From Microtetraspora fusca (GTDB lineage Bacteria; Actinomycetota; Actinomycetes; Streptosporangiales; Streptosporangiaceae), in contig NZ_BBYK01000081.1 of the NCBI RefSeq assembly GCF_001570365.1, forward strand, positions 1 to 55,295: DNA of 55,295 nt. Reading direction: 5' to 3'. Position numbers and translations under genes: made by a program. Below the pieces are notes generated by a model. It was not told where the DNA came from and ran no database searches. It saw only the letters and a list, made by a program, of their open reading frames with translations. Below, in pieces: positions 1 to 55,295 of the stretch; the first letter of the stretch is position 1; each line of letters opens with the position of its first letter.

Positions 1-1
1 T

Positions 2-358
2 CGCGCGCGGGGGCCGCTCGCGCTGATCCAGGCCACGCTGCCCGCCCTCCGCGGGTCGGGTGGAGCGGTGCTGAACATCTCCTCCGACGCGGCCGTCGAG
101 CCGTACGAGGGCTGGGGCGGCTACGGCGCGACGAAGGCCGCGCTCGACCAGATCTCGAACGTGCTGGCCGCCGAGGAACCGGGCGTCGCGGTCTGGTGGG
201 TCGATCCCGGTGAGATGCGCACGCGGATGCTCGCCGACGCGGTCGGCGCCGAGGAGGCGGCCGCCGCCCCCGAGCCGGAGACCGTCGCACCCGCGCTGCT
301 GCGCCTCGTCGCCGCCCGCCCGGCCAGCGGCCGGTTCACGAGGGACACGCTGGAATGA
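2..358 (+). CDS. Short-chain dehydrogenase/reductase, C-terminal part (5' end outside window)
   Basis: The reading frame is open from base 2 with no start, so the N-terminal Rossmann cofactor-binding part lies outside the window. The visible part has the SDR pattern: a strand with V-L-N-I-S-S holding the catalytic Ser region, then Y-G-A-T-K, the classical Y-x-x-x-K catalytic motif, followed by A-A-L-D-Q. After it comes V-D-P-G-E-M-R-T, matching the family's conserved P-G motif. SDRs are NAD(P)-dependent oxidoreductases; the substrate cannot be read here. The stop overlaps the next start (ATGA), so the two genes are probably translationally coupled. Confidence 0.85.
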   Translation, partial: RARGPLALIQATLPALRGSGGAVLNISSDAAVEPYEGWGGYGATKAALDQISNVLAAEEPGVAVWWVDPGEMRTRMLADAVGAEEAAAAPEPETVAPALLRLVAARPASGRFTRDTLE

Positions 359-1359
359 GCCCGGCCGTCGACTTCACGCTGCCCGCCGTACTGGAGGCGC
401 ACGAGCCGCCGGAGGCGCGCGGCCTCGGGCGGGACGGCGTACGGATGCTCGTGTCGCGCAAGGACACCGGGGAGATCGCGCATCGGACGTTCCGGGAGCT
501 GCCGGCGATCCTCGCGCCGGGCGACCTCCTCCTGGTGAACAACTCGGCGACCGTGGCGGCGGCGGTGCGGCTCGACCGCCTGGCGGTGCACTTCTCCGGC
601 GAGCTGCCCGGCGGGGAATTGCTGGTCGAGCTGCGCAGTCGCACGGAGCGCGGGACCGCGCCCTACGCGGGCGGGTCGCCGGGAGAGTGGCTTCCCCTGC
701 CCGGGCAGGCCACGCTGCGGCTGCTGTGCCGGGAGACGCCCCGTCTGTGGCGGGCGGAACTGGACCGCGATGTGCCGGACTACCTGCGCAAACACGGCGT
801 TCCGATCCGCTATTCGTACGTGGAGCGGGACTGGCCGCTGGACCACTACCAGACGGTGTTCGGCGTCACGCCGGGCAGCGCCGAGATGCCGAGCGCGGGC
901 CGACCCTTCACCGCCGAGCTGGTCACCGCCCTGGTCGCGCGCGGCGTCGTGGTCGCGCCGATCACGCTGCACACCGGCGTGGCGTCGCCGGAGAAGGACG
1001 AGCCTCCCTATCCCGAGCGCTTCCGGGTGCCCGAGTCCACCGCCCGCCTGGTGAACCTGACGCGCGAGGGCGGCGGACGGGTCGTCGCCGTGGGCACCAC
1101 TGTGGTGCGCGCCCTGGAGAGCGCGGCGCGGACCGGTGTGGTGGAGGCGGCGGAGGGGTGGACGTCGCACATCGTGACCCCCTCCGAAGGTGTACGAGCG
1201 GTGGACGGGTTGATCACGGGGTTGCACGAGCCGCGCTCCAGCCATCTGATGATGCTGTCCGCCATCGCCGGGCGCGAGCTGCTGTCGCGCTCCTATCAGG
1301 CGGCGCTGGACGGCGGTTACCTCTGGCACGAGTTCGGCGACACGCACCTCATCCTTTAG
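355..1359 (+). CDS. queA: QueA-like S-adenosylmethionine:tRNA ribosyltransferase-isomerase, divergent
   Basis: The 334-residue protein aligns over its whole length with the QueA family, which transfers ribosyl from SAM to 7-aminomethyl-7-deazaguanine in tRNA during queuosine synthesis. Family-like segments are T-G-E-I-A-H-R-T-F-R-E-L-P near residue 40, the L-H-T-G-V-A-S-P motif, G-T-T-V-V-R-A-L-E-S and a C-terminal V-D-G-L-I-T-G-L-H-E-P-R-S-S. It departs from canonical QueA near residues 62-72, where the usual N-D-T-(R/K)-V-I-P-A-R is N-N-S-A-T-V-A-A-A. The start overlaps the upstream dehydrogenase stop by 4 bases. The fold is clear, but true queuosine activity is not shown because no other queuosine gene is in the window. 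Confidence 0.8.
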   Translation: MSPAVDFTLPAVLEAHEPPEARGLGRDGVRMLVSRKDTGEIAHRTFRELPAILAPGDLLLVNNSATVAAAVRLDRLAVHFSGELPGGELLVELRSRTERGTAPYAGGSPGEWLPLPGQATLRLLCRETPRLWRAELDRDVPDYLRKHGVPIRYSYVERDWPLDHYQTVFGVTPGSAEMPSAGRPFTAELVTALVARGVVVAPITLHTGVASPEKDEPPYPERFRVPESTARLVNLTREGGGRVVAVGTTVVRALESAARTGVVEAAEGWTSHIVTPSEGVRAVDGLITGLHEPRSSHLMMLSAIAGRELLSRSYQAALDGGYLWHEFGDTHLIL

Positions 1360-1530
1360 CCGGCGTCAAAGAATCCGACAGATCGCGACATTTCCCCTCT
1401 AAACCCGAGAAGCAGTAAAACTTTCATAAAAAAGATCTTTACCGGTGATCTCCCGGATGGTAGAACCTGAGCGTTTACTGGGGGGCCTTTTTCCTACTTC
1501 CCCCCTTAGTCCTCTCCGGGAGACAAACAC

Positions 1531-2094
1531 ATGCGTCAGCCGATCGCCAAGATCGCCATGCTCGCGCTGGTCGCCCCGCTCGCGGGCGCCACGCTGCTCG
1601 CCGCGGCGCCTGCCGGGGCCACGACGGCGACGACCGCCGCCACCACGGCCAGCGACCCGTTCAGCGTCTTCAAGATCTCGAACGTCAAGTACACCAAGAA
1701 GGCCAAGCCCGGCGCCTGGGTCAAGTACACCTTCACCGCGACCAACACCGGTCCGTACGACGCGGACTACTACTGGATCGGCGGCACCCTGCCCAAGGGT
1801 GTGGACACCAAGAACAAGCTCTACTGGAACGGTCCCAAGGGCACCGAGTGCGACTGGGAGGGCAGCGAGTTCTGGTGCTGGACCCCGCACGTGCTTGAGG
1901 TGGACGAGAGCGACTGGCTGTCCATCCAGTTCCGCCTCAAGAAGACCGCGCGCGGCACCCAGGTGGGCGAGGTCGGCGCGATCAACTTCGACGTCCCGCA
2001 CGGCGCCGAGAACCTCGACAAGAAGCGCCTGAAGGAGCTCGGCATCAAGGGCTGGATCTACACCAAGAAGGTCAAGACCGCGGTCGTCCGCTAG
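1531..2094 (+). CDS. Secreted protein with signal peptide and a DUF11/Ig-like domain
   Basis: The 187-residue product begins with a typical Sec signal peptide: a short basic start (M-R-Q-P-I-A-K), a hydrophobic core rich in Ala/Leu/Val, and an A-x-A type cleavage site near residue 30. The mature part has K-Y-T-F-T-A-T-N-T-G-P-Y-D-A, the pattern of DUF11/CARDB-like beta-sandwich repeats, and a likely disulphide pair around G-T-E-C-D-W and F-W-C-W. A GGGAG ribosome site lies about 10 bases before ATG. The 170-base leader upstream is unusually AT-rich for this genome. An exported surface or extracellular role is inferred; no enzyme motif is visible. Confidence 0.75.
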   Translation: MRQPIAKIAMLALVAPLAGATLLAAAPAGATTATTAATTASDPFSVFKISNVKYTKKAKPGAWVKYTFTATNTGPYDADYYWIGGTLPKGVDTKNKLYWNGPKGTECDWEGSEFWCWTPHVLEVDESDWLSIQFRLKKTARGTQVGEVGAINFDVPHGAENLDKKRLKELGIKGWIYTKKVKTAVVR

Positions 2095-2126
2095 GTCTTT
2101 CCCACAGGTAGGTCTTTTCCACGGGT

Positions 2127-2273
2127 CGTCCCGGCCCGCGGGTGATTTCCGGGACGGCGCCTCGCGGCGTCGTCCCCCACCCGCGGTGTTTTCCGCGGGC
2201 GCCCGGGTGATGTCCGGAACGCCGGTCGGAGGCTCCGCCCAGTCTCCCTCCCGATGGGACGCCTCCGTCCGGC
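2127..2273. terminator. Two strong palindromes between convergent genes
   Basis: CGTCCCGG at 2127-2134 pairs with CCGGGACG at 2149-2156. GCCGGTCGGAGGC at 2221-2233 pairs with GCCTCCGTCCGGC at 2261-2273. They lie between the secreted-protein gene and the convergent acyltransferase gene and could end transcription from either side. Neither has a clear T-run. Confidence 0.4.
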
Positions 2274-2299
2274 CGCCCCGCACTGATCTTCCGCCGCTG

Positions 2300-3367
2300 T
2301 CAGGCTCTTCCCAGGTGCGCCGATCCGAGCACCGCGTCTGCCGCCCTCGGACGCCGCTCCGGTACGGGCCGAGAGGCCGTTTCACGTCGCGCCACGGCGT
2401 GGCGCTCCGGCGCGTCCGCCATCCCGGTCCGCACGTACGCCTCGGCGACCCTGGCGAGGGCCAGGCGCTGCGCGTGCCGTCTCCCGGCCCCTGCGAGCCG
2501 TACCTCGGGGAACCGCGTCACCTCGACCACGAGGCGGCGCGTGGCCACCACGCGGAGCACGGACGCGAGGAGCGAGTCCTCCCCCACGTAGCAGGCCCGG
2601 GTGGACGTCGCGTCGCCCTCCCGGTAGCGCAGAGTCACCGGCCGCACCGCCGCGGCCGCGTCGATCGCCGCCTGGAACACCGCGGGACGGAACTCCCCCA
2701 TGCCGCGCCCGCACCAGGTCGTCCCCTCGGGGAACGCGACGACGCTGTCGCCCGCGCGTAGCGCCTCCGCGACGCTTCCCACCGCTTCTGGCAGCGCCGA
2801 GAGCCGCTCTCTGTCGATGAACAGCGCGCCCGCCCCCGCCGCGAGCGTGCGGATCAGCGGCCACGCGCCGATCTCGCGCTTGGCCAGGGGGCGTGCGGGC
2901 ACCGCCGCCGCCACGACGAGCGGGTCCAGCCACGAGACATGATTGGCCACGACCAGCGTTCCCCGGCCGTCCCGGGCTTCAGGCGTCCGCCTGGCCTCTC
3001 CGCCGCCTCCAGTGCTCTCCAGCGCCTGGCACAGGGGCGATCCGGCCACGAACGCGAACCCGGTCCGCACATCCAGCTGTACGCCGAGGGCACGGAGCAG
3101 GGTGCGCGCCCACATCCCCACCATGCGGCCCCTGCGCGTCGTACCCGCCGCGCGGGCGGCGACGGAGAGCGGGAGTCCGGCGAGCACCACCAGCGCCGCA
3201 CCGGTGAGGCGCAGGGCGCGGCGGACCGGACCCGCGACGGCTACCGGGGGCTCCACGCACGCGTCGGGGAGGCACGGGCTCGGCCGCAGCCACGGGACGC
3301 CCCCCATGCCCGACACCGGGGCGGCAGCCGTACGCGGAGGCGCGGAGGTCATCGCGGTCGCGGTCAC
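2300..3367 (-). CDS. PlsC-family 1-acylglycerol-3-phosphate / lyso-ornithine lipid O-acyltransferase
   Basis: The 355-residue protein has a hydrophobic N-terminal segment near residues 54-72 and the acyltransferase H-x4-D motif in N-H-V-S-W-L-D-P (H143, D148), followed by F-P-E-G-T near residue 212. PlsC enzymes move acyl chains from acyl-ACP or acyl-CoA onto a lyso-lipid hydroxyl at the membrane. The start is the GTG that overlaps the stop of the upstream OlsB-like gene (GTGA). Because it is coupled to OlsB, the likely job is the OlsA step, which acylates lyso-ornithine lipid. A general phosphatidic-acid-forming role is the alternative. Confidence 0.8.
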   Translation of the reverse strand: MTATAMTSAPPRTAAAPVSGMGGVPWLRPSPCLPDACVEPPVAVAGPVRRALRLTGAALVVLAGLPLSVAARAAGTTRRGRMVGMWARTLLRALGVQLDVRTGFAFVAGSPLCQALESTGGGGEARRTPEARDGRGTLVVANHVSWLDPLVVAAAVPARPLAKREIGAWPLIRTLAAGAGALFIDRERLSALPEAVGSVAEALRAGDSVVAFPEGTTWCGRGMGEFRPAVFQAAIDAAAAVRPVTLRYREGDATSTRACYVGEDSLLASVLRVVATRRLVVEVTRFPEVRLAGAGRRHAQRLALARVAEAYVRTGMADAPERHAVARRETASRPVPERRPRAADAVLGSAHLGRA

Positions 3368-4095
3368 CGCCCGCCCCCGAGGAAGTGACGGAGGTAGCGC
3401 CCGTCCACCCGGTCCATGGACAGGAGCACGAAGAAGTCCGCGGTGCCGAAGTCCAGGTCGTGCGCCGGCGCGCCGCACACCCACGCACCCAGGCGCAGAT
3501 AGCCGCGCAGCAGCGTGGGCGGCACGAAGCGACCGGACGGCTCCGCCTGCGGCCCCACGCGCCGGGTCGGACGCCACGCGTGGCGCGGCCGGACCCGGTA
3601 CTCCTCCGGGCCGAGAGGCACACCGGCGGCGATCCGCGCCGCCGTCACGCCCCCGTCGTCGAGGGGGATCGAGCAGCAACCGCCGAGCCACCGGAAGCCG
3701 CCCGCGACCATGTACCGCGCGATCCCCGCCCAGAGCAGCCCGACGACCGCGCCCTCGCGGTGGTCCGGGTGGACGCAGGTGCGGCCGACCTCGACCAGCT
3801 CGCGCCTGATCCCGGCGAGCGCGCCGAGATCGAACTCCGAGTCCGAGTACAGCCGGTCCGCCCGGCCCGGCGGCAGCAACCGGTACGTCCCGACCACCTC
3901 GCGCCCGTCGCGGACGACCAGGTGGTCGCAGTAGGCGTCGAAGCCGTCCACGTCGAGGCCGGAGACCGGCGTGTCCAGCCTGGCCCCCATCTCCTCGGCG
4001 AACACGCGGTGGCGCAGCCGCTGGGCGGCCTGCAGATCCGCGGGGGTCATGGCCATGCCCACCGTGTAGCGACCGGTATCGAGAGAGATCGTCAT
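3364..4095 (-). CDS. OlsB-like L-ornithine N(alpha)-acyltransferase (GNAT fold)
   Basis: The 243-residue protein matches the OlsB/hemolysin-like GNAT family, which forms lyso-ornithine lipid from ornithine and 3-hydroxyacyl-ACP. Visible marks are R-L-R-H-R-V-F-A-E-E-M-G near residue 25, V-G-T-Y-R-L-L-P, E-V-G-R-T-C-V-H-P-D-H-R near the middle, and G-G-C-C-S-I-P. The ATG at 4095 is preceded by AGGGAAGGA; an in-frame TTG seven codons upstream lies on that ribosome site and is less likely. It is first in a two-gene operon with a PlsC-type enzyme, the usual OlsB-OlsA pairing for phosphorus-free ornithine lipids. Confidence 0.8.
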   Translation of the reverse strand: MTISLDTGRYTVGMAMTPADLQAAQRLRHRVFAEEMGARLDTPVSGLDVDGFDAYCDHLVVRDGREVVGTYRLLPPGRADRLYSDSEFDLGALAGIRRELVEVGRTCVHPDHREGAVVGLLWAGIARYMVAGGFRWLGGCCSIPLDDGGVTAARIAAGVPLGPEEYRVRPRHAWRPTRRVGPQAEPSGRFVPPTLLRGYLRLGAWVCGAPAHDLDFGTADFFVLLSMDRVDGRYLRHFLGGGR

Positions 4096-4239
4096 GGGCG
4101 CGCGTCCTTCCCTCAAATTGTCTCCCCACCATCACGACATGCCGAAATGACCGCCGCGCCTCCCGATGGAGGCAGTCAGGCGTCCGCATGGTGAACCCCA
4201 TGCGCGAACATTCACCGGGGCCAAGTAGCGTTGGCGGCG

Positions 4240-5463
4240 ATGAACCAGCGCACGCTCCTGATCACACTCACCGGTCCGGATCGGCCGGGAGTCACCTCGC
4301 GTCTGTTCACCGTGCTGGCCGGGTTCCCCGTGACCGTCGCGGACGTCGAGCAGGTCGTCATCCGCGGCCGGCTCACCCTCGGCGTGCTCGTCGCCTACGC
4401 GGGCGGGCCGCCGACCGGCACCGGTGGCACGCTGGGCGGGCTGTGGACCGCCGTCGAGCAGGTCGCCTCCGACCTCGACATGGAGCTGGAGATCTCCACC
4501 GGCACCGTCTCCAAGGAGAAGCGGCGCCGCGGCCGCCTGCACGTCACCGTGCTCGGCGCTCCGCTCACCCCGGCCGCCATGGCCGGGATCAGCGGCAGGA
4601 TCGCCGCGTGCGGCGCCAACATCGACCGCATCGAGCGGCTGTCGAGCTACCCCGTCACGTCCATCGAGCTCGCGGTGTCCGGGGCCGACCCGGCGGCCAT
4701 GCGGGCCGAGCTGGCCGCCGAGGCCGCGCTTCAGCAGGTGGACGTGGCCGTCCAGCGTTCCGGCCTGCATCGGCGGGCCAAGCGGCTCATCGTGATGGAC
4801 GTCGACTCGACCCTCATCCAGGCCGAGGTGATCGAGCTGCTGGCCAGGCACGCGGGGTGCCTCGACGAGGTCGCCCGGGTGACCGAGGAGGCCATGCGCG
4901 GCGAGATCGACTTCGCCGAGTCGCTGACCCGGCGGGTGGCCCTGCTTGAGGGGCTGCCCGAGGAGATCTTCGAGCAGGTCGTCAAGGAAGTCGTCTACAC
5001 GCCCGGCGCACGCACCCTCGTCCGTACGCTGAAGCGCCTCGACTACCGCTTCGCGATCGTCAGCGGCGGGTTCACGCAGATCACCGACAGCCTGGTCAAG
5101 GAGCTCGGCATCGACTACTCCGCGGCCAACACGCTGGAGGTGGTCGACGGCAGGCTGACCGGCCGGCTGGTGGGCGAGATCGTGGACCGCCCCGGCAAGG
5201 CCCGCGCCCTGGAGCGGTTCGCCGCGCAGGCGGGCATCCCGATCAGCCAGACCGTCGCGATCGGCGACGGCGCCAACGACCTCGACATGATCGCCGCGGC
5301 GGGCATCGGCATCGCCTTCAACGCCAAGCCGATCGTGCGGCAGGCCGCCGACACCGCCGTCAACGTGCCGTACCTGGACTCGATCCTCTACCTGCTCGGC
5401 ATCTCGCGCGAGGAGGTCGAGGCCGCGGACGCCGAGGACGGGGTCGTCACACCTTATCGGTGA
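4240..5463 (+). CDS. serB: Phosphoserine phosphatase with two N-terminal ACT domains
   Basis: The 407-residue enzyme removes phosphate from O-phospho-L-serine, the last step of serine synthesis. Residues 1-80 and about 95-175 form two ACT-type regulatory domains (first begins T-L-L-I-T-L-T-G-P-D-R-P-G-V). The HAD domain follows, with the nucleophile motif D-V-D-S-T near residue 187, S-G-G-F in the second motif, and G-D-G-A-N-D-L-D-M in the metal-binding motif. The length fits the ACT-ACT-HAD SerB of actinobacteria. ATG at 4240 is preferred over the in-frame TTG three codons before. The 3' end overlaps the convergent FUSC gene by 17 bases. Confidence 0.92.
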   Translation: MNQRTLLITLTGPDRPGVTSRLFTVLAGFPVTVADVEQVVIRGRLTLGVLVAYAGGPPTGTGGTLGGLWTAVEQVASDLDMELEISTGTVSKEKRRRGRLHVTVLGAPLTPAAMAGISGRIAACGANIDRIERLSSYPVTSIELAVSGADPAAMRAELAAEAALQQVDVAVQRSGLHRRAKRLIVMDVDSTLIQAEVIELLARHAGCLDEVARVTEEAMRGEIDFAESLTRRVALLEGLPEEIFEQVVKEVVYTPGARTLVRTLKRLDYRFAIVSGGFTQITDSLVKELGIDYSAANTLEVVDGRLTGRLVGEIVDRPGKARALERFAAQAGIPISQTVAIGDGANDLDMIAAAGIGIAFNAKPIVRQAADTAVNVPYLDSILYLLGISREEVEAADAEDGVVTPYR

Positions 5464-7654
5464 CCGGCGAGGGGCCGCGTCCGGCTGTCTCGGCGCCGTC
5501 CTCGGCGAACACGGCGGCGGCGCATTCGCACAGCCGCGCCGACTCCACGTTGAGCGAGCGCATCGCGTGGCGGACCGCCGCCGCCTGCAACAGCGTCCGC
5601 CGCACATTGGTCGCCTTGTCGGCCGGCGCCGCTGCCAGCTCCTCCAGACGACGCTCGGCCAGCGTGCCCAGCCAGCCGCCGAAGTCGGCCAGCGCGGCCT
5701 CCACCTGCCCGCCCGGCTCGTACGGCTCGCGGGCCTCCACCGCCGTGGCGGCGTCCTCCAGCCGGTCGGCGATGGCATCCAGGATCTCTGGGGCGGGCCC
5801 GGCCTCGACCCGCTCTCCCCGCAGCACCGAGGTGACCGCGATCAGGTCGTCGCGGACCCGCTGCGCGAGCGCCACCGCCTCCGCGACCTCCTCCGGCGCC
5901 GTGACGCCCGGCTCGTGCGCGATGTAGCGGAGAGCCCGCGACACCGCCTCGGCGGCTCGTGACGCCTTCCTGATGGCCTCCTCGGCTTTCTCCTGCGGCA
6001 GCTCGCCCCGGCTCACCTGGGCCAGTGTCCGCGAGGCGGCGCCGTGCGTCCGCAGCAACCGCGCCACGCGGTCGGCCAGCCGCGCCGTCTCGCCGCGCGG
6101 CCACAGCAGGCGGGTGCAGGCCAGCGCGATGACGGCGCCGAGGAAGGTCAGCCCCACGCGTGCTCCGGCGAGCTGCGGCCGCTGCGGCACCTGGAAGTCG
6201 ATGAGCAGGAGCACGAACATGTTGAGGAACATGATCCAGTACGCGAACCGGGCGCCCGCCATGCTGAACGCCAGGAACGCCGCGATCGCGATCAGGATCG
6301 CCAGCGGCCAGTGGTGCGGCGCGGCCAGCAGGACCATGGCCGCGATGAGGCCGCCGATCGCCGTCCCGAGCGTGCGCCCGCCCGCCTTCGCGATCGTCTC
6401 GCCGTACGTCGGCTGGATCGTCACGAGCACGGTGATCGCGAGCCAGTGCGGATAGGCGGGCTTGGCGAACACGATGATCAGCATCGCGATCAGCGTGCCG
6501 AGCGCGACCCGCAGCGCGTGCCGGAACCCCGGATCGTCGAGGGCCAGCCGGTAGCGCACCTCGGGCATGACCCGCGCGCCGAGCTGCGGCAGGGCCAGCC
6601 GCGGCGACGACAGTTCGAGCGCGGGTCCGGCCGCCTTCTCCACCGCCGCGGTCAGCCGTTCGGCACAGTTCTCGACCTGACGGAGCATCACGAGGACCAG
6701 CAGCTCGCGCTCGCCCTTCGGCCGTTCGCCTCGCAGCGCGTCCACCCGCTCCTTGAACGCGTCGATCCCGGCCGGGAGCTCCAGGCCGGTCTCGGGGCGG
6801 GCGAGCGCCTGCGACATCGAGCGCAGCGACCGGGCGAGCATCGCGGTGAGCGACGAGACGCCCACGTGCTCGTCCACGTCCGGGAGCTGGCGGTAGAGCG
6901 TGGTGCACAGCGCCCGCAGGGTCACCGCCTCGTACAGCACCCGCCGGAACGCGGCCACCACCGCCTCCGCCTGTGGGGAGCGCCGCTGCCAGCGCCGCCG
7001 CGCGCAGGCCTTCACGGCCTTCTCCAGGGCCGTCGCGGCCGTGCGCCGCCGTTCGCCCCAGGCGTCCTGGTCGAGGCTCACGTCGGCGGCCGCGCCCACC
7101 AGCTCGGACAGGCAGGCGGCGGTCTCCGACAGGACGATCGGCAGGGGACGGGTGGCCCGCCACGGCCACGGCAAAGGCAGCAGCACCGTGGCCAGCAGTC
7201 CCCCGAGGAGCATCAGCCCCAGGTGCGGGATCGGATCGACGGGCAGCGGGTTGGCCGCGGTCAGCAGCAACGCGAGCGCCGCCGTCGGGCCCACCATCGG
7301 CACCACTATGCCCAGCGCAGCGAGAGCCGGGGTGACCAGGACGAGCAGCCACTCGTTCCTGCCGACCAGCACGATGCCGAGCAGGGTGCCGACCGCCAGC
7401 GCGAAGGTGGCGCCGAGGAGCCGCGCCATCCGGATGCCTCCGGGATCGCGTGCGCCCCTGACCGCGACCAGCCACGCGCCGGTGCTGATCACCGCGCCTC
7501 CGCGGGGATGGCCCACCAGGAGTCCGACGATCAGCGGGACGGCCACGCAGGCGCCGCCGATCACGCCGAGCCCGAGCGCCAGGCGGGGGTCCTCGACCCT
7601 CAGCGCCCGGGCGGCCCGGCCCGCCCAACGTTTAAGGGCGGTGCGCCCGGACAA
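5447..7654 (-). CDS. FUSC-family inner-membrane protein (aromatic-acid-exporter-like)
   Basis: The 735-residue protein has two blocks of membrane segments (roughly residues 25-165 and 395-515), each followed by a long helical, Arg/Ala-rich soluble region. This is the duplicated layout of the FUSC superfamily, which includes AaeB-type efflux proteins. The second block contains P-H-W-L-A-I-T-V-L-V-T-I-Q-P-T-Y-G-E-T, the recognisable FUSC core. It starts at TTG overlapping the sixA-like gene by 23 bases, so it is the last gene of that leftward operon. The transported compound, if any, cannot be told. Confidence 0.82.
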   Translation of the reverse strand: MSGRTALKRWAGRAARALRVEDPRLALGLGVIGGACVAVPLIVGLLVGHPRGGAVISTGAWLVAVRGARDPGGIRMARLLGATFALAVGTLLGIVLVGRNEWLLVLVTPALAALGIVVPMVGPTAALALLLTAANPLPVDPIPHLGLMLLGGLLATVLLPLPWPWRATRPLPIVLSETAACLSELVGAAADVSLDQDAWGERRRTAATALEKAVKACARRRWQRRSPQAEAVVAAFRRVLYEAVTLRALCTTLYRQLPDVDEHVGVSSLTAMLARSLRSMSQALARPETGLELPAGIDAFKERVDALRGERPKGERELLVLVMLRQVENCAERLTAAVEKAAGPALELSSPRLALPQLGARVMPEVRYRLALDDPGFRHALRVALGTLIAMLIIVFAKPAYPHWLAITVLVTIQPTYGETIAKAGGRTLGTAIGGLIAAMVLLAAPHHWPLAILIAIAAFLAFSMAGARFAYWIMFLNMFVLLLIDFQVPQRPQLAGARVGLTFLGAVIALACTRLLWPRGETARLADRVARLLRTHGAASRTLAQVSRGELPQEKAEEAIRKASRAAEAVSRALRYIAHEPGVTAPEEVAEAVALAQRVRDDLIAVTSVLRGERVEAGPAPEILDAIADRLEDAATAVEAREPYEPGGQVEAALADFGGWLGTLAERRLEELAAAPADKATNVRRTLLQAAAVRHAMRSLNVESARLCECAAAVFAEDGAETAGRGPSPVTDKV

Positions 7655-8102
7655 GAACGCCGGTCCCCGGGTCGAGGTCCTGCCAGCCGCCGTGCAGCCC
7701 GATCACGGCGTACGCCCCGGGGGGAAAACCCACGTCCCCGTCTCCGGTGAGCATGAGCACGAGCTCGTGGACGCCCGGGTTGTGACCGACGAGCACCAGC
7801 GTCTCGACCTCGGGTCCGGTACGGCGCAGCAGGTCGAGCAGCTCGTCGGCGTACGCCTCGTAGATGTCGCGCTCGATCTCGATCGGCGCGTCGATCCCGA
7901 GCAGCTCCGCGGTCTCCGTGGTGCGGACCGAGGGCGAGCAGAGCACGAGCCCGGGTTCCAGCGGCCGGATGAGATCGCCCGCCTGGCGGGCGTCACGCCT
8001 CCCCTGGTCGGTGAGCGGACGCTCGCGGTCGGCCAGGCCGGGCACCTGCGCGGCCGTCGCGTGCCGTACGACGATCAGCGTCTTCATCAGGGAGCCGTTC
8101 AT
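7632..8102 (-). CDS. SixA-like histidine phosphatase
   Basis: The 156-residue protein begins K-T-L-I-V-V-R-H-A-T-A, the RHG/phosphoglycerate-mutase catalytic motif with its phospho-accepting His. It continues with C-S-P-S-V-R-T-T-E-T-A, the second family motif, and V-L-V-G-H-N-P-G with the second catalytic His. Length and motifs match SixA-type phosphohistidine phosphatases. ATG at 8102 is chosen because it overlaps the stop of a tiny upstream gene (ATGA); an in-frame ATG five codons later is possible. Its substrate is unknown, since no histidine-phosphotransfer protein lies nearby. Confidence 0.8.
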   Translation of the reverse strand: MNGSLMKTLIVVRHATAAQVPGLADRERPLTDQGRRDARQAGDLIRPLEPGLVLCSPSVRTTETAELLGIDAPIEIERDIYEAYADELLDLLRRTGPEVETLVLVGHNPGVHELVLMLTGDGDVGFPPGAYAVIGLHGGWQDLDPGTGVLVRAHRP

Positions 8103-8200
8103 CGGGACGCCCAGACGGCGAGCGCGATGATCACCGCGAACATCGCCAGCATTCCGAGCAGGATCAGCAGGAGGGTACGCCCGCCGGATGGCTTGTCCAT
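8099..8200 (-). CDS. 33-residue single-pass membrane protein
   Basis: This short gene encodes M-D-K-P-S-G-G-R-T followed by about 20 hydrophobic residues (L-L-L-I-L-L-G-M-L-A and on) and ends V-W-A-S-R. It is one predicted membrane helix with a polar, basic N-terminus. AGGAG lies 4 bases before ATG, and its stop overlaps the start of the sixA-like gene (ATGA), which argues that it is translated. It would head a three-gene operon with the phosphatase and the FUSC protein. Function is unknown; a small accessory subunit of the FUSC protein is one guess. Confidence 0.65.
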   Translation of the reverse strand: MDKPSGGRTLLLILLGMLAMFAVIIALAVWASR

Positions 8201-8230
8201 GACTCCTGAGTCTAGATGTGCCGGAAAAGG

Positions 8231-8264
8231 CCGAGGGCCCCCCGCGCTCGCGGAAGGCCCTCGG
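8231..8264 (-). terminator. Hairpin terminator downstream of hppA
   Basis: CCGAGGGCC at 8231-8239 pairs with GGCCCTCGG at 8256-8264, with a smaller GCG/CGC pair inside the loop. It begins 13 bases after the hppA stop on the minus strand and lacks a T-run, as is common in high-GC actinomycetes. Confidence 0.6.
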
Positions 8265-8276
8265 GGGACGGTTGTC

Positions 8277-10625
8277 TCAGCTCGCCACGATCTCCGGGGC
8301 GCGCTCCTCGTTGTTGGAGGCGATGCTGCCCGAGCGGCGCTTGGACACCACGATCGCGGTCACCACCACCGCGAGGGCGACGACCGTGACGCCGACGCGC
8401 AGCGCGACGTTGTCGGCGTAGGCCACGACCGCCGGGGCGATCAGCAGCGCCACCAGGTTCATCACCTTGATCAGCGGGTTGATCGCGGGGCCCGCGGTGT
8501 CCTTGAACGGGTCGCCGACGGTGTCGCCGATGACGGTCGCCGCGTGGGCCTCCGACCCCTTGCCGCCGTGGTGGCCGTCCTCGACCAGCTTCTTGGCGTT
8601 GTCCCAGGCGCCGCCGGAGTTGGCCAGGAACACCGCCATCAGGGTGCCGGCGGCGATCGCGCCCGCCAGGTAGGCCCCGAGCGGCGCGTACCCGAGGGCG
8701 AAGCCGACGGCGATGGGCGTCATGACGGCGAGCAGGCCGGGCGTGGCCAGCTCGCGCAGCGAGTCGCGGGTGCAGATGTCCACCACGCGGCCGTAGTCGG
8801 GCTGCTCGCTTCCGTCCATGATCCCGGGCTTGGTGCGGAACTGCTCGCGCACCTCGAAGACGACGCGTCCGGCCGCCCGGCCGACGGCCATGATCGCCAG
8901 GCCGGAGAACAGGAACACGACCGCGGCGCCGACGACCAGACCGACCAGTGTGTTCGGCGAGTCGACCGAGAGGCTGAAGTTCGCGAACGCCCCCAGCGCC
9001 TCCTTGACGCCCTGGCTGGCCTTGGCGAGCTGGTCCTCGACGGCCGTACGGAAGGACCCGAACAGCGCCGTCGCGGCCAGTACGGCGGTCGCGATGGCGA
9101 TGCCCTTGGTGATGGCCTTGGTGGTGTTGCCGACCGCGTCGAGGGAGGTGAGCACGCGGGCGCCCTCACCCTCGACGTCGCCGGACATCTCCGCGATGCC
9201 CTGGGCGTTGTCGGAGACCGGGCCGAACGTGTCCATGGAGACGATCACGCCGACCGTGGTCAGCAGGCCGGTGCCGGCGAGCGCGACCGCGAACAGCGCC
9301 ACGGTCACGTTCCCGAAGCCGAGCAGGAACGCGCCGTAGACGGCGCCGCCGATGAGGAGCGCGGAGTAGACGGCGGACTCCAGACCGACCGAGATGCCGG
9401 ACAGGATGACGGTCGCCGGGCCGGTCAGCGAGCTCTCCCCGATCTCCCTCACGGGACGCCGGTTGGTCTCGGTGAAGTAGCCGGTGAGGATCTGGATCGC
9501 GCTGGCGAGCACCAGACCGATCAGCACGGCACCGATGGCGATCAGGCGCGGGTCGGAGCCCAGAGCCGCGATCTCCTTGCTCACGCCGTTCATCTCGGAG
9601 AAGCTCGCGGGCAGGTACACGAAGGCGGCGACCGCCACCAGCACCGCGGAGATGGCCGCGGAGATGAAGAAGCCGCGGTTGATCGCGGCCATCCCGTTGC
9701 GGTCGCCCGAGCGCGGCGCGGTGGTGAAGATGCCGATGATCGCCGTGATGACGCCGATCATCGGGACGATCAGCGGGAACACCAGGCCCTCGGTGCCGAA
9801 GGCGGCCTTGCCCAGGATCAGGCTGGCGACCAGCATGACCGCGTACGACTCGAACAGGTCGGCCGCCATGCCGGCGCAGTCGCCGACGTTGTCGCCCACG
9901 TTGTCGGCGATGGTGGCCGCGTTGCGGGGGTCGTCCTCCGGGATGCCCTGCTCCACCTTGCCGACCAGGTCGGCGCCGACGTCGGCGGCCTTGGTGAAGA
10001 TGCCGCCGCCGACACGCATGAACATGGCGAGCAGCGCGGCGCCGAAGCCGAAGCCCTCAAGGACGCTGGGCGCGTCGCCCTTGTAGATGAGCACGACGAT
10101 CGCCGCGCCGAGAAGGCCGAGGCCCACCGTGAACATGCCCGCCACGCCGCCGGTGCGGAAGGCGATCCGCATCGCGGCCTTCTCGCCCGGCGTGATGCCC
10201 TCACCACCCGCCTGCGCGCCCCGGGCGGCCGCGGCGACGCGGACGTTGCCGCGTACGGCGAGCCACATGCCGGTGAAACCGGTCAACGCGGAGAACACCG
10301 CGCCCACCACGAAGAAAACGGACCGTCCCACGGCCACGCCGGTCGAGGACGACGGCAGCAGGAACAGTAGGAAAGGAATGATGACGACGAAGAGGGCCAG
10401 CGTACGGAACTGCCGCGTGAGGTACGCGGCGGCGCCTTGCTGCACGGCCCGGGCGATGTTCTGCATTCGCTCGGTGCCCTGCCCCGCTGAGAGCACCTCG
10501 CGGACGAGACCGCCCGCGACGGCGAGAGCGATCAGGGCCACCGCGGCGACCACGACGACAAGAGTGAGATGGGATCCGTTCAGGGATACCGCTGCGCCTT
10601 CGTCAGCGGCGAGATAGGCAGACAT
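8277..10625 (-). CDS. hppA: Membrane-bound proton-translocating pyrophosphatase
   Basis: The 782-residue protein is a multi-pass H+-PPase that couples pyrophosphate hydrolysis to proton export. It carries the substrate motif D-V-G-A-D-L-V-G-K-V-E and the acidic repeats D-D-P-R-N-A-A-T-I-A-D-N-V-G-D-N. In G-N-T-T-K-A the position that sets potassium dependence is Lys, which in this family marks K+-independent, proton-pumping enzymes. The start is the ATG at 10625, with GAGGAGGACGG just upstream. The gene lies next to the bldG operon, as in Streptomyces. Confidence 0.95.
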   Translation of the reverse strand: MSAYLAADEGAAVSLNGSHLTLVVVVAAVALIALAVAGGLVREVLSAGQGTERMQNIARAVQQGAAAYLTRQFRTLALFVVIIPFLLFLLPSSSTGVAVGRSVFFVVGAVFSALTGFTGMWLAVRGNVRVAAAARGAQAGGEGITPGEKAAMRIAFRTGGVAGMFTVGLGLLGAAIVVLIYKGDAPSVLEGFGFGAALLAMFMRVGGGIFTKAADVGADLVGKVEQGIPEDDPRNAATIADNVGDNVGDCAGMAADLFESYAVMLVASLILGKAAFGTEGLVFPLIVPMIGVITAIIGIFTTAPRSGDRNGMAAINRGFFISAAISAVLVAVAAFVYLPASFSEMNGVSKEIAALGSDPRLIAIGAVLIGLVLASAIQILTGYFTETNRRPVREIGESSLTGPATVILSGISVGLESAVYSALLIGGAVYGAFLLGFGNVTVALFAVALAGTGLLTTVGVIVSMDTFGPVSDNAQGIAEMSGDVEGEGARVLTSLDAVGNTTKAITKGIAIATAVLAATALFGSFRTAVEDQLAKASQGVKEALGAFANFSLSVDSPNTLVGLVVGAAVVFLFSGLAIMAVGRAAGRVVFEVREQFRTKPGIMDGSEQPDYGRVVDICTRDSLRELATPGLLAVMTPIAVGFALGYAPLGAYLAGAIAAGTLMAVFLANSGGAWDNAKKLVEDGHHGGKGSEAHAATVIGDTVGDPFKDTAGPAINPLIKVMNLVALLIAPAVVAYADNVALRVGVTVVALAVVVTAIVVSKRRSGSIASNNEERAPEIVAS

Positions 10626-10986
10626 CCGTCCTCCTCGGCCAGACGGGTTCTGGAGTCCGCGCGAACAACAAAGAAATGCGCTGCTATCCACGCCGACTCG
10701 TATGTCCCGGGCGGCGCTGCTGTAAAGGTTTCGGCGGGCCGAGCGGCGCCTTCCGGGTGGTTGGCAGTGCCGCTTCCGGTTGCATCCGCAATACCTTGGC
10801 CGGTGCCGGGAGTCTACGCAGCGGGGCGTCGGATATGAAGGCCCTTTCGACCGCCAATCGCGACGGCGTTTCGCAATAGGGTGATCTTTGCCTGCTTAAG
10901 CCGGTTGCTTGACCCTTTGCGGTCAATATGACGGCGGACCGAATCGAGTGTTTCGGATGACCGTATATCGGGGACGTTGAGCAACA
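10626..10986. other. Long hppA upstream region with one inverted repeat
   Basis: About 360 bases separate the hppA start from the terminator of the bldG operon, with no convincing gene on either strand. TTGACC at 10909-10914 and GGTCAA at 10921-10926 form a perfect inverted repeat with a 6-base spacer, a possible operator. The region should hold the hppA promoter on the minus strand. Confidence 0.4.
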
Positions 10987-11029
10987 CAAAAAGATCGAGC
11001 GCCGCCCCCTGCAGGGAGGCACTCGATCT
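10987..11029 (-). terminator. Rho-independent terminator of the bldG operon
   Basis: Read on the minus strand, AGATCGAG (11029-11022) begins a stem of about 12 bp closed by CTCGATCT (10999-10992) and followed by a run of T residues. It starts 5 bases beyond the stop of the anti-sigma-factor-like gene. It is one of the few terminators in the window with a true T-run. Confidence 0.85.
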
Positions 11030-11033
11030 CGAA

Positions 11034-11462
11034 TCAGACCGCTGCTACGCCGTTGGGCGACGCGGGCCAGCTCATGCGGATCCGCATGCCCTTGGCTCCG
11101 GATGACACCTCGACGTCGTCGGCCAGGCCCGCGATGACCGCGATCCCGAGGCCTGGCATCTCGGGCACGAGACTGCCGTCCGCGGGAATCACGGGCTGCT
11201 GGAGGTCCTCGCTCGGGGCGACGTCGGTGACGGTCACCTCGAAGCGTCCCGAGTCGTCGCGCAACTCGATGACGATCGGCTCTCCCGGGCAATGGACGCG
11301 ATGCGCCTCCACTGCCCGCGAGCACGCCTCTCCGACGGCGAGCCGCACCTCGTCCAGCAGCGCCTCCGACACTCCGGTGCGCCGGGCGATGGCCGTCGCG
11401 ACCAGCCGTGCCGTACGCACGTGGGCCGGGAGAGCGCTGAACGTCAGCTCGACGGTGGCCAT
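11034..11462 (-). CDS. Anti-sigma-factor-like HATPase (BldG partner)
   Basis: The 142-residue protein has the HATPase_c_2 fold of RsbW/SpoIIAB anti-sigma kinases. The order L-L-D-E-V-R-L-A-V-G-E-A (N-box helix), F-E-V-T-V-T-D (G1 strand) and G-L-G-I-A-V-I (G2) is present. Two usual ATP/Mg residues are altered: the N-box Asn position reads Arg (E-A-C-S-R-A-V, R49), and D-x-G in the G1 box reads D-V-A. It follows bldG by 16 bases with GAGGAG before its ATG, so the two are co-transcribed. Expected role: binding a sigma factor and/or BldG. Kinase activity is uncertain given the substitutions. Confidence 0.82.
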   Translation of the reverse strand: MATVELTFSALPAHVRTARLVATAIARRTGVSEALLDEVRLAVGEACSRAVEAHRVHCPGEPIVIELRDDSGRFEVTVTDVAPSEDLQQPVIPADGSLVPEMPGLGIAVIAGLADDVEVSSGAKGMRIRMSWPASPNGVAAV

Positions 11463-11478
11463 GCTGGCTCCTCGGCCG

Positions 11479-11829
11479 TCACTTGTCTCGGCCGTGGGCT
11501 TCCTTGGCCTCGTCCACCGAGGCGTAGATCCCGAAGACCTTGGTGAGACCGGTGATACGGAAGATCTTCAGGATGCGCTCCTGTGTGCAGACGAGCTCCA
11601 GGGAGCCGTCGTGCGCCCGCACCCGCTTGAGGCCGCCGACCAACACGCCGAGGCCGGTCGAGTCGAGGAAGTCCACCTTCTCCATGTTCACAAGGAGGTG
11701 GAAGTTGCCCTTGTTGACCAGGTCGATCAGCAGCTCACGCAGTCGGGGCGCGGTGTAGACGTCGATCTCACCTTCGACATCGACGATGGTGAGGTTGTCC
11801 TCGGAATGGTGGTCCAACTTCAGATCCAC
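11479..11829 (-). CDS. bldG: Anti-anti-sigma factor BldG
   Basis: The 116-residue STAS-domain protein is very close to Streptomyces Bld[10 protein letters not shown] near residue 20, [15 protein letters not shown] with the phosphorylatable Ser57, and [13 protein letters not shown]. BldG controls differentiation and antibiotic production in Streptomyces by binding anti-sigma factors when unphosphorylated. The GTG at 11829 with GGAGGA directly upstream gives the expected length; an ATG seven codons earlier is possible. hppA downstream and the helicase upstream match the Streptomyces bldG locus. Confidence 0.92.
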
Positions 11830-12004
11830 AGATCCTCCAGCGCCTTGCATGCGTAGGTCCTCGGATGGGGTCGTGCATCCTGGTAGCTCGGAAAGCCCCA
11901 GAAGAACGACCCCGACGCGCGGCATTCAACCACGCTATGACTCCGTGTCTATACGAAATCCCGACTCCGAGCGACTCTCCCCACAGATGCCATAGTGGAA
12001 ACCA

Positions 12005-14317
12005 GTGACTTCGTCTACCTCACCTTCACGTCGGACCGGCCCTCTCCTGGCGCGGCTGCTCTCGGCGCCGTCGCGCAGCGGGCGGGTCACCCATGTCGAG
12101 CACGTTCCAGCACGTCAGGCGGGCCAGGCCAGATGGCCTGAATGGGCCCCTGACGTGCTGGTGAGCCGCTTGGAGAACCACGGCATATCGGGCCTTTGGC
12201 AGCACCAGCTCGACACCGCCGAGCACGTCCGACGTGGCCAAAACGTGATCATTGCCACTGGCACCGCCTCGGGAAAGTCCCTGGCGTACCAGCTCCCGGC
12301 CGTCGCCCACGTCGTGGAGGGCGGCACGGTGCTCTACCTCACCCCCACCAAGGCGCTGGCCGCCGACCAGCTCCGTGCGATCAGGGCACTGGCGCTGGCC
12401 CAGGTGAGGGCGGCCACCTACGACGGTGACACGCCCGCCGACGAACGTCTCTGGGTGCGGCGGCATGCCAACTACGTCCTGACGAACCCCGACATGCTGC
12501 ACCGGTCGATGCTCCCCGGCCACGCCCGGTGGTCCTCGTTCTGGCGGCGGCTGCGCCTGGTGATCGTCGACGAGTGCCACGGCTACCGCGGCGTCTTCGG
12601 CTCGCACGTCGCCCAGATCCTGCGCCGGCTGCGCCGGATCTGCGCCAAGTACGGCTCCAGCCCGACCTTCCTGCTGGCCTCCGCCACGGCGAGCGACCCC
12701 GCCGTCGCCGGAAGCCGGCTGACGGGCCTGGAAATGGCCGAGGTGACCGCGGACGCCTCCCCCCGGGGTTCCGCGACCTTCGCCCTCTGGGAGCCGCCCC
12801 TGACCGACCTGCGGGGCGAGAACGGTGCCCCGATCCGCCGGACGGCCGCCGCGGAGACCGCCGACCTGCTCTCCGACCTCGTCGTCGAAGGGGTGCGGAC
12901 GCTGGCCTTCGTCAGGTCCCGGCGCGGCGCCGAGACGATCGCGCTCGCCGCCCGCAGGAATCTGGAGGAGGTCTCCCCCGAGCTGCCGGCCCAGGTGGCG
13001 GCCTACCGCGCGGGCTTCCTCGCCGAGGACAGGCGGGATCTGGAGAAAGCGCTGCGCTCCGGAGAGCTGACGGGTCTGGCCACCACCAACGCCCTGGAAC
13101 TCGGCGTCGACGTGTCCGGGCTGGACGCCGTCCTCATCGCGGGGTGGCCGGGCACCCGCGCCTCCCTGTGGCAGCAGGCGGGGCGGGCCGGGCGGGCGGG
13201 ACAGGACGCCCTCGCCGTGCTCATCGCCCGGGACGACCCTCTGGACACCTACCTCGTCCACCACCCGGAGGCGCTGTTCGGCCGCCCGGTGGAGGCGATC
13301 GTCCTCGATCCGGACAATCCGTACGTGCTGGCGCCCCACCTGTGCGCGGCCGCCGCGGAGATCCCCTTGACCGAGCCGGATCTGGAGATCTTCGGCCCCA
13401 CCGCCACGGACGTCCTGGACGACCTCGTGGCGCGTGGGATGCTGCGCAAGCGCGCCACCGGCTGGTTCTGGACCAGCCGGGAGCGCGCCTGCGACCTGGC
13501 CGACATCCGCGGCGCGGGCGGGGCCCCGATCCAGGTGGTGGAGGCCGACACCGGACGGCTCCTCGGCACCGTGGACGAGCCCTCCGCCCACATGTCCGTC
13601 CATCCCGGAGCGGTCTACCTCCATCAGGGGGAGACGTTCGTCGTGGACCTGCTCGATCTCGACGGCGACGTCGCCCTTGTCACGGCCGCCGAGCCCGACT
13701 ACTCCACCTATGCCCGGGACGTCACCGACATCCGGGTGGTCGAGTCGCTCCGGGCGCGCCCCTTCGGCCCGGGCGAGCTGCATTTCGGCTCGGTGGAGGT
13801 GACCCAGCAGGTCGTGTCGTACATCAAGCGGCGCACCCAGACCGGCGAGTCCCTCGGCGAGGAGCCGCTCGACCTGCCGCCCCGGACCCTGCACACGCGG
13901 GCGGTCTGGTGGACCCTGCCCGACTCCGCGCTCGCGCCCCTGATGACGGCCACAGAGGGCAAGCCGGTGGATCTCGGCGGCGCCGCCCACGCCGCCGAAC
14001 ACGCCTCCATCGGCCTGCTCCCCCTTTTCGCCACATGCGATCGATGGGACATCGGCGGCGTATCCACCCCGATTCATCAGGACACCGGCCTTCTCACCGT
14101 CTTCGTCTACGACGGCCACGACGGCGGCGCGGGCTTCGCCGAGCGCGGCTTCGCCCGCGCCGCCGACTGGCTCTCCGCGACCCGCGAGGCCATCGCCTCG
14201 TGTGAATGCGACCAGGGCTGCCCGTCGTGCATCCAGTCCCCCAAGTGCGGCAACGGCAACGAGCCACTCGACAAGGCCGGCGCGCTCCGCCTGCTCGACA
14301 TCCTCCTGACCTCCTGA
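12005..14317 (+). CDS. DEAD/DEAH-box helicase with C-terminal DUF1998-type cysteine cluster
   Basis: The 770-residue protein has both RecA-like helicase domains: A-T-G-T-A-S-G-K-S (Walker A) near residue 83, D-E-C-H (motif II), S-A-T-A-S (motif III), and Q-Q-A-G-R-A-G-R-A-G (motif VI). The C-terminus holds C-E-C-D-Q-G-C-P-S-C-I-Q-S-P-K-C-G, the DUF1998/MZB zinc-binding cluster of MrfA/YprA/Hrq1-type 3'-to-5' helicases. Such proteins unwind damaged DNA; this one belongs to the helicase/secretion-neighbourhood group that sits beside actinobacterial tad genes. Start is GTG. Its last bases are the first copy of a 35-bp tandem repeat. Confidence 0.92.
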   Translation: MTSSTSPSRRTGPLLARLLSAPSRSGRVTHVEHVPARQAGQARWPEWAPDVLVSRLENHGISGLWQHQLDTAEHVRRGQNVIIATGTASGKSLAYQLPAVAHVVEGGTVLYLTPTKALAADQLRAIRALALAQVRAATYDGDTPADERLWVRRHANYVLTNPDMLHRSMLPGHARWSSFWRRLRLVIVDECHGYRGVFGSHVAQILRRLRRICAKYGSSPTFLLASATASDPAVAGSRLTGLEMAEVTADASPRGSATFALWEPPLTDLRGENGAPIRRTAAAETADLLSDLVVEGVRTLAFVRSRRGAETIALAARRNLEEVSPELPAQVAAYRAGFLAEDRRDLEKALRSGELTGLATTNALELGVDVSGLDAVLIAGWPGTRASLWQQAGRAGRAGQDALAVLIARDDPLDTYLVHHPEALFGRPVEAIVLDPDNPYVLAPHLCAAAAEIPLTEPDLEIFGPTATDVLDDLVARGMLRKRATGWFWTSRERACDLADIRGAGGAPIQVVEADTGRLLGTVDEPSAHMSVHPGAVYLHQGETFVVDLLDLDGDVALVTAAEPDYSTYARDVTDIRVVESLRARPFGPGELHFGSVEVTQQVVSYIKRRTQTGESLGEEPLDLPPRTLHTRAVWWTLPDSALAPLMTATEGKPVDLGGAAHAAEHASIGLLPLFATCDRWDIGGVSTPIHQDTGLLTVFVYDGHDGGAGFAERGFARAADWLSATREAIASCECDQGCPSCIQSPKCGNGNEPLDKAGALRLLDILLTS

Positions 14318-14462
14318 CCGCACCCCTGCCAACATGCTCCTCACCTCCCTGACCTCACGCCTGCTCGACACCCTCCTCACCTCCCGACCGCACGCCTGCT
14401 CGACACCCTCCTCACCTCCCGACCGCACGCCTGCTCGACACCCTCCTCACCCCCTGACCGCA
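14288..14462 (+). repeat. Five tandem 35-bp repeats beginning inside the helicase gene
   Basis: Units start at 14288, 14323, 14358, 14393 and 14428. The first is the 3' end of the helicase gene, including its stop codon and 5 bases beyond. The second is the most diverged. Units 3 and 4 appear identical, and unit 5 differs at only a few bases. The period is not a multiple of three, so extra copies lie outside the reading frame. This looks like slippage or unequal-crossover expansion of a gene end. Confidence 0.85.
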
Positions 14463-14534
14463 CGCCGGCCTCCGGCACGCACTCCCGGCGGGCCCTCCCT
14501 CGGGCACGCGCCCCGGGCGGGCCTTCCCCGGCGC

Positions 14535-14996
14535 TCAGGGGGTGGTTACGGGTCCGGCGCGGGCCCGAGCCGTCGCGGTGGCGCTGCCGAGCAGGGGCAG
14601 GATCCGGGGCACCGGAACGGACGCGGTGACGCTCACAACGCCCTCGGAAAGGTCGCAGGAGTCCATCCGCGCTCCGTTGGCCACCGCCACCGCTCTGGCG
14701 CGTCCACAAGCGTTCTGGGGGCCGGAGAGGGCCTGTGCGGCCGCCGCCAGAGCGCTGAGATCCGCCGCGCTCTGCGCACGGTGGCGTGCCACCCTCGCCG
14801 CGCCCGTCTGGAGGACGACCAGAGCGACGATCCACACCACGGCCATGAGCGTGACCATCCAGATCGTGGCCGCCCCTCTCTCCTTCTGATCGCGCCCGGC
14901 CACCCCTGCCGCGCCGCGCGCGACCGGCTCCGGACCTCCCCACCTGGCCGCTCGCCCACCCTCGCCTCCTGCCCCCGAGCTCACCTCTTGCCCCAC
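14535..14996 (-). CDS. TadE/TadG-like protein of the helicase/secretion neighbourhood
   Basis: The 153-residue product has a Gly/Ala/Arg-rich N-terminus, then R-G-A-A-T-I-W and a single hydrophobic helix (M-V-T-L-M-A-V-V-W-I-V-A-L-V-V-L), then R-A-Q-S-A-A-D-L-S-A-L-A-A-A. That is the signature of TadE/G-like pseudopilins encoded beside actinobacterial DEAH helicases. Such proteins are minor pilins of the Tad/Flp pilus. The GTG at 14996 follows GGAAGGACA; internal GTG codons nearer the helix are alternatives. It is the last gene of the leftward tad operon. Confidence 0.78.
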   Translation of the reverse strand: MGQEVSSGAGGEGGRAARWGGPEPVARGAAGVAGRDQKERGAATIWMVTLMAVVWIVALVVLQTGAARVARHRAQSAADLSALAAAAQALSGPQNACGRARAVAVANGARMDSCDLSEGVVSVTASVPVPRILPLLGSATATARARAGPVTTP

Positions 14997-15085
14997 TGTC
15001 CTTCCGACCTCCCTCCCCGCCGTCGCACCCGCCCGCCTCCGGCTCCGCCCTCTCCACCCTCCCCCTCACTTCCCACCGTGTGTCC

Positions 15086-15130
15086 CGCCGTTCCACGGGC
15101 CGTCGTTCCACGGGCCGTCGTTCCACGGCC
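15086..15130. repeat. Three tandem 15-bp repeats
   Basis: The unit CGTCGTTCCACGGGC occurs at 15086-15100 (one change), 15101-15115 and 15116-15130 (one change), in the gap between the two TadE-type genes. Confidence 0.7.
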
Positions 15131-15142
15131 CCGGTGTGCCCC

Positions 15143-15727
15143 CTAGCTCACCTCTCGCCGCCCACCGCTCTTCCGACCTCTCGCGCGCCTTTCGCCCACC
15201 GTCTGCTTCACCGCCGTCTCCACCTCCGTCGGCCCCTCCGCTCGCCCTGCATCGGCCGCGCTGCGGGATATCCAGGCCGCGCCGGACACGCCGGTGGAGA
15301 GGTCGAGGACGCCGGGTTCGACGGCGACGCTGGCCGACGCCTCGATGTGGACGGGCGGAAGCATCCGTCCCCAGGTCGGCCGGACCTGGGCCGAGATCGT
15401 CACTCGCGCCATCTCACCTGCCATCGAGATGACGATCTCCGCTCCCGGCGGGGCCGAGAGCGCCGCTGCGGCGCGCACCTCGGCGACGGGCTCGCCCCGG
15501 GCCAGCGCCCTGGCTCCCGCCCGCGCCGCGTCCACACACGCCAGGTGAGCACCGACGAGAGCCACCGCCCACAGCGCTGCGCCGAGGACGGCGACCAGGG
15601 CCGGGAGTCCCACTGCGGCTTCGGCCGTGACGGAACCCTGATCTCCGCGCCGCAACGGCCGGCGGCGCGGACGCCACCGCCTGACGCTCGCACATTCGCC
15701 CTTCACGGCCCCAGCACCCGCGCCCAT
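15143..15727 (-). CDS. TadE-family minor pilin
   Basis: The 194-residue protein has an Arg-rich N-terminal tail ending G-D-Q-G-S-V-T-A-E-A-A-V-G-L-P, where Glu after the small residues is the conserved TadE processing-region mark. A hydrophobic helix (A-L-V-A-V-L-G-A-A-L-W) and a soluble C-terminal domain follow. TadE-type proteins are minor pilins assembled by the TadA/B/C machine. It starts 4 bases after the DUF4244 gene ends, so the two are probably co-translated. The last 50 residues are rich in Arg/Gly and may be disordered. Confidence 0.8.
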   Translation of the reverse strand: MGAGAGAVKGECASVRRWRPRRRPLRRGDQGSVTAEAAVGLPALVAVLGAALWAVALVGAHLACVDAARAGARALARGEPVAEVRAAAALSAPPGAEIVISMAGEMARVTISAQVRPTWGRMLPPVHIEASASVAVEPGVLDLSTGVSGAAWISRSAADAGRAEGPTEVETAVKQTVGERRARGRKSGGRREVS

Positions 15728-15730
15728 GTG

Positions 15731-15937
15731 TCACCCGGCCAGCTTGAGAGCCTTCTGGATCAGGGCGGTCAGCATGCTTCTGACTTCACCACTGGTCACG
15801 ATCTTGAAGAGAAGACCGGCGAACGCACAGGCGGCGATGGTGCCCACCGCGTATTCAGCTGTCGACATGCCGGCTTCGGCTCTTGTACGGGCGATCAAGG
15901 TCCATTGGACGGCGGTGGATCGGGCGTGGGCCCGCAC
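15731..15937 (-). CDS. DUF4244 pilin-like protein
   Basis: The C-terminal 45 residues carry A-G-M-S-T-A-E-Y-A-V-G-T-I-A-A-C-A-F-A, the hallmark of DUF4244, a short Flp-pilin-like family found in actinobacterial tad loci. Glu after M-S-T-A is the usual prepilin-processing position. It ends V-T-S-G-E-V-R-S-M-L-T-A-L. Family members have 20-30 residues before this motif, so the GTG at 15937 (68 residues) is chosen; a TTG at 15949 is also possible, and the frame stays open for another 500 bases without pilin-like sequence. This is probably the major pilin of the tad system. Confidence 0.7.
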   Translation of the reverse strand: MRAHARSTAVQWTLIARTRAEAGMSTAEYAVGTIAACAFAGLLFKIVTSGEVRSMLTALIQKALKLAG

Positions 15938-17096
15938 TGCGCCGATCAATGCGGATACGGCACGCGTGGCACTACGTGGGCGCCTTCTTTTTTCGAGCCG
16001 ACGCCCTGCAGTCGAAATGGCGGCTTCCGCAATCGGGCGACCGGTTCCGGATTGGTCGGCTCCGCGACAGAGGTCGGCGTGAAGCCGCTCCGCTGGGGCT
16101 TGGAAACGATTAGCGGCTGATTGGCGCAGTGCAGCACGGCGGCCCAGTCGCGGACCTGCGTCTGCCCGTTGGGTCGGCTGCCCGCCGCCCCCAGGACGAG
16201 CTTGCTTACCCAGATCACGCTGAGGCACTGCGAGGTGCGACTCCACCGCACCGACGCGATCAACCGGGTGGTGATCCGCGGTAACAGGATCAGGATCCGC
16301 CGACAGACACGCCAAAGGCGCACGTCGCCTCGCGTCTCGCCGACAGCCCGTTGCCCGTCCGGGGACCGGCCCATATTCGCCCGTCGTCGGCCTCTGAGAC
16401 AGCCGCACCGCGCCCCGGAGAACTGTCCGGAACGCCTGGCGTAGCGGCTCTGCGGTTTCGCCGAATTTGCCGATCCACATGCCCATCGATCCCCCTGATC
16501 GGACCCGCCACGGACCTTCCGTGGATGCCCCAAGGTTCTGCCAACAGGCGGGCTTCCCCCCAGGCCGAACGCGGTTCTGTGGATAAGACGCGACGCCGCG
16601 AGCAACTGTGGAAAACGCGGCTCCTGTTAATTAGCGGAGCGTCTACAGCGGCATCTTCGACCGCGCGTGCCGGTGACCTCCTTTTCCGAAGGCCGGGGGT
16701 TATCCACAGGTGTGGAGAGAGCTGTCCACAGCAGTCCTGTGATCAAACCTGCTGGCCAACGCCTCACTGTCGCCATCGCCGACCGGCCCAGCATTTGCGC
16801 GCGACAACCGCGGAGACGCTGCCGTCCAATGACGTAAACACCTTCACACCAGGCCGCATTGTCGTCGCAGGCTACGCATACGCGAACGCCGTCCGAACGG
16901 GGCCTGATGTACATAGGACGAACAGCAACGGATGCTGTGTCCAGCTTGCAAGGAAACGGGTGCGGCATCCAGACCTCAGAAAAACGCAACCCATGATGTC
17001 CAGACGTGAACGGAATGGACGGGAAGCGCGGCGTCCGAGCGGCCCTTTTGTCCGCGTTGCCCAGGGGTCTATCTGGTGGAGTCCCTGTGCCAGCGG
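15938..17096. other. 1.1-kb gap inside the tad operon without a recognisable gene
   Basis: Open frames exist on both strands, but none reads like a protein: they are Arg/Pro/Ser-rich, overlap each other and lack ribosome sites and family motifs. The stretch is less GC-biased than its neighbours and carries a cluster of DnaA-box-like sequences at 16578-16730. Related operons usually have tadC directly followed by the pilin gene, so this gap is unusual. Confidence 0.55.
16578..16730. promoter_or_regulatory. Cluster of DnaA-box-like sites
   Basis: Two perfect copies of the classical 9-mer are present in opposite orientations: TGTGGATAA at 16578-16586 and TTATCCACA at 16700-16708. TGTGGAAAA at 16607-16615 fits the relaxed consensus TTWTNCACA on the other strand. 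CTGTCCACA at 16722-16730 differs by one base from the actinobacterial TTGTCCACA box, and TGTGGAGAG at 16711-16719 is weaker. Five candidates in 153 bases is denser than expected by chance. There is no dnaA or dnaN nearby, so it is not an obvious oriC. Confidence 0.5.
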
Positions 17097-18059
17097 CTAT
17101 GGCGCAAGGACCTGGGCGGCGAGTCCGGCGACCACGGGGATGATCCCGAGAAGGACGAACGCGGGCAGGAAGCACAGCCCGAGCGGAGCGACCGCCTGGA
17201 CCCCCGCCTTGCGCGCAGCCGCCGACGAGGACGCGCGGGCCGCCTGGCGCGCGTCATCCGCCAGCCTGATGAGCACCTCGGCGACCGGAGCCCCGCGCCG
17301 GACAGCCCTGATCATCGCCCGAGCGAGCTGCGCGAGCGACGGGTCCTCGGCGAGAGCGCCCCACGCCGCCTCCGGCTCCGCGCCGAGTCGCATCTGACCG
17401 GCCACCCAGGAGAGCCGCTCCCCCAACGGTCCGCCGAGGGCGTCCGCTACCGCGTCCACCGCGCCGATCACCGGCTGCCCGGCGCGCAGGCAGGCCACCA
17501 TGAGGTCCACCGCGAACGGGAGGTCTGTCGCCATACGTTCACGACGGCGGCGGACATCGGCCGACTCACGCCTGCGCGCGATCGCCCATACGCCCCCGGC
17601 GACCAGGACGCCGGCGACCGCACCAGGCGCTCCACCGAACATGAGGAACGCGACCACACCTGCCGGAGCGGCGATCACCAGCCCGCGAAGCCAGGTCGCG
17701 GAGATGGCCTTCGTATCGCTTTCCGCTCCCGCCTCAGTGCGGATCGATCCCAGAGATGATCTGAACTCGCCGATCTCTCCGCCGTCGCTTCTTCGCCCCG
17801 TCTCCCCGGGGGCGATCCACGACGAGAGGGGAGCAGAGCCGTACGCACCGGTCGGCACAGGCCACGCCCCCGCGCTCCCAGCCGATCTCGGAGCCGAAGG
17901 CCCTGCGGCTCCGAGATCGGCACCATGGTGCGGTCCACGCAGCGGGCCCGTCCCGCCACCGGAACCGGCGATCGCACGCAACCTGTCGGAGGGAGGGACA
18001 CGCGCAGGCCATGCGAGCACCGCGAGGGCGGCGAAGGCGACGGCGATCAACGTCACCAT
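17097..18059 (-). CDS. TadC-like type II secretion F-domain membrane protein
   Basis: The 320-residue protein has an N-terminal membrane helix, a Gly/Pro/Ser-rich linker (about residues 30-100), paired helices near residues 128-163 and a C-terminal pair ending V-L-L-G-I-I-P-V-V-A-G-L-A. The T2SSF core is clear: L-P-F-A-V-D-L-M-V-A-C-L-R-A-G-Q near residue 180 and R-R-G-A-P-V-A-E-V-L-I-R-L-A. It forms the inner-membrane platform of the Tad pilus together with TadB. GGAAGG precedes its ATG. It lies 144 bases downstream of tadB. Confidence 0.85.
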   Translation of the reverse strand: MVTLIAVAFAALAVLAWPARVPPSDRLRAIAGSGGGTGPLRGPHHGADLGAAGPSAPRSAGSAGAWPVPTGAYGSAPLSSWIAPGETGRRSDGGEIGEFRSSLGSIRTEAGAESDTKAISATWLRGLVIAAPAGVVAFLMFGGAPGAVAGVLVAGGVWAIARRRESADVRRRRERMATDLPFAVDLMVACLRAGQPVIGAVDAVADALGGPLGERLSWVAGQMRLGAEPEAAWGALAEDPSLAQLARAMIRAVRRGAPVAEVLIRLADDARQAARASSSAAARKAGVQAVAPLGLCFLPAFVLLGIIPVVAGLAAQVLAP

Positions 18060-18203
18060 GGCCGGATTTCCTTCCCTGGATCTCCACGCATCAGGTCAGA
18101 TCCGATCTCATCGCCTCGTAGTCGCCTCTCTGTCTCCGGGGACGTCCGCCTCGATTCAGGCCAGGAGGCCCATGCGACGTCAGAGGCGCCGTAACCCGCA
18201 CGC

Positions 18204-18926
18204 TCATGGGGATGCCTCTGCCGCGCGGGCGACGAGCCGGTTGGTCCACCACACGCCTACGCCGTCCAGGACGAGCCCGGTGACGAGACATCCGATCCCG
18301 GCCGGTTCGCCGAGGAGGAACGTCAACGGGCTCATGCCGAGCCCGGCGGCCATCAGCAGGCCGAGCGCGGGCAGGACGGCGAGGAGGCGAGCGGTGGCCC
18401 GAGGACCGGCCAGTTGGGCGTCAAGGTCCTGCCTATGGGCCTCCGCCTCGCGCAACGACCCGCCGAGGCGCTCCACAAGCGCGGCCAGGCCACCGCCGGT
18501 GGCGACGCTGACCCGCCAGCAGGCGGCGAGCCGTACGAGGCCCTCGCCTCCTCGAGATGGGACGGCGCGGAGCAACGCGGCAGCGACGTCGCCCCCGTCC
18601 CGGGCGACCGCGACCACCGGACCGAGCGCGTCCGCGTCCGGAGGGGTGAGCGCGGCGACGGCGCGCGACACCGCTTCGCCTGGCGTGCCGCCGGCGGCGA
18701 GTTCGGCCACGATCCCCTGGCAGAGCTCGATGGAGAGCGCACGCCAGGCCGCGGCCTGGCGATCCGGACGGGGCCGGTCGAACAGGGCAGGCAGGCGTCT
18801 CGGCGCGGGGCGATCGGCACCGGCAAGTCCGGCCAGACGAACAGCCCCCGCGCCTGAGCCGGTCCAGACCCATACCGCGAGCGCGGCGGCCAGCACGGTT
18901 ACGACCCCCATGGGAGCCCCGGACAT
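18204..18926 (-). CDS. TadB-like type II secretion F-domain membrane protein
   Basis: The 240-residue protein has an N-terminal hydrophobic helix, a T2SSF domain (I-E-L-C-Q-G-I-V-A-E-L-A-A-G-G-T-P near residue 70, then G-G-G-L-A-A-L-V-E-R-L) and a C-terminal pair of hydrophobic helices. It is shorter than TadC, as usual in this neighbourhood. The ATG at 18926 overlaps the end of tadA by 28 bases; an ATG five codons later is an alternative. It is a platform protein for pilus assembly. Confidence 0.82.
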   Translation of the reverse strand: MSGAPMGVVTVLAAALAVWVWTGSGAGAVRLAGLAGADRPAPRRLPALFDRPRPDRQAAAWRALSIELCQGIVAELAAGGTPGEAVSRAVAALTPPDADALGPVVAVARDGGDVAAALLRAVPSRGGEGLVRLAACWRVSVATGGGLAALVERLGGSLREAEAHRQDLDAQLAGPRATARLLAVLPALGLLMAAGLGMSPLTFLLGEPAGIGCLVTGLVLDGVGVWWTNRLVARAAEASP

Positions 18927-20152
18927 CGGGCCGCGAGCCCCGGAGCCGCGGCACCGGAGGCCACACTGCCGTCGGAGCCGAAGGTCAGGGCGGGAACGGC
19001 GGTCACCAGGCCGGAGGCGTCGCGCTCCAGGACGCAGATCTCGGCGACCCTCCGCCGTCCGGATGCGGGATCGCGGACGAGATGGACGACCACGTCGAGC
19101 GCGGCCGCGAGCTGGCTGTGCACCGCCTCCCTGGACAGCCCGGCCGCGCAGGCGAGAGCCTCCAACCGGGCCGGCACATCCGTCGCCGCGTTCGCGTGAA
19201 GCGTCCCGCACCCGCCCTCATGCCCGGTGTTGAGCGCGGCCAGCAGGTCCACGACCTCGGCTCCCCGCACCTCTCCGACCACCACACGGTCCGGCCGCAT
19301 GCGGAGCGCCTGCCGTACGAGATCACGGAGGGTCACGCCGCCCGCGCCTTCGAGGTTGGGCGGCCGGGTTTCCAGACGTACGACGTGAGGATGCCGAGGT
19401 CGCAGCTCGGCGGAGTCCTCGACGAGCAGCAGCCGCTCGCCCGGGTCGGCGAGAGACAGCATGGCCGAAAGCAGGGTGGTCTTTCCCGTGCCGGTGCCTC
19501 CCGAGACGAGGAAGGCGAGCCGCGCCGCCAGGATCTCGCGGAGCACCGCCGCTCCGATGCCGGGGACGAGCTCCTCAAGCGTGAACGTGCGGCGCGACGG
19601 GAGGCGAAGCGACATGCAGGGGCCGTCCGGCGCGATCGGAGGGAGCACGGCGTGCAGCCGGACGCCACCGGCCAGCCTGGCGTCCACGTACGGGCTGGCG
19701 TCGTCGAGTCGGCGACCGGCCGCCGCGGCGAGCCGCTGGGCGAGGCGACGGACCTCTTCATCGCCGGAAAAGGTGACGGAGGTGCGCCGCAGCCCCCGGC
19801 CGTCGTCGATCCACACCTCTCGGGCCCCGTTGACCAGCACATCGGTGACGTCCGGCTCGGCGAGGAGCCCTTCGAGCGGCCCCGCGCCGATGAGATCGGC
19901 GCGCAGGGTGCGTGCGATGGCCAGCACCTCGGCGTCTCCGAGCACCGCTCGCTCGGCCCTGAGCGCGGCCGCCACCCTGGCCGCGGTCGGCTCCAGTCCC
20001 GAACGGGCGAGCCGGACCCGCACCGCCTCGACGAGATCCGGGGCGACCATGGGATCGGACGGCGGCTCGCTCACACCTCGTGGCTCGGTCGGCCGTGCCG
20101 CTGCCGCCTGCGCCGAGCCGTACAGAACGGCCTGTCCGGCACGCGCGCTCAC
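18899..20152 (-). CDS. TadA/CpaF-family secretion ATPase
   Basis: This hexameric motor ATPase powers Tad pilus assembly. It has a helical N-terminal domain, then T-D-V-L-V-N-G near the ATPase entry, Walker [10 protein letters not shown] near residues 218-226, an Asp box around L-L-V-E-D-S-A-E-L, and Walker B/His box segments [12 protein letters not shown] and [13 protein letters not shown]. The GTG at 20152 overlaps the cpaE stop (GTGA) and gives 417 residues. Family members are often nearer 340-390, so internal starts (GTG or ATG about 30 residues on) remain possible. Confidence 0.9.
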
Positions 20153-21189
20153 GACGCCTCCAGCAGGGTGTCGAGCAGGCCCGAGCAGAACCGGCCCAGG
20201 GGCGTGCGGCCCAGCGGAGGCGGCGCGCCCCGGTCGAGCGCCTGGGCGAGGCCCCGCTGATCCGGCAGCACGCCGGCCTCCGGCACGCCGAGAGAGGCCG
20301 CGACGACCTCGGGGGCGAGGGCGCCGGAACGCACCACCAACCGGAGGTCCGCGGTGTGGCGGCGGAGCTGCGCCAGGACCTGCCCGGCGGCGAGCACGCC
20401 TCGCACATCGGAGCGGACGACGACCAGCGTGGCGGCGGCCCGGGACAGCGCCTCCGGCTCGGCGCCGCTCAGGTGGCGCGGCAGATCGGTGACGACCAGG
20501 TCGCAGCCGCGCCCGGCGGCGTCGAGCACGGCCCGCATGGCCTGAGCGGGGACGGCGGCCGGCTCCCCGCGATGCCAGGACAGCACGGTCAGCTCGCCGA
20601 AGGTGGGCAGCGCGTCCTGAAGCGCCGCGAAACTGACCCGCCCCTCCCGGCCCGCGATGTCCGGCCAGCGGGCTCCGGTCGCCTCCTCCTCGCCGAGGAC
20701 CACGTCGATGCCGCCGCCCAGCGGATCGGCGTCCACCAGGAGGGTCCGCAGCCCGCGCCGTGAGGCCGTCAGGGCCAGTGACGCCGCCAGGACGGTCGCG
20801 CCCGCGCCGCCTCCGCCGCTCGAGACGCACACGACAGTGCCCGCCCTGCTCACGGGCTCGACCGCCTCGCCCAGCTCGTCGACCAGGAGCCGTTCGGCCT
20901 GGGGCAGCTCGACCACCGCCCGCGCACCGACGGCGACGCATCGCCGCCACATCGACGGATCGTCGGAACCGCGTGTCACCAGCAGCACGTCCTGCCGCCG
21001 GGGCGGGCCGGTGGCGGCGAGCGCGTCCGCCAGGTCGCCTCCGACGAGGACCAGCGGCGCGCCGCCCCAGTACGGCCGGGCATGTGCTGCGGCGTGCGCG
21101 ACATCGAGCTCGACTCCGGCCGCCGCGGCGATGCGGAGGAGGTCGTCGAGGAGTTCCTGATCGTCCGTGATGGCCAGCGGCCGGTGCAT
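20149..21189 (-). CDS. CpaE-like MinD/ParA-family protein of the tad locus
   Basis: The 346-residue protein matches the actinobacterial CpaE/Ssd group. Residues 1-110 form a receiver-like N-terminal domain; residues 118 onward form a MinD-type ATPase fold. The P-loop region reads S-S-G-G-G-G-A-G-A-T (123-132), with no Lys where MinD has K-G-G-x-G-K-T. A D-A-D-P-L-G-G-G switch-like segment and a D-L-P-R-H-L segment follow. ATP hydrolysis is therefore doubtful. AGGAGG about 9 bases before ATG fixes the start. It heads the leftward tad operon and probably positions the secretion complex; relatives affect septation in mycobacteria. Confidence 0.85.
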   Translation of the reverse strand: MHRPLAITDDQELLDDLLRIAAAAGVELDVAHAAAHARPYWGGAPLVLVGGDLADALAATGPPRRQDVLLVTRGSDDPSMWRRCVAVGARAVVELPQAERLLVDELGEAVEPVSRAGTVVCVSSGGGGAGATVLAASLALTASRRGLRTLLVDADPLGGGIDVVLGEEEATGARWPDIAGREGRVSFAALQDALPTFGELTVLSWHRGEPAAVPAQAMRAVLDAAGRGCDLVVTDLPRHLSGAEPEALSRAAATLVVVRSDVRGVLAAGQVLAQLRRHTADLRLVVRSGALAPEVVAASLGVPEAGVLPDQRGLAQALDRGAPPPLGRTPLGRFCSGLLDTLLEAS

Positions 21190-22018
21190 AGAAGTCTCCC
21201 TCCTGGCAGGAAGACCACCTTGCGAGTACGGCACCGCCCTCGGCCTCGTCGAACGGCGTTCTGGGGATAACTCGTCCCCTGTGGAGGCGAAGGAGAGCGA
21301 CCACGCCGGCCGTTCACTCGGCAGGTCCGGGCGAGATCTACCCCGAAAGGGGCGACCCCCGCCGGGGGGGAGAGCGGGGGTCGCCTACCGGTCCGGCACT
21401 GGGGGGGTAGGGCCGGATCCGTATTCAGAAGAAAGCTTTCAACAGTTGCCCATGGCCTGGCAAGGGAGTCGCCAAGGCCGCCCAACGGGCAGGTCAACTC
21501 TGCGTAATGAGAGTCACCACCGTATGCTGCCTGATCTCGGCAGCCGCGTCGAGCGCCAATCGCCCGATTGGGCGGGTTTCTTTCCTCCGGCGCCCTCTGT
21601 CTCTCCACAGTCGTTGTCAATCCGCGACCTAAAACGATCACACAATGTGATCGGAAACGTGTGTAACGATCCAATATCCCCTGGGGCAAGAGAGCGTCCG
21701 CACATCCCCTCGGGTCTGTTCGCGACCGTCGGTAAAGGTCTTGGCCTGAGGGGTTCCCATGCACGGAAATCCGACGTAGAAAGGTGAGGACGGGCTTAGT
21801 GCCCGGGTACGGCCGCCGGGTACCCACGCGCGACCAGCCGCGGGAGGCGTGTCGGGATGGGCTTGTCCCGCTCCGACAAATAAGAGGTGCACGCTTGGTA
21901 ACCCGGTGCGACGTACTGGCGGCGGCGTCCCATTCCAGGGACGCCGTCTGCTGTCGTTTCGGGCCTCTTTAACCCGGTTCACCCGGGGCTGAGAACCTTG
22001 CCGTTCCAGGAAGGGACG
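21190..22018. other. 830-bp hairpin-rich non-coding region, possible structured RNA
   Basis: No convincing gene is seen on either strand. Hairpins are dense: CCCC-GAAA-GGGG at 21341-21352; a 12-bp stem at 21351-21385; and between about 21787 and 21946 a run including CGGGC/GCCCG, GGGTAC/GTACCC, CACGC/GCGTG, GTCGG (21851-21855)/CCGAC (21873-21877) and CGGCGTCCC (21923-21931)/GGGACGCCG (21938-21946). It also holds the cpaE promoter region on the minus strand. I do not recognise it as RNase P RNA, tmRNA, SRP RNA or a known riboswitch. Confidence 0.45.
21351..21385. terminator. Perfect 12-bp hairpin upstream of the tad operon
   Basis: GGCGACCCCCGC (21351-21362) pairs exactly with GCGGGGGTCGCC (21374-21385) around an 11-base G-rich loop. 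It could stop transcription entering the tad operon, end an unannotated transcript, or sit in the cpaE leader. Confidence 0.5.
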
Positions 22019-22795
22019 TCAGCGGGACAGGGCCTCGCAGATGGCGGTCGTCTCCCTCGCACCGAGCACCACGGCCGAGGCGCAGTGCCGCACCCAGACG
22101 CCGACCCCCTCGGCGGTACCGGTCAGGTAGGCCCGCAACGCCTCCGCGTACGCGTCTCCGAGATCGACGTGCCCGACCTCCACGGCGGTGAGCGACTTGG
22201 GATCGAGCCCGTGCTCGACCAGGGTCAGCCGCTCGGCGGCGCGGGCCACGACCCCGTCCACCATTCCGAACGGCCGCAACACGACCAGTTCCGCGTGCAC
22301 GATGGCGGCGAGGACGAGCGCGGGCGCGCCGCTGTCGCCGGCGACGAGATCCGCCAGAGCGGCCATCCGTGCGCCGGTCTCCTCGGGGCCCGGGGCCGGG
22401 CCGAGGCCCATGGGGTCGACGGACGTCGGCTCGGTCCTCGGACGTCCCGGGTCGGCGGTCAGGCCGGCCGCGGCGAGGGCGTGCAGCCGGGCCAGCACCT
22501 GGCGCGGAGCCGTACGCCAGGTCTTGCCGAGCCGTCCCAGCTCGGCGGAGACGCGGAGCGCGCCCTGTACGGTGGGGTCGGTCGCCTCTCCCGAGCGCAG
22601 CTTCTCCAGCGGCACATCGGCACCTTCGAGCGCGGCCGACGCGCGGGCGCCGCGCAGCGCCGACTCGGCCGAGACCTCGGGGCTTCGCCGCCTGAGCACG
22701 CGGTGACCGTAAAGCCGGTCGACCGCCTCGCGCGCCTCCTGTACGGCCTCGGGCACTCCGGGAAGTTCGGCGATGACTGCCAATGGGTCGCTCAC
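22019..22795 (-). CDS. Fic/DOC-fold protein with degenerate active site
   Basis: The 258-residue protein has the layout of a class II Fic protein. An inhibitory-helix motif S-A-A-L-E-G (residues 53-58) matches (S/T)-x-x-x-E-(G/N), and a Fic-core helix and loop follow later. The catalytic loop H-P-F-x-x-G-N-G-R-x-x-R reads R-P-F-G-M-V-D-G-V-V-A-R (174-185): the His is Arg, the Asn is Asp and the first Arg is Val. AMP transfer is therefore unlikely. GTG at 22795 is preferred because the family begins with a short D-P-L-A segment; an upstream ATG at 22867 is possible. The acs-nhaA block is divergent from it. Confidence 0.7.
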   Translation of the reverse strand: MSDPLAVIAELPGVPEAVQEAREAVDRLYGHRVLRRRSPEVSAESALRGARASAALEGADVPLEKLRSGEATDPTVQGALRVSAELGRLGKTWRTAPRQVLARLHALAAAGLTADPGRPRTEPTSVDPMGLGPAPGPEETGARMAALADLVAGDSGAPALVLAAIVHAELVVLRPFGMVDGVVARAAERLTLVEHGLDPKSLTAVEVGHVDLGDAYAEALRAYLTGTAEGVGVWVRHCASAVVLGARETTAICEALSR

Positions 22796-23039
22796 GGGAA
22801 CCGACCATACCGGCGAGTAGGCGTCATTCAACGAGGAGGTCCTGCCGTTGAACGCACAAACCGGCACCCCCTATCGCATTCCACTGTGTTTCATCAGGTA
22901 TCCAGATAACAGGTGAATGCCCCTCTTCAGCCAACCAAGGCCCTGTCGGTACGGACCTGTCTAGACCTCTTGTCCTGGGCGCTTCCGGACTGGTGAAGTG
23001 GGACGCGACAATCATGACCGCCATGCGAAGGAGTACGTT

Positions 23040-25016
23040 GTGACCTCCGAACCCTCTGGTCACGAGACTCAGGAGACGCTCTCGAACCTGCTGACCGAGA
23101 ATCGCCGGTTCGCACCACCGGCCGATCTGGCGGCGTCCGCGAACGTCACCGCGGCCGATTATGACGAGGCGGCGGAGGACCGGCTTGGCTTCTGGGAGCG
23201 CGCGGCCGAGCGGCTGACCTGGGCTGAGCGGTGGACCAGCACGCTGGAATGGAACCCTCCCTTCGCGAAGTGGTTCGTGGGCGGCAAGCTCAACGTGGCC
23301 TACAACTGTGTCGACCGCCATGTGGAGGCGGGCCGCGGCGACAAGGTCGCCTACTACTGGGAGGGCGAGCCGGAGGGCGACAGCCGCACCCTCACGTACG
23401 CCGACCTCCAGCGCGAGGTCTGCAAGGCGGCCAACGCGCTTGAGGAGCTCGGCGTGCGCAAGGGCGACCGCGTCGCCATCTACATGCCGATGATCCCCGA
23501 GCTGCCGATCTCGTTGCTCGCCTGCGCCCGCATCGGCGCGATCCACTCGGTGGTCTTCGGCGGCTTCTCCGCGAGCGCGCTGAAGAGCCGCATCGACGAC
23601 GCGGACGCCAAGGTGGTCATCACCGCGGACGGCGGCTTCCGCCGCGGCGCGCCGAGCGCGCTCAAGCCGACGGTGGACGAGGCGGTGCGCGAGTGCCCCG
23701 GTGTCGAGCACGTCGTGGTCGTCCGCAGGACCGGTCAGGAGGTCGCGACGACGGACAAGGACGTGTGGTGGCACGACCTCGTCGAGCGGCAGTCCGACCA
23801 GCACACGGCCCTGCCGCACGACGCCGAGGACCCGCTGTACATCCTCTACACGAGCGGCACCACCGGTAAGCCCAAGGGCATCCTGCACACCAGCGGCGGC
23901 TACCTCACCCAGACGTCCTGGACGCACCACGCCGTCTTCGACCTCAAGCCGGAGACCGACGTCTACTGGTGCACCGCCGACATCGGCTGGGTCACCGGCC
24001 ACTCCTACATCGTGTACGGCCCGCTGGCCAACGGCGCGACGAGCGTCCTCTACGAGGGCACCCCGGACACCCCGCACCGCGGCCGCTTCTGGGAGGTCGT
24101 CCAGAAGTACGGCGTGACGATCCTCTACACCGCGCCGACGGCGATCCGGACGTTCATGAAGTGGGGTGACGACATCCCGGCCAAGTTCGACATGTCGTCC
24201 CTGCGCGTCCTCGGCTCGGTCGGCGAGCCGATCAACCCCGAGGCGTACGTGTGGTACCGCACGCACATCGGCGGCGACCGCTGCCCCGTGGTGGACACCT
24301 GGTGGCAGACGGAGACGGGCGCCATCATGATCAGCCCGCTTCCGGGCGTGACCTCGGCCAAGCCCGGCGCGGCCATGCGTCCCCTGCCGGGCATCGTCGC
24401 CGACGTCGTCGACGACCAGGGCAACTCGGTCCCGAACGGCGGCGGCGGCTTCCTCGTGGTCCGCGAGCCATGGCCGTCGATGCTCCGCACGATCTGGGGC
24501 GACGACCAGCGCTACATCGACACCTACTGGTCGCGCTTCGACGGGATGTACTTCGCCGGTGACGGCGCCAAGCGCGACGACGACGGCGACGTCTGGCTGC
24601 TCGGCCGCGTGGACGACGTCATGCTCGTCTCCGGCCACAACATCTCGACCACCGAGGTGGAGAGCGCGCTGGTCAGCCACCCGAAGGTCGCGGAGGCGGC
24701 GGTCGTGGGCGCGACCGACCCGGTGACCGGCCAGGCGATCGTGTCGTTCGTCATCCTGCGCGGCAGCGCGGAGGAGAGCGACGACATCGGGAGCGAACTG
24801 CGCACCCACGTGGCCAAGACGCTCGGCCCGATCGCCAAGCCGCGGCAGATCCTCATCGTGCCCGAGCTGCCCAAGACCCGCTCCGGCAAGATCATGCGAC
24901 GGCTGCTCCGCGACGTCGCGGAGAACCGTTCCCTCGGCGACGTCACGACGCTGACCGACAGCTCCGTGATGAATCTCATCTCCGAGAAGCTGCCGAGCGC
25001 GAAGAGCGAGGACTGA
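23040..25016 (+). CDS. acs: Acetyl-CoA synthetase
   Basis: The 658-residue AMP-forming enzyme makes acetyl-CoA from acetate, ATP and CoA. It has the N-terminal ACAS_N segment with W-N-P-P-F-A-K-W-F, the phosphate-binding [11 protein letters not shown] motif near residues 272-282, W-W-Q-T-E-T-G, and the C-terminal [11 protein letters not shown], whose Lys near residue 615 is the acetylation-controlled catalytic Lys of the family. Length is as expected. GTG at 23040 is chosen because AAGGAG lies 7 bases upstream. A strong terminator follows. Confidence 0.95.
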
Positions 25017-25031
25017 CCGGGATTTCCGGGC

Positions 25032-25064
25032 GGGCGCGGGTGTTCCGGGCGAACACCCGCGCCC
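25032..25064 (+). terminator. Terminator after acs
   Basis: GGGCGCGGGTGTT (25032-25044) pairs perfectly with AACACCCGCGCCC (25052-25064) around a 7-base loop and is followed by GTTTAC. It begins 15 bases past the acs stop. Confidence 0.85.
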
Positions 25065-25169
25065 GTTTACATGCCAGGACATAGGTAGCCTTGGCAGCAG
25101 GTGTGCCGGGAAGTCTGGTCGGCCGTCGCGGGGACCGCCCACGACGCTCCGGCTCACCGAGGGGGATCA

Positions 25170-26369
25170 TTGCGTCGCGCTGCCGAAGTCTGGCCTGTCC
25201 GGCCGACGGTGAACTACGCCCGGCAACTCGCGGAGGCGCTCAGGACCGAGACGATCGGCGGCGTCATCATGCTCGCCGCGACCGTGGCCGCGCTCATCTG
25301 GGCCAACTCGCCGTGGTCGGGCTCCTACCAGGCGCTCAGGGAGACCGTTCCCGGTCCGCTGAACCTCTCGCTCTACCAGTGGGCCTCCGACGGCCTGCTC
25401 GCCGTCTTCTTCTTCGTCGCCGGCCTGGAGGTGAAGGAGGAGTTCGTCCACGGCAAGCTGTCCAACCTCCGGGACGCGGCCCTGCCGATCGTCGCCGCGA
25501 TCGCCGGGATGATCGTGCCCGCGGTCCTCTACCTCGCGGTGAGCTCGGGCGTGGACGGCGCCGCGCGCGGCTGGGCGATCCCGACCGCGACCGACATCGC
25601 GTTCGCCCTGGCGATCCTCGCCGTGACCGCCTCCGCGATGCCCGACGCGCTGCGCGCCTTCCTGCTCACCCTCGCCGTGGTGGACGACCTCGGGGCGATC
25701 AGCGTCATCGCCCTCTTCTACAGCGACCAGGTGCATCTCACGCCGTTGCTCGCCGCGGTCGCCGTCCTCGCCCTGTACGGACTGCTGCAGTGGAAGCGGG
25801 TGCGCAACCCCCTGATCTTCATCGCGCTCGGCGTGACCGCCTGGGTGCTGGTGCACGAGAGCGGCGTGCACGCCACCGTCGCCGGGGTGATCTGCGGCCT
25901 GCTCACCCGCGTCCGCGCGGGGGCGGACGGGGAGAGCTCGCCCGCCGAGCGCGCCGACCATTTCGTCCGGCCGATCTCGGCCGGTTTCGCGGTTCCCGTG
26001 TTCGCCTTCTTCGCCGCCGGGGTCCGGCTCGACCCCCAGTCGCTCGGCGCGGTCCTCACCGAGAAGATCACGCTCGGCGTCATCATCGGACTGGTCGTGG
26101 GCAAGTTCCTCGGTGTCTTCGGAGGCGCCTGGTTGTCGGTCCGGCTGGGCTTCGCGAGGATCAACGAGGACCTGTACTGGCGCGACCTCGCGGCCGTGTC
26201 CGTACTCGCCGGGATCGGCTTCACGGTCGCGTTGCTGATCGGCGACCGCGCCTACCCCGGCATGGAGAAGATCACCACGGCGGTGCTGGTCGCGAGTTTC
26301 ATCGCGTCCGTACTGGCCGCGATCCTCCTGCACGTCCGCGTGCGCAGGCGGGCACGGGATGATGTTTGA
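25170..26369 (+). CDS. nhaA: Na+/H+ antiporter NhaA
   Basis: The 399-residue, twelve-helix protein exchanges cytoplasmic sodium for external protons. Family marks are T-A-T-D-I-A-F-A-L and the paired aspartates in L-A-V-V-D-D-L-G-A-I that bind the ion, plus F-F-F-V-A-G-L-E-V-K in an early helix. The TTG at 25170 has GAGGGGG just upstream; upstream in-frame codons add a non-hydrophobic tail and lack a ribosome site. The 3' end lies 25 bases before the next gene. Confidence 0.92.
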   Translation: MRRAAEVWPVRPTVNYARQLAEALRTETIGGVIMLAATVAALIWANSPWSGSYQALRETVPGPLNLSLYQWASDGLLAVFFFVAGLEVKEEFVHGKLSNLRDAALPIVAAIAGMIVPAVLYLAVSSGVDGAARGWAIPTATDIAFALAILAVTASAMPDALRAFLLTLAVVDDLGAISVIALFYSDQVHLTPLLAAVAVLALYGLLQWKRVRNPLIFIALGVTAWVLVHESGVHATVAGVICGLLTRVRAGADGESSPAERADHFVRPISAGFAVPVFAFFAAGVRLDPQSLGAVLTEKITLGVIIGLVVGKFLGVFGGAWLSVRLGFARINEDLYWRDLAAVSVLAGIGFTVALLIGDRAYPGMEKITTAVLVASFIASVLAAILLHVRVRRRARDDV

Positions 26370-26394
26370 TGGTTCGCAGAATAGGAGAACACTG

Positions 26395-26907
26395 ATGCCC
26401 GAGGACGAATCGCTCGGCGCGCTCGTCGCCCAGGCGAGCACGCATATCTCGACACTCGTCCGCTCGGAGATCGAGCTGGCGAAGGCCGAGCTGAAGTTCG
26501 ACGCCAAACGGGTGGGGACGGCCGCCGGGCTGTTCGGCGCCGCGGCCTTCATCGGCCACCTGTGCCTGATCCTCGCCTCGTTCGCCATCGCGTACGCCCT
26601 GGTGGCGGCCGGGCTGTCCCAGTGGCTCGCGTTCGTCATCGTCACGGTGTTCTATCTGGTGGTGGCGGGCGGACTGGTCTTCGTCGGCTACCGCCGGCTG
26701 AAGGGCCTGACCCGCATGCGCCGGACGACCCGCACCATCAAGAGCCTCAAGGGCGGCGGCGAGGAGGGCGAGGCGGCCGAGGCCGAAGTGCCCAGCCTGT
26801 TCCCCGAGACCGCTCCGCCGCGCAAGCCGTACACCGGCCCGACGGCCGGGCAGGTCGGCGCGCACCGCGAGACGGTGAGCAGCGAGTCCCCGGGCCATGG
26901 CGACTGA
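26395..26907 (+). CDS. Phage-holin-family (DUF1469) membrane protein
   Basis: The 170-residue protein has an acidic N-terminus, the helix L-V-R-S-E-I-E-L-A-K-A-E-L that typifies DUF1469 / holin superfamily III, two close membrane helices (about residues 45-70 and 78-100) and a charged C-terminal tail. Despite the name these are ordinary chromosomal actinobacterial proteins, not a phage mark. AGGAGA lies before the ATG. It sits between nhaA and the hydrolase gene, overlapping the latter by 11 bases. Confidence 0.85.
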   Translation: MPEDESLGALVAQASTHISTLVRSEIELAKAELKFDAKRVGTAAGLFGAAAFIGHLCLILASFAIAYALVAAGLSQWLAFVIVTVFYLVVAGGLVFVGYRRLKGLTRMRRTTRTIKSLKGGGEEGEAAEAEVPSLFPETAPPRKPYTGPTAGQVGAHRETVSSESPGHGD

Positions 26908-27817
26908 CGAGTCCCTCGTCCAGATCGAGGGGCCCTGGACGCATCGCACGGTGCACGCGGGAGGCACCCGGTTCCACGTGGTGGAGGCGGGTGACGGCCC
27001 GCTGGTGCTGCTGCTGCACGGGTTTCCCCAGTTCTGGTGGACCTGGCGGCACCAGCTCGTGTCGCTGCCCGCGGCCGGCTACCGCGCGGTCGCGGTCGAT
27101 CTGCGCGGATACGGCGCGAGCGACAAGCCGCCGCGCGGCTACGACCTGCCGAACTTGGCGATGGACGGCGCCGGCCTGGTCCGCGCGCTGGGCGAGACCG
27201 GCGCGATCGTCGTCGGCCACGACTGGGGCGGCCTGCTGGCCTGGACCATGGCCGCGTTCGACCCCAAGGTGGTCCGCCGGCTGGTCCCGGTCTCGGCGCC
27301 GCACCCGCTGCGGCTGCGGGCGTCGCTGCTCACCGACCCGCTGGGACAGCTCAGGGCCAGCGGTCACACCCTCGGCTTCCAGTTGCCCGCGCTGCCCGAG
27401 CGCCGGCTCACCGCCGACGGCGGCGCGCTCGTCGGGCGGCTGCTCGAGGAGTGGTCGGGGCCGGGGTGGCCGTCCGAGGAGGACGCTCTGACCTACCGGA
27501 ACGCGTTCGGCATCCCCGGCGTCGCGCACTGCGCGCTCGAGTACCACCGCTGGTTCTTCCGGTCCCAGTTCCGGCCGGACGGCCTGCGCTACGCCCGGCA
27601 GATGCGCGCCGAGATCGAGGCGCCGACGCTCCAGCTCCACGGCGCGCTCGACTCCTGCATCCTCCCGCGTACGGCCCAGGGGTCCAGCCGCTTCGTCGCC
27701 GCGCCCTACCGCTGGCGCATGCTCGAAGGAGCCGGGCACTTCCCCCACGAGGAGCGCCCCGAGCAGTTCGACGCCGAGCTGGTCGCCTGGCTCGCCGACC
27801 CGGAGCCGGACCGCTAA
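26897..27817 (+). CDS. Alpha/beta hydrolase, epoxide-hydrolase type
   Basis: The 306-residue enzyme has the oxyanion-hole motif H-G-F-P-Q-F-W-W near residue 40, the nucleophile elbow V-V-G-H-D-W-G-G near residue 106 with Asp as nucleophile, which marks epoxide hydrolase/dehalogenase relatives rather than Ser esterases, and the catalytic His in G-A-G-H-F-P-H-E-E-R-P near the C-terminus. Length fits soluble bacterial epoxide hydrolases. Its start overlaps the upstream gene, so it is likely co-expressed with it. The substrate is unknown. Confidence 0.87.
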   Translation: MATDESLVQIEGPWTHRTVHAGGTRFHVVEAGDGPLVLLLHGFPQFWWTWRHQLVSLPAAGYRAVAVDLRGYGASDKPPRGYDLPNLAMDGAGLVRALGETGAIVVGHDWGGLLAWTMAAFDPKVVRRLVPVSAPHPLRLRASLLTDPLGQLRASGHTLGFQLPALPERRLTADGGALVGRLLEEWSGPGWPSEEDALTYRNAFGIPGVAHCALEYHRWFFRSQFRPDGLRYARQMRAEIEAPTLQLHGALDSCILPRTAQGSSRFVAAPYRWRMLEGAGHFPHEERPEQFDAELVAWLADPEPDR

Positions 27818-27864
27818 CGCCCCACGACGGCCGCTCCCCCGACATCGAGCGATCTGGAGGGATC

Positions 27865-28359
27865 ATGCGCGACCGCGACGAGGCGGGCCGTCCCCGCAAC
27901 GCCCGCCCCCGTGACGAGTACGGCAGGCCGCTGCCCCGCGGCGCTCAGGGCGTGCCCCGGGTCCCCGACGACTACGCGCCGGACGCCAAGGAGGCGCTGG
28001 CCGAGGCCGCGCGGCTGCTGGCCGCCGGGCGGCCGTTCCACGCGCACGAGGTCCTCGAAGCCCGCTGGAAGACCGGCCCCGGCGGCGAGCGGGAGCTGTG
28101 GCAGGGGCTCGCCCAGATCTGCGTGGGCCTCACCCATCTCCAGCGCGACAACCTCTCAGGGGCCGCCACCCTGCTCTCCCGCGGCTCGGCCCGTGCCCTC
28201 GCCTACGGCCGCTCCCTCCCGCCGGGTACAGCGCCGTACGGGCTGGACCTGGACGGCGTGGCCGACGCGGCGGGCCGGATCGTGAGCGGGATCGGCACAC
28301 GGGAGGCCGACGCGGGGACGGCGATCGGCGAGATCCTCGGCCACCTGGCGCGGAGCTAG
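27865..28359 (+). CDS. DUF309 domain protein
   Basis: The 164-residue protein has a charged, Arg-rich N-terminal tail and then the helical DUF309 core: A-A-R-L-L-A-A-G-R-P-F-H-A-H-E-V-L-E-A-R-W, with the conserved H-x-H-E-V-x-E-x-x-W, and a second helix with L-W-Q-G-L-A-Q-I-C-V-G-L-T-H. The conserved His/Glu suggest a metal site, but the family has no established activity. GGAGG lies 6 bases before ATG. It is the last rightward gene before a convergent junction. Confidence 0.87.
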   Translation: MRDRDEAGRPRNARPRDEYGRPLPRGAQGVPRVPDDYAPDAKEALAEAARLLAAGRPFHAHEVLEARWKTGPGGERELWQGLAQICVGLTHLQRDNLSGAATLLSRGSARALAYGRSLPPGTAPYGLDLDGVADAAGRIVSGIGTREADAGTAIGEILGHLARS

Positions 28360-28455
28360 GGGCACCGGCCCAAGCAGTACGCCTTGTGCCGTGACCGGCA
28401 AGGTTTGCCCGGACGGAGCGGTGTCCAGGGTGGTGCATCGCAAGGCGGAGGAGGA

Positions 28456-28521
28456 GGCCGTAGCGGAGCCTACGGCCGACATTCCCGGGCCCCGCGGAAA
28501 GTCCGAGCTTGCGAGGACTTT
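28456..28521. terminator. Paired hairpins in the DUF309/marP convergent gap
   Basis: GGCCGTAG (28456-28463) pairs with CTACGGCC (28470-28477), and AAAGTCC (28498-28504) pairs with GGACTTT (28515-28521). They lie in the 236-base gap between two convergent genes and could terminate both. No gene is seen in the gap. Confidence 0.5.
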
Positions 28522-28595
28522 TCGTGGGTGGGGCGTCAACGCGGCGAGGTGCCGCCCTGGGCGACGCGACGGGGCAAAGATTGCCGGGAGGGGCA

Positions 28596-29780
28596 CTAGT
28601 CGCACTCCTGGGTGTTGGCGGGGGCCAGCGCGGCGCTGCCGCCGTCGGCGTCGGGACGGACCTCGTCGGCGGTGAGGGCGTACCCCGTCTCGGCCTGGTC
28701 GGTCGCGGCGGCGAAGATGACGCCGTAGACCCGGCCCTCGGGGCTGAGCAGCGGACCGCCGGAGTTGCCGGGCTGCACGACGCCGCGGATGGCGTAGACC
28801 TCGCGCTCGACCTTGTGCCGGTTGTAGATGTCGTACGACTCGGCGGGCTGCTTGATCCTGATCCGCGCGGCGAGCGGGGTGAACCCGTGGCCCTTCGGGT
28901 AGCCCGCGATGATCGCGTTGTCGCGGCTTCTCGCGGTGTGGTCGAAGCGCAGCGGCGTCACGTTCAGCCCGGGCACGTACAGCACCGCGATGTCGCGGTC
29001 GGGGTTGTAGAGCACGACACGGGCGCTGTGCTGCGACCCTCCGGAGTCGGTGACCCGCAGCTCCTGGCTGACCCCGGCGACGACGTGGGCGTTGGTCATC
29101 ACGCGGTTGCGGGAGTAGACGAAGCCGGTGCCCTCGATGCGCTTGCGGCAACTCGGCGCGGTGCCCTGGATCTTGACGATCGCCCGCCGCGCGCGGGTCA
29201 GCCCGGGGCTGCCCCTGAGCAGGCCCTCGTCCGGCGGGGGCACGTTCTGCCCGCCGATGGACGTGATCACCTCGGGCCACTCGGAGGAGTCGACGAAGTC
29301 GCGGAACGGCTTCTGCAGGGCGCGTACGCCGTTCGGGATGGCCTCGTCCACCGCCTGCCAGACGACCGAGCCGTTGATCTGCTCCTTGGGCAGAGGGAAG
29401 CCCATGGAGACGATCAGCGAGCCGAGCAGCCAGGCGATGAGCAGCACCGAGAGCCCGCTGGCCAGCGAGCCGCCGAAGGCGTCGACCAGGCGGGCGGGCT
29501 CCCACGTCACGTGGCTGCGCACCACGGCGCCCACGGTGGACGACGCGAACTGGCCGATGGTCGCGGCGAGAAAGACGATCACGATGGCGAGCAGGGCGCG
29601 CTCGGTGTCGCCGCTCACGATCGCCCCGGCGATCGGGGGCGCGATGAACATCCCGAGGACGGCGCCGCCGATGAACCCGACGAAGCTGAACGCCCCGATG
29701 ATGAAGCCCTGCCGGTAGCCGGAAACGGCGAAGGCCACCACCAGGCCGATCAGAATAAGGTCGAGGAGATCGCCGCGCAC
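28596..29780 (-). CDS. marP: MarP-like membrane serine protease (CvpA plus trypsin domains)
   Basis: The 394-residue protein has four N-terminal membrane helices of the CvpA/colicin-V type (residues 1-130), a linker, and a chymotrypsin-fold protease with His in N-A-H-V-V, Asp in D-R-D-I-A-V and Ser in G-N-S-G-G-P. This matches M. tuberculosis Rv3671c/MarP, a periplasmic protease needed for acid resistance. Two Cys near the protease domain could form the regulatory disulphide known from MarP. It starts at GTG. The neighbouring Nudix, nth and crp genes keep the mycobacterial order. Confidence 0.9.
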   Translation of the reverse strand: MRGDLLDLILIGLVVAFAVSGYRQGFIIGAFSFVGFIGGAVLGMFIAPPIAGAIVSGDTERALLAIVIVFLAATIGQFASSTVGAVVRSHVTWEPARLVDAFGGSLASGLSVLLIAWLLGSLIVSMGFPLPKEQINGSVVWQAVDEAIPNGVRALQKPFRDFVDSSEWPEVITSIGGQNVPPPDEGLLRGSPGLTRARRAIVKIQGTAPSCRKRIEGTGFVYSRNRVMTNAHVVAGVSQELRVTDSGGSQHSARVVLYNPDRDIAVLYVPGLNVTPLRFDHTARSRDNAIIAGYPKGHGFTPLAARIRIKQPAESYDIYNRHKVEREVYAIRGVVQPGNSGGPLLSPEGRVYGVIFAAATDQAETGYALTADEVRPDADGGSAALAPANTQECD

Positions 29781-29852
29781 AGATTCAACGGTATCCAGCC
29801 ACGCCCGTCATCGTGCACACCTTCTTTCACCCCGGCTCGATATCGTGACGTC

Positions 29853-30404
29853 ATGGGGGGACCGGTCGAGGAATTGATCCAGATCGCGCTGGCCGACGGT
29901 GACCCGGACGGCGCGGTCCGCTGGCAGGCGATAGCCGTGCTCCAGGAGCGCGGCGATCTGGAGACCTTCACCCTGGCCAGACGCCTGTGCGCCGGGAACA
30001 CGACCGCGGAGCGCGTCCTCGGGGTGGACATCCTCGGTGAGCTCGGCCGCGACCGGCCCTTCGCCGACAAGACGCTCCCCATCCTGCGCTATCTCGCGGC
30101 CAGCGAGCAGGATCCGCGCGTGCTGTACTCGGTGCTGATCGCCTTCGGCCACCTGCGCGACGCGCGGGCGCTGCCCTCGGTGATCGAGCTGGCGTCCCAC
30201 CCGGACCACTCCGTCCGGTACGGCGCCGCGTACGCGCTGCCCAACGTGATGGGGAACCCGCCGGACTCGGCCGGGCTCGCGGCGCTGCGTCTGCTGGCGA
30301 GCGACCCGGACGACGACGTCGCGGACTGGGCCACGCTGGGCATGAGCCTCGTCGGCCACCTCGGCTCGTCCTCCTCCGGAGGCGCCGGCCCGCGTCCCGT
30401 CTGA
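29853..30404 (+). CDS. HEAT-repeat protein
   Basis: The 183-residue protein is built of helical HEAT/PBS-lyase-type repeats, seen as recurrent V-R-W-Q-A-I-A-V-L, A-E-R-V-L-G-V-D-I-L-G-E-L-G, V-L-Y-S-V-L-I-A-F-G-H-L and H-S-V-R-Y-G-A-A-Y-A-L segments about 30-35 residues apart. Such proteins are protein-binding scaffolds, with no catalytic motif here. It is a single rightward gene between leftward marP and the leftward Nudix gene. Start is ATG with no strong ribosome site. Confidence 0.82.
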   Translation: MGGPVEELIQIALADGDPDGAVRWQAIAVLQERGDLETFTLARRLCAGNTTAERVLGVDILGELGRDRPFADKTLPILRYLAASEQDPRVLYSVLIAFGHLRDARALPSVIELASHPDHSVRYGAAYALPNVMGNPPDSAGLAALRLLASDPDDDVADWATLGMSLVGHLGSSSSGGAGPRPV

Positions 30405-30411
30405 GGTGCGC

Positions 30412-31104
30412 TTAGCCGCGTGAGGCGAGCTTCAGCACGTCGGGCGGCAGGTCCTCGACGCGCGAGCGGTCCCAGGGCCGCTCGAAGCCCGACATGGCGA
30501 GCACCCGGTCGAGGATCCCCGCGGTGAAGCCCCAGACCAGCAGGCCGCGCACCCGGAACGCGGGCGCGCCCTCCGGCTCGCCCGCGTACCTGCGGGACGC
30601 GTCCTCCTCGGGCGTGGCCCGGCCCCGCGGGTAGCGCAGCAGCAGCCGGTTCGCGGGATCGACCAGCTCGCTGATCGGGATGCGCTCCACGGACTCGACC
30701 TCGTCCGGTGAGGCCGCGTGCACGGCGGACGGCGTGCGCCACCACGCCAGGACCGGGGTCACCCGGTTGTGGCTGCGCCAGACGTACAGCTCGGGCATGG
30801 TGCCGACGATCTCCACGCCGCTCGGGTCGAGCCCGGTCTCCTCCTGGGCCTCCCGCAGCGCGGCGCCCACGGGTCCGTCGTCGCCCGGGTCCACGCCGCC
30901 GCCGGGGAACGCCGGCTGGCCGGCGTGCCTGCGGCCGTTGGAGCTGCGCTGGATGAGCAGGATGTCCGGCCCCGACGGCCCCTCCCCGAACAGCAGGAGC
31001 ACCGCGGCCTGCCGGCCGGCGCCGTCGCCCGGGGGCCGCAGCACCTCGGGCACGGGGTTCCGTACGGCTTCCGCCGCCAGGTCCGTCAGCCAGCCGGGAA
31101 CCAA
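30412..31104 (-). CDS. Nudix hydrolase, CoA-pyrophosphatase type
   Basis: The 230-residue protein carries the CoA-type Nudix layout: R-R-H-A-G-Q-P-A-F-P-G-G-G-V-D-P-G-D and the Nudix box ending A-L-R-E-A-Q-E-E-T-G-L, with metal-binding Glu residues. The preceding L-I-Q-R-S-S-N-G-R-R-H-A-G-Q-P-A-F-P resembles the CoA/NADH-pyrophosphatase pattern. The TTG start has GGAGGAG 5 bases upstream. It corresponds in order to M. tuberculosis Rv3672c next to marP. The thioredoxin-like gene Rv3673c that separates it from nth there is absent here. Confidence 0.88.
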   Translation of the reverse strand: MVPGWLTDLAAEAVRNPVPEVLRPPGDGAGRQAAVLLLFGEGPSGPDILLIQRSSNGRRHAGQPAFPGGGVDPGDDGPVGAALREAQEETGLDPSGVEIVGTMPELYVWRSHNRVTPVLAWWRTPSAVHAASPDEVESVERIPISELVDPANRLLLRYPRGRATPEEDASRRYAGEPEGAPAFRVRGLLVWGFTAGILDRVLAMSGFERPWDRSRVEDLPPDVLKLASRG

Positions 31105-31195
31105 TGTCTCCTCCGAATGCAGGTCGAGCCGCGCGAGCCGTACAACCGCGGAGCGGCGGCCGAACTTCCCGACGATCGCCGTCCGCTCGGCGGCC

Positions 31196-31915
31196 TCAGG
31201 AAAAGGGGCCTTCCTTCACGAGCTTGGCCGCCTCCGCCGCGTCCGTGGGGCCGGTGCCGTACGCGGGGCACAGGGCGGCGACCGGGCAGGCGCCGCAGGC
31301 GGGCCGGCGGGCGTGGCAGATGCGGCGGCCGTGCCAGATCAGGCGGTGCGAGAGCATCGTCCACTGGGACTTGGGGATCAGGTCGCCGACCTCGTGCTCG
31401 ATCTTGACGGGATCGGTCTCGGTGGTCCACGCGAAGCGCCGGGCCAGCCGTCCGAAGTGGGTGTCCACGGTGATGCCGGGGACGTCGAACGCGTTGCCGA
31501 GCACGACGTTGGCGGTCTTGCGGCCCACTCCGGGGAGGGCGACGAGTTCCTTGAGCGTGCCCGGCACCTCGCCGTGGTGGCGGTCGCAGATCGCCTGGGC
31601 CATGCCGATGACGCTGTTCGCCTTGGCCCGGAAGAATCCGGTGGATTTGATCATCTCTTCGAGCTGTGTCCGGTCGGCCGCGGCGTAGTCGGCCGGTGTC
31701 CGATACTTCGCGAAAAGCACCGGAGTAACCATATTTACCCTTTTGTCCGTACACTGCGCCGAGAGGATCGTGGCGACCAGCAGTTCAAGGGGGTTGGCGA
31801 AGTCGAGTTCGCAATGGGCGTCAGGATAGGTTTCCGCCAGGATTCTGTTGATCCGCCGCGCGCGGCGAACGAGAGCGAGCCGGGACTCCCCAGCCGTCTG
31901 GACTTTGCGGGACAC
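31196..31915 (-). CDS. nth: Endonuclease III
   Basis: The 239-residue enzyme is a bifunctional DNA glycosylase/AP lyase for oxidised pyrimidines. The helix-hairpin-helix [10 protein letters not shown] carries the catalytic Lys, V-D-T-H carries the catalytic Asp, and the C-terminal C-x6-C-x2-C-x5-C ([4Fe-4S] loop) is intact. Start is GTG, divergent from crp with 82 bases between them. Confidence 0.95.
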
Positions 31916-31997
31916 CCCGTAAGAGTACGCGGACGGCGTAGGTCACAATGGCTTGCACGGCGCCAACGATCGAGCGCGACCATTGCAAGGAGGCACC

Positions 31998-32678
31998 GTG
32001 AGCACCGAAGACGTACTGAGCAAGGCGCCGCTGTTCTCCGCGCTCGACCGTGAGGGCGCCGCGGCACTGCGGACCAGCGTCACCGAGGTCGAGTTGTCCA
32101 AGGGACAGACCCTGTTCAGCGAGAACCAGACCGGCGACCGGCTCTACGTGGTGCTGGAAGGAAAGATCAAACTGGCCCGCACCGCACCTGACGGCAGGGA
32201 GAACCTGCTCAGCGTGCTGGGCCCTGGCGAGATGTTCGGCGAGCTCTCGCTGTTCGACCCCCGCCCCCGTACGGCTTCCGCCATCGCCCTGACCGACGTG
32301 CGGCTGGCCGGGCTGGGCCACGACGACCTGCGGCCCTGGCTGACCGGCCGGCCCGAGGTGGCCCTGCACCTGCTGCGCGCCCTCGCGCAGCGGCTGCGCC
32401 GTACCAACGACGTGCTGGCCGACCTGGTCTTCACGGACGTGCCGGGACGGGTGGCCAAGCAGCTTCTCGACCTCGCCGACCGCTTCGGCCGGAAGACCGA
32501 GGACGGCCTGCGGGTCCACCACGACCTCACCCAGGAGGAGCTGGCCCAGCTCGTCGGCGCCTCCCGCGAGACGGTCAACAAGGCGCTGGCCGATTTCGCC
32601 CAGCGCGGGTGGCTGCGCATCGAGGCCAAGGCCGTGGTGATCCTGGACATGGAGCGGCTCTACAACCGCTCCCGCTAG
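31998..32678 (+). CDS. crp: Crp/Fnr-family cyclic-AMP-responsive regulator
   Basis: The 226-residue regulator has an N-terminal cyclic-nucleotide-binding barrel (G-E-M-F-G-E-L-S-L-F-D then P-R-T-A-S-A, the phosphate-binding cassette with its Arg), a long dimer helix, and a winged helix L-T-Q-E-E-L-A-Q-L-V-G-A-S-R-E-T-V-N-K. It matches actinobacterial Crp (Rv3676). GTG at 31998 follows AAGGAGGCACC, a strong ribosome site. The short spacer to nth contains one TCACA half-site but no full palindromic Crp box. Confidence 0.93.
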   Translation: MSTEDVLSKAPLFSALDREGAAALRTSVTEVELSKGQTLFSENQTGDRLYVVLEGKIKLARTAPDGRENLLSVLGPGEMFGELSLFDPRPRTASAIALTDVRLAGLGHDDLRPWLTGRPEVALHLLRALAQRLRRTNDVLADLVFTDVPGRVAKQLLDLADRFGRKTEDGLRVHHDLTQEELAQLVGASRETVNKALADFAQRGWLRIEAKAVVILDMERLYNRSR

Positions 32679-33496
32679 AGCGACTTGAGGTACGCGAGCT
32701 GGGCCGCCACCGACATCTCGGCGGCGGGCCACAGCGCCGGGTCCACCTCCGCGTAGACGATCTCGACGATCTGCCGGGCGTCCTTGGCCCCGTCCCGGAT
32801 GGCCTGGCGGATCTGGTCCAGCCGCTGCCGCCGGTGGGCGATGTACTCGTCCAGGACCCCCGCGGGATCGGCCAGGACCGGTCCGTGACCGGGCAGCAGC
32901 GCCTCCGCGGCGAGGATCTCGGCCCCCGCCCGCAGGCGGTCCAGGCTGCGCAGGTAGTCGGCCAGGTCCCCGTCCGGCGCGATCACCGTCGTCCCCCGGC
33001 CCAGGATCGTGTCGCCGGTCAGCATCGCCCGGTCCTCCGGCAGCCAGAAGCAGAGCGAGTCGGAGGAGTGCCCGGGCGTTCCGACCACCCGGATCTCCAG
33101 GCCGTCGAGATCGATGACGTCGCCGTCGCCCAGCCCCTCGTCGCCCAGCCGGTGGCGTGGGTCGAGCGCTCGAACCGGCGCGTTCACCATCTCGGCGAAC
33201 CCCCGGGCGCCTCCGCTGTGATCGTCGTGACCGTGGGTGAGCAGCACCGCCGCCACCCGGCGGCCGCCGAGGTGGCCGGCCACCCGCCGCAGGTGCCCGT
33301 CGTGGTCCGGCCCCGGGTCCACCACGATCACGGTCTCCGCCCGCCCGATGACCCAGGTGTTCGTGCCGTCCAGCGTCATGGGCGAGGGGTTGGGGGCCAG
33401 CAGGGCGGTGGCGTGCGCCGTACCGGAGCCGTCGATGCTCGAACCGTCCCAAGCGCCGGAAGAGGTGCCCTCGACCGGGATCCGGATGCCGCTCAT
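32675..33496 (-). CDS. Metallo-beta-lactamase-fold hydrolase
   Basis: The 273-residue protein has the MBL zinc motif H-G-H-D-D-H-S-G-G, G-T-P-G-H-S-S-D-S and L-T-G-D-T-I-L-G, followed by a C-terminal winged-helix-like segment as in LACTB2/Rv3677c-type proteins. The ATG overlaps the stop of the upstream Nudix gene (ATGA), and its 3' end overlaps crp by 4 bases. The substrate is unknown; relatives include endoribonucleases and thioester hydrolases. Confidence 0.88.
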   Translation of the reverse strand: MSGIRIPVEGTSSGAWDGSSIDGSGTAHATALLAPNPSPMTLDGTNTWVIGRAETVIVVDPGPDHDGHLRRVAGHLGGRRVAAVLLTHGHDDHSGGARGFAEMVNAPVRALDPRHRLGDEGLGDGDVIDLDGLEIRVVGTPGHSSDSLCFWLPEDRAMLTGDTILGRGTTVIAPDGDLADYLRSLDRLRAGAEILAAEALLPGHGPVLADPAGVLDEYIAHRRQRLDQIRQAIRDGAKDARQIVEIVYAEVDPALWPAAEMSVAAQLAYLKSL

Positions 33497-34335
33497 CGCC
33501 CCCCGCTTCCGGGCCCGGCGAGCTCGCCGAGATCGGGGACGATGAGGACCATCTCGCCGTCCACCTCGGCGGCCGACGGCAGGACGGTAGTGATCATGCG
33601 ATCCGCGCGCAGTACGTCGTCGACCGTCTCGAATCCGGACAGTTCGGTCAACGTCGTGAAAGTCGGTGGCATGAGCATGATCTCCCGGGCCGCGCCCCGG
33701 GCCAGGGCGGCGGCGGGCGGCATCCAGGCGACCATGTCCGCCTCTCCCCCGACATCGCGCGTACGCTGACCCGGCGGGAGCGCGGCCACGAAGAAGCGGG
33801 TGTCGAACCGCCTGGTCTCGATCTCGGGCGTGATCCAGTGCGCCCACGGCCGCAGGAGGTCGGAGCGCAGCACGAGGCCCCGCCGGTCGAGGAGCTCCGC
33901 GAACGAGAGCTCGCGGGCGATCAGTGCGAGGCGGTCGGCCTCCCAGTCGTCGCCGGTGGTGTCCGCCACGATCGTGGTCGCGCTGGGCCCGGCCAGCAGC
34001 ACGCCGGATTCCTCGAAGGTCTCCCGTACGGCGGCGCACACCAGCCCGCGCGCGGTCCGCTCGTCGGCGGCGAAGGCCGCGCCCCATTCACGGGGCGAAG
34101 GACCCGCCCAGGCGACGGCGTGGTCGGTGTCCCGGGGGTCCACCGAGCCGCCCGGGAAGACGTACGCGCCCGCGGCGAACGCCATCGTCGCCTTCCTGCG
34201 CAGGAGATAGACCTCAAGCGGGCTGTCGCGGAGCACCACCACGGTGGCCGCGTCCCTCGCGGGCACCACGGGGACACGTCCCGCGAGGACGTCCCGCGCC
34301 CGTTGCCCGATCTCTCCCGGAAGCGGGATCGCCAT
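33493..34335 (-). CDS. Nudix hydrolase
   Basis: The 280-residue protein starts with A-T-V-V-V-L-R-D and Y-V-F-P-G-G-S-V-D-P-R-D; an insertion of about 40 residues separates this from A-V-R-E-T-F-E-E-S-G-V-L, the metal-binding half of the Nudix box. This split box is seen in NUDT19/RNF-type Nudix proteins. GGAGGATGT precedes the ATG. It is translationally coupled to the MBL-fold gene, so the two may act on related acyl or nucleotide substrates, which is inference. Confidence 0.85.
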   Translation of the reverse strand: MAIPLPGEIGQRARDVLAGRVPVVPARDAATVVVLRDSPLEVYLLRRKATMAFAAGAYVFPGGSVDPRDTDHAVAWAGPSPREWGAAFAADERTARGLVCAAVRETFEESGVLLAGPSATTIVADTTGDDWEADRLALIARELSFAELLDRRGLVLRSDLLRPWAHWITPEIETRRFDTRFFVAALPPGQRTRDVGGEADMVAWMPPAAALARGAAREIMLMPPTFTTLTELSGFETVDDVLRADRMITTVLPSAAEVDGEMVLIVPDLGELAGPGSGGR

Positions 34336-34520
34336 ACATCCTCCACGCGGTAGCGCCTCTGGTGACCAATCATGACGCGTACGAAAATGCCGGGTATATC
34401 CGGCGGGATGTCACTTCCCCGCTCGCGAGACGCCGGAACGCCGTGCTCCGGCGGCGATCACGCGAGGAGTGCGCCCGCAGGCGGACACCCCGCGCGTGAT
34501 CACACCGCGTACAAGGAGGG

Positions 34521-34982
34521 TCAGCGGACCTCGGCGACCAGCTCGACCTCAACCGGGGCGTCCATCGGGAGGACCGCCACGCCGACGGCGCTGCGCGCGT
34601 GCTTGCCGGCGTCCCCGAGGATCTCCCCGAGCAGCTCGCTGGCGCCGTTGGCGACCTGCGGCTGGCCGGTGAAGCCCGGAGCGCTCGCCACGAAGGCGAC
34701 GACCTTCACGATCCTGACGACGTTCGACAGGTCGCCGACCACGGACTTCACCGCGGCCAGGGCGTTCAGCGCGCAGATCCGCGCCTGCGCCGCGGCCTCC
34801 TCGGCGGAGACCTCGGCCCCGACCTTGCCGGTGACGGCCAGCTTGCCTCCGACCATCGGGAGCTGGCCGGAGGTGTAGACGTAGTCACCGGTGCGTACGG
34901 CCGGCACGTAGGCGGCGAGCGGAGCCACCACCTCAGGCAGGGTGAGGCCCAGGTCGGCGATGCGCTGCTCGGGCGTGGTCAT
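34521..34982 (-). CDS. RidA-family protein
   Basis: The 153-residue protein belongs to the YjgF/YER057c/UK114 (RidA) family: Y-V-Y-T-S-G-Q-L-P near residue 35, A-A-A-Q-A-R-I-C-A-L-N-A-L in the middle and a hydrophobic C-terminal strand. Canonical RidA deaminates reactive 2-aminoacrylate; this longer subgroup (like Rv3678c) is not proven to. Its ATG shares one base with the stop of the DUF4177 gene (TGATG), so the two are coupled. Confidence 0.9.
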   Translation of the reverse strand: MTTPEQRIADLGLTLPEVVAPLAAYVPAVRTGDYVYTSGQLPMVGGKLAVTGKVGAEVSAEEAAAQARICALNALAAVKSVVGDLSNVVRIVKVVAFVASAPGFTGQPQVANGASELLGEILGDAGKHARSAVGVAVLPMDAPVEVELVAEVR

Positions 34983-35134
34983 CACTTCTCCCGCTTCATG
35001 TAGGCGACAAGCTGCTCGGGGTTCGGACCCGGGATGACGGAGACCAGCTCCCAGCCGTCCTCGCCCCAGTTGTCCAGAATCTGTTTCGTCGCGTGCGTCA
35101 GCAACGGCACGGTGACGTATTCCCACTTGGTCAT
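34982..35134 (-). CDS. DUF4177 small protein
   Basis: A 50-residue protein beginning M-T-K-W-E-Y-V-T-V-P-L-L, with D-N-W-G-E-D-G-W-E-L-V-S-V and ending M-K-R-E-K. The W-E-Y start and G-W-E-L-V core are the DUF4177 signature. Its stop overlaps the RidA start by one base, and the same small gene precedes the RidA homologue in other actinobacteria (an Rv3678A-like position). No known function. Confidence 0.85.
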   Translation of the reverse strand: MTKWEYVTVPLLTHATKQILDNWGEDGWELVSVIPGPNPEQLVAYMKREK

Positions 35135-35190
35135 GGGGCCAGGTTAGCGACGGTTCATCCGCAGCGCCCCAGGGGCCGATCGCCTGCGAG

Positions 35191-36138
35191 TCAGTGAGTG
35201 TCGCGGTCCCAGACGGGACTCTGGACGGTCGGAGCGCGGTCCGCCTCGCCCGTCGTACCGGGAAGGCCGGACAGGCCGGGAACGGCGGTCTGGGACTCGA
35301 TCGCGGGCAGTTCGTCCATGACCTCCTCCACCGACTCGGGCTCCTCCGGCGACGCCGCGCCAGGCTTGGCCGCGTCGGGAGCCATCCGGTCGAAGAAGCG
35401 CAGCATCTCGACGGGCAGCGGCATGACGAGGGTGCTGTTCTTCTCCGCGGCGACCTCCACCACGGTCTGCAGCAGGCGCAGCTGCAGGGCGGCGGGGTCG
35501 GACGACATCTCCTTGGCGGCGGCGGCCAGCCGCTTGGACGCCTGGAACTCGCCGTCGGCGGTGATGATGCGGGCGCGGCGCTCACGCTCGGCCTCGGCCT
35601 GGCGGGACATCGACCGCTTCATGCCCTCGGGGAGCGCCACGTCCTTGATCTCGACCCGCTCGATCCTGACGCCCCAGGGCCCCTCGGTCGGCTCGTCGAT
35701 CACGTTCTTGAGCCGGGCGTTCAGCGCGTCACGGTCGGACAGGAGCTGGTCCAGCTCCGACTGGCCGATGACCGACCGCAGCGAGGTCTGGGCGACCTGC
35801 GACACCGCGAAGAGGTAGTTCTGCACGTTGACGACGGCCTTGATCGGGTCGATGACCCGGAAGTAGACGACGGCGTCCACCCGGACCGAGACGTTGTCCT
35901 TGGTGATCCCCTCCTGGGCGGGGATGCCCATCGTGACGATCTGCATGTTGACCTTCTGCATCCGGTCGATCATCGGAGCGACCAGGTGGACTCCCGGCCC
36001 CCGGACGTTCGACTGGATGCGCCCGAGACGGAAGACGATGCCTGTCTCGAACTGCTGCACGACCCGGATGCTCCGCGCCAGCACGATCAGCATGAAGATC
36101 GCCAATAACAGAACAAGCGCGAACACGACCGACTCCAC
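35191..36138 (-). CDS. SPFH/slipin (stomatin-like) membrane protein
   Basis: The 315-residue protein has one N-terminal membrane helix (V-V-F-A-L-V-L-L-L-A-I-F-M-L-I-V-L), then an SPFH/band-7 domain with G-I-V-F-R-L-G-R, G-P-G-V-H-L-V-A-P and V-D-A-V-V-Y-F-R-V, and a coiled-coil helix rich in R-Q-A-E-A-E-R-E-R-R-A-R. The C-terminal 60 residues are acidic and Pro/Ser-rich. Slipins form membrane microdomain scaffolds and often act with a NfeD partner, which is absent here. GTG at 36138 is chosen because the helix starts directly after it; the ribosome site is weak. Confidence 0.88.
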   Translation of the reverse strand: MESVVFALVLLLAIFMLIVLARSIRVVQQFETGIVFRLGRIQSNVRGPGVHLVAPMIDRMQKVNMQIVTMGIPAQEGITKDNVSVRVDAVVYFRVIDPIKAVVNVQNYLFAVSQVAQTSLRSVIGQSELDQLLSDRDALNARLKNVIDEPTEGPWGVRIERVEIKDVALPEGMKRSMSRQAEAERERRARIITADGEFQASKRLAAAAKEMSSDPAALQLRLLQTVVEVAAEKNSTLVMPLPVEMLRFFDRMAPDAAKPGAASPEEPESVEEVMDELPAIESQTAVPGLSGLPGTTGEADRAPTVQSPVWDRDTH

Positions 36139-36359
36139 GCTCGCTACCCCTTTCCACCCGTTGTGTAAAAAGCCATGACGTCCGCCCCCAACCCAATCGA
36201 CGCACAAGCCGTATCGCAAGGGCTCACAAGGGACGGCCTCCGCGAAATCGACATGTGACCTTTGGGTAGCCTTCAAACCGTGAGCGAGCGGAGCGAGCGA
36301 ACAACCCGGCGCGGCGGCGTCTCCGACGCCATTTCCACGTCCCCTGGCGAGGAGGAGCC

Positions 36360-37364
36360 GTGAGCTCTCGGGACACCGATTGGGACGGCGTGCGGCTGCA
36401 CGTCGTCACCGGAAAGGGCGGCACGGGCAAGACCACCGTCGCCGCCGCCCTGGCCCTGGCCCTCGCGGCGGGCGGACGCAAGGTGCTGCTCGTCGAGGTC
36501 GAGGGCAGGCAGGGCATCGCCCAGATCTTCGACCTGCCGCCGCTGCCGTACGAGGAGCGCAAGATCGCCGTGGCGCCCGGCGGCGGCGACGTGTACGCCC
36601 TGGCGATCGACCCCGAAGAGGCCATGCTCGAATATCTCGAGATGTTCTACGGCCTCAAGCGGATGGGCAAGGCGCTCACCCGGATGGGCGTCGTCGACTT
36701 CGCCACCACCATCGCCCCCGGCCTGCGCGACGTCCTCGTCACCGGCAAGACCAGCGAGGCCGTACGCCGTCGCGACAGGTCCGGTCGGCGCGTCTACGAC
36801 GCGGTCGTGATGGACGCGCCGCCGACCGGACGGATCACCCGGTTCCTCAACGTCACCCAGGAGGTCGCCGGGCTGGCCCGCGTCGGCCCCGTCAAGAACC
36901 ACGCCGACCTGGTGCGCGGGGTCGTCGCCTCGCCCGAGACGGCGGTGCACTTCGTCTCGCTCCTGGAGGAGATGCCGGTCCAGGAGACGCTGGACGGCAT
37001 CGCCGAGCTGCACGAGGCCGGGCTGCCGGTCGGCGGCATCTTCATCAACATGGTCCGCCCGGTCGACCTGCCGAAGGACGTGCTGGACGCGGCGGTGAAG
37101 AACCGAATCGACCACGCCGAGCTCGCGCTGGGGCTCAAGGCGGCCGGTATCGCCGGAGGTTCCGCCGACGCGACGGCGATCGCCCAGGCCCTCGCCCGGG
37201 AGGTCGTCGACCACGCCCACCGTGCCCGCCTGGAGAAGCGGGAACGGGCCACCCTGGCCAAGGCGGGCACGCCACGCTACGAGCTGCCGCTGCTCGCCGA
37301 CGGCGCCGACCTGGCCGGGCTGTACGAGCTCGCGGAGACCATCCGCGCGCTGGGCGCGGCATGA
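36360..37364 (+). CDS. Get3/ArsA-like ATPase, first of a pair
   Basis: The 334-residue ATPase has G-K-G-G-T-G-K-T-T, the deviant Walker A with its signature Lys, V-E-V-E-G-R in the A' position, and V-V-M-D-A-P-P-T-G-R as the switch/Walker B segment. It corresponds to Rv3679 of M. tuberculosis, where Rv3679 and Rv3680 form a complex (BagA/BagB) related to eukaryotic Get3. GTG start with GAGGAGGAG upstream. The second copy follows 73 bases on, so they are probably one operon. Confidence 0.87.
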   Translation: MSSRDTDWDGVRLHVVTGKGGTGKTTVAAALALALAAGGRKVLLVEVEGRQGIAQIFDLPPLPYEERKIAVAPGGGDVYALAIDPEEAMLEYLEMFYGLKRMGKALTRMGVVDFATTIAPGLRDVLVTGKTSEAVRRRDRSGRRVYDAVVMDAPPTGRITRFLNVTQEVAGLARVGPVKNHADLVRGVVASPETAVHFVSLLEEMPVQETLDGIAELHEAGLPVGGIFINMVRPVDLPKDVLDAAVKNRIDHAELALGLKAAGIAGGSADATAIAQALAREVVDHAHRARLEKRERATLAKAGTPRYELPLLADGADLAGLYELAETIRALGAA

Positions 37365-37437
37365 CCCGCCCCCGTACGGCACGGGCGGCCGCCGGTCGGC
37401 CCCGGCCCGGCGCGCCCCGACGTGGAAAGGCTGAGCT

Positions 37438-38631
37438 GTGACCAAGACGGCGCCCGCTCTGGACATCGACGCGATCCTCGACGACGAGAACACGCGCATC
37501 ATCGTGTGCTGCGGCTCCGGCGGCGTGGGGAAGACGACCACGGCCGCGGCCCTCGGACTGCGCGCGGCCGAGCGGGGCCGGTCCGTGGTCGTGCTGACCG
37601 TCGACCCGGCGAAGCGGCTGGCCCAGGCCATGGGGCTGACCGAGCTGGACAACATCCCCCGCCTGGTCAAGGGTGTCCGTTCCCCGGACGGCGCCAAGGG
37701 CGGTCACGACGGCTCCCAGGGCTCCCGGGGCAGTTCTCCGGACGGCTCGCGGGGCGAGCTGCACGCCATGATGCTCGACATGAAGCGGACCTTCGACGAG
37801 ATCATCGAAGCTCACGCCGACCCCGAGCGCGCCCGCCAGATCCTGACAAATCCCTTTTATCAGTCGTTGTCGTCGAGCTTCTCCGGCACGCAGGAGTACA
37901 TGGCGATGGAGAAGCTGGGGCAGCTCCGCCGCTCCGGCGACTGGGACCTGATCATCGTCGACACGCCCCCGTCCCGGTCCGCGCTCGACTTCCTCGACGC
38001 GCCGGAACGGCTCGGCCGGTTCCTCGACGGGCGGCTGATCCGCATCCTCATGGCCCCGGCCAAGGCCGGCGGCAGGAGCGCCTTCAAGCTGCTCAACGCC
38101 GGCTTCGGCCTCGTCGCCGGCGCGCTGACGAAGGTGCTGGGCGCCCAGGTGCTCAAGGACATCCAGATGTTCGTCTCGGCCCTCGACGCGGTCTTCGGCG
38201 GCTTCCGGCAGCGCGCGGAGCAGACGTACAAGCTGCTCCAGGCGCCGGGGACGGCCTTCGTGATCGTCGCCACGCCGGAGCGTGACGCGATCCGCGAGGC
38301 GTCCTACTTCGTCGAGCGGCTGGCCGAGGAGCGGATGCCCCTGGCCGGGCTCGTGATCAACCGGATGCACCGCTCGCCGGCGGCCGCCCTCTCCGCCGCC
38401 CGGAGCACCGCGGCGGCGGAGGACCTGGAGGCCCGTGGCGAGCACGATCTGGCCGCCGCCGTCCTGCGACTGCACGCAGGACGGATGCAGCTTGCCGCCC
38501 GCGAGCAGCGCGAGCAGGAACACTTCACGTCGGCGCACCCGACCGTGCCGATCGCCCACGTCCCGGCGATGGCCGAGGACGTCCACGATCTGGACGGGCT
38601 GCGCGAGATCGGAGAACTCCTCGCCTCATGA
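37438..38631 (+). CDS. Get3/ArsA-like ATPase, second of a pair
   Basis: The 397-residue partner carries G-S-G-G-V-G-K-T-T-T; the signature Lys of the deviant Walker A (first Lys of K-G-G-x-G-K) is Ser here, unlike in its neighbour. V-D-P-A-K-R follows, and I-I-V-D-T-P-P-S-R is the switch segment. A Gly/Ser-rich insert near residues 80-100 (D-G-A-K-G-G-H-D-G) is not seen in the first copy. It corresponds to Rv3680. A heteromer with one canonical and one non-canonical site is inferred. Start GTG. Confidence 0.87.
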   Translation: MTKTAPALDIDAILDDENTRIIVCCGSGGVGKTTTAAALGLRAAERGRSVVVLTVDPAKRLAQAMGLTELDNIPRLVKGVRSPDGAKGGHDGSQGSRGSSPDGSRGELHAMMLDMKRTFDEIIEAHADPERARQILTNPFYQSLSSSFSGTQEYMAMEKLGQLRRSGDWDLIIVDTPPSRSALDFLDAPERLGRFLDGRLIRILMAPAKAGGRSAFKLLNAGFGLVAGALTKVLGAQVLKDIQMFVSALDAVFGGFRQRAEQTYKLLQAPGTAFVIVATPERDAIREASYFVERLAEERMPLAGLVINRMHRSPAAALSAARSTAAAEDLEARGEHDLAAAVLRLHAGRMQLAAREQREQEHFTSAHPTVPIAHVPAMAEDVHDLDGLREIGELLAS

Positions 38632-38663
38632 CCGAGTGAGGAGGGAGGGGACGGACCCCCGAC

Positions 38664-38960
38664 TCATCCGGCGATGAGCTCGTTGGTCCGCTCGTACTCT
38701 TCCTTGGCCGACTCCAGCAGGTCGCGCCAGGAGTTCACATCGGGCCGGCGCCTCAATAGCGCGCGGCGTTCCCGCTCTGTCATGCCGCCCCACACCCCGA
38801 ACTCGATGCGGTTGTCCAGCGCATCGGCGAGGCATTCGGTACGGACCGGGCATCCCCGGCAGATCAGCTTCGCCCGGTTCTGCGCGGCGCCCTGCACGAA
38901 GAGCGCGTCAGGATCCGCACCTCGACAGGCGGCACGGGAGGTCCAATCCGTGATCCACAT
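38664..38960 (-). CDS. WhiB-family iron-sulphur regulator, WhiB4-like
   Basis: The 98-residue protein has four Cys at 12, 34, 37 and 43 (C-x21-C-x2-C-x5-C), which bind [4Fe-4S], then the family turn F-G-V-W-G-G and a basic tail R-R-A-L-L-R-R-R-P. Its place between the Get3 pair and a PonA2-like gene matches M. tuberculosis whiB4 (Rv3681c), an oxygen/NO-responsive regulator. The ATG at 38960 is chosen; a GTG four codons upstream is possible. Confidence 0.9.
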   Translation of the reverse strand: MWITDWTSRAACRGADPDALFVQGAAQNRAKLICRGCPVRTECLADALDNRIEFGVWGGMTERERRALLRRRPDVNSWRDLLESAKEEYERTNELIAG

Positions 38961-39218
38961 GTTCGACCCCACTCCCCTTAAGGTGGTCAGTCGTCATTTC
39001 GGCCGACGGGCGCGGGCGTCGAGCCTCCTGGTTGCATTGCCGCAGAGGAGAACGTACGCAAGATGACGATCTGTTCGACAGACCCGGGCGGACCAATTTC
39101 CCGGATGGTCATGTCAGGCCATGTGGCCGGGAATGACTAGTCCTGCCGGTAAGGGCCGACAGTAAAGTGGGCACCTCCGGTAGCGATCGAGTGCCGCGAC
39201 ACGCGTACCCTTGGTAAC

Positions 39219-41435
39219 GTGCAAGCTAAAGGCAAAGCTCAGGCAACGGCGCTCGGTACCGTCCTGCGGCTGTTCGTCGCCGCAGGTGCGGCGGGGGTGC
39301 TGGCGGCGGCCATCGCGCTACCGGCTGTCGGCGGCGCGGGCATCACGGTGAAATCCGTCAAAGAAGAGCTGAACATCGGGCCGGAGGAACTCGACGAGCC
39401 TCCGCTTCCCGAGAAGACCACTCTGCTCGACGCGGGCGGTAAGCAGATCGCGCAGTTCTATTTCCAGAACCGCGAGTCCGTCCCGCTGGACAAGATCGCA
39501 CCGATTATGCGGAAGGCCATCGTCGCCATTGAGGACTTCCGCTTCTACGAGCATGGTGCGCTCGATCTTGAGGGCACGAGCCGTGCCCTCGTCAAGAACC
39601 TCACCACGGGGGGCGTCACGCAGGGCGGCTCCTCGATCACTCAGCAGTACGTCAAGCAGGTCATCTTCAACAAGGCCGAGACCGACGCGGACAGGGCCGC
39701 GGCGCTCGCGCCGACGTTCTCGCGCAAGCTCAACGAGATCCGCTACGCGATGGCCATCGAGAAGAAGTACGCGAAGGACGAGATCCTCAACAGGTATCTC
39801 AACATCGCGTACTTCGGTGCCGGATCCTACGGGATCGAGGCGGCCGCCAAGCGGTTCTTCGGAAAGCACGCCTCCGAGCTCGATCTCGTGCAGGCCGCCA
39901 CGCTGGCCGGAGCCGTACAGAACCCGAACAACACCGACCCGAACCTGGGCAAGGCGTACCGCGACCGCCTCATCGCGCGGCGCAACGTCGTGCTCGACCG
40001 CATGGCCGAGCTGAAGATCATCACCAAGGAAGAGGCCACCAAGGCCAAGGCCAAGAAGCTCGGCTACAAGGACAAGCCCATCCCCGGCGGGTGCGAGGAG
40101 AGCGAGTTCCCGTACTTCTGCCTGTACGTGCAGAACGAGATCCTGCACGACCCGCAGTTCGGCAAGACCGAGAAGGCCCGGCGGGAGTTCCTGAACCGGG
40201 GCGGCCTGACCATCAAGACGACGCTCAACCGCGACATGCAGAAGGCCGCCGAGAAGGCGATCAAGAAGTACGTCCACGCGTCCGACAAGCCGGTGGCGTC
40301 CGAGGCGCTCATCCAGCCGGGCACCGGCGCGATCCGGGCCATGGCGGCGAGCCGCAAGTTCGGCACCAACCACAAGAAGAACGAGATGTCGTTCAACGTG
40401 GTCGCCGACGCCCTGCACGGCGGTGGAACCGGTTTCCAGGCCGGCTCGACGTTCAAGATGTTCACCCTGGTCACCGCCCTCAAGGAGGGCATGAAGATCG
40501 ACGACGGCTTCAGCGTCGGCGGCACGTTCCAGGCCAACGGATACTCCGACTTCAAGAACTGCAAGGGCGAGAACGTCGGCGACCCGAGCGCCGTCCAGCA
40601 CAACTCCGAGGGCGGCAACGGCGGGTTCGAGACCCTGAAGACCGGCACCTGGGGGTCCGTCAACACCTTCTTCATGACGCTGGAGCGGAAGGTCGGTCTC
40701 TGCGACGTCGTCAAGACGGCCAAGGACTTCGGCATCAAGCGGGCCGACGGCCAGAAGCTGCGCGAGTTCCAGACCTTCACCCTCGGCTTCAACGAGATGG
40801 ACCCGGTGACCGTGGCGTCCGCGTACGCGACGCTCGGCGCGCGCGGCAAGTTCTGCGCGCCGATGGCGATCACCGAGATCGTCGACCGGTTCGGCAAGTC
40901 CACCGCCTTCAAGCCGGACTGCAAGCAGGCCGTGGAGGCGGAGATCGCCGACGCGACCAGCTACATCCTGAAGGGCGTGTTCACCAACGGCACCATGCGC
41001 GGCGTCGGCGGCATCGGCCGCGACGCGGCCGGCAAGACCGGTACCGGTGACCAGTCGCGCACCGTCTGGTTCGCCGGATACACCCCGGACCTCGCCGGAG
41101 CGGTCAGCCTCGGCGACCCTCGCGGCCCGGTCCGCTACCCGCTGAGCGGCCAGGTCATGGGCGGGCGTGCCTACGGCTCGGTGTTCGGCGCCACCATCCC
41201 GGGGCCGATCTGGAAGGACACCATGCTGGGGGCGCTCAAGGGCATCTCGGCCACGTCGTTCGTCGGGCCCGATATGTCGCGGTTCGGCGGGTGCAGCAGC
41301 CAGTGTGCGCCCCGTCGGCCGGAGCGTGACGATCGCGGCGGCGATCGTGGCGACCGCGGCAACGGCAGAGACCACGGCCGAGGCGGGTTCGGCCGCGGGA
41401 ACGGCGGCGACGACCCGCTCATCCTCGGCAACTGA
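39219..41435 (+). CDS. Bifunctional penicillin-binding protein, PonA2-like
   Basis: The 738-residue class A PBP has an N-terminal membrane helix, a GT51 glycosyltransferase domain with the catalytic Glu in A-I-E-D-F-R-F-Y-E-H-G and Q-G-G-S-S-I-T-Q-Q-Y, and a transpeptidase domain with the nucleophile motif S-T-F-K, S-V-N and K-T-G-T-G. It builds and crosslinks peptidoglycan. It lacks a PASTA domain; instead the last 45 residues are a low-complexity Arg/Gly/Asp tail. The GTG start has no ribosome site, and TACCCT 8-13 bases upstream could be a -10 element giving a leaderless mRNA. Confidence 0.92.
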   Translation: MQAKGKAQATALGTVLRLFVAAGAAGVLAAAIALPAVGGAGITVKSVKEELNIGPEELDEPPLPEKTTLLDAGGKQIAQFYFQNRESVPLDKIAPIMRKAIVAIEDFRFYEHGALDLEGTSRALVKNLTTGGVTQGGSSITQQYVKQVIFNKAETDADRAAALAPTFSRKLNEIRYAMAIEKKYAKDEILNRYLNIAYFGAGSYGIEAAAKRFFGKHASELDLVQAATLAGAVQNPNNTDPNLGKAYRDRLIARRNVVLDRMAELKIITKEEATKAKAKKLGYKDKPIPGGCEESEFPYFCLYVQNEILHDPQFGKTEKARREFLNRGGLTIKTTLNRDMQKAAEKAIKKYVHASDKPVASEALIQPGTGAIRAMAASRKFGTNHKKNEMSFNVVADALHGGGTGFQAGSTFKMFTLVTALKEGMKIDDGFSVGGTFQANGYSDFKNCKGENVGDPSAVQHNSEGGNGGFETLKTGTWGSVNTFFMTLERKVGLCDVVKTAKDFGIKRADGQKLREFQTFTLGFNEMDPVTVASAYATLGARGKFCAPMAITEIVDRFGKSTAFKPDCKQAVEAEIADATSYILKGVFTNGTMRGVGGIGRDAAGKTGTGDQSRTVWFAGYTPDLAGAVSLGDPRGPVRYPLSGQVMGGRAYGSVFGATIPGPIWKDTMLGALKGISATSFVGPDMSRFGGCSSQCAPRRPERDDRGGDRGDRGNGRDHGRGGFGRGNGGDDPLILGN

Positions 41436-41458
41436 CGAGGCCGCCAGAGGCGGTGGTT

Positions 41459-41490
41459 CGCGGGCCGGCGGTCGTCACCGTCGGCCCGCG
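41459..41490 (+). terminator. Hairpin after the ponA2-like gene
   Basis: CGCGGGCCG (41459-41467) pairs with CGGCCCGCG (41482-41490). It begins 23 bases after the PBP stop, without a T-run. Confidence 0.65.
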
Positions 41491-41534
41491 ACGCGCTTGT
41501 GGCGCCCGTACGCACCGATTCGGGCGGCTTGAGT

Positions 41535-41589
41535 AGGCGAGCCAATCAACGAGTCAAGCGAGTGGCCTCAGCTCGTTCCTGGCTCGCTT
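41535..41589. repeat. Two-tier inverted repeat between the PBP and yqeY genes
   Basis: AGGCGAGCCA (41535-41544) pairs with TGGCTCGCTT (41580-41589), and inside it AACGAG (41548-41553) pairs with CTCGTT (41572-41577). Together they form a long imperfect hairpin between convergent genes. It may be a second terminator or a small mobile palindrome. Confidence 0.5.
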
Positions 41590-41626
41590 CACGCTCCGAG
41601 CGCGGGCGCTTCGGCAGGCGGCCGGG

Positions 41627-42082
41627 TCAGCCGGCGAGACGGGCGCGTACCGCCTGGGCGACGCGGCCGCCCTCGGCGCGACCCGCGATCTTCGGGTTGA
41701 GGACCTTCATGACCTGCCCCATCGCCTTGGGCCCCTCGGCGCCGCTCTCCGCGATCGCCTCGTCCACCAGGCGGTTCAGCTCGTCGTCGGAAAGCTGCGC
41801 GGGCAGGTACTCCTCAAGAACGGCCTGCTCGTCCAGCTCGGCCTGCGCCTGGGCGGCCCGTCCGGCGTTCGCGAAGGCCTCGGACGCCTCGCGACGCTTC
41901 TTCGCCTCGCGGGTGAGAACCTTGACGATCTCCTCGTCCGAGAGCTCGCGAGCCTCCTTGCCCGCCACCTCCTCGACGTTGACGGCGGCCAGGGCCATAC
42001 GGATGGTCCGGAGGCGTACCTCGTCGCGGGCCTTCATCGAAGCCGAGAGATCGGCCTTCAGCTTGTCCTTCAACGCACTCAT
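41627..42082 (-). CDS. GatB/YqeY-domain protein
   Basis: The 151-residue protein is entirely alpha-helical in character and matches YqeY: K-A-R-D-E-V-R-L-R-T-I-R-M near residue 18, E-V-A-G-K-E-A-R-E-L-S-D-E-E, L-E-E-Y-L-P-A-Q-L-S and a C-terminal G-R-A-E-G-G-R-V-A-Q-A-V. YqeY resembles the tail of the GatB amidotransferase subunit and may bind tRNA; no activity is proven. The ATG at 42082 gives the family length; an ATG three codons earlier is possible. Confidence 0.88.
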   Translation of the reverse strand: MSALKDKLKADLSASMKARDEVRLRTIRMALAAVNVEEVAGKEARELSDEEIVKVLTREAKKRREASEAFANAGRAAQAQAELDEQAVLEEYLPAQLSDDELNRLVDEAIAESGAEGPKAMGQVMKVLNPKIAGRAEGGRVAQAVRARLAG

Positions 42083-42163
42083 AGGGTCCATCTTGCCGCC
42101 TCGGCGGATCGGTTCTCGCCTCGTTATCCCTGAGCCGCGGCGCGGGTCGGGCATGATGGCACT

Positions 42164-43066
42164 GTGAGGAAAGCTGTCGCGGTACCCCTGTCCCTGCTCG
42201 GCCTCGGCGTGGCGGGTCTCGGTTACGCGTCCGTCCTGGAACGTAACTGGTTCCGGCTACGGCGCTTCGACGTTCCCGTACTCGCTCCGGGGCAACGGCC
42301 GGTGCGGATCCTGCAGATCTCCGACCTGCACCTCACCCCCCGGCGGTCCCGCCTGATCGACTGGGTGCGCTCACTCGCGTCCCTCCAGCCCGACCTGGTG
42401 GTGAACACCGGCGACACGCTCGCCCACCCCGACGCGGTCCCGGCCTACATGCGCGCCGTCGAGCCCCTGCTCGACCGGCCCGGCATGTTCGTGTACGGGT
42501 CCAACGACCTTTACGCGCCGCGCCCCAAGAACCCCGCCAGGTACCTCTGGCGTACGTCCAAGAGCGATGGCCGGCAGACCATCCCGAACCTCCCCTGGGA
42601 CGAGCTGGGGGCCGCGATGACCGCGGCCGGATGGCTGGACATGAACAACACGACCGCGCGCCTCAAGGTGGGCGATCTGGACGTCCACGTCGGCGGCATC
42701 CACGACTCGCACATCGACCGCGACCGGTACGACCTGATCGCCGGCCCCGCCCCCGACGACGCCGACCTGCGGCTGGGGGTCATGCACTCCCCCGAACCGC
42801 GCAACATGTCGCGGTTCGCCGCTGACGGGTACCAGCTCCTGCTCGCCGGCCACACCCACGGCGGCCAGCTCTGCATCCCCTTCTACGGCGCTCTGGTGAC
42901 GAACTGCGGCATCGACCGGGCCCGCGTGAAGGGCCTGAGCCGACACGAGACCGCATGGCTGCACGTGTCGGCCGGCCTCGGCACCTCGCCGTACGCACCG
43001 GTCCGGTTCGCCTGCCCGCCGGAGGCGACGCTCCTCACGCTCGTCCCCCGGCGGACCACTTCCTGA
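42164..43066 (+). CDS. Metallophosphoesterase with N-terminal membrane anchor
   Basis: The 300-residue protein has a short N-terminal hydrophobic segment (V-P-L-S-L-L-G-L-G-V-A-G-L-G) and a calcineurin-like fold: I-S-D-L-H-L near residue 50, N-T-G-D-T, G-S-N-D-L-Y and G-H-T-H-G-G. These are the two-metal phosphoesterase motifs. Relatives include YkuE/YaeI lipid-sugar or UDP-diacylglucosamine-type enzymes; the substrate is not evident. GTG start. It is the last core gene before the tRNA-Pro island. Confidence 0.88.
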   Translation: MRKAVAVPLSLLGLGVAGLGYASVLERNWFRLRRFDVPVLAPGQRPVRILQISDLHLTPRRSRLIDWVRSLASLQPDLVVNTGDTLAHPDAVPAYMRAVEPLLDRPGMFVYGSNDLYAPRPKNPARYLWRTSKSDGRQTIPNLPWDELGAAMTAAGWLDMNNTTARLKVGDLDVHVGGIHDSHIDRDRYDLIAGPAPDDADLRLGVMHSPEPRNMSRFAADGYQLLLAGHTHGGQLCIPFYGALVTNCGIDRARVKGLSRHETAWLHVSAGLGTSPYAPVRFACPPEATLLTLVPRRTTS

Positions 43067-43148
43067 TCGCCGAACCGGCGGATGACACAAGCACGACCAA
43101 AGTCCGCTAGACTTTCCGAGGCAAGCAGGGCAACAAGCTCTGTGGCAC

Positions 43149-43222
43149 CGGGGTGTAGCGCAGCTTGGCAGCGCGCTTCGTTCGGGACGAAGAGGCCGTG
43201 GGTTCAAATCCCGCCACCCCGA
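43149..43222 (+). tRNA. tRNA-Pro (anticodon CGG)
   Basis: The 74-base gene folds into a full cloverleaf: acceptor CGGGGTG/CACCCCG, D arm GCGC/GCGC, anticodon arm CTTCG-TTCGGGA-CGAAG with anticodon CGG, five-base variable loop and T arm GTGGG-TTCAAAT-CCCGC. No CCA is encoded. Its 3' part from the anticodon loop is the attachment site of the island to the right. Confidence 0.95.
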
Positions 43223-43225
43223 CCC
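43181..43225 (+). repeat. att copy 1 (3' part of tRNA-Pro)
   Basis: Forty-five bases, from the anticodon loop through three bases past the tRNA, recur exactly at 47962-48006 and 52845-52889. Copy 1 and copy 3 share five further bases downstream (GATAG). Copy 1 and copy 2 share two more upstream (CG). Confidence 0.93.
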
Positions 43226-43239
43226 GATAGATGCAGGTC

Positions 43240-43275
43240 AAGGGCCTGATCGCTGGAGACAGCGGTCAGGCCCTT
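43240..43275 (+). terminator. Left-end hairpin of element A, likely tRNA terminator
   Basis: A 16-bp stem (43240-43255 with 43260-43275, GAGA loop, one G-T wobble) lies 18 bases past the tRNA. The same hairpin with paired base changes follows att copy 3. Confidence 0.75.
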
Positions 43276-43280
43276 GATCG

Positions 43281-43312
43281 TTTGACCGTCATTTGACCGT
43301 CACTTGACCGTC
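43281..43312 (+). repeat. Arm-type direct repeats at the left end of element A
   Basis: TTTGACCGTC at 43281-43290 and 43292-43301 and CTTGACCGTC at 43303-43312 form an 11-base-period array. The same decamer recurs near the integrase-derived ORF (47819-47839) and after att copy 3. Position and spacing fit tyrosine-integrase arm-binding sites. Confidence 0.75.
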
Positions 43313-43570
43313 GGTCTGAACGCCTCCAGGGGGCACCGACAGGTTCAAACGAGTTTTCCTGGACACCTTGATCGCTGCATGATGTCCCGTGCAGGCGAAG
43401 CCTTGTTCAGATCAGGAAGGCCGACCAAGCGACCAGCGTCCAACCGCTCAGATGACAGAGCGTCCAGTGATGCCCACCCCTCCTCCGTACGACATGACGC
43501 TCGGCGATATCGCCATCAAGCACCCTCGCCTTGGTGCCGTACTCCAAGAGGCACACAGGCGCAGGGCCCG

Positions 43571-43840
43571 ATGTCCACGAGTCAGCTGGAGGACGTCCGT
43601 CTCAAAGGTGCGAACCAGTTGCTCCTCCGGCTCGATCAGCTCGTTCAGGCGTTTCATGCCGAACCGCCGCTCAAGCGTGTGGCATTCCTAATCGAACGCA
43701 GCATCGCTGACTTCGAGACAGCGCTGGAGGCCACCCTTGCCGGGTACGGAGCCGTCGCCTTCGACGCCATGCGCGCGCCCCGGCGACATCCTCACCGCTG
43801 CAGGCCACAACGGCTCTGCCGGCACCCGCGCCGAGCATGA
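43571..43840 (+). pseudogene. Truncated hypothetical gene
   Basis: From the ATG at 43571 the frame reads like a real, helix-rich protein for about 65 residues (L-E-D-V-R-L-K-G-A-N-Q-L-L-L-R-L-D-Q-L and A-F-L-I-E-R-S-I-A-D-F-E-T-A-L-E-A-T-L). It then turns abruptly into Arg/His/Pro-rich sequence after V-A-F-D-A-M-R, as expected if the reading frame is broken near 43770. No start-proximal ribosome site is strong. I do not recognise its function. The rest of the 43313-44346 stretch shows no convincing gene. Confidence 0.45.
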
Positions 43841-44346
43841 GCTGAGCCTGGCCGACCGGACAACGAAGGCCCACAGGCCCGACAGCCGGTTAGCCGCGAC
43901 TTCGCGCCCTCATGCCTTGGTGTGGATCGCCGCCATCAATACGGGGAACCCGTAGCTGCGCGGCGGCGGATAGTCAGGGGCCGCCAGGGGCCGGATCGGC
44001 AGGTAGCGCACCCCGTCCTGGCGAGCGCCTGGGCGGCCTCGGCGCAGGCAGGCGCGGATGACGGCCGTGGGCCGCGCGGCCTGAGATACGGGGGCGGGAG
44101 TGCGGCGCCGCGCGGAATGCGACTCATCCAGGCGGATAGCGGCGGGGTATGCGTATCACGCCTCACGTGTGCTAGGTTGAACGTAGTTGCAGTTGTGGTA
44201 CCCATAATGAACTTGTGTGCACCTGGCAGATGTAGCCTCAGGTGCATTTTTTGTTTGCCGGTCTTCTCCGGGTGTGGGCCTATCTCGGCGACGCGGAATT
44301 CGTGCAGTGCGGATTTCGGCTTTGCACCTATCAAGAGGAGATCAAC

Positions 44347-44553
44347 ATGGCTTCTGGCACCGTGAAGTGGTTCAACGCGGAAAAGGGCTTCGGCTTCATC
44401 GAGCAGGACGGCGGCGGCGCCGACGTCTTCGCACACTACTCCAACATCGTCTCTCAGGGCGGCTACCGCGAGCTGCGCGAGGGCCAGAAGGTGGCCTTCG
44501 ATGTCACCCAGGGCCAGAAGGGCCCTCAGGCCGAAAACATCGTTGCCGCCTGA
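44347..44553 (+). CDS. cspA: Cold-shock protein
   Basis: The 68-residue CspA-type protein binds single-stranded nucleic acid. Both RNA-binding motifs are intact: K-G-F-G-F-I near residue 14 and V-F-A-H-Y near residue 29, with G-T-V-K-W-F-N-A at the start. AAGAGGAG precedes the ATG. A leader of about 180 bases with no ORF lies upstream, starting near a TTGAAC...CATAAT promoter-like stretch; long leaders are common in cold-induced csp genes. A very strong terminator follows. Confidence 0.95.
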
Positions 44554-44564
44554 CAAATAGCGCC

Positions 44565-44608
44565 ACGTATCAGGGCTCACACCTTCACGGGTGTGAGCCC
44601 TGATACGT
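44565..44608 (+). terminator. Terminator after cspA
   Basis: A perfect 19-bp stem (44565-44583 with 44590-44608) around a 6-base loop starts 12 bases past the cspA stop and is followed by TTTCC. Confidence 0.9.
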
Positions 44609-44786
44609 TTCCGGCTGCTGCATCGCTGCCGCACGAGAATCGGCGGCACGGGATGTCCACCACAGCCCCACAGCTCCTCGATACCAGTAATCGACAGCGT
44701 GCGAAACGTTATTACACCTGGCAGGAGGCACGCATCCGGGAGGTCAGGCCAGCGAAAAGCGCGACCACGTCGCCAAGCTGCACACC

Positions 44787-44818
44787 AAGACCCGGTCAGC
44801 CTCACGCTGCCGGGTCTT
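44787..44818. terminator. Terminator of the MerR-like gene
   Basis: AAGACCCGG (44787-44795) pairs with CCGGGTCTT (44810-44818). It lies 14 bases beyond the stop of the leftward regulator gene. The gap between the cspA terminator and this hairpin (about 180 bases) holds no recognisable gene. Confidence 0.7.
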
Positions 44819-44831
44819 CTCACCGCCGGTG

Positions 44832-45233
44832 CTAGTGTCCGGCCGGGCGGTCGCGCGCGTTGTTGATGCGCAGCGCCTCGGCGAGCTGGTCTTCCAAGAT
44901 GATGATCCGGCAGGCGGCTTCCACAGGAGTGCCCTGATCGACGAGTTCCCGCGCGCGCGCAGCCAGCCGCAGCTGGTAGCGGGAGTAGCGGCGATGGCCG
45001 CCGCTGGAGCGTTTCGGCTCGATCAGTTTCGCGGCACCCAGAGCCCGCAGGAACGCGGGGCTGACACCGAGCATCTCCGCGGCCGCGCCCATGCTGTAGG
45101 CGGGGTAGTCCTCATCGTCGAACCGATCCTCGAACCGGTCTTCAGCCCTGAATCCAGCCCTGGACCCGGCCGTGTCCGCAATCCTGCCGTGAGCGAGCGT
45201 TTCGCCCTCGGCAGCCGAGCGAGGTTGATCCAT
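44832..45233 (-). CDS. MerR-type helix-turn-helix regulator
   Basis: The 133-residue protein has a charged N-terminal region of about 40 residues, then a MerR-like DNA-binding domain: Y-S-M-G-A-A-A-E-M-L-G-V-S-P-A-F-L-R-A-L near residue 47, followed by G-G-H-R-R-Y-S-R-Y-Q-L. A helical segment and a short tail follow, with no ligand-binding domain. This short form occurs in actinobacterial genomes near csp genes. A GGAAAGGAATGT ribosome site precedes the ATG. It faces cspA and may regulate it, which is inference. Confidence 0.8.
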   Translation of the reverse strand: MDQPRSAAEGETLAHGRIADTAGSRAGFRAEDRFEDRFDDEDYPAYSMGAAAEMLGVSPAFLRALGAAKLIEPKRSSGGHRRYSRYQLRLAARARELVDQGTPVEAACRIIILEDQLAEALRINNARDRPAGH

Positions 45234-45663
45234 ACATTCCTTTCCATCACACGCACAGGGGGCCCCGGCACCTGTCGCGCCGGGGCCCCGAAGAGTTCAA
45301 CACCATCTACCGGCCATATCTGGCCGGCTCACTGTTTCCGCATCCGCCGTACTGAGCGGCGGTGATGCGGGGATCGCGGATGCGTGACCGTAGACCACCT
45401 TCCCATCCGTGGAATTCCGGTACCCGAGCGGCGAGACTCAGCCGGCAACGGGCGATCCCGATGGCGTCAAACACTCCCTTCATCTCTTTCTTCCGGACCA
45501 CTATCCGGCTTCACCTGCGGCAGCGCGTCCACGATCAGGGCCCCTAACCACTGCGCTGGCCCGTCACGTCCGACCTTCTGCCATCAACTTCCAACTTCAT
45601 CTTGCTCCGGGCAGTTCATCGTGGTGCTAGTACTTCCGCTGCCCGGCCGATCCGTTCCTTACG
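45234..45663. other. Non-coding stretch with a strong hairpin
   Basis: GGGGCCCCGGC (45259-45269) and GCCGGGGCCCC (45279-45289) form a perfect 11-bp stem just upstream of the MerR-like gene. The rest of these 430 bases has no gene I can support and lower GC than the core genome, in keeping with degraded mobile DNA. Confidence 0.45.
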
Positions 45664-46023
45664 ATGCGAGAAACACTAGCCCCAGCGGCCACAAATGTCT
45701 ACTGCGGCGAACATACATTTTCGGTGTCGAGCGCGGCAGCCTTCCGGCTCTACCTCGCCGGCGCCGGCGGGCCGCTGTCCTATGACGCCGCCCGCCACCG
45801 CTGGACCACCTACTGCGCGGCGGCCGGGCTGAACATCGACATGCACCAGCTGCGCCACGCCCACGCCACCGAACTGATCAACTCCGGCGTGTCCATCGAA
45901 GCCGTCCGCCGCCGTCTCGGCCACGCCTCCACCGAGACCACCCAGCTATACGCACTGCTGGACGACAAGGTCGCCGACGCCGAGATCCGCGCCGCCCGCC
46001 GCCGCGACCGGGTGACGCGCTGA
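45664..46023 (+). pseudogene. C-terminal fragment of a tyrosine recombinase
   Basis: From about 45730 the frame reads as the end of an actinobacterial phage-type integrase: W-T-T-Y-C-A-A-A-G-L-N-I-D, then H-Q-L-R-H-A-H-A-T-E-L-I with the second catalytic Arg and its H-x-x-R, then R-L-G-H-A-S-T-E-T-T-Q-L-Y-A-L with the conserved His and nucleophilic Tyr. The N-terminal core-binding domain and first catalytic Arg are missing, and the bases before 45730 look unrelated. It points opposite to the other integrase ORF of the element. Confidence 0.75.
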
Positions 46024-46278
46024 GCTCCACAAGAGCCGCCACACAATGGCGCCGCTGGGGCGACGGCGGAGGAGACGACAGGTCCGCGCAACTCATGGCG
46101 GAGCCCTGAACACGCGAGATGCCGCTAACCAGCCCTATTAGCCCTTTCCGGCGTACTTGGTCTGCCCCCAAATGGCCCCGAGGAGTACTGCTCCAGACGG
46201 GGTGACAACCAGAGCTGATCATTTGCCTACGGACGTGAGACAGATGCGATGACAAATGCTGCTCGTAGCCTTGCAATC

Positions 46279-46318
46279 ATGGAGAGCCCCTGTCCACGTG
46301 TGGCGTCGGGGCTCCCAT
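46279..46318 (-). terminator. Terminator of the excisionase-like gene
   Basis: ATGGAGAGCCCC (46279-46290) pairs, with one bulged base, with GGGGCTCCCAT (46308-46318). It lies 12 bases beyond the stop of the leftward gene. The 250 bases between the integrase fragment and this hairpin show no gene. Confidence 0.6.
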
Positions 46319-46329
46319 GACCTCAGGCT

Positions 46330-46566
46330 TCACGCGCTGGAACCGAAGGCGCTCCGTACGTTCTCTCTGTCGGCTCCGATCAGGACGAGCAACCCGATGG
46401 TCGGCACTCGATAGGTGTCACCGACCCTGATGACGCGGCAGGGAAACTCGTCGCGCTGGACGAGGCGATAGGCAGTGTTACGGCTCAGTCCGAGAGCTTG
46501 GGCAGCCGTGAGGAGCGGAACGACAGCGGGCAGTGCCTGGACCTCGGCCAGAGTCAACGGTTTCAT
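46330..46566 (-). CDS. Excisionase-like helix-turn-helix protein
   Basis: The 78-residue protein has a compact AlpA/excisionase-type winged-helix pattern: L-L-T-A-A-Q-A-L-G-L-S-R-N-T-A-Y-R-L-V-Q near residue 20, followed by F-P-C-R-V-I-R-V-G-D-T-Y-R-V-P. Such proteins bend DNA at att sites to favour excision or act as small repressors. Its ATG overlaps the stop of the chimeric integrase ORF (ATGA) and GAGGAGG lies just upstream, so it is coupled. An xis gene downstream of int-derived sequence is the reverse of the usual xis-int order. Confidence 0.8.
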   Translation of the reverse strand: MKPLTLAEVQALPAVVPLLTAAQALGLSRNTAYRLVQRDEFPCRVIRVGDTYRVPTIGLLVLIGADRENVRSAFGSSA

Positions 46567-47807
46567 TGAGCACCCTCCTCACGCCCCTCGGGAAGGTCAT
46601 CCAGCAGTTCGCATGCATGATCGGCCTGTTGGGAAGCAGCGGGGCTACCCACGGCGCCTATGCATGGCGTACCGACGGGCGCGGGCGTGATCAATCCCCG
46701 ATGGGCGAGATAGGTCTGGCAGTCGGCGCGGGTCCAGCCGATGGCGAGCAGCGGGAAGACGTTGCGGATGTAGGCCACCTCTGCAGCCCTGGCACGGCGG
46801 ACCTCGTCCACGCTGAGGCCGATCGCATGCTCGGCGTAGACACCGTCCGGGACGCGACGGGGGTGCGGGTAGCCCAGGAGCGACCGTATGACCGCCCCGA
46901 CGGGCCTGATCAAATACATGCAGGCGCATGGTCGCTGGGCCACACCCTGTTCCCCATCCGAGTGCAGGCCGGACGGCGCCACGGAGACAGGCAAGCGATC
47001 CGGATCGAGGGCGTCGGGGCGGGTGCCCGGGACGGAGACTCGGACGGTCGGGATGCCCGCCTCGACCGCGATCGTCTCCATACGGTCGAGATGCCGCATG
47101 ACTTCTTTCGATTCCCGCCCGGTGTGCGCGAAGATCGCCGCGTCGAAGCGCGGGATCACCCGGTCGGCGGCGAGCAGCAGGAGCGCGGTGGACCATCGCA
47201 GGCCGGTCTCGATGGAGGTCTCCACCAGGAGTTGAGCGTCGGCGTCGGGGAGCGCTCGGTATAGGAGGTCGAACTGCTCGGGCGTGATGATCGTGCGCGG
47301 CTTCCGGGGAACGGTGGGCGTCTTCACACCTCGGCACGGGTGGAGATAGGTCACCTGGTCGTTGAGCGCCGTAGTGAAGATCGCGCTCAACAGGACCTTG
47401 GCGTACTTGATGGTCGCCGGGCTGACGCCGTTCTTCTTCATGCTGGCGACCCACGCGCGCACGTGCTCGGGAAGGATGTCGATCATCCGCATAGCGCCGA
47501 ACTCGGGGATCAGGTGCCTGTGGATCGTGTACGTGTAGCTCTGCCGGGTGGTCGCCTCGATCTCGTGATTGGGCAGCCAGGTCTCGAGGACGTACCGCTC
47601 GAAGGTCTGCCGCCCGCGCCGCGGATCTCCTACCCGCCCCTGCGCGACCAGGGCCTCGGCATCGCGCCAAGCCTTGTCCGCCTCCTTCTTGCTGGAGAAC
47701 GTGCCGGCGGACTTCTCCGCGCCCTTGAGGTCCCAGTAGTAGGCCGTGTATCGGGGCTTGCCGTCCCCGCCGGTCCGCTTCCGCGAGTACCCCACTCCGT
47801 CGATCAC
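46563..47807 (-). CDS. Chimeric ORF: N-terminal half of a tyrosine integrase joined to a PAPS-reductase-like segment
   Basis: Residues 1-205 are a normal actinobacterial integrase: an AP2-like arm-binding domain (Y-T-A-Y-Y-W-D-L-K-G), a SAM-like core-binding domain (H-L-I-P-E-F-G-A-M-R-M) and the start of the catalytic domain up to E-T-G-L-R-W with the first catalytic Arg. From S206 (near base 47192) it reads S-T-A-L-L-L-L-A-A, D-A-A-I-F-A-H-T-G, L-G-Y-P-H-P-R-R-V-P-D-G-V-Y and Y-I-R-N-V-F-P-L-L, the pattern of PAPS-reductase/DndC-like proteins found on mobile elements. That part lacks the start of its PP-loop and ends abnormally after T-P-C-I-G. The remaining integrase residues (Arg, His, Tyr) are absent, so recombinase activity is not expected. 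Confidence 0.8.
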   Translation of the reverse strand: MIDGVGYSRKRTGGDGKPRYTAYYWDLKGAEKSAGTFSSKKEADKAWRDAEALVAQGRVGDPRRGRQTFERYVLETWLPNHEIEATTRQSYTYTIHRHLIPEFGAMRMIDILPEHVRAWVASMKKNGVSPATIKYAKVLLSAIFTTALNDQVTYLHPCRGVKTPTVPRKPRTIITPEQFDLLYRALPDADAQLLVETSIETGLRWSTALLLLAADRVIPRFDAAIFAHTGRESKEVMRHLDRMETIAVEAGIPTVRVSVPGTRPDALDPDRLPVSVAPSGLHSDGEQGVAQRPCACMYLIRPVGAVIRSLLGYPHPRRVPDGVYAEHAIGLSVDEVRRARAAEVAYIRNVFPLLAIGWTRADCQTYLAHRGLITPAPVGTPCIGAVGSPAASQQADHACELLDDLPEGREEGAQ

Positions 47808-47818
47808 CTCCTTGATCG

Positions 47819-47839
47819 TTTGACCGTCGTTTGACCGTG
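47819..47839 (+). repeat. Arm-type repeats at the right end of element A
   Basis: TTTGACCGTC (47819-47828) and TTTGACCGTG (47830-47839) repeat with the same 11-base period as the left-end array. They lie 12-32 bases upstream of the chimeric integrase start. Confidence 0.75.
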
Positions 47840-47961
47840 GGGCCCGCCGTCACGGATGGGCCCCCTCGGTCACTGCTGGGTATCTAAAAATGCCTATCTA
47901 CCTGGGATTATACGAACCTTCGATCACTCGACCAGGGGCTGCTATGAACGCGTCATACCCG

Positions 47962-48006
47962 TTCGGGACGAAGAGGCCGTGGGTTCAAATCCCGCCACCC
48001 CGACCC
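47962..48006 (+). repeat. att copy 2
   Basis: Exact 45-base copy of the tRNA-Pro 3' part. The 5' half of the tRNA is absent, so this is not a functional tRNA gene. It separates element A from segment B. Confidence 0.93.
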
Positions 48007-48022
48007 AGAAGTACCAGCTGAG

Positions 48023-48052
48023 AGGCCGGTTCCGATCTTCGGAGCCGGCCTT
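48023..48052 (+). terminator. Hairpin after att copy 2
   Basis: AGGCCGGTTCCGA (48023-48035) pairs with TCGGAGCCGGCCTT (48039-48052) with one wobble, followed by CTGCGTTT. It resembles a native tRNA terminator and differs from the hairpins at copies 1 and 3. Confidence 0.7.
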
Positions 48053-48220
48053 CTGCGTTTGCTGAGTGACTATGCCCCGCACGACAGCAGCCAGCCGCTA
48101 TATAGGAGAGGCCCCTGCCCCGGCACGCCGATGACCGCCTCCTGCCCCAGGCCCAGGCCCACCGTGCAGGATGCGCCCCGGCACGCTCGATCTGCCGCCT
48201 GGCAGATCGGGTGGCTTGCC

Positions 48221-48772
48221 CTATTTCCAGATGGCCTGACGGAGGATGGACGACAGGCCCGGCGTCTTCCAGTGGTCGACGACGATGACCTTCTTGGACT
48301 TCATGTACCAGACCCGCTGGGTGTAGGAGAGTTCGGTGCCGCACGACACCGTGAACTGGTTGTAGCGCGCAGGCTTCCCGCCGAAGGACACGTTTCGGCT
48401 GCGGACCAGCTTGGCCCCGCTCTCCGTGTGCTTCTTGTCGGGCACGCACTCCATCACCCCACTGCTGGGGTGGTAGAGCTGGCCGACCTGGTACGGGCCG
48501 CCCTCGTGGCCGTAGTTCACCTGGTCAGGGCCGCCGAGGAGGAAACTCTTGCACTCGGTGGCCTGTTTGGAGCAGGCGCCGGTGATGACGCGCAGGCCGG
48601 AGCCCTCGGCCTTGGTCCGCCAGGTGCTCGGAACCTGGATGGAGAAGCCCTGGAAGGACACCGTCTTGGCCGAGGCCTGAGCGGGGGCGCCGGTCGTTAT
48701 CAGAGACGCGCTGAGCGCGATAGCCATGATCACGGTCGGTGATCTTATGGGTCGCTTGCACGACGGCGTCAA
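48221..48772 (-). CDS. Secreted protein of unknown function
   Basis: The 183-residue product has a signal peptide (basic C-K-R-P-I-R, hydrophobic I-M-A-I-A-L-S-A-S-L, A-Q-A-S-A cleavage region). A mature domain of about 148 residues follows, with V-S-F-Q-G-F-S-I-Q-V-P-S-T-W near its start and four Cys in two pairs (C-S-K-Q-A-T-E-C; later M-E-C-V and V-S-C-G). The S-I-Q-V-P-x-T-W pattern recalls small lipoprotein-like domains of actinomycetes, but I cannot name it. The TTG at 48772 keeps the basic n-region. It is divergent from the kinase gene. Confidence 0.65.
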   Translation of the reverse strand: MTPSCKRPIRSPTVIMAIALSASLITTGAPAQASAKTVSFQGFSIQVPSTWRTKAEGSGLRVITGACSKQATECKSFLLGGPDQVNYGHEGGPYQVGQLYHPSSGVMECVPDKKHTESGAKLVRSRNVSFGGKPARYNQFTVSCGTELSYTQRVWYMKSKKVIVVDHWKTPGLSSILRQAIWK

Positions 48773-48845
48773 TGACTTTCGAGTGTGTAGAAAACTACAG
48801 CTTTTCGACAGAACCTATCCGGCAGTTGAAGCATCTAAAGCTCCC

Positions 48846-51800
48846 GTGGAAGCTCTGATTCCGGGGGACCCGCAGCGCTTGGGCGAGTACTGGCTGGCCG
48901 GTCGCTTAGGCGCCGGCGGGCAGGGTGTGGTCTACGAGGCGTACGCCGAGAACGGCACCCGGGTGGCCATCAAGGTCCTGCACGGCGACCAGGCGGCGCA
49001 ACTGGCCAAGGAGGCGGCGGCAGCTCAGCGGGTCTCCTCGTTCTGTACTGCCCGGGTCATCGAGGCCGAGCTGGACGGACCGCGACCGTACCTGGTCAGC
49101 GAGTACGTCCCGGGCCCCAGTCTGCGCAAGGCGGTCGCCGAGGGCCGCCGCTTCCACGACGGGGACCTGCACCGGCTCGCGACCGCGGTGGCCACGGCGC
49201 TGACGGCGATCCACGGGGCCGGCGTCGTCCACCGCGACCTCAAACCGGACAACGTGCTACTCGGGCCCGACGGTCCGCGGGTCATCGACTTCGGCATCGC
49301 CAGGACGGCCGAGATGTCGCTGACCGCGACCGGGCTGGTCACCGGCACGCCTACCTACATGGCGCCCGAGGTGTTCTCCGGTCAGCGGGCGGGCCAGCCC
49401 GCCGACGTCTTCGCCTGGGGTGGGATCACGTTCTACGCGGCCACCGGCGCCGACCCGTTCGAGGCGGAGAGCCTGGGCGGGGTGATGCACCGCGTGCTGT
49501 CGTCGAACCCCGACCTGAGCGCGCTGCCCGAGCTGATGCGCCCGCTGGTGAGCGCGGCGCTCATGAAGGATCCACGCGAGCGCCCAAGTGCCAGGCAATT
49601 GCTGCTCGCCCTGGTCAGCGGCGACAGCCGACTCGACACCGCGCGGCTGCTGGCCCAGGGCGGCCGCACCGCGGCCCAGATGGCCGGGCCGGGCGACGAC
49701 CCGGCGCTCGGCACGCTCGCCGAGGAGTCATACGCGCTGCTCGGCCCGGCCGAGCGCGAGCTGGTCCCCGAGGTGTTGCTGCGGCTGGTCACAGTGGGTG
49801 AGCGCGACGAATTGGCGGTCCGGCACGCGGGCATGGCCGAGCTCGTGGAGGGTCGGCCCGCACCCGAGGTCGCGGCCATCACGCGGATCATGGAGGTGTT
49901 CGGCTACCTGCTTGGCCGGGACCAGCAGGAGGTCTGGCTGGCCCATCCCGCCCTGCCGCACGCATGGCCGCGGCTGCGCCGCTGGATCGAGGCAAACCGC
50001 GACGGTCTGGCAGCGCACCGCCAGATCCGCAACGCCGCGCAGCAGTGGGAAGAGGCGGGACGCAAGGACGGAGATCTCCTCCAGAGCACCAGCCTGGACG
50101 GCGCCCTGCAGTGGGCGGCCACCTACCGCAGGAACATCACGCTCTCGCCCGTCGAGCGCGACTTCCTGGAGTCCTCGGTGCGCGTGACCAGGCGTCGTGC
50201 CAGGCGGGCCAGGCTGGTCACGCTGAGCCTGGCGGGACTTCTGGTCATTGCGCTGACGGGCGGCGGGCTGGCGGTGTGGCAGGGCAAGGAGGCCGACGCC
50301 AAGGCCGAGGAACTGGCGACGGCGTTACGCAGGTCGGAGTCGATCCGCCTCGCCGCACTGGCGGACGCGACCAGGCGCACGGACCCGCGTCTCGGCCTGC
50401 TGCTGAGTGTGGCAGCCTGGCGGCTCGCGGGCACGACACAGGCCAGAACGGCGCTGAACGGCGCGCTCGCCCAGCGCGAGCAGGCGATGTTCCGCGACAG
50501 CGGTGGCGGGGCGGGTGCACTGACCTACTTCGCCGCCGACGGGCGCACGCTGGTCAGCTTGCGCGGCGGCCTGGCGCGCCTGCTGGACGTTCGCTCGGGC
50601 CGGCAGGTCGCGGCGGTCACAGGGCTCGACCTTGGCGGCGGGCCGGTCACGGACCTTGCGTTGACGCCCTCTGGCCGCACGCTCCTTGTGGCGAACGACG
50701 AGCGGGCCGGGGCGTGGGACGTCCGCACCGGTGAGGCTGTCGGCACCTGGCCGACTCCCCGGGTGTCGGACCGGATCACCAGGTGGGCCGAGGCCGTCGC
50801 CCGGAACGAGGGCACGCGGGTGAGCGTCCGCGCCGGCCACCAATGGGAGGTGGTCCCCGCGGAGCTGTCGTCCCGCACGGGTGTCGTCAGTCCCGACGGC
50901 AGGTGGAGAGCGTCGCACGTCCGAGGCAGGCTGGTACTGGCCGACCTCAGGAAGGGCTCGGCGCAGGGGCCCGGAGAAGGGATCGACGACAACGGCGACG
51001 CGGTCTTCAGCCGGAACGGGAGGCTGCTGGCGACGGTGTCGCGGGCGAGCATCCGGTTCTGGCGGCTGCCAGGTCTCCAGCCACTTACCAAGGCCCAGGT
51101 CCGCGGCGACGGGGACGCCGCCGTCCGGCCGATCGGTGCCTTCGACGGCTCGACGTTCCGCTATCTCATGGGTGACCAGGTCTTCTCACTCGACGTCGCC
51201 GACCTGACGGCCGAGGCGGGGCGGGAACCGGTGAGTCGGGCCGTGCTCAGCGGGGACGGGCGATATCTGGTCGTCTCGAACGCCGATGACGCGATCACCG
51301 TCCGCTCGCTTGCCACCGGGAAGGACCTGCCTACCATGCCGGGCCCCGTCGCCTTCGCCTTCAGCCCGGACAGCAGGATGGCCGTGGTACACGAGGGCCG
51401 GACCAAAGTCCTGGACCCGGCCACGGGGAAGGTCCTGGCGGACTTCGCGGCGGGCGAGCAGAGCTGGGAGGTCGCCTTCAGCCCGGACGGGCGGCGCCTC
51501 GCGCTCCTGCTGCCGGCCGGGGTCGGGCACGCGGTGGAGCTCTGGGATTGGGCCGCGCGCCGCAGGCTGTGGCGCACGCCCACGGCGGAGCCCAAGGCGC
51601 TCGCGTTCTCCCCGGACGGTCGGCGGCTGGCCGTCGTGGGCCGGGACCAGCGCCTGCTCGACACCGCTTCCGGCGTGCCTATCGGCGAGCCGTTCGGCGA
51701 GATCGGCGCCGGCGAATCAGGCAGGCAGGCGTGGTTCACCCGTTCAGGGACGATCCTGATCGTGCACGACTCGCGTGGACGCATCACCCGCTGGGACACC

Positions 51801-52184
51801 GCCACCCGCCGGAGCGTCGGCCTGCCGGTGCGCGGCGTCTTCGGCACGGGCGCAGCCTACTCTCCCGCAGAAGACCTCATCGCGTTCCCGCAGAGCCAGG
51901 GCCGGGTGCTGCTGTTCGACCCGCTCTCGGGCAGCAGCCTCGGCCGCTCCGCCGATACCGGCGGCGGGCTGGACCCCGCGACCGGCCAGGTATGGTCTGC
52001 GGCCTTCTCCCCGGACGGTTCACGCGTACTGACCGTCGACGGCCACGCCACGGTCAGGAGCTTCCCCGGCGCGCCGGAGACCGCCGCCCAGGCCGCCTGC
52101 ACGCGTGCCGGGCGGTCGCTGACGCGGCAGGAGTGGGCGGAGCACGTTCCCGCGCTGCCTTATCTGGAGGTCTGCCCGCGCTGA
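48846..52184 (+). CDS. Ser/Thr protein kinase with membrane helix and C-terminal WD40-type propeller
   Basis: The 1112-residue protein has an intact Hanks-type kinase domain: G-loop L-G-A-G-G-Q-G-V-V (about residue 22), catalytic Lys43 in V-A-I-K, H-R-D-L-K-P-D-N (H129), D-F-G (148) and A-P-E. A helical region like those between kinase/STAND and propeller modules follows, then one membrane helix near residues 457-478 and a WD40/TolB-like region to the end with repeated F-S-P-D-(G/S)-R and T-P-S-G-R-T motifs. The propeller would lie outside the cell, so a sensor kinase is likely. GTG at 48846 is chosen because the kinase fold begins about 12 residues later; the ribosome site is weak. Confidence 0.88.
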   Translation: MEALIPGDPQRLGEYWLAGRLGAGGQGVVYEAYAENGTRVAIKVLHGDQAAQLAKEAAAAQRVSSFCTARVIEAELDGPRPYLVSEYVPGPSLRKAVAEGRRFHDGDLHRLATAVATALTAIHGAGVVHRDLKPDNVLLGPDGPRVIDFGIARTAEMSLTATGLVTGTPTYMAPEVFSGQRAGQPADVFAWGGITFYAATGADPFEAESLGGVMHRVLSSNPDLSALPELMRPLVSAALMKDPRERPSARQLLLALVSGDSRLDTARLLAQGGRTAAQMAGPGDDPALGTLAEESYALLGPAERELVPEVLLRLVTVGERDELAVRHAGMAELVEGRPAPEVAAITRIMEVFGYLLGRDQQEVWLAHPALPHAWPRLRRWIEANRDGLAAHRQIRNAAQQWEEAGRKDGDLLQSTSLDGALQWAATYRRNITLSPVERDFLESSVRVTRRRARRARLVTLSLAGLLVIALTGGGLAVWQGKEADAKAEELATALRRSESIRLAALADATRRTDPRLGLLLSVAAWRLAGTTQARTALNGALAQREQAMFRDSGGGAGALTYFAADGRTLVSLRGGLARLLDVRSGRQVAAVTGLDLGGGPVTDLALTPSGRTLLVANDERAGAWDVRTGEAVGTWPTPRVSDRITRWAEAVARNEGTRVSVRAGHQWEVVPAELSSRTGVVSPDGRWRASHVRGRLVLADLRKGSAQGPGEGIDDNGDAVFSRNGRLLATVSRASIRFWRLPGLQPLTKAQVRGDGDAAVRPIGAFDGSTFRYLMGDQVFSLDVADLTAEAGREPVSRAVLSGDGRYLVVSNADDAITVRSLATGKDLPTMPGPVAFAFSPDSRMAVVHEGRTKVLDPATGKVLADFAAGEQSWEVAFSPDGRRLALLLPAGVGHAVELWDWAARRRLWRTPTAEPKALAFSPDGRRLAVVGRDQRLLDTASGVPIGEPFGEIGAGESGRQAWFTRSGTILIVHDSRGRITRWDTATRRSVGLPVRGVFGTGAAYSPAEDLIAFPQSQGRVLLFDPLSGSSLGRSADTGGGLDPATGQVWSAAFSPDGSRVLTVDGHATVRSFPGAPETAAQAACTRAGRSLTRQEWAEHVPALPYLEVCPR

Positions 52185-52209
52185 AGCGTCCACGGGTCCG
52201 CGGTTCGGC

Positions 52210-52625
52210 ATGAGTCCCGACGAGGTCGTAGCTGCGCTGGACGGCGCCCAAGCAACGATCTCCGCCGGTTGTGAAGAACAGTTCACCAAGGTAGGCGTGA
52301 CGACCTACTACACCGATTCCGCGCATCTGGCCTGCGTCGCGGTAGATGCGCTCAACGGTCCGCAAGTCACGCTGGACGGCATGGTGCGTGCTGGGTCGGA
52401 CGGGTGCCGTCCGAGACGGAGCAGCGGGTCTGGGATCACACGAAGGCGTACGGACTGGACCTGCGCTACACACACGAAGGAAACGCTCTATCGGTGCACC
52501 TGGGGCTCATGATGCGCGTGCAGCGGGCAGGGGACGCCGTCCTCAGCCGACCACTCTTCCTCATCCGTGAGTGGGCGATGGAAGTCTGGCACCATATACC
52601 CGCTTCCGAGTGGTCGAGGTTTTGA
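52210..52625 (+). pseudogene. Frameshifted small gene downstream of the kinase
   Basis: From the ATG at 52210 the frame reads protein-like (S-P-D-E-V-V-A-A-L-D-G-A, then D-A-L-N-G-P-Q-V-T-L-D-G) to about 52390. The next frame continues smoothly from about 52400 (P-S-E-T-E-Q-R-V-W-D-H-T-K, R-V-Q-R-A-G-D-A-V-L) to the stop at 52625. A single-base indel between 52385 and 52405 would join them into a protein of about 138 residues. It is 25 bases from the kinase stop, so it may once have formed one transcript with it. Function unknown. Confidence 0.6.
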
Positions 52626-52724
52626 TGCCACCGTCTTGAGCGTCCGCCCGCATGCAGGCCCGTGGCCACCCGCACGGCGTTCCAGTCAGCAATGCAGCGG
52701 CGATCACTTGAGCACGGCGGACCG

Positions 52725-52746
52725 ACTGGGTGACGAACTGGGTGAC
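52725..52746 (+). repeat. Direct repeats near the right end of segment B
   Basis: ACTGGGTGAC at 52725-52734 and 52737-52746 repeats with a 12-base period, about 100 bases before att copy 3. This resembles integrase arm sites of a different specificity from those of element A. Confidence 0.5.
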
Positions 52747-52823
52747 AACGGCCATGGACAAGGCCGGATGACGGTGGATCACTGTGGACCGTATCCGCAG
52801 GCCAGAGTCCAAATGGCCGGAGG

Positions 52824-53150
52824 TCATCCCTCGATCTTGATTGCTTCGGGACGAAGAGGCCGTGGGTTCAAATCCCGCCACCCCGACCCGATAGTCGAGG
52901 GCCTGATCGCTGGAGACAGCGATCGGGCCTTCGATCGTTTGACCGTCATTTGACCGTCGGTCTGAACGGCGCCTGGGGGCACCGACAGGTCACGCGCTGC
53001 ATTGCGCGGGCCACTCCAGCGATCGATCCATGTGCCGTTCGGCGTGAGTCCAGCCTGTAGGAAAACCCGGTTGACGTAACCTTCGGCGGCTCCCTGAGCC
53101 AAAACCAAGGTTGAGATCACGGCATCTCTCTCACGCTGCCTACGTTCCAT
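52824..53150 (-). CDS. Possible gene remnant at the left end of segment C
   Basis: From the ATG at 53150 the first 60 residues look coding (V-I-S-T-L-V-L-A-Q-G-A-A-E-G-Y-V-N-R-V-F-L, then N-G-T-W-I-D-R-W). The rest runs through the arm repeats and att copy 3, where the translation W-R-D-L-N-P-R-P-L-R-P is only tRNA-derived. It may be the end of a gene truncated by integration. The surrounding 52626-53274 stretch holds nothing else supported. Confidence 0.25.
   Translation of the reverse strand: MERRQRERDAVISTLVLAQGAAEGYVNRVFLQAGLTPNGTWIDRWSGPRNAARDLSVPPGAVQTDGQMTVKRSKARSLSPAIRPSTIGSGWRDLNPRPLRPEAIKIEG
52845..52889 (+). repeat. att copy 3
   Basis: Third exact 45-base copy of the tRNA-Pro 3' part, extended by GATAG as in copy 1. 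The sequence after it resembles the left end of element A. Confidence 0.93.
52895..52958 (+). repeat. Left end of a third element (segment C): hairpin plus arm-type repeats
   Basis: An 18-bp imperfect stem (52895-52912 with 52917-52934, GAGA loop) is followed by TTTGACCGTC at 52938-52947 and 52949-52958. The order, loop, period and flanking GGGGGCACCGACAGG match the left end of element A, with paired base changes in the stem. No fourth att copy is seen, so C may continue past the window. Confidence 0.7.
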
Positions 53151-53274
53151 AGTCGACAAGCGCGGCTTTGTGCCGTGACCACAAATGTTGGCCGGATTGT
53201 GTGACACATCATGTCGGGTCCGGGCCGGCAGCAGGCGCGATCGAGGGTGTGCGGGGGCAGGGCGCGTTCCATCG

Positions 53275-54185
53275 TCAGGATGGGGCGAGGCGTAGGATCT
53301 GGCCGCGGACGCGGTCGTCCAGGTCGGCCTGGAGCAGGCCGTTATTGATGGCAGGGACGCAGTCCATCCAGATCGTCACTGCTGCGGCCGGTCCGTCCGG
53401 ATAGTCGAATATGAGCCGGATGCCGCGTTCGTCAGCACCTCCTATTCCCTGGCATGAGTTCTGGCTCGGCACGGTGTCCAGAGAGTTCAGCGTCTCGGCC
53501 AGGGCACGGGCGATGTCTCTGCCATGCCGTTTGCGGTAGGGCGGCCTTACGTACGTGGCGTCTCTGCACACTGTGAGTCGGCCGGGCTGTCCTGGAACCA
53601 TCTGCTTGTCCTGCCCCCTTCGGTCGCCGGGGGCCCGGCAGGGGTCGTCCGGCGGTACGGACTGCCAAATTCCGTCCTTGTAGGCGGTGGTGATGGCGGG
53701 TCCGGTGTACGAGTTGCTGCCGACCGTGCCGTTGGTGGTCCTCACGCACTGGTTGACCTCCTCGGCGCTGCCTACCCACAGGGCGCGGCCGTTGGGGTAA
53801 GCGAACCGGATGAGGTAGTTGGTTATCCGTCCCCCCATCGCCGTGCATGGGCGGCCTATCTTGGCGGTGGTCACCGGGAGGTACGCGAGGTCACGGGCCA
53901 TCGCCGCCGACTGATCCGTCAGCGTCCGCGAACCGGCCAGCCGCTCGCCACCCGGATGCGCGTTGTCCCCAGGGTAGGCGCAGATGAGGGCCTCACCGGA
54001 GAGCCGGGGACGAGCGACTTCTCCACACCGTCGATGTCGGCGGCGGCGGGTACCCAGCCGCCGATGCCGTTGCCGCCCCAGCGCTGCAGACAGGTGGACG
54101 GAACGGGCGGTGACTCGCTGACCGATCCCGAGAGCACCACAGCCGCTGTACAGACCCCGGCCGCCGCGAGGCTGAGAGCGACCAC
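53275..54185 (-). pseudogene. Frameshifted secreted-protein gene next to an IS end
   Basis: The leftward frame from 54185 gives a hydrophobic export segment (V-A-L-S-L-A-A-A-G-V-C-T-A-A-V-V-L) and a protein-like region to about 54010. The neighbouring frame then continues to the stop at 53275 with A-L-I-C-A-Y-P-G-D-N, I-R-F-A-Y-P-N-G-R-A-L-W-V-G and I-W-M-D-C-V-P-A-I-N-N-G. A one-base shift near the CCCC run at about 54010 explains the change. The joined product would have about 300 residues with several Cys. The basic N-terminus of the signal is missing, and an IS-end sequence begins 3 bases upstream, so the 5' end was probably cut by the insertion. Confidence 0.6.
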
Positions 54186-54187
54186 AT

Positions 54188-54208
54188 TGACGTTTTCTCA
54201 GTGAGTTT
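54188..54208. repeat. 21-bp IS-end repeat, copy 1
   Basis: TGACGTTTTCTCAGTGAG followed by TTT is identical to the last 21 bases of the window (55275-55295), in the same orientation. It directly abuts the stop of the transposase fragment, as an insertion-sequence terminus would. Confidence 0.85.
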
Positions 54209-54535
54209 TCAGCTGATCCGCCGATGTTCGAAGTGGACGAGGACGAGCGCGGCTCGTACAAGGTCGCCGATCCGGCTGGGGCTGAGCGTGGTGTGTTGCA
54301 GGGCTGTCCAGCGTTCGGTGAGGAGGGCGAAGCCGCGTTCGCCGAGGCTGCGCAGCGCCCGTTGCAAGGTGTTGCGCGCGCGGTTGCCGACGCTGAGCAC
54401 GTTGCCATCGGCGGGTTGCTTGAACGGAACGACGATGCCGTGACCTGCACCTTGACAGCCAGGATCGGCCAGGATGGGCGTGGCCTTGGCGTAATAGGCG
54501 ATCACGTGGAGCGTCCGCATCGAAGCTCCTCGCAT
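54209..54535 (-). pseudogene. IS5-family DDE transposase, C-terminal fragment
   Basis: The fragment reads L-A-D-P-G-C-Q-G-A-G-H-G-I-V-V-P-F-K-Q-P near its start and E-R-G-F-A-L-L-T-E-R-W-T-A-L-Q-H-T-T-L-S-P near its end. These are the last third of DDE_Tnp_4/IS5-type transposases common in actinomycetes, including the final catalytic-domain helix. The helix-turn-helix and first Asp regions are absent upstream. The stop lies immediately inside the IS end. Confidence 0.75.
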
Positions 54536-54719
54536 CGGCCTGGATATTCCTGACTAGGCCAGCCATCACCTAACGATGGCTCATGACGCCTGACGGCCGG
54601 AGATCACGTACGCCAGGCGAAGCCACGGCCCAAGGCCATGACCTGCTCGACGTTCGGTTGTTGGTCGAGGGCCGATTTCTTGGTGATGCAGGCCGCTGTT
54701 CCTATGGGAGACTCGGTGG

Positions 54720-55277
54720 GTGCTTCTGGAGACACCACGGCTGTACCTACGCCGTTTCCGTCCTGAGGACGTGCGGATGTTCGCCGCCTACCGTTCGGAC
54801 CCCGCGGTCGCCCGTTATCAGAGTTGGACCGCGCCGGTGTCCCTGGAGTCCGCAGCCTCGCTCGTCGGTGACTTCGCAGCGGGGGAACCTGAGCGCCCCG
54901 GATGGTTCCAGTACGCGATCGAACTCAAGGCCGAGGGGTGTCTGGCCGGTGATGTGGGGGTGAACCTGCACGAGAACCGGATGCAGGCAGAGTTGGGCTT
55001 CACTCTCGCCCCTCAGTGGCAGGGTCAGGGATATGCCACCGAGGCGGTGCGCGCCGTGGTGCGGGATCTGTTCGAGCGACGCGGCATGCACCGTGTCTCC
55101 GCCGAGTGCGACGCCCGCAACGTCAACTCGGTACGGCTCCTGGAGCGGGTGGGCTTCCTGCGGGAGGGATTGCGCCCCCAGCACACCTGGATCAAGGGCG
55201 AGTGGACGGACGACCTCCTCTACGGCCTGCTTGTCGACATGTGGGGCCGCTCGACAGCCCACGACAACGCCCACTGA
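54720..55277 (+). CDS. GNAT acetyltransferase, RimJ/RimL type
   Basis: The 185-residue protein begins L-E-T-P-R-L-Y-L-R-R-F, the RimJ/RimL opening, and has the acetyl-CoA site Q-W-Q-G-Q-G-Y-A-T-E-A near residue 100, then A-R-N-V-N-S-V-R-L-L-E-R-V-G-F, the C-terminal GNAT motif. It could acetylate a protein N-terminus or a small amine. GTG start with GGGAG about 9 bases upstream. Its stop codon is the first three bases of the second IS-end repeat, so the natural C-terminus may have been replaced by an insertion. Confidence 0.87.
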   Translation: MLLETPRLYLRRFRPEDVRMFAAYRSDPAVARYQSWTAPVSLESAASLVGDFAAGEPERPGWFQYAIELKAEGCLAGDVGVNLHENRMQAELGFTLAPQWQGQGYATEAVRAVVRDLFERRGMHRVSAECDARNVNSVRLLERVGFLREGLRPQHTWIKGEWTDDLLYGLLVDMWGRSTAHDNAH

Positions 55278-55295
55278 CGTTTTCTCAGTGAGTTT
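55275..55295. repeat. 21-bp IS-end repeat, copy 2, at the window edge
   Basis: Identical to 54188-54208 and ends the window. A second IS copy probably continues beyond it. Confidence 0.85.

Follow-up and report, generated by a model that had tools for sequence, protein, structure and literature searches.

In Microtetraspora fusca, a single open reading frame begins as a tyrosine integrase and ends as a PAPS-reductase-like protein, and the question raised by this locus is whether a new kind of protein has arisen there, whether an integrative element has decayed into a gene-like remnant, or whether two pieces of the assembly have been wrongly joined. The stretch of DNA that was analysed (the window, 55,295 nucleotides) is the whole contig C80 of a 9.02-Mb draft genome in 108 contigs, 99.23% complete. 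From the analysis reported here, the chimera very probably arose through the decay of an integrative element, rather than as a novel type of protein, and so far it has been met in a single genome.

The frame (46563-47807, minus strand, GTG start, 414 codons) carries integrase residues 1-205 followed by a PAPS-reductase-like fragment, joined in frame at 47193/47192. The minus strand also has a frame of 402 codons, in a different register, that overlaps the chimera. The parts of the chimera and its neighbour are:

47193..47807, minus strand: integrase part, residues 1-205, recognized by profile matches and DNA homology and ending at the first catalytic Arg (TGLRW)
46634..47192, minus strand: PAPS-reductase-like part, residues 206 to ~391, with DNA homology to a same-genus locus (L078) reaching 46693
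46563..46633, minus strand: tail of the chimera, residues ~392-414 and the stop codon, examined by codon-position G+C and homology search
46330..46566, minus strand: gene for a small HTH_17 DNA-binding protein, whose start overlaps the chimera stop by ATGA

The initial annotation had described an uninterrupted 414-codon chimera with a junction near 47192 and an integrase part reaching the first catalytic Arg, and on these points it is borne out by the open frame, by the profiles PHROG_1 (tyrosine integrases; residues 7-211, E=9e-33) and PHROG_424 (PAPS reductase family; residues 206-379, E=8e-16) and by DNA homologies that meet at one shared base, 47193, where the integrase side ends and the PAPS side (L078, 46693-47193) begins. 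On the integrase side, DNA matches in six loci (L003-L007 and L036) run from 47193 through the gene start to 48004-48072 with 80.5-85.2% identity; L003 aligns to 47193-48072 and L004 to 47193-48071, and Microbispora is the source of the 85% DNA homology. In the aligned integrase relatives the joint reads GLRW-GEL, while the window has GLRW-STALLLL; at the same region the PAPS relatives have SLGxGVxS followed by STALLLL or an SSxLLLL-type sequence. Since the overlap at the joint is a single base, there is no repeat that could explain homologous recombination or a repeat-driven misjoin. As for the start, a likely ribosome-binding site (AAGGAGGTGATC) lies 6 nt upstream of a GTG at 47795 (residue 5), which is also the first matched position in many homologous alignments, and this GTG is probably the true start.

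The integrase half contains a core-binding SAM-like domain (PF14659, E=1.9e-9, 38 bits against a cut-off of 22.6) and would comprise an N-terminal region with a presumed arm-binding role, the core-binding domain and the beginning of the catalytic domain. The catalytic set of tyrosine recombinases is Arg-Lys-His-Arg-His/Trp-Tyr; in the chimera the first Arg (TGLRW) alone is kept and the later residues are gone, and no match to the catalytic domain PF00589 was found, although the intact integrase L003 does match it. A search of genome contigs with the chimera protein returned 54 loci, 52 of which have an integrase match reaching at least residue 200 (L046 and L054, at the match cut-off applied, do not). 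After Trp205, 51 of the 52 integrase homologues continue with Gly-Glu; in L055, residue 204 is followed by a stop codon. The continuation of the chimera is shared by none of the 52. Short copies are common in this family: leaving out homologues at contig ends, 9 of 50 have fewer than 215 codons past Trp205. Another broken copy of this integrase family, as judged by alignment, is the piece L051/L085 of Microtetraspora sp. NBRC 16547, which is 96% identical over residues 125-205 and has lost both its N-terminus and its end.

The PAPS-reductase-like half is also incomplete, and more so than first described, when only the first part of the PP-loop was thought to be missing. Four PHROG_424-type PAPS-like cargo proteins (L079-L082), with 50-54% amino acid identity to this half, have the motifs SLGAGVQS, ADTGWEP, CxGCP and CSPWxC, whereas the chimera has none of them intact. 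In fact, the N-terminal PP-loop (SLGAGVQS in the intact relatives) is absent, the integrase TGLRW standing in its place up to the last Ser; AHTGRES is found instead of ADTGWEP; the second Cys of CIGCP is apparently lost; and ~80 C-terminal residues, including CSPWxC, are absent. The locus L078, from a genome of the same genus (G003, contig C7), has 86.2% DNA identity over 501 bp and 73% amino acid identity. It is altered at the same places as the chimera and is also shortened, but it keeps a PP-loop-like SLGVGVKS. In G003 this gene adjoins a serine recombinase, as tested with Pfam (L078, 4269-7684); serine recombinases were also recognized by eye near the PAPS-like genes of L079 and L082 (1051-4823). 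Moreover, a similar short protein was seen by eye near the PAPS-like gene in L078, L081 and L082, the L078 copy having no Pfam match. The PAPS-like gene and its neighbours apparently form a recurring cargo module.

The tail of the chimera (residues ~392-414) has codon-position G+C values of 0.91/0.39/0.52, unlike both halves, although over 23 codons only, and no relative among the fetched loci (best E=0.67). The downstream HTH gene had been reported as a coupled excisionase-like gene. The coupling stands, by the ATGA overlap with the chimera stop; the identity as an excisionase is unproven, because the gene scores 20 bits against the NCBI 'excise' domain, under the 28.8-bit cut-off, and the HTH_17 protein may be called excisionase-like at best. 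Relatives of this gene are up to 63% identical, and no PAPS-like gene lies beside them in the short loci L105-L128.

The surroundings of the chimera are those of a tRNA-Pro gene with repeated att sites:

43149..43224, plus strand: tRNA-Pro (CGG), the integration target
43179..43225, plus strand: att copy 1, 47 nt, the 3' end of tRNA-Pro
43279..43300 (43279/43290), plus strand: paired 11-nt boxes CGTTTGACCGT/CATTTGACCGT beside att copy 1
45664..46023, plus strand: fragment of another tyrosine recombinase, from its C-terminal part (PF00589, E=1e-15)
47817..47838 (47817/47828), plus strand: paired 11-nt boxes, CGTTTGACCGT twice, directly upstream of the integrase start
47960..48006, plus strand: att copy 2, 47 nt, identical to copy 1, ~150 nt upstream of the integrase start
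52845..52889, plus strand: att copy 3, 45 nt, extending the tandem site by one more unit
52936..52957 (52936/52947), plus strand: paired 11-nt boxes CGTTTGACCGT/CATTTGACCGT beside att copy 3

By this layout, the integrase of the chimera belongs to a small decayed island between the 47-nt tRNA-Pro repeats: direct repeats are present, one of them is the tRNA 3' end, and a broken integrase gene adjoins an att copy. For CGTTTGACCGT or a one-base variant, six box matches were counted against 0.77 expected, a number reached in none of 100 shuffles. A pair of boxes stands next to every att copy, and the repeats and boxes are probably the att core and the arm-type sites, respectively, of this integrase family. 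The related tRNA-Pro integrases of Microbispora, Nonomuraea and Spongiactinospora (L003-L007) share 88-93% amino acid identity with residues 1-205, and all five have the tRNA-Pro att sequence upstream (85-100% identity, pieces of 46 to 103 nt); ahead of the L003 integrase start, the paired boxes are identical to those of the window. These relatives carry the whole catalytic domain after Trp205, which the chimera lacks. In Herbidospora (L036, 4778-9912), another ~5-kb unit at tRNA-Pro is bordered on either side by att fragments and contains a broken integrase belonging to this family.

The tRNA-Pro flank is common to three genomes of the same genus (G001, G002 and G003), with further att copies on the same contigs in the parts examined. 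G003 contains window positions 43181-45999 at 97.7% identity inside a tRNA-Pro array, after which the match breaks at a transposase gene that we take to be IS256-like; at this shared tRNA-Pro unit the chimera is absent from G003. Among seven genomes searched, the left part of the unit was found as one long match in G003 alone besides the genome of the window. No TraB, Rep or other transfer or replication gene was identified among the part of the ORFs of the 4.7-kb unit that was scanned. The same att-bounded unit as the chimera holds genes for a cold-shock protein (PF00313; 44242-44553, plus strand) and a MerR-type regulator (PF13411; 44832-45233, minus strand). The recombinase fragment at 45664-46023 is also common to G003, whose sequence breaks near the end of the fragment at the presumed IS256-like gene. 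This fragment was considered as the lost half of the chimera and rejected, its identity being 39% over ~54 residues of the expected C-terminus and its strand the opposite one. Att copies 2 and 3 enclose the adjoining unit (48006-52845), which includes a 1152-amino acid ORF (48726-52184) that by eye resembles a Ser/Thr kinase with C-terminal WD40-like repeats, and a small protein (48221-48772) that by eye looks secreted.

If two contig pieces had been wrongly joined at 47193, the frame would be an assembly chimera. A draft of 108 contigs leaves room for such an error, to which we nevertheless give very little probability, as the joint offers one base of overlap and no shared repeat, and the leftover halves were not found in an assembly that is almost complete. 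A search of the assembly with the integrase C-terminus of the L003 type did not find the missing half: the best match is a 68% paralogue on C62, whose C-terminus is contiguous with its own N-terminus, followed by 16 weaker places. The L078 PAPS region with its flanks matched only the 501-bp piece of the window itself. A misjoin becomes less likely because both missing halves are absent from the assembly, and from these comparisons it appears unlikely.

The fusion was also looked for in other genomes. No second fusion was found among the matches listed for 100 relatives (73 with any match to the chimera protein) or for 341 genomes of the family (300 with any match), nor among the 54 genome-contig loci, where no match extends past residue 231; the viral contigs searched with the chimera protein gave none. 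Of 50,697 phage records 55 matched, and among the best 40 of these no single place covered 80% of the query; 30 of 72,556 plasmid records matched, one of them covering 80% of the chimera protein. This last record, H41 on a Nonomuraea gerenzanensis plasmid (91% of the query in one piece), was rejected as an independent fusion, the alignment running on through an intervening gene, presumably for a single-strand-binding-like protein, and a stop into an ordinary PAPS-like gene. Likewise, Microcystis phage MinS1 (H1, query 19-309) has an ordinary integrase with a run-on alignment. Seven loci with low-identity matches crossing the junction were fetched from the 100-relative search. Six of them match the integrase half (L155 does not), and 4 of the 5 frames examined carry the HxLRH integrase motif further on, L153 looking like a broken integrase. 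Because the PAPS half has no match below E=0.28 in any of the seven, we read these as distant integrases whose alignments run on past the junction. Any close relative of the fusion would be expected to outscore either half alone. Furthermore, no integrase/PAPS-reductase fusion was met in the literature, as covered by titles and the openings of abstracts, and no tRNA-Pro-type integrase followed by a PAPS gene was seen in the flanks of the fetched loci.

The chimera might nonetheless work as a protein: its arm- and core-binding domains could bind the att sites and boxes and make it a repressor of excision or a dominant-negative form of related integrases, the PAPS-like part being either passive or a means of dimerisation. 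The N-terminal region and the core-binding domain are both whole and might still bind DNA; also preserved are the start, the paired boxes and the sequence resembling a ribosome-binding site, and the frame stays open for all its codons and overlaps the HTH gene. The open frame is weak evidence, because the three frames leading from the joint stay open for 209, 11 and 181 codons, so that two of three joinings give at least 386 codons anyway. The chimera cannot act as an integrase, because nothing of the catalytic domain remains beyond its first Arg, nor as a PAPS-like enzyme, because the PP-loop, ADTGWEP, an intact CxGCP and the C-terminal residues are gone.

The evidence on selection is mixed. 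For the integrase half, dN is 0.038 and dS 0.648 between the window and L003. Polarised silent and replacement changes number 28:11 on the window branch against 20:1 for L003 (Fisher p=0.042, uncorrected) and, with L005 as sister, 27:12 against 30:1 (p=0.004, uncorrected), both tests depending on the sister chosen and leaving out ambiguous sites, 21 (L003) and 22 (L005). The window branch is thus proportionally richer in replacement changes, which speaks against a working protein. Constraint on this half is not clearly lost, however, because in a comparison of eight sequences no more than six residues occur in the window alone, and neither the boxes nor the ribosome-binding-like sequence has been damaged; a recent fusion would leave the same pattern. 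In the PAPS half, dN/dS between the window and L078 is 0.43, within the range of 0.26-0.63 of four outgroup genes, the silent to replacement counts are alike (18:24 for the window and 18:25 for L078, 14 ambiguous sites dropped), and there is no extra decay relative to L078. With a single instance in the searches made and a PAPS part that has lost its motifs as well as the two ends of its fold, a working chimera seems highly improbable, and the proposal in the initial annotation of a new protein that binds att DNA without cutting it has gained no positive support. Slimmer still is the chance that the dead integrase and a PAPS-like scaffold stand guard at tRNA-Pro and keep related integrases from excising or integrating elements there.

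The reading as a decay product could be ordered as follows. A small element would have entered the 3' end of tRNA-Pro by means of a tyrosine integrase. Codon 205 of the integrase gene would then have been linked, by illegitimate recombination, to an internal position of a PAPS-reductase-like cargo gene belonging to a different element, the catalytic domain of the integrase being lost at that joining and the frame being kept by chance. The element would now probably be locked between its own att repeats, and any product would neither cut DNA nor perform PP-loop chemistry; the chimera is presumably without function. A deletion fusion of two mobile elements had been suggested for this locus and is the best reading, and both partners agree with it, the integrase belonging to the tRNA-Pro island and the PAPS relative lying beside a serine recombinase; we infer a deletion within nested or adjacent elements. 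Counting against this route, none of the fetched loci pairs an intact integrase with a PAPS gene behind it.

PMC9513070 describes decayed actinomycete integrative elements (AICEs) of Streptomyces as remnants between direct repeats that contain truncated integrases and pieces of cargo, and as units that can lie one after another at a single site, for example a tRNA gene (accretion). As described there, these share with the tRNA-Pro site of the window the truncated integrase between direct repeats and the tandem units, and the unit resembles, by analogy, their accretion and decay; in contrast to them, the truncated integrase of the window shares its reading frame with part of a second gene.

The locus indicates that an insertion hotspot can yield long, open, gene-like chimeras through decay. 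Because two of the three joining frames stay open in this G+C-rich sequence, a product of this sort is easily taken for a protein with a novel architecture. Moreover, the tRNA-Pro gene with its 47-nt att sites and paired 11-nt boxes offers a clean case in which the site use of one integrase family can be mapped.
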